This document shows, piece by piece, positions 1-11,690 of a stretch of DNA of 11,690 nt (position 1 is the stretch's first letter; every line of letters starts with the position of its first letter). The translations under genes and the position numbers were made by a program. The notes under the pieces are model-generated. The model searched no databases. It had not been told where the DNA came from and saw only the letters and a program-made list of their open reading frames with translations. This stretch comes from Burkholderiales bacterium (lineage in GTDB: Bacteria > Pseudomonadota > Gammaproteobacteria > Burkholderiales > Burkholderiaceae_D): the NCBI GenBank assembly GCA_028868455.1, contig JAGWUK010000037.1, positions 1 through 11,690 on the forward strand, read 5' to 3'.

Positions 1-2710
1 CGACTAATAAACCGGTGACAGCACCGATCAGGCAAAGTGGAATCGTGATAGCGATAATCAGCACTTTTCTGAACGATGAAAACTGCCACAGCATCAATAA
101 CAAAATTGATCCCAGCGCTATGGGTAAAAATTTGACCAGAGCACCCTGAGCATTTCCGGAAGTTTCCAACTCGCCTCCGACACCGATACGATATCCATCT
201 GGCAAAGTAATCTTTGCTATTTCTGGACGCATGCTTTTCACCAATGCAGATGCCGACATACTTAAGCTCTTTCCGGAAACGGTTACTGTGCGGACTCCGT
301 TGCGCCTACGGATAGCGCCGTCCTCCGGCACACCGATTAATTCCGCGATCTGCGTCAGCGGTACAGATACCTGGCCATTTGCTGAAAATACGTTCAGGGT
401 TTTCAGGCGGTCATAGGACATGGTTCCCTTGTCTTTTCCCAAAATGACAATCGGAATGGTCTGGTCCTTATCGCGAAATACACTGACTGCAATTCCACTC
501 AGCGCGCCGTTTAACGAAAGCGCAACGTCGGCAGAAGTAATTCCTGCACGTCGTGCCTTGGCCTGATCCACCCTCACCTGCAATTTCCATGTGCGATTTT
601 CCCAGTCATCTTTGACATCAACGGTATTGGGTAAACGACGCAATTGCAGCTTGACTTGTTCTGCCAGATTTTTGAGAACGGTTGCATCTTCGCCGGTAAT
701 ACGAAACTCGACCAAACCCGTTTCTGAACCACCCAACCAGAATTTCTTCACTTCCGCCCGCAATTCGGGAAAATTGGCGAACAGATAGTTCCTTGTTCGC
801 TCAAGAACGTCGTCAACCTTGGTGCCCAAAGGCAGATTGGCAACCACATACGCCCGATGCGGGGCAGCAGCAACAGGCGCCATCGCCAATACAAAACGCG
901 GCCCACCGTATCCCACATACGAAACAACACTGCTGATTTCTGGATTGGTTTGCCGATTGAGCAACCATGTATCGAGACGCTTAACGGCTTTTTCTGTTTC
1001 AACATAGGGTGACCCTGCCGGTAAATTGAGCAGTATCATGAATTGGTTACGTTCTGAATTGGGGAAAAATTGCTGCGGAACTTTACCAAATCCCATTAGG
1101 GCGATTACGAAAGCCGCACTCACAACTGCAAGAAACAGGAAAGGTCGCGACAATATCCATTCAAGCACATGCCGGTAGCCGCGATAAAAGCGCGTATCGT
1201 AATGCTCGTCGGATTCTGCCTTATGTGCAGTCGACGTCTTCATAAAGTGAAAACAAACCAGCGGGGTGAAAGTTAATGACAGCACCCATGAACTCAGCAC
1301 CGCAATACTGGTCACCTGCGCCAGCGAACGCACGTATTCACCGGTCTGATCATCTGCGAGCAGTAAAGGCATAAACGCAAACACAATCGTTAACGCAGAC
1401 GTTAACAAAGGCGTCGACAAACTTTTCCCCGCATTGATGCACGCCTGTTTTCTATCTTCTCCGGCGACAAAGCGCCGCATAATGTCTTCTGCAATCACAA
1501 TGCCATTGTCGACCAGGAGACCGAGAGCGATGATCATCGACGCGATTGATACACGCTGAAGCTCAATCCCCATCATGCTCATGATGATGAGCGTCATCAG
1601 CATCGTCAGAGGAACAATCGTGCCGACAATCAACCCGGTACGCATTCCGAGAAACAGCATAACGACCGCCAGCACGATCACTAATGTTTCGTACAGCGTG
1701 CGCTCGACTTCCGAAATCAAATGTGTGACGACCTCGGGTTGAAATGTCGCGAAATTCAACTGATAACCCAAAGGCAAAGTCGGCTTGATTTCCGCGATGC
1801 GCTCTTTCAGTCGTTTGCCAAAGTCGACAACATTACCGCCGTCAGCCATCGAAATTGCCAACACGATTGCAGGTTGATTGTTAAAAAATGCCCCTGTCGT
1901 ACGCGGTTCCACGTAAGCCCTGCGCAAGCTCAGTACGTCAGATAAAGCAATTGCCTGGCCCGTCTTGGGAATCAATATCGGTGTTTTCTCAATATCCGCC
2001 ATATCGGTAAAATTACCGGTGGGCTCTAAAGTCACAGTGACTTTATTAGCGATAATTTGCCCGCCAGGCAGCACCACGTTCTGTTTTTGCAAACTGTTCA
2101 ATACGTCAGCCAAAGACAAACCTAGATGTGACAATTGCGCTGGAGATCCTTCCAGATAAATACGTTCCGCCGGCAAACCATGTACTTCCACGCGACGTAC
2201 ACCACTTAACGCGGTAAGTTGGTCGCGCATTTTTAGCGCTACTTTGCGCATTTCTGCCATTGAATATCCATCAGCCGTGATTGCCAGGGTCGCAATCGCC
2301 ACATTGCCAAAATCGTCGTTGACGCTTGGACCACTTACGCCGTCGGGTAGAGCAGAACGCACATCTGACATTTTGTTACGCAATTTTTGCCACAGTGGCT
2401 CCAACTGAAAAAATTTGTCGTAGAGCTTGACGCTGATAATCGTTCCGCCAGTAAATGCTGTTGATGTAATTCTTTGCACTTCTGGTATTTCACGAATTTT
2501 TTCTTCCAAGGGGCGGGTCAATAATTGCTCCACGCGTTCCGGCGACATGCCGGGAAAATAAGCGCTGACAATCGCTTCCCGAACTTTGATTGGCGGATCT
2601 TCTTGCGCTGGATAGTTCAGAAAAAGGCTAATACCAAGACCGGTAATGATGGCAATACAGGCTATCAACAAACGTGGATTCTTAAATGCGTAGCCGGTGA
2701 AATTGATCAT
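1..2710 (-). CDS. RND efflux permease, AcrB-like (3' part beyond the window)
   Basis: This is the inner-membrane pump of a tripartite drug/metabolite efflux system, which uses the proton gradient to expel substrates through an adaptor and an outer-membrane channel. The reading frame is open from ATG 2710 to the left edge, about 903 codons of a family usually near 1030 residues, so the C-terminus is missing. Seen: a first transmembrane helix directly after the start (MINFTGYAFKNPRLLIACIA), a porter-domain segment EDPPIKVREAIV, the TM4 motif ALGLLVDNGIVIAEDI (about 1505-1545), and a later helix ITIPLCLIGAVTGLLV at the left edge. The second Asp of the usual AcrB TM4 pair (D407/D408) is Asn here. 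That is also known in other RND clades, so it is a subfamily mark and not damage. The frame agrees at the start, middle and end of the part checked. A modest AGGT ribosome site lies 7 bases upstream. It follows the adaptor gene after 99 bases and probably exports the product of the upstream enzymes. Confidence 0.95.
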   Translation of the reverse strand, partial: MINFTGYAFKNPRLLIACIAIITGLGISLFLNYPAQEDPPIKVREAIVSAYFPGMSPERVEQLLTRPLEEKIREIPEVQRITSTAFTGGTIISVKLYDKFFQLEPLWQKLRNKMSDVRSALPDGVSGPSVNDDFGNVAIATLAITADGYSMAEMRKVALKMRDQLTALSGVRRVEVHGLPAERIYLEGSPAQLSHLGLSLADVLNSLQKQNVVLPGGQIIANKVTVTLEPTGNFTDMADIEKTPILIPKTGQAIALSDVLSLRRAYVEPRTTGAFFNNQPAIVLAISMADGGNVVDFGKRLKERIAEIKPTLPLGYQLNFATFQPEVVTHLISEVERTLYETLVIVLAVVMLFLGMRTGLIVGTIVPLTMLMTLIIMSMMGIELQRVSIASMIIALGLLVDNGIVIAEDIMRRFVAGEDRKQACINAGKSLSTPLLTSALTIVFAFMPLLLADDQTGEYVRSLAQVTSIAVLSSWVLSLTFTPLVCFHFMKTSTAHKAESDEHYDTRFYRGYRHVLEWILSRPFLFLAVVSAAFVIALMGFGKVPQQFFPNSERNQFMILLNLPAGSPYVETEKAVKRLDTWLLNRQTNPEISSVVSYVGYGGPRFVLAMAPVAAAPHRAYVVANLPLGTKVDDVLERTRNYLFANFPELRAEVKKFWLGGSETGLVEFRITGEDATVLKNLAEQVKLQLRRLPNTVDVKDDWENRTWKLQVRVDQAKARRAGITSADVALSLNGALSGIAVSVFRDKDQTIPIVILGKDKGTMSYDRLKTLNVFSANGQVSVPLTQIAELIGVPEDGAIRRRNGVRTVTVSGKSLSMSASALVKSMRPEIAKITLPDGYRIGVGGELETSGNAQGALVKFLPIALGSILLLMLWQFSSFRKVLIIAITIPLCLIGAVTGLLV

Positions 2711-2809
2711 CTGGATACCTGTTCAATTAAACGTCAGTATTGCCGGTGAACGAACGACATGGCAACTCAGCAAGAGCGGACATAAGCCTGGCGGGTAGAT
2801 CAACAATTG
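2711..2809. other. 99-base spacer between adaptor and RND permease genes
   Basis: This is the longest non-coding gap in the operon. All other junctions overlap or are at most 21 bases. It holds the ribosome site of the permease gene (AGGT on the minus strand, 2717-2720). It also holds a weak 5-base inverted repeat (TTGCC at 2740-2744, GGCAA at 2761-2765) with a 16-base loop and no T-run. I see no convincing promoter or terminator, so read-through from the adaptor gene is the simplest assumption. Confidence 0.5.
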
Positions 2810-3940
2810 CTACAATCCGTTTGCGCCCAATGCTTTCACCAGTTGTCCATCGGACAGAAAAGCGACACCAGCGACGACAATGTCGTCGCCAGCTTTCAAA
2901 CCTTGATCGATTTCCAGATCGGTAGCGTCGACGGCTTTGATGTGCACCTCGACCCGTCGAACCTTACTTGATTTTCCGTCGAAAACAAATGCAAACCCGT
3001 GACCTGGTGCATTTCCAGGGACAATAGCCTGCATCGGCACCCTGACAATGGACGCGTGCAGTCCCGCGTTGTCCTGATTCGACGAAACAGCGAACTGGAC
3101 TTTTGCGGTCACGCCGGGTCGCATGCCACCGGTGTCTCCGAGAATAGTGATATAGCTGGGAAACGCATCTCCCGCGCCGGCGCGAGCATCAATGCGACTG
3201 ACAATGCCATCGAACTTACGTTCACCAATTTGTATTTTGACTTTATTGCCAATAGCAAAACCGAGCATTAATTTATCTGGCACGCGAATAGCAACGCGCA
3301 GTCCGGCGGCGCCATCCAGGCGCATCACTAACTGACCGGCATTGACATCAGTGAATGGCTCTATCATGCGCCCCGATATCAAACCATCTGCAGGGGCTCT
3401 GAGCATTGTGTATTCGAGATCACGCTTCGCCAGGGCGACAGCAGATTCGCTGTTACTAAAACGCATTTCAGCGGCCGCCACGTCTACTCTGAGTTTTTCC
3501 AGCATATTGCCGGTCATAAACCCCTGTTCTTTCAATGTCGTTTGCGCTGCCAATGCTTCGCGCTTTTCCTTGCGTTCACTGCTTGCGGTGAGCAAGCCCG
3601 CTTGCGCATTCTTTAGGTTTAGCTCGTAAGACATGGGGTCAAGTCTTGCCAGCAACTGCCCCTTGCTGACTTTATCGCCCTCATGGACTGAAATTTGTAT
3701 GACTCTGCCCTGTACCGAAAATGCCAGATTCCAGACTTCTGCCGGTTGTAACTCGCCAACCAGAGAACGCCACCTTTCTTCGCCGCCGGTTTGTGCTTTA
3801 ATTATTTTGACGCGTGGAACAATGTCGGATTGAATGACTTGATGTTTTTCGCTGCAGGCAGCCAACATCAATACAGGAAAAATCAAGAACACTAAACTGT
3901 AGTTTGGGAAGCTATTTCCCCTCGGGAACAATCCAGACAT
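2810..3940 (-). CDS. RND efflux membrane-fusion lipoprotein (HlyD/AcrA family)
   Basis: This is the periplasmic adaptor that links the RND permease to an outer-membrane channel. The protein has 376 residues from ATG 3940. It opens with a lipoprotein signal: a hydrophobic stretch, then lipobox LAAC with the lipidated Cys at residue 29, followed by SEKHQ. Next come a lipoyl/barrel-sandwich half (VQGRVIQISVHEGDKVSKGQLLARLDP), an alpha-helical hairpin (roughly residues 90-160, with LKNAQAGLL and KRDLEYTMLRAPADGLIS), the second lipoyl half (VNAGQLVMRLDG), and a C-terminal beta-barrel and membrane-proximal region (MRPGVTAKVQF, GDDIVVAGVAFLSDGQLV). A longer reading from GTG 3970 exists. I prefer ATG 3940 because GAGGT sits 4 bases upstream and because this start puts the signal peptide in the normal place. 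The gene starts 7 bases after the ACP stop, and its ribosome site overlaps that stop, so the two are probably translationally coupled. The outer-membrane channel gene is not in the window. Confidence 0.94.
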   Translation of the reverse strand: MSGLFPRGNSFPNYSLVFLIFPVLMLAACSEKHQVIQSDIVPRVKIIKAQTGGEERWRSLVGELQPAEVWNLAFSVQGRVIQISVHEGDKVSKGQLLARLDPMSYELNLKNAQAGLLTASSERKEKREALAAQTTLKEQGFMTGNMLEKLRVDVAAAEMRFSNSESAVALAKRDLEYTMLRAPADGLISGRMIEPFTDVNAGQLVMRLDGAAGLRVAIRVPDKLMLGFAIGNKVKIQIGERKFDGIVSRIDARAGAGDAFPSYITILGDTGGMRPGVTAKVQFAVSSNQDNAGLHASIVRVPMQAIVPGNAPGHGFAFVFDGKSSKVRRVEVHIKAVDATDLEIDQGLKAGDDIVVAGVAFLSDGQLVKALGANGL

Positions 3941-3944
3941 ACTG

Positions 3945-3949
3945 ACCTC
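3945..3949 (-). promoter_or_regulatory. Ribosome binding site of the adaptor gene (decides the start)
   Basis: The minus strand reads GAGGT, 4 bases before ATG 3940. It overlaps the TGA stop of the carrier-protein gene (3950-3948). This supports the internal ATG over the upstream GTG at 3970, which would make the two genes overlap by 23 bases and add ten residues before the lipoprotein signal. Confidence 0.7.
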
Positions 3950-4223
3950 ATTTCGGTGTATGTTTCTCACTGACCAGCGTAGCTACGTATCCGCATAATA
4001 AACGTATCGTCGGAAAATCCCAAGCAATGGTTGATTCAATTTCGATACCGAGCAAATTGTCCAGTTCAACAATCATGTCCATGACATTGATTGAATCCAG
4101 TCCCAGACTATTAAATGGTACATCTGGATCTATTTCGTTTGCGTCGATATTCAAGATCACAGCAATTCGCTCTACCAACCAGTCCTCTATTTGATATGCG
4201 CTCCAACTTTCCTGCGTTTTCAT
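3948..4223 (-). CDS. Free-standing acyl carrier protein
   Basis: This small acidic protein of 91 residues carries acyl groups as thioesters on a phosphopantetheine arm. The attachment site is plain: LGLDSINVMDM, with Ser44 as the modified residue. The rest fits the carrier-protein helical fold: helix 1 IEDWLVERIAVILNI, the DPDVPFNSLGLDS loop, a helix 2 IVELDNLLGIEIES of the kind recognised by partner enzymes, then FPTIRLLCGYVATLV. It lies 21 bases downstream of the acyl-AMP ligase gene. In known FAAL systems this is the usual arrangement, with the ligase passing its acyl-adenylate to the adjacent ACP. A secondary-metabolite ACP is far more likely than the housekeeping AcpP, given the neighbours and the divergent sequence. 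No phosphopantetheinyl transferase gene is in the window. Confidence 0.93.
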   Translation of the reverse strand: MKTQESWSAYQIEDWLVERIAVILNIDANEIDPDVPFNSLGLDSINVMDMIVELDNLLGIEIESTIAWDFPTIRLLCGYVATLVSEKHTPK

Positions 4224-4228
4224 TACAT

Positions 4229-4234
4229 CTCCTC
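4229..4234 (-). promoter_or_regulatory. Strong ribosome binding site of the ACP gene
   Basis: The minus strand reads GAGGAG, 5 bases before ATG 4223, inside the 21-base gap after the ligase gene. It is the strongest Shine-Dalgarno match in the window. High ACP output relative to the large enzymes would make sense, though that is inference. Confidence 0.75.
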
Positions 4235-4244
4235 TACTTGGATG

Positions 4245-6023
4245 TCATTCTTTATTTTTGCATTCCGCCGATGTTGGACGTTTTCTGATTACGTCAGATA
4301 ACGCGCAATAGCTAAGGCGATTTTGACCATAGCTGGTTTTTCCGCTGGTTGTTTTATGTATTCCCATCGGGCCGACGAAGCGAATATGACTGATAGTGAT
4401 TTCTGCACTTGCTACAGCAACCCTGATTTTCAATGCAAGTTGCTCCAGTTCCGGGCTGACAAATAATTCATCGCTGGCAGAAAACAAATGCCGGGCAGCA
4501 CGCCCCAACTCACAAAAAACTACGATACTTTCGCTTTTTGCGTCGGCACGGTCATAGGCAAACACAGCAACGTCTTCGATTCCACTGACGGCATGCTGTA
4601 TCAGCTCTTCGATATCATGTGGGTAGATATTGCGACCGTTAACAATTAACAATTCTTTACTGCGACCTGTCACATAAAGCTGACCGTCGACAATCGCGCC
4701 GATATCGCCTGTGACCAAGAATCTTGGTGTTGGCTGACCTTCGATGTACGCATGAAACGTGGACTGACTTTGTGTTTCATCGCGAAAATAAGCGCTGGGC
4801 ACGCTTGGCCCGCTTACCCATATTTCACCCACATTGCCATCGGCCAATACGCGCCGTGATTGCGCCTCGACGATGCGAATGCGTCCGGAATCTGCGTGGC
4901 CGCTCGAAACGAGTAAGCGTGTATCGTCGTCCGATATGGGGGGCGAAATATGTCCTTGTTCCAAGCCAAAAATGGAAACGGCACAAACGACAGGATCATG
5001 ATTTCCTGTCGCAAATAAAGTCGTCTCTGCCAAACCATAGCAAGTCAATATATTTTTTCCAGAAAACCCAGCGTCGCTGAAACGTTCAGCAAACCCACGT
5101 ATCGTTTGTGCCCGGATTGGCTCCGCACCATTGAACGCAGTTTTCCAACGTTGCAAAGACAATGCCGGAATATCTTCAGCAGCTACCCGGTCAATGCACA
5201 GTTGATATGCAAAATTCGGTCCGCCCGCCATTACGCTACGACCAGCATCTTGTTCAGAAATAATTTGCAGCCAACGAACCGGGCGCTTGATGAATGCAGA
5301 CGGCGCCATGCTGACACAAGGAATGCCTGCATGAATTGGTGTCAGCAAACTACCGATCAATCCCATGTCGTGGTAGTGAGGCAACCAGCTCACCATAGTA
5401 AATTCCGGGTTCATCCGGAATGCTTTATAGATCAACGCCAAATTGGCCATCAGATTGGCCTGCGTGACGACAACCCCCTTCGGCAAGCTGGTTGAACCTG
5501 ATGTGTATTGGATGAAGGCAATGTCCTGAGTGCCAGGGCTATTTAATCCAGACTCTGCATCACCGATATTTTTTAATTCTTCTATGGCGAACAACTGCAT
5601 GGTCGCCAGCGTTGTACTGGAATCGAACACATCCTTCAGTCTGGCAATTTCATTCGACGTGGTCATTGTTCTTGCAGCACCGCAATTCGCGACGATCGCC
5701 TCCAAAATATGTGCAGACCGGCCGCGCCGTGGCATCGCAACTGGGATGGCAACGATGCCCGCCATCTGACAAGCTAAAAAGGCCTGTATAAAATCCAGTC
5801 CAGGCGAAAATGCCAGAATCAACATGCGAGGGTGAATCGTATCCCACGACAGCGTAAGCAGGCCTTTAGCGATGCGTTCACTTTCGTCATGCAGCTGAAG
5901 CCAGCTTAAATTTTCTCGCTGCTCTTGCGAACGTTCAGGCACCCAGGTCATTGCTGGCATTTCCGGCGTGCGCGCTACATGGGCGCGAAATATGTCTATC
6001 AGTTGTGGAGTGGAATTCATCAT
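4245..6023 (-). CDS. Fatty acyl-AMP ligase (FAAL)
   Basis: This enzyme activates a fatty acid with ATP to an acyl-adenylate and hands it to a carrier protein, typically to start a lipopeptide or polyketide. The 592-residue length is normal for the family. Seen: ATP-binding loop YTSGSTSLPKG (residues 173-183), the FAAL-typical WLPHYHDMGLIG (213-224), NGAEPIRAQT, the CYGLAETTLFATG adenine-binding motif, YVTGRSKELLIVNGRN followed by IYPHDIE at the domain hinge, and the C-terminal catalytic Lys in KTTSGKTSYGQN. WLPxxHDMGLIG and the hinge form separate FAALs from fatty acyl-CoA ligases and NRPS adenylation domains. The chain length of the substrate cannot be read from the sequence. The start is ATG 6023, with a second ATG directly after it at 6020. 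Neither has a good ribosome site, so translation may depend on coupling to the monooxygenase gene ending 17 bases upstream. The partner is almost certainly the ACP just downstream. Confidence 0.94.
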   Translation of the reverse strand: MMNSTPQLIDIFRAHVARTPEMPAMTWVPERSQEQRENLSWLQLHDESERIAKGLLTLSWDTIHPRMLILAFSPGLDFIQAFLACQMAGIVAIPVAMPRRGRSAHILEAIVANCGAARTMTTSNEIARLKDVFDSSTTLATMQLFAIEELKNIGDAESGLNSPGTQDIAFIQYTSGSTSLPKGVVVTQANLMANLALIYKAFRMNPEFTMVSWLPHYHDMGLIGSLLTPIHAGIPCVSMAPSAFIKRPVRWLQIISEQDAGRSVMAGGPNFAYQLCIDRVAAEDIPALSLQRWKTAFNGAEPIRAQTIRGFAERFSDAGFSGKNILTCYGLAETTLFATGNHDPVVCAVSIFGLEQGHISPPISDDDTRLLVSSGHADSGRIRIVEAQSRRVLADGNVGEIWVSGPSVPSAYFRDETQSQSTFHAYIEGQPTPRFLVTGDIGAIVDGQLYVTGRSKELLIVNGRNIYPHDIEELIQHAVSGIEDVAVFAYDRADAKSESIVVFCELGRAARHLFSASDELFVSPELEQLALKIRVAVASAEITISHIRFVGPMGIHKTTSGKTSYGQNRLSYCALSDVIRKRPTSAECKNKE

Positions 6024-6039
6024 GAGCGATAAGAACGGA

Positions 6040-6984
6040 CTAGGATAACGTGTTCAGTTTTGATAAGCCGAACATTTCTGCAAGCGCAAGCATCGCATTG
6101 CGCTTACGCTGAGCAAGATGCCACATGTGATAAATGATCAGATTGTCGGCTTGGTAGCGCTCCTGAATTGCCAGCAGTTGATCGCGGCATTCTTCAGGCG
6201 TGCCACAGATATTTACGCGCATGGTATTGCCTATCCAGGTTTCGACTTGCTGCTTTTGGGACTGCGCCTCGGCGGCAGACTCAGCACAGACACAACTCAA
6301 TGCTACAGCGACGTGTGATCGGTTCTTACCGGAATGGTAGTTCTCATAATGCTCACGATATGCGCGCGTAATAGCGGCATCCTGAGTACTGGCGCGATGA
6401 AATAATGAATAGGCATACGTCGCCGAAGATTTTGCTGCCAATTCAGCCGTTCCAAATCCTGAGCCCATCACCCAAAGCGGAGGCCGTTCTGCAAAGCACG
6501 GCGTTGCCCCTTGTGCAAAGCGATGTCCGTCTGGAAAATCGCCGTCCAGATAGCGCACTAAGTCGTTCAATTTGGTCGAGAAATGTTTTGTCACCGTCGC
6601 AGCTGCATCGCTGTTGCCTGTCAGCGCAGCCAGCGCAACAACGTCTGCCGGAACACCGCCACAGACACCCAGCGCGACACGGCCTCCGGACAAGGCAGCA
6701 AGACCTCGATAATTTTCGGCAACAGCCAACGGGCTATAAAGCGGTAGCAATACCGCAGCAGATCCAAGACCGATTCGCTGCGTTGTCTTTGCCAGCGCCG
6801 CCAACATCATTTCCGGCGCAGTCCAGCAAAAATGTGATTCATGATGCTCCGCCAGCCACAAGCGTTCATACCCGAGCTGGTCAGCAAGCCGGGCTAACTC
6901 AAAAGTTTGCGCTAACACGTCCTGCCCTCGCTGGCCTGGGGCAATAATACCGAGATCAAGCAATGACAAACTCAAGCCACTCAT
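6040..6984 (-). CDS. Luciferase-like flavin-dependent monooxygenase (LLM class)
   Basis: This is a TIM-barrel oxygenase of the bacterial-luciferase superfamily. Such enzymes use reduced FMN (or F420 in some branches) and oxygen to hydroxylate or oxidise a substrate. The protein has 314 residues. Seen: N-terminal strand LSLLDLGI, helix ARLADQLGYERLWLAEHHES (residues 31-50) with the family AEHH, IGLGSAAVLLPLYSPLAVAE (71-90), LSGGRVALGVCGG (98-110), and the phosphate-loop region LWVMGSGFGTAELAA (170-184). The C-terminal part has the usual GTPEECRDQL element. The pattern is close to LLM enzymes found in natural-product clusters. The sequence does not show whether it acts on a carrier-bound amino acid, an acyl chain or the free product. 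The start ATG overlaps the upstream TGA (ATGA at 6984-6981), and GGAG stands 7 bases before it. A separate reductase gene to supply reduced flavin is not visible. Confidence 0.92.
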   Translation of the reverse strand: MSGLSLSLLDLGIIAPGQRGQDVLAQTFELARLADQLGYERLWLAEHHESHFCWTAPEMMLAALAKTTQRIGLGSAAVLLPLYSPLAVAENYRGLAALSGGRVALGVCGGVPADVVALAALTGNSDAAATVTKHFSTKLNDLVRYLDGDFPDGHRFAQGATPCFAERPPLWVMGSGFGTAELAAKSSATYAYSLFHRASTQDAAITRAYREHYENYHSGKNRSHVAVALSCVCAESAAEAQSQKQQVETWIGNTMRVNICGTPEECRDQLLAIQERYQADNLIIYHMWHLAQRKRNAMLALAEMFGLSKLNTLS

Positions 6985-8003
6985 ACGGATACTCCAAAGG
7001 GAATTGTTTCAGGATCAGGGTCCACGGCGCTGTAAGTATTCCAAAACAGGACACGTCGTCCTGCCAGATTTTTTGCCCTGAACATCGCCAGAGTTTTCGC
7101 AATATAGGTCGTCTCCGTACGAAAATCGCTACATTCTGCAACGTCTCTGGCAGCTTGTTCGGCACCAGCGTTTGTTTGCCCGTATCCCGGCGCCGCAAAT
7201 TCGTCAATCCACAGTATTTCGCCAAACTTTGGTTGTCCGCGATACCCCGCCCGTCTTAACATCTCCAGCGTTTTCATTGCGAGTTTTTTCATTTTTGATA
7301 TGCCAGTAATCATCATCGGCACCATGCGCACTGCGACGATGCGTATAGGCATGTCTGCCATTGCCAGACCAAGCCATAAACCAGCCGCCGTGGCACAGGT
7401 GCCTGTTGGGACAACAATGTCATCGGGCTGACGCAGCTCGCCATTTCTGATCGATGCAACAATTTCGAGTGCCCCTTCAATCACACCAAGCACACCAATC
7501 GGATGATGAGATCCCGGCGGTATCCAATATGGTCGCTTGTCCTGATGCCGTCTATAGCGAATGCGTAAAAAACCAAGTGGCACATCGATAAAGCGCTCGC
7601 AACGGATGAACTCCATGTTCAGTGATGGTAATAAACGCTGGTTCAGCGCCGCTTCATGCACGTTCGGCTGCGGTGTCAGCAACGCGCGGGTATGCAAACC
7701 GTGCAGACGTCCAAAAGTCGCTGTCGCCAAAACCTGATGACTACCAAGCGGCCCCATTGTCGCAACACAATCTGCACCTTTTGCTAAAGCATCGCCAAAA
7801 AAATATTCGAGATTCCTCACCTTGCTTCCCCCGTAGACAGGAGAAGACAGGTCATCTCTTTTTATCCATAATTCCTGCAAATCCCAACGCTCCGCAAGAC
7901 TCTTTTCCTGTGTCAGCGGTGTTGGGCGAACAACCAGATCGACTGGTCTGATCAGGCTTTCCAGTCCGGGCACCATCGTCGACAATAATCTTGGCGGACT
8001 CAT
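6981..8003 (-). CDS. PLP enzyme, D-cysteine desulfhydrase / ACC deaminase family
   Basis: This is a fold-type II pyridoxal-phosphate enzyme of 340 residues. Seen: PTPL and WIKRDDLSSPVYGGSKVRNLE, where Lys61 is the expected Schiff-base lysine. GPLGSHQVLATATFGRLHGL follows with Ser88, 27 residues after the Lys, which is the Lys51-Ser78 spacing I recall for ACC deaminase. Next come YWIPPGSHHPIGVLG and the phosphate-binding loop PTGTCATAAG (199-208). Known members release ammonia from D-cysteine, ACC or L-cysteate. The usual C-terminal HTGG-like end is replaced by FWNTYSAVDP, so the substrate may differ. An ATG at 8003 overlaps the upstream TGA (ATGA, 8003-8000), with GGAG 5 bases before it. A longer reading from 8072 would overlap the previous gene by 73 bases and is unlikely. 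Lying next to a cysteine-predicted NRPS module, it may make or modify a sulfur amino acid, or supply an unusual building block; this is inference. Confidence 0.88.
   Translation of the reverse strand: MSPPRLLSTMVPGLESLIRPVDLVVRPTPLTQEKSLAERWDLQELWIKRDDLSSPVYGGSKVRNLEYFFGDALAKGADCVATMGPLGSHQVLATATFGRLHGLHTRALLTPQPNVHEAALNQRLLPSLNMEFIRCERFIDVPLGFLRIRYRRHQDKRPYWIPPGSHHPIGVLGVIEGALEIVASIRNGELRQPDDIVVPTGTCATAAGLWLGLAMADMPIRIVAVRMVPMMITGISKMKKLAMKTLEMLRRAGYRGQPKFGEILWIDEFAAPGYGQTNAGAEQAARDVAECSDFRTETTYIAKTLAMFRAKNLAGRRVLFWNTYSAVDPDPETIPFGVSV
6992..6995 (-). promoter_or_regulatory. Ribosome binding site of the monooxygenase gene
   Basis: GGAG on the minus strand, 7 bases before ATG 6984. It lies inside the end of the PLP-enzyme gene, so the monooxygenase can be reached both by re-initiation at the ATGA overlap and by fresh ribosomes. 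Confidence 0.55.
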
Positions 8004-9232
8004 GCGTGCTCCGGTGGTGTTTGCGATACGGGGCTTAAACAGGACAAGTCGTATTCCAATGCAGCAAAGCACGAGGTCTTGCTGCGATCCAGATAGGCTT
8101 GCAAACGCGGCTCCAGCTCACCGTAGCTTGCAAGCCTTTGTAACAAACGCGGAAGAACCTGCTGGAGACAAGCCAGCATCACCAGAGATGGGTTACGGTA
8201 TTCTGCTTCCACATCGGCGACTGCCCCCAACATAAAATGACGAATGGTTTTGGTCAGGTCAGAAAATGCCGCCATCAGCATTTCCATCAATGCGCTGTCT
8301 GTACCGACTTCGGACATGGCAACGATGGAGCCAAGATCAACAAAACCTCCATCAATTACGGCATTCTGCATCTCTAGACAATGTCCTATGCCGATATGTT
8401 CAGTACGCCCCGGCAAATAACCGAGCGCCAGGATTCGTGCCACCAGATCAATCCAGCGCTCGATGACGATTTCCGGGTCTTTCGTCAACGCTTTCAGCCT
8501 GTGCAGCCATGTCCCGCTGCCAAAGCGCTTTAGCTCGACAGGCAGATGCGCGACGCGGATCGGCACGCTGGGGTAATGGTAAATGACGACAGCCAGACCT
8601 TCCGCAGTTGCACTTTCAACGATGCGCAAAGCCCGTCCTGACAGTAATTCCCGTAACGCCAGAAGATGCTCATCGCGTGCGGTCATAGGCCATTGCAGTA
8701 CGAGCAAGGGGGTAGGAATGCGCGCCAGTTCGCCGAAGCGTAGTACGTGCGCTTGTTGCAATTGCGCTGCAGCGCGGGCATCTTCGACCGCCTCAAATGC
8801 GCTGACAGCCAGCGGAATTTTTTGCTCTACCAGCGCGAAATGTTCCAGTGCAGAGAATAAGGACTTTCCTCGCAGAGGATAATCGACACGAAATTCTGCT
8901 AATCCCTTTAAATGCTGATCACGATCACTGGCATAAATTTCTGTTCCCTTGAAAGCAAATACGCCGGCCGCAGGATTGGATGCTGGCGCAATGGTTTGAT
9001 AAAACGCACGTAAATGCCGATACGGGCGCTGCATATCGCCGGACTGAAACGGATTGATCGTATCTGCACAAGGAACTGCAGCACGTAAAGCAGTCAGGCG
9101 CTGCGCCAGATCCGGGATGACGGCTGATAGCGCGACGTTTAATGTTTCTGCGTCTTTTTCAATATCCCATAAAACGCGTTCAACGGCGCGATGTGCTCTT
9201 ACGTGCTGAACATTTTCTTTTTGCGTATTCAT
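8000..9232 (-). CDS. Divergent SelO/YdiU-like (pseudokinase-fold) protein
   Basis: I do not know this protein by name. The 410 residues contain, in order, elements that line up with the SelO/YdiU family, whose members use an atypical kinase fold to transfer AMP to proteins. FAFKGTE (Lys95) corresponds to the SelO LQLKGxG lysine. A helix LFSALEHF (Glu130) is a candidate for the paired Glu. VPIRVA (Arg226) and KRFG (Arg236) resemble SelO LTRVA...LRFG. DLVAR (262-266) resembles DVVAR. HCLEMQN...GGFVDLGS places Asn290 and Asp299 nine residues apart, the spacing of the SelO metal-binding Asn and Asp in NTDN...DYG. The SelO Asp just before that Asn is Gln289 here, so chemistry may be altered or lost. 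It is shorter than SelO (about 480). There is no signal peptide or membrane segment. The start ATG overlaps the NRPS stop (ATGA, 9232-9229), and the ribosome site is weak. The family call rests on motif reading from memory; HipA- or APH-like kinase folds are the alternatives. Confidence 0.6.
   Translation of the reverse strand: MNTQKENVQHVRAHRAVERVLWDIEKDAETLNVALSAVIPDLAQRLTALRAAVPCADTINPFQSGDMQRPYRHLRAFYQTIAPASNPAAGVFAFKGTEIYASDRDQHLKGLAEFRVDYPLRGKSLFSALEHFALVEQKIPLAVSAFEAVEDARAAAQLQQAHVLRFGELARIPTPLLVLQWPMTARDEHLLALRELLSGRALRIVESATAEGLAVVIYHYPSVPIRVAHLPVELKRFGSGTWLHRLKALTKDPEIVIERWIDLVARILALGYLPGRTEHIGIGHCLEMQNAVIDGGFVDLGSIVAMSEVGTDSALMEMLMAAFSDLTKTIRHFMLGAVADVEAEYRNPSLVMLACLQQVLPRLLQRLASYGELEPRLQAYLDRSKTSCFAALEYDLSCLSPVSQTPPEHA
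8009..8012 (-). promoter_or_regulatory. Ribosome binding site of the PLP-enzyme gene (decides the start)
   Basis: GGAG on the minus strand, 5 bases before ATG 8003 and within the end of the SelO-like gene. With the ATGA overlap it supports a start at 8003 instead of the in-frame ATG at 8072. Confidence 0.6.
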
Positions 9233-11690
9233 ACGTTCGCCGATCCCGGTTTGCGCAATTCTTTTAAACGCTGCAATCCGCTTTTTCGCAAATCACGCCG
9301 GGCGAGATTTTGGCGAGCCTCGCCTTCCGCATCGAGCATGGCCGACAGGCTGGCATAGCTGACTGTGCAATCAGCAGCAACCTGTTTCAGGACATCGGAG
9401 AATTCGCGCACCATATTCTCCGCCGTTGCCTGGGTAAATAATTCGGTACTGAACTCCAGCGTCGCACGCATTGGCGACTCGTCCAACACAGTCAGTAACA
9501 AATCATACTTGGCTGTATCGGTATGCAGATCAATCGGATGAATAGAAAAATGCTGACTTTGCATTTGCGCCAGCGGTGCATTCTGCAAAACAAATTTATG
9601 CTGGAACAGCGGCATACCGCCAGCGTCTCTGGACGGATTTAATTCCTGCACCAGTGCATCAAATGGTAAATGCTGATGGAAATATGCCTGAAGGCAGCTT
9701 TGCCTGACTTGCTCAAGCATGTCAGAAAAACTGGCGCAGGCAGAATAATGCGTTCGTAATACCAGTTGATTGACGAAAAATCCTTGAATTTTTTCAGCCA
9801 GGGGATGATCACGCCCTGCGATATCCGTGCCAACGACAATTTCATCTTGCCCAGAGCGATGTCTGAGAACGACTTCAAATGCCGTCAACATCAACATGAA
9901 TAAGGTGACCGATTGCTGTCTGGCAACGCGCCGCAACATTACCGACAATTGCTCATCCAGTACAAAGCTGATGCGAGCTCCGGCATACAAACTTGGTGCC
10001 TGCCGTGGAAAATCGGTCGGTAAATGCAGTCGCGGCAAATTGGCCAATTGCTGCTTCCAGTAAAGCATTTCCGGCGCCTGATATTTTTCTTCAACCAATT
10101 GTTCATGCCAGGCAGAAAAATCCGCATATTGAAGTGCCGGAACCATATCTGGAATCGCCGGGAGCGGCTGTCTGACAGCATCGTAAGCCGCCAGCAACTC
10201 CTCTGCAAATAATGCAATAGACCACCCATCTGTCGCAATATGGTGCATCACGATCAAAACAAAAACTTGCTGGTCATCCGTTCGCAGCAGATTGATCCGC
10301 AATGGTCGCTGCTGCTCCAGATCAAACGGAATGCAGGCAAGCTCTTTGATACGGCCAAGTATCTGTGTTTCGTCCAAATAAAGATGGCGCAGATCATCCA
10401 TGTTCAGCACCGAGGCGATGTCTGTATCAACCAGCATTAGCATAGCCAGTTCGCCAGAATGGCTTATTCGCAGATTAAAAATTTCATGCCGCGATATGAC
10501 TTGCTGCGCAGCCAGACTAAAGGCATTCAGGTCGACATCTCCTGTCAATTTCGCTGCCAGTGCGACGTTATAATTTGCGCTATCGCGTTCCAGTTGATGC
10601 AAAAAATAAAGACGTGATTGTGCGCGGGACAAACGAACGCCTTGCGTTCTGTCCACGATGGGTAAAGATAATTCCTGTCCGTTCGCATCCCCGGTCGCCA
10701 AGTTCCGGATGGCAGCCGACAAGGCATGTAATGTCGTATGCTCGAAAATCAGTCTAAGTGGCAAATCAATACCAATGGCAACGCGTAACCTGGCCATGAC
10801 CGATGTCGCACGCAGCGAATGCCCTCCGAGCGAAAAAAAATCATCTCCGCTATGCACGTGCTCAATACCAAGTACCTCGCACCAGGCCGCTGCAACGATA
10901 TCCTGTAAAGCATCTTTATTCGAATGTACGGAAAAATTTTGGGCATTTTTCCGTTCGGGTAATGGCAGATTTTTTCTGTCCACCTTTCCATTGACAGAAA
11001 CTGGCAAACTATCGAGGCGGATCAGGAACGACGGGAGCATATTGACCGGCAGATTTTTTGCCAGATATTGCTGATACGCTTCCGTACTTAAATTTTCGCC
11101 ATGCTGAAGTACAAAATACCCTATCAGCTCCTTATCCGATTGCCCCGATGCCGGCCCTGATGTCGATGGGTCGTACACAATACAGATCGCGTCTTTGATC
11201 GCGGGATGCCTGTTCATCGCGACTTCTATGTCGCCCAGCTCAACCCGGAAACCGCGTATTTTCACTTGATTGTCGAGTCGTCCCAAAAACTCCATGACAC
11301 CATCGGGGAAAAATTTTGCTCTGTCACCAGTGCGATACATACGCGCGCCTTGCGTGCCAGGCGGCGCATAAGGATCAGGAATAAAACGTTCCGCGGTTAA
11401 TTGTGGTTCGCCCACATATCCCTCTGCCAGACAATCACCGCCAATGTACAAATCCCCGGCAACACCAACGGGAACGGCTTGCAGGGCTGAATCCAAAATA
11501 TAATAACGCGCATTTTGAATTGGTCGCCCGTAAGGAATACTGACCCACTCAGATTGAACTTGTTGAACAATATAGTAATTCGACCAGATAGTTGCCTCGG
11601 TAGCACCTCCCAAGGCAACGACACAGACATCCGGGAATGCGGCTTTCAATTTATCCGGAAGCGCTAATGGTATCCAGTCACCACTTAAAA
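9229..11690 (-). CDS. NRPS C-terminal part: A (partial, Cys-predicted) - PCP - C (terminal)
   Basis: Modular peptide synthetase, open at the right edge; 819 residues are visible. The adenylation domain begins near motif A4/A5 (LSGDWIPLALP, GGATEATIWSN) and continues with GDLYIGGDCLAEGY, MYRTGDRAKFFPDG, GRLDNQVKIRGFRVELGDIE and the A10 Lys in NGKVDRK (residue 235). Aligned to GrsA PheA numbering, specificity positions 301, 322, 330 and 331 are Ser, Leu, Ile and Trp, matching the end of the known cysteine code DLYNLSLIW. The carrier domain has DDFFSLGGHSLRATS with Ser291 as the phosphopantetheine site. The condensation domain (about 350-790) has LSRAQSRLYFL, active-site HHIATDG (482-488), AGRDHPLAEKIQGFFVNQLVLR and LPFDALVQEL. 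The intact HHxxxDG marks an active condensation, not a heterocyclisation (DxxxxD), domain. The chain ends about 30 residues after it, with no further A domain, carrier or thioesterase. It must therefore pass its intermediate to another protein or a free amine. The TTG at 11649 is internal, not a start. Confidence 0.95.
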   Translation of the reverse strand, partial: LSGDWIPLALPDKLKAAFPDVCVVALGGATEATIWSNYYIVQQVQSEWVSIPYGRPIQNARYYILDSALQAVPVGVAGDLYIGGDCLAEGYVGEPQLTAERFIPDPYAPPGTQGARMYRTGDRAKFFPDGVMEFLGRLDNQVKIRGFRVELGDIEVAMNRHPAIKDAICIVYDPSTSGPASGQSDKELIGYFVLQHGENLSTEAYQQYLAKNLPVNMLPSFLIRLDSLPVSVNGKVDRKNLPLPERKNAQNFSVHSNKDALQDIVAAAWCEVLGIEHVHSGDDFFSLGGHSLRATSVMARLRVAIGIDLPLRLIFEHTTLHALSAAIRNLATGDANGQELSLPIVDRTQGVRLSRAQSRLYFLHQLERDSANYNVALAAKLTGDVDLNAFSLAAQQVISRHEIFNLRISHSGELAMLMLVDTDIASVLNMDDLRHLYLDETQILGRIKELACIPFDLEQQRPLRINLLRTDDQQVFVLIVMHHIATDGWSIALFAEELLAAYDAVRQPLPAIPDMVPALQYADFSAWHEQLVEEKYQAPEMLYWKQQLANLPRLHLPTDFPRQAPSLYAGARISFVLDEQLSVMLRRVARQQSVTLFMLMLTAFEVVLRHRSGQDEIVVGTDIAGRDHPLAEKIQGFFVNQLVLRTHYSACASFSDMLEQVRQSCLQAYFHQHLPFDALVQELNPSRDAGGMPLFQHKFVLQNAPLAQMQSQHFSIHPIDLHTDTAKYDLLLTVLDESPMRATLEFSTELFTQATAENMVREFSDVLKQVAADCTVSYASLSAMLDAEGEARQNLARRDLRKSGLQRLKELRKPGSANV

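What the first reader, a model, noticed from the sequence alone, without database searches (positions are those of the whole stretch)
8000..9232. SelO/YdiU-like protein encoded inside an NRPS operon
The 410-residue protein keeps, in the right order, most landmarks of the SelO pseudokinase family: FKG Lys95, RVA Arg226, RFG Arg236, DLVAR 262-266, and Asn290/Asp299 with the same nine-residue spacing as SelO. It is tied by ATGA overlaps to an NRPS gene on one side and a PLP-enzyme gene on the other. SelO proteins are normally solitary, conserved, redox-linked protein AMPylators. A shortened, diverged copy locked into a metabolite pathway could be an ATP-using tailoring enzyme (adenylation or phosphorylation of the intermediate), or could AMPylate a pathway protein such as a carrier. 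I know of no described NRPS pathway that uses one.
Basis: partly seen in the sequence, partly recalled or inferred. Interest (0 to 1): 0.82.

Follow-up and report, generated by a model that had tools for sequence, protein, structure and literature searches.

The report
SelO-fold enzyme in assembly-line operons
A gene inside a bacterial peptide-making operon encodes an uncharacterised enzyme with the fold of SelO, a kinase-like protein that attaches AMP to other proteins; the relatives whose surroundings could be read also sit beside peptide or polyketide assembly lines, so it probably uses ATP to finish a small molecule.

Summary

In 101 aligned sequences Lys95, Arg226, Asn290 and Asp299 are invariant. 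By profile the family lies nearer to MchC, the SelO-related microcin-maturation protein (score 32, P 0.004; SelO 24.5, P 0.04), and shares its N-x3-D-x4-D and R-x2-H spacing. Neither profile link is conclusive.

All 11 loci read abut an NRPS (10) or a PKS (1).

Best reading: an undescribed SelO/MchC-clan family dedicated to NRPS/PKS products, using ATP to activate a group on the product or a bound intermediate, most likely a carboxylate. Activity and substrate are untested. MchC is known prior art; use in NRPS/PKS operons was not seen in the held papers I searched.

The parts
8000..9232 (-). SelO-fold, MchC-like protein, 410 aa (the finding)
8948..8950 (-). codon of Lys95 (KG motif; aligned with the SelO LKGAG lysine)
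   Evidence: 101 of 101 Lys; hhalign pairing in a non-significant alignment; codon position counted by hand
8555..8557 (-). codon of Arg226 (R-x2-H motif; compare MchC RPAH, SelO RVA)
   Evidence: 101 of 101 Arg; His229 99 of 101; pairing with SelO/MchC is my motif reading; position counted by hand
8336..8365 (-). Asn290-x3-Asp294-Gly-Gly-x2-Asp299: catalytic-loop Asn and DFG-like Asp
   Evidence: N290 and D299 101 of 101, D294 100 of 101; same spacing of N, D, D in 7 of 7 MchC proteins; position counted by hand
9229..11690 (-). NRPS, C-terminal part A-T-C; runs off the window (and off the contig)
   Evidence: Pfam AMP-binding, PP-binding, Condensation; full-length relatives in L005 and L008 are C-A-T-C
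6981..8003 (-). PLP-dependent enzyme of the D-cysteine desulfhydrase / ACC deaminase-like group
   Evidence: scanned with nine extra upstream residues: PF00291 E 1.5e-23; TIGR01275 132 bits, below its 289-bit cut-off
6040..6984 (-). luciferase-like (LLM class) flavin monooxygenase, MsnO8 family
   Evidence: TIGR03558 212 bits, above its cut-off of 167
4245..6023 (-). fatty acyl-AMP ligase (FAAL)-like enzyme
   Evidence: PF00501 E 2.1e-52; FAAL models among the best NCBIfam hits, below their cut-offs
3948..4223 (-). free-standing acyl carrier protein
   Evidence: PF00550 E 6.9e-17
2810..3970 (-). RND efflux periplasmic adaptor (start codon uncertain)
   Evidence: TIGR01730 195.6 bits, above cut-off
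2..2710 (-). RND-type efflux pump, incomplete at the window end
   Evidence: ORF; named from its sequence and from its place after the adaptor, not profile-scanned here

Best explanation
The protein belongs to an undescribed family of the SelO/MchC branch of protein-kinase-like enzymes that works in NRPS and PKS pathways. SHOWN (computationally): SelO-type fold; invariant Lys/Arg/Asn/Asp kinase-like residues under purifying selection; translational coupling to the NRPS; assembly-line neighbours in all 11 loci read. INFERRED: it binds ATP and metal and transfers a nucleotidyl (AMP) group, less likely a phosphoryl group, to the pathway product or a carrier-bound intermediate. My most likely acceptor is a carboxylate (about 0.4 within this reading), giving an acyl-adenylate that is then captured to make an amide or ester. 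Reasons: SelO's proposed general base (Asp252) is absent both here and in MchC, MchC's pathway forms a bond at a C-terminal carboxylate, and the next-best structural matches are NIS synthetases, which adenylate carboxylates (recalled). Next most likely is a hydroxyl (about 0.25 within this reading), such as one made by the TauD-type hydroxylase or the PKS ketoreductase of these clusters. The confidence given is for the whole reading, whichever acceptor.
Against: No significant Pfam, NCBIfam or PDB sequence match. hhalign against SelO is weak (probability 1.3%, P 0.04), and against MchC it is suggestive only (probability 9%); a single MchC sequence scores 23.8 and is beaten by 2 of 60 shuffles. 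Foldseek TM-scores are low (0.37 for the best YdiU row) and a pseudokinase and Rio1 rank beside YdiU. For the second subfamily Foldseek alone ranks eukaryotic kinases first and a YdiU entry sixth, none with E <= 0.001. rmsd is large (4.2-4.4 A, 4.6-6.2) and identity 10-12%. No MchD-like acyltransferase, the partner of MchC, was seen in these clusters. Residue pairing with SelO comes from motifs and a non-significant alignment, because no coordinates could be superposed. The second subfamily's context rests on one locus. No activity, ligand or product is known.
Confidence: 0.6

Rival explanations
1. A variant inside the main reading: it nucleotidylates a hydroxyl on the carrier-bound chain, and the AMP then serves as a leaving group (dehydration, cyclisation, or decarboxylative elimination by the thioesterase).
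For: Each cluster type has a hydroxyl-making step and a thioesterase: TauD and TE by Pfam in L005 and L008, KR and TE in L039. The reduced Mucilaginibacter cluster shows TauD and this gene as its only tailoring genes in the locus read. SelO modifies hydroxyls (PMC8017715, passages).
Against: SelO's proposed general base is missing here. Only two cluster types were seen, and hydroxyl-making enzymes are common in such clusters.
Confidence: 0.2
2. It AMPylates a pathway protein (carrier protein, NRPS or hydroxylase) and so regulates the line, as SelO does with redox proteins.
For: SelO fold. Direct coupling to the NRPS gene.
Against: Natural-product chemistry (MchC), not regulation, is the role of the nearest profile relative. 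The gene is present even in the reduced cluster, which suggests a chemical step.
Confidence: 0.1
3. It is a self-protection enzyme that inactivates the product by phosphorylation or AMPylation, like kinase-fold antibiotic phosphotransferases.
For: Kinase-like fold; efflux genes in the same operon.
Against: In nine of the ten NRPS-type loci further biosynthetic genes follow it in the same direction, Mucilaginibacter being the exception; no match to APH families.
Confidence: 0.1
4. It is a catalytically dead scaffold that keeps the kinase fold.
For: The SelO catalytic Asp position is not conserved.
Against: Ten charged, glycine or amide residues are unchanged in 101 of 101 sequences, unlike a decaying active site.
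Confidence: 0.08

Closest known systems
MchC / MceJ, microcin H47 and E492 maturation proteins (described as a distant SELO subfamily, PMC3281104)
   Same: SelO clan; antibiotic biosynthesis; no Asp before the catalytic Asn; N-x3-D-x4-D and R-x2-H spacing (7 of 7 MchC); best profile score of the families compared
   Different: MchC acts with the HlyC-like MchD to join a siderophore to a ribosomal microcin. Here no MchD-like gene or microcin precursor was seen but an NRPS or PKS. The seven MchC proteins read are 451-562 aa against 410 aa here.
SelO / YdiU protein adenylyltransferase (PF02696)
   Same: Fold; K, R, N, D landmarks
   Different: No Pfam match; 11-12% structural identity; Asp252 equivalent not kept and no Arg183 equivalent identified; assembly-line context, with a canonical SelO elsewhere in the host
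NIS synthetases (IucA/IucC; SbnC, AcsD)

Membership tests
SelO (PF02696) | profile match to the curated family | tested here: not met
   no SelO hit at E <= 1 for the window protein nor at E <= 0.1 for any of 36 family members
SelO (PF02696) | SelO-type kinase-like fold | tested here: met
SelO (PF02696) | metal-binding Asn253 and Asp262, nine residues apart | tested here: met
   N290 and D299, 101 of 101; paired with SelO by hhalign in a non-significant alignment
SelO (PF02696) | Lys113-Glu136 ion pair | tested here: inconclusive
   K95 101 of 101; the Glu partner may be E130 (98 Glu, 3 Asp) or E136 (101 of 101); hhalign is one column off
SelO (PF02696) | catalytic base Asp252 | tested here: not met
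   position 289 is Q 74, K 22, N 2, W 2, M 1 of 101
SelO (PF02696) | two phosphate-binding Arg (176, 183; numbers recalled) | tested here: inconclusive
   R226 invariant; R236 not conserved; pairing not settled without coordinates
SelO (PF02696) | AMP transfer to protein Ser/Thr/Tyr | not testable with these tools
   needs purified protein
MchC (SELO subfamily) | profile similarity | tested here: inconclusive
   score 32, P 0.004, probability 9%; above 40 of 40 shuffles for each of two masters; single sequence not significant
MchC (SELO subfamily) | N-x3-D-x4-D loop and R-x2-H spacing (R-P-A-H in MchC) | tested here: met
   loop: N and second D 101 of 101, first D 100 of 101; R 101 and H 99 of 101; the P-A in between is not kept
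MchC (SELO subfamily) | adjacent HlyC-like acyltransferase (MchD) | tested here: not met
   annotated beside MchC in 6 of 7 records read (Salinivibrio has only hypothetical proteins there); no such gene seen in the ORF lists of the family's loci, which were read by eye and only partly profile-scanned
NIS synthetase (PF04183) | profile match | tested here: not met
   no Pfam hit; hhalign 14.8 against reversed control 20.0
APH / protein kinase (Pfam) | profile match | tested here: not met
   no hit at E <= 1 for the window protein; none among 36 members at E <= 0.1

The most novel reading that the evidence does not exclude
A SelO-fold nucleotidyltransferase family has become a regular tailoring enzyme of NRPS and PKS assembly lines: it adenylates a carboxylate or hydroxyl of the growing or released small molecule, either to drive amide, ester or alkene formation or to leave an AMP-bearing product. 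That would be small-molecule chemistry by an enzyme clan known mainly for modifying proteins and RNA.
Probability: 0.45. Interest if true: 0.82.

Novelty: new variant of a known kind. Interest (0 to 1): 0.62.

Why it matters
SelO-clan enzymes are known as protein AMPylators and UMPylators, as a viral RNA-capping relative (NiRAN; passages), and as one microcin-maturation branch of unsettled chemistry (MchC; passages). An undescribed branch tied to NRPS and PKS operons would make small-molecule substrates for this fold directly testable. It would give a handle on how MchC/MceJ works, and it marks two uncharacterised biosynthetic cluster types.

Tried and rejected
Tried without result: sequence search of the PDB with one sequence and with a 56-row profile (none); Pfam scan of 36 members (five families, each in one member, best E 0.011); hhalign to SelO with 30 sequences (P 0.09) and with 53 sequences (P 0.04), although 24.5 exceeds the best of 60 shuffles (23.9) and the reversed control (15.2); hhalign to a single MchC sequence (23.8, beaten by 2 of 60 shuffles; SelO against that single sequence 18.0). 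The UniRef name 'DUF1704 domain-containing' on one homologue, P0015, has no Pfam support.

Rejected: a recent copy of the host's SelO (host SelO intact at G000:C136, 462 bits; profile link weak). Rejected: chance ORF (100 homologues aligned, dN/dS 0.06-0.10). Rejected as main reading: NIS synthetase.

Searches for context: A2 in 399 genomes of the order, 1 hit, the window's own; genus, 7 of 43, own included; A4 in 392 genomes of the family, 7 hits, all in the genus; A4 in 301 genomes of the Mucilaginibacter family, 1 hit, itself; tblastn of three family members against 72,556 plasmid records, the same single B. stagnalis record each time. A DNA search meant to find a Burkholderia handle gave no listed match above 70% identity in 385 genomes, so the second subfamily's context rests on one locus. 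NRPS1 was not found at high identity elsewhere in the fragmented host genome (a 30% hit and the window's own NRPS).

Papers, as searched: SelO with nonribosomal and BGC terms (3 papers; two checked by passage, one being the surname Selosse and the other a co-expression hit; the third, PMC13430161, seen in the listing only); SelO with pseudokinase and AMPylation (46 papers, 30 listed); active-site terms (3 papers); kinase-like with natural-product terms (34 papers, 20 listed); interface-domain terms (13, 10 listed); Niveispirillum/FAAL/TauD terms (3); YdiU/UPF0061 with NRPS terms (4,267 papers, 15 listed); citramalate/AsnB/Burkholderia PKS (none); MchC (54, 12 listed); MceIJ (57, 10 listed). 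No SelO-like protein in an NRPS or PKS pathway was seen in these listings or passages; the lists were capped and most subscription papers are not held.
Full report
OBSERVATION. The ORF at 8000-9232 is on the minus strand, 410 aa. The NRPS stop and this ATG overlap as ATGA at 9229-9232, and its own stop overlaps the ATG of the PLP enzyme. Downstream in the same direction lie an LLM-class flavin monooxygenase, a FAAL-like ligase, an ACP and an RND exporter.

SEQUENCE. No Pfam match but a chance LRRK2 repeat (E 0.16), no NCBIfam match but a chance one (E 0.082), no PDB sequence at E <= 10. The first protein search gave 56 proteins, one of them the window's own at 99%; the profile search gave 58, three of them new; a search with the Burkholderia stagnalis protein gave 42 of a second subfamily. 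That protein was reached through a plasmid-collection search (34.6% identity). In an alignment of 101 sequences (P0001 and the half-length P0059 left out; the window and the Mucilaginibacter protein added) the following are 101 of 101: W22, R69, H73, R75, K95, G96, E98, E136, K138, Q159, Y218, Y220, R226, N290, G295, G296, D299. D294 and C285 are 100, H229 is 99.

PROFILE COMPARISONS. Against 53 SelO sequences: score 24.5, P 0.04, probability 1.3%; reversed control 15.2; best of 60 shuffles 23.9; IucA/IucC 14.8, with its reversed control at 20.0. In that weak alignment K95 pairs with the LKGAG lysine, N290 with N253 and D299 with D262; SelO's E136 falls one column from E130 (numbering and recall).

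PRIOR ART. Dudkiewicz et al. 2012 (PMC3281104, passages) describe MchC, needed for microcin H47 maturation, as a distant SELO subfamily. [quoted passage not shown] ATP use by MceIJ is my recollection. A survey of canonical SelO neighbourhoods (PMC10364804, passages) points to oxidative stress, translation and transport, and its main text holds neither 'NRPS' nor 'biosynthe-'. I fetched mchC of E. coli Nissle and six homologues. Two of three homologues scanned (Vibrio and Photobacterium, not Salinivibrio) match PF02696 (31.2 and 30.5 bits); the E. coli MchC does not. The seven-sequence MchC profile scores 31.8 or 32.3 against our family (P 0.0036-0.0037, probability 9%), above all 40 shuffles for either master (best 22.3 and 23.5). 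SelO against MchC, the positive control, gives 96%. A single MchC sequence scores 23.8 and is beaten by two of 60 shuffles. MchC is invariant in the seven at N281, D285, D290 and R200-P-A-H203 (Vibrio numbering): the same spacing as N290, D294, D299 and R226, H229. Both lack an Asp before the Asn, where SelO has its proposed base, D252 (PMC8017715, passage). So the family sits in the SelO clan by fold, nearer MchC by motif and profile, but the profile evidence alone does not settle membership.

CONTEXT. Ten NRPS-type loci: the window; L002-L005 (three named Undibacterium and a Burkholderiales MAG that ties to a genome of the same genus); L006 (Beijerinckiaceae MAG); L007 (Niveispirillum irakense); L008 (Mucilaginibacter phyllosphaerae); L080 and L054 (two more genomes of the genus). 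In all ten the gene follows NRPS2 directly. The upstream NRPS1 was seen in the nine other loci, and a 334-399 aa gene before it in L002-L008, TauD by Pfam in the three scanned (L005, L007, L008). Pfam gives NRPS1 as (weak C)-A-T-TE and NRPS2 as C-A-T-C in L005 and L008; the window has A-T-C. In L002-L004, L006 and L007 domains were read by motif only: the pattern for the second HHxxxDG of NRPS2 was not found in L006 and L007, and the TE pattern only in L008. L054 and L080 were read by ORF size and start only. The degenerate N-terminal domain of NRPS1 (no HHxxxDG there by pattern except a late, doubtful one in L006) beside a TauD hydroxylase recalls the 'interface' domains of siderophore beta-hydroxylase systems (Reitz 2019, not held; cited in passages). 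My hand reading of the A domains is DLYDFSLIW (L005) and DLYDFSLVW (L008) for NRPS2 (Cys-like; recalled code), and DAWQCGLVQ (L005) and DAWQFGLIQ (L008) for NRPS1 (Gln-like). The eleventh locus, L039, has amidohydrolase, citramalate synthase, AsnB, this gene, then a PKS (FAAL-ACP-KS-AT-DH-KR-ACP-TE) after 28 bases. So 11 of 11 loci abut an assembly line, in five lineages; seven of the eleven belong to one genus.

DISTRIBUTION. Patchy: 7 of 43 genomes of the genus, own included, and no new genus in 399, 392 and 301 sampled genomes. Canonical SelO is in 52 of 60 genomes searched, own included. Of the eight genomes or records behind the named loci, five have a SelO match (one of them partial) and three do not: Niveispirillum, Mucilaginibacter and the B. 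stagnalis record, which is one replicon only. The family is therefore not tied to SelO.

MECHANISM. Shown by computation: fold, conserved kinase-like residues, constraint, operon position. Inferred: ATP and metal binding, and nucleotidyl transfer. I favour a carboxylate acceptor because a carboxylate needs no general base (the missing Asp252), MchC's pathway forms a bond at a carboxylate, and the next structural neighbours activate carboxylates (recalled). A hydroxyl acceptor is the main rival, because each cluster type has a hydroxyl-making enzyme and a thioesterase.

VERDICT. Real, rare, and not described in the papers found, but in a clan with one known antibiotic-maturation branch: a new variant of a known kind.

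Noticed in passing
L039:10102-25463 (Burkholderia stagnalis): A PKS cluster with citramalate synthase, AsnB-like amidotransferase and amidohydrolase next to the SelO-fold gene; one paper search found no description.
   Followed up: partly
L008:563-11254 (Mucilaginibacter phyllosphaerae): A reduced version of the cluster: TauD, NRPS1, NRPS2 and the SelO-fold gene, with no PLP, LLM, FAAL or ACP genes seen in the following 10 kb; the nearest route to the core function.
   Followed up: partly
NRPS1 N-terminus, e.g. L005:1237-5220: A weak, degenerate condensation-like domain without HHxxxDG beside a TauD hydroxylase; possibly an interface domain acting on a Gln-like residue.
   Followed up: partly
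G018:C26, G026:C1, G031:C69, G434:C1 (L101-L104): In 4 of 7 Undibacterium genomes with the gene, the nearer of two IucA/IucC-type siderophore genes lies about 16-22 kb from it; TonB-receptor, MFS and LacI-type genes nearby are named from sequence only.
   Followed up: partly
window:2-3970 and loci L002-L005, L054, L080: The exporter after the ACP varies: RND in the window and L004; RND then an ABC-type ORF in L005; an ABC-type ORF with no RND gene before it in L002, L003, L054 and L080 (names from sequence).
   Followed up: no
P0043, P0044: Two homologue clusters with 347 and 40 member sequences and an N-terminal extension, close in the alignment to a Burkholderia ubonensis protein; their genomes were not identified.
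   Followed up: no
L110, L111: In Photobacterium and Vibrio plasmids the MchC-type gene sits between an acyltransferase and a family 2 glycosyltransferase gene; no microcin gene is annotated in the ~3 kb shown.
   Followed up: no
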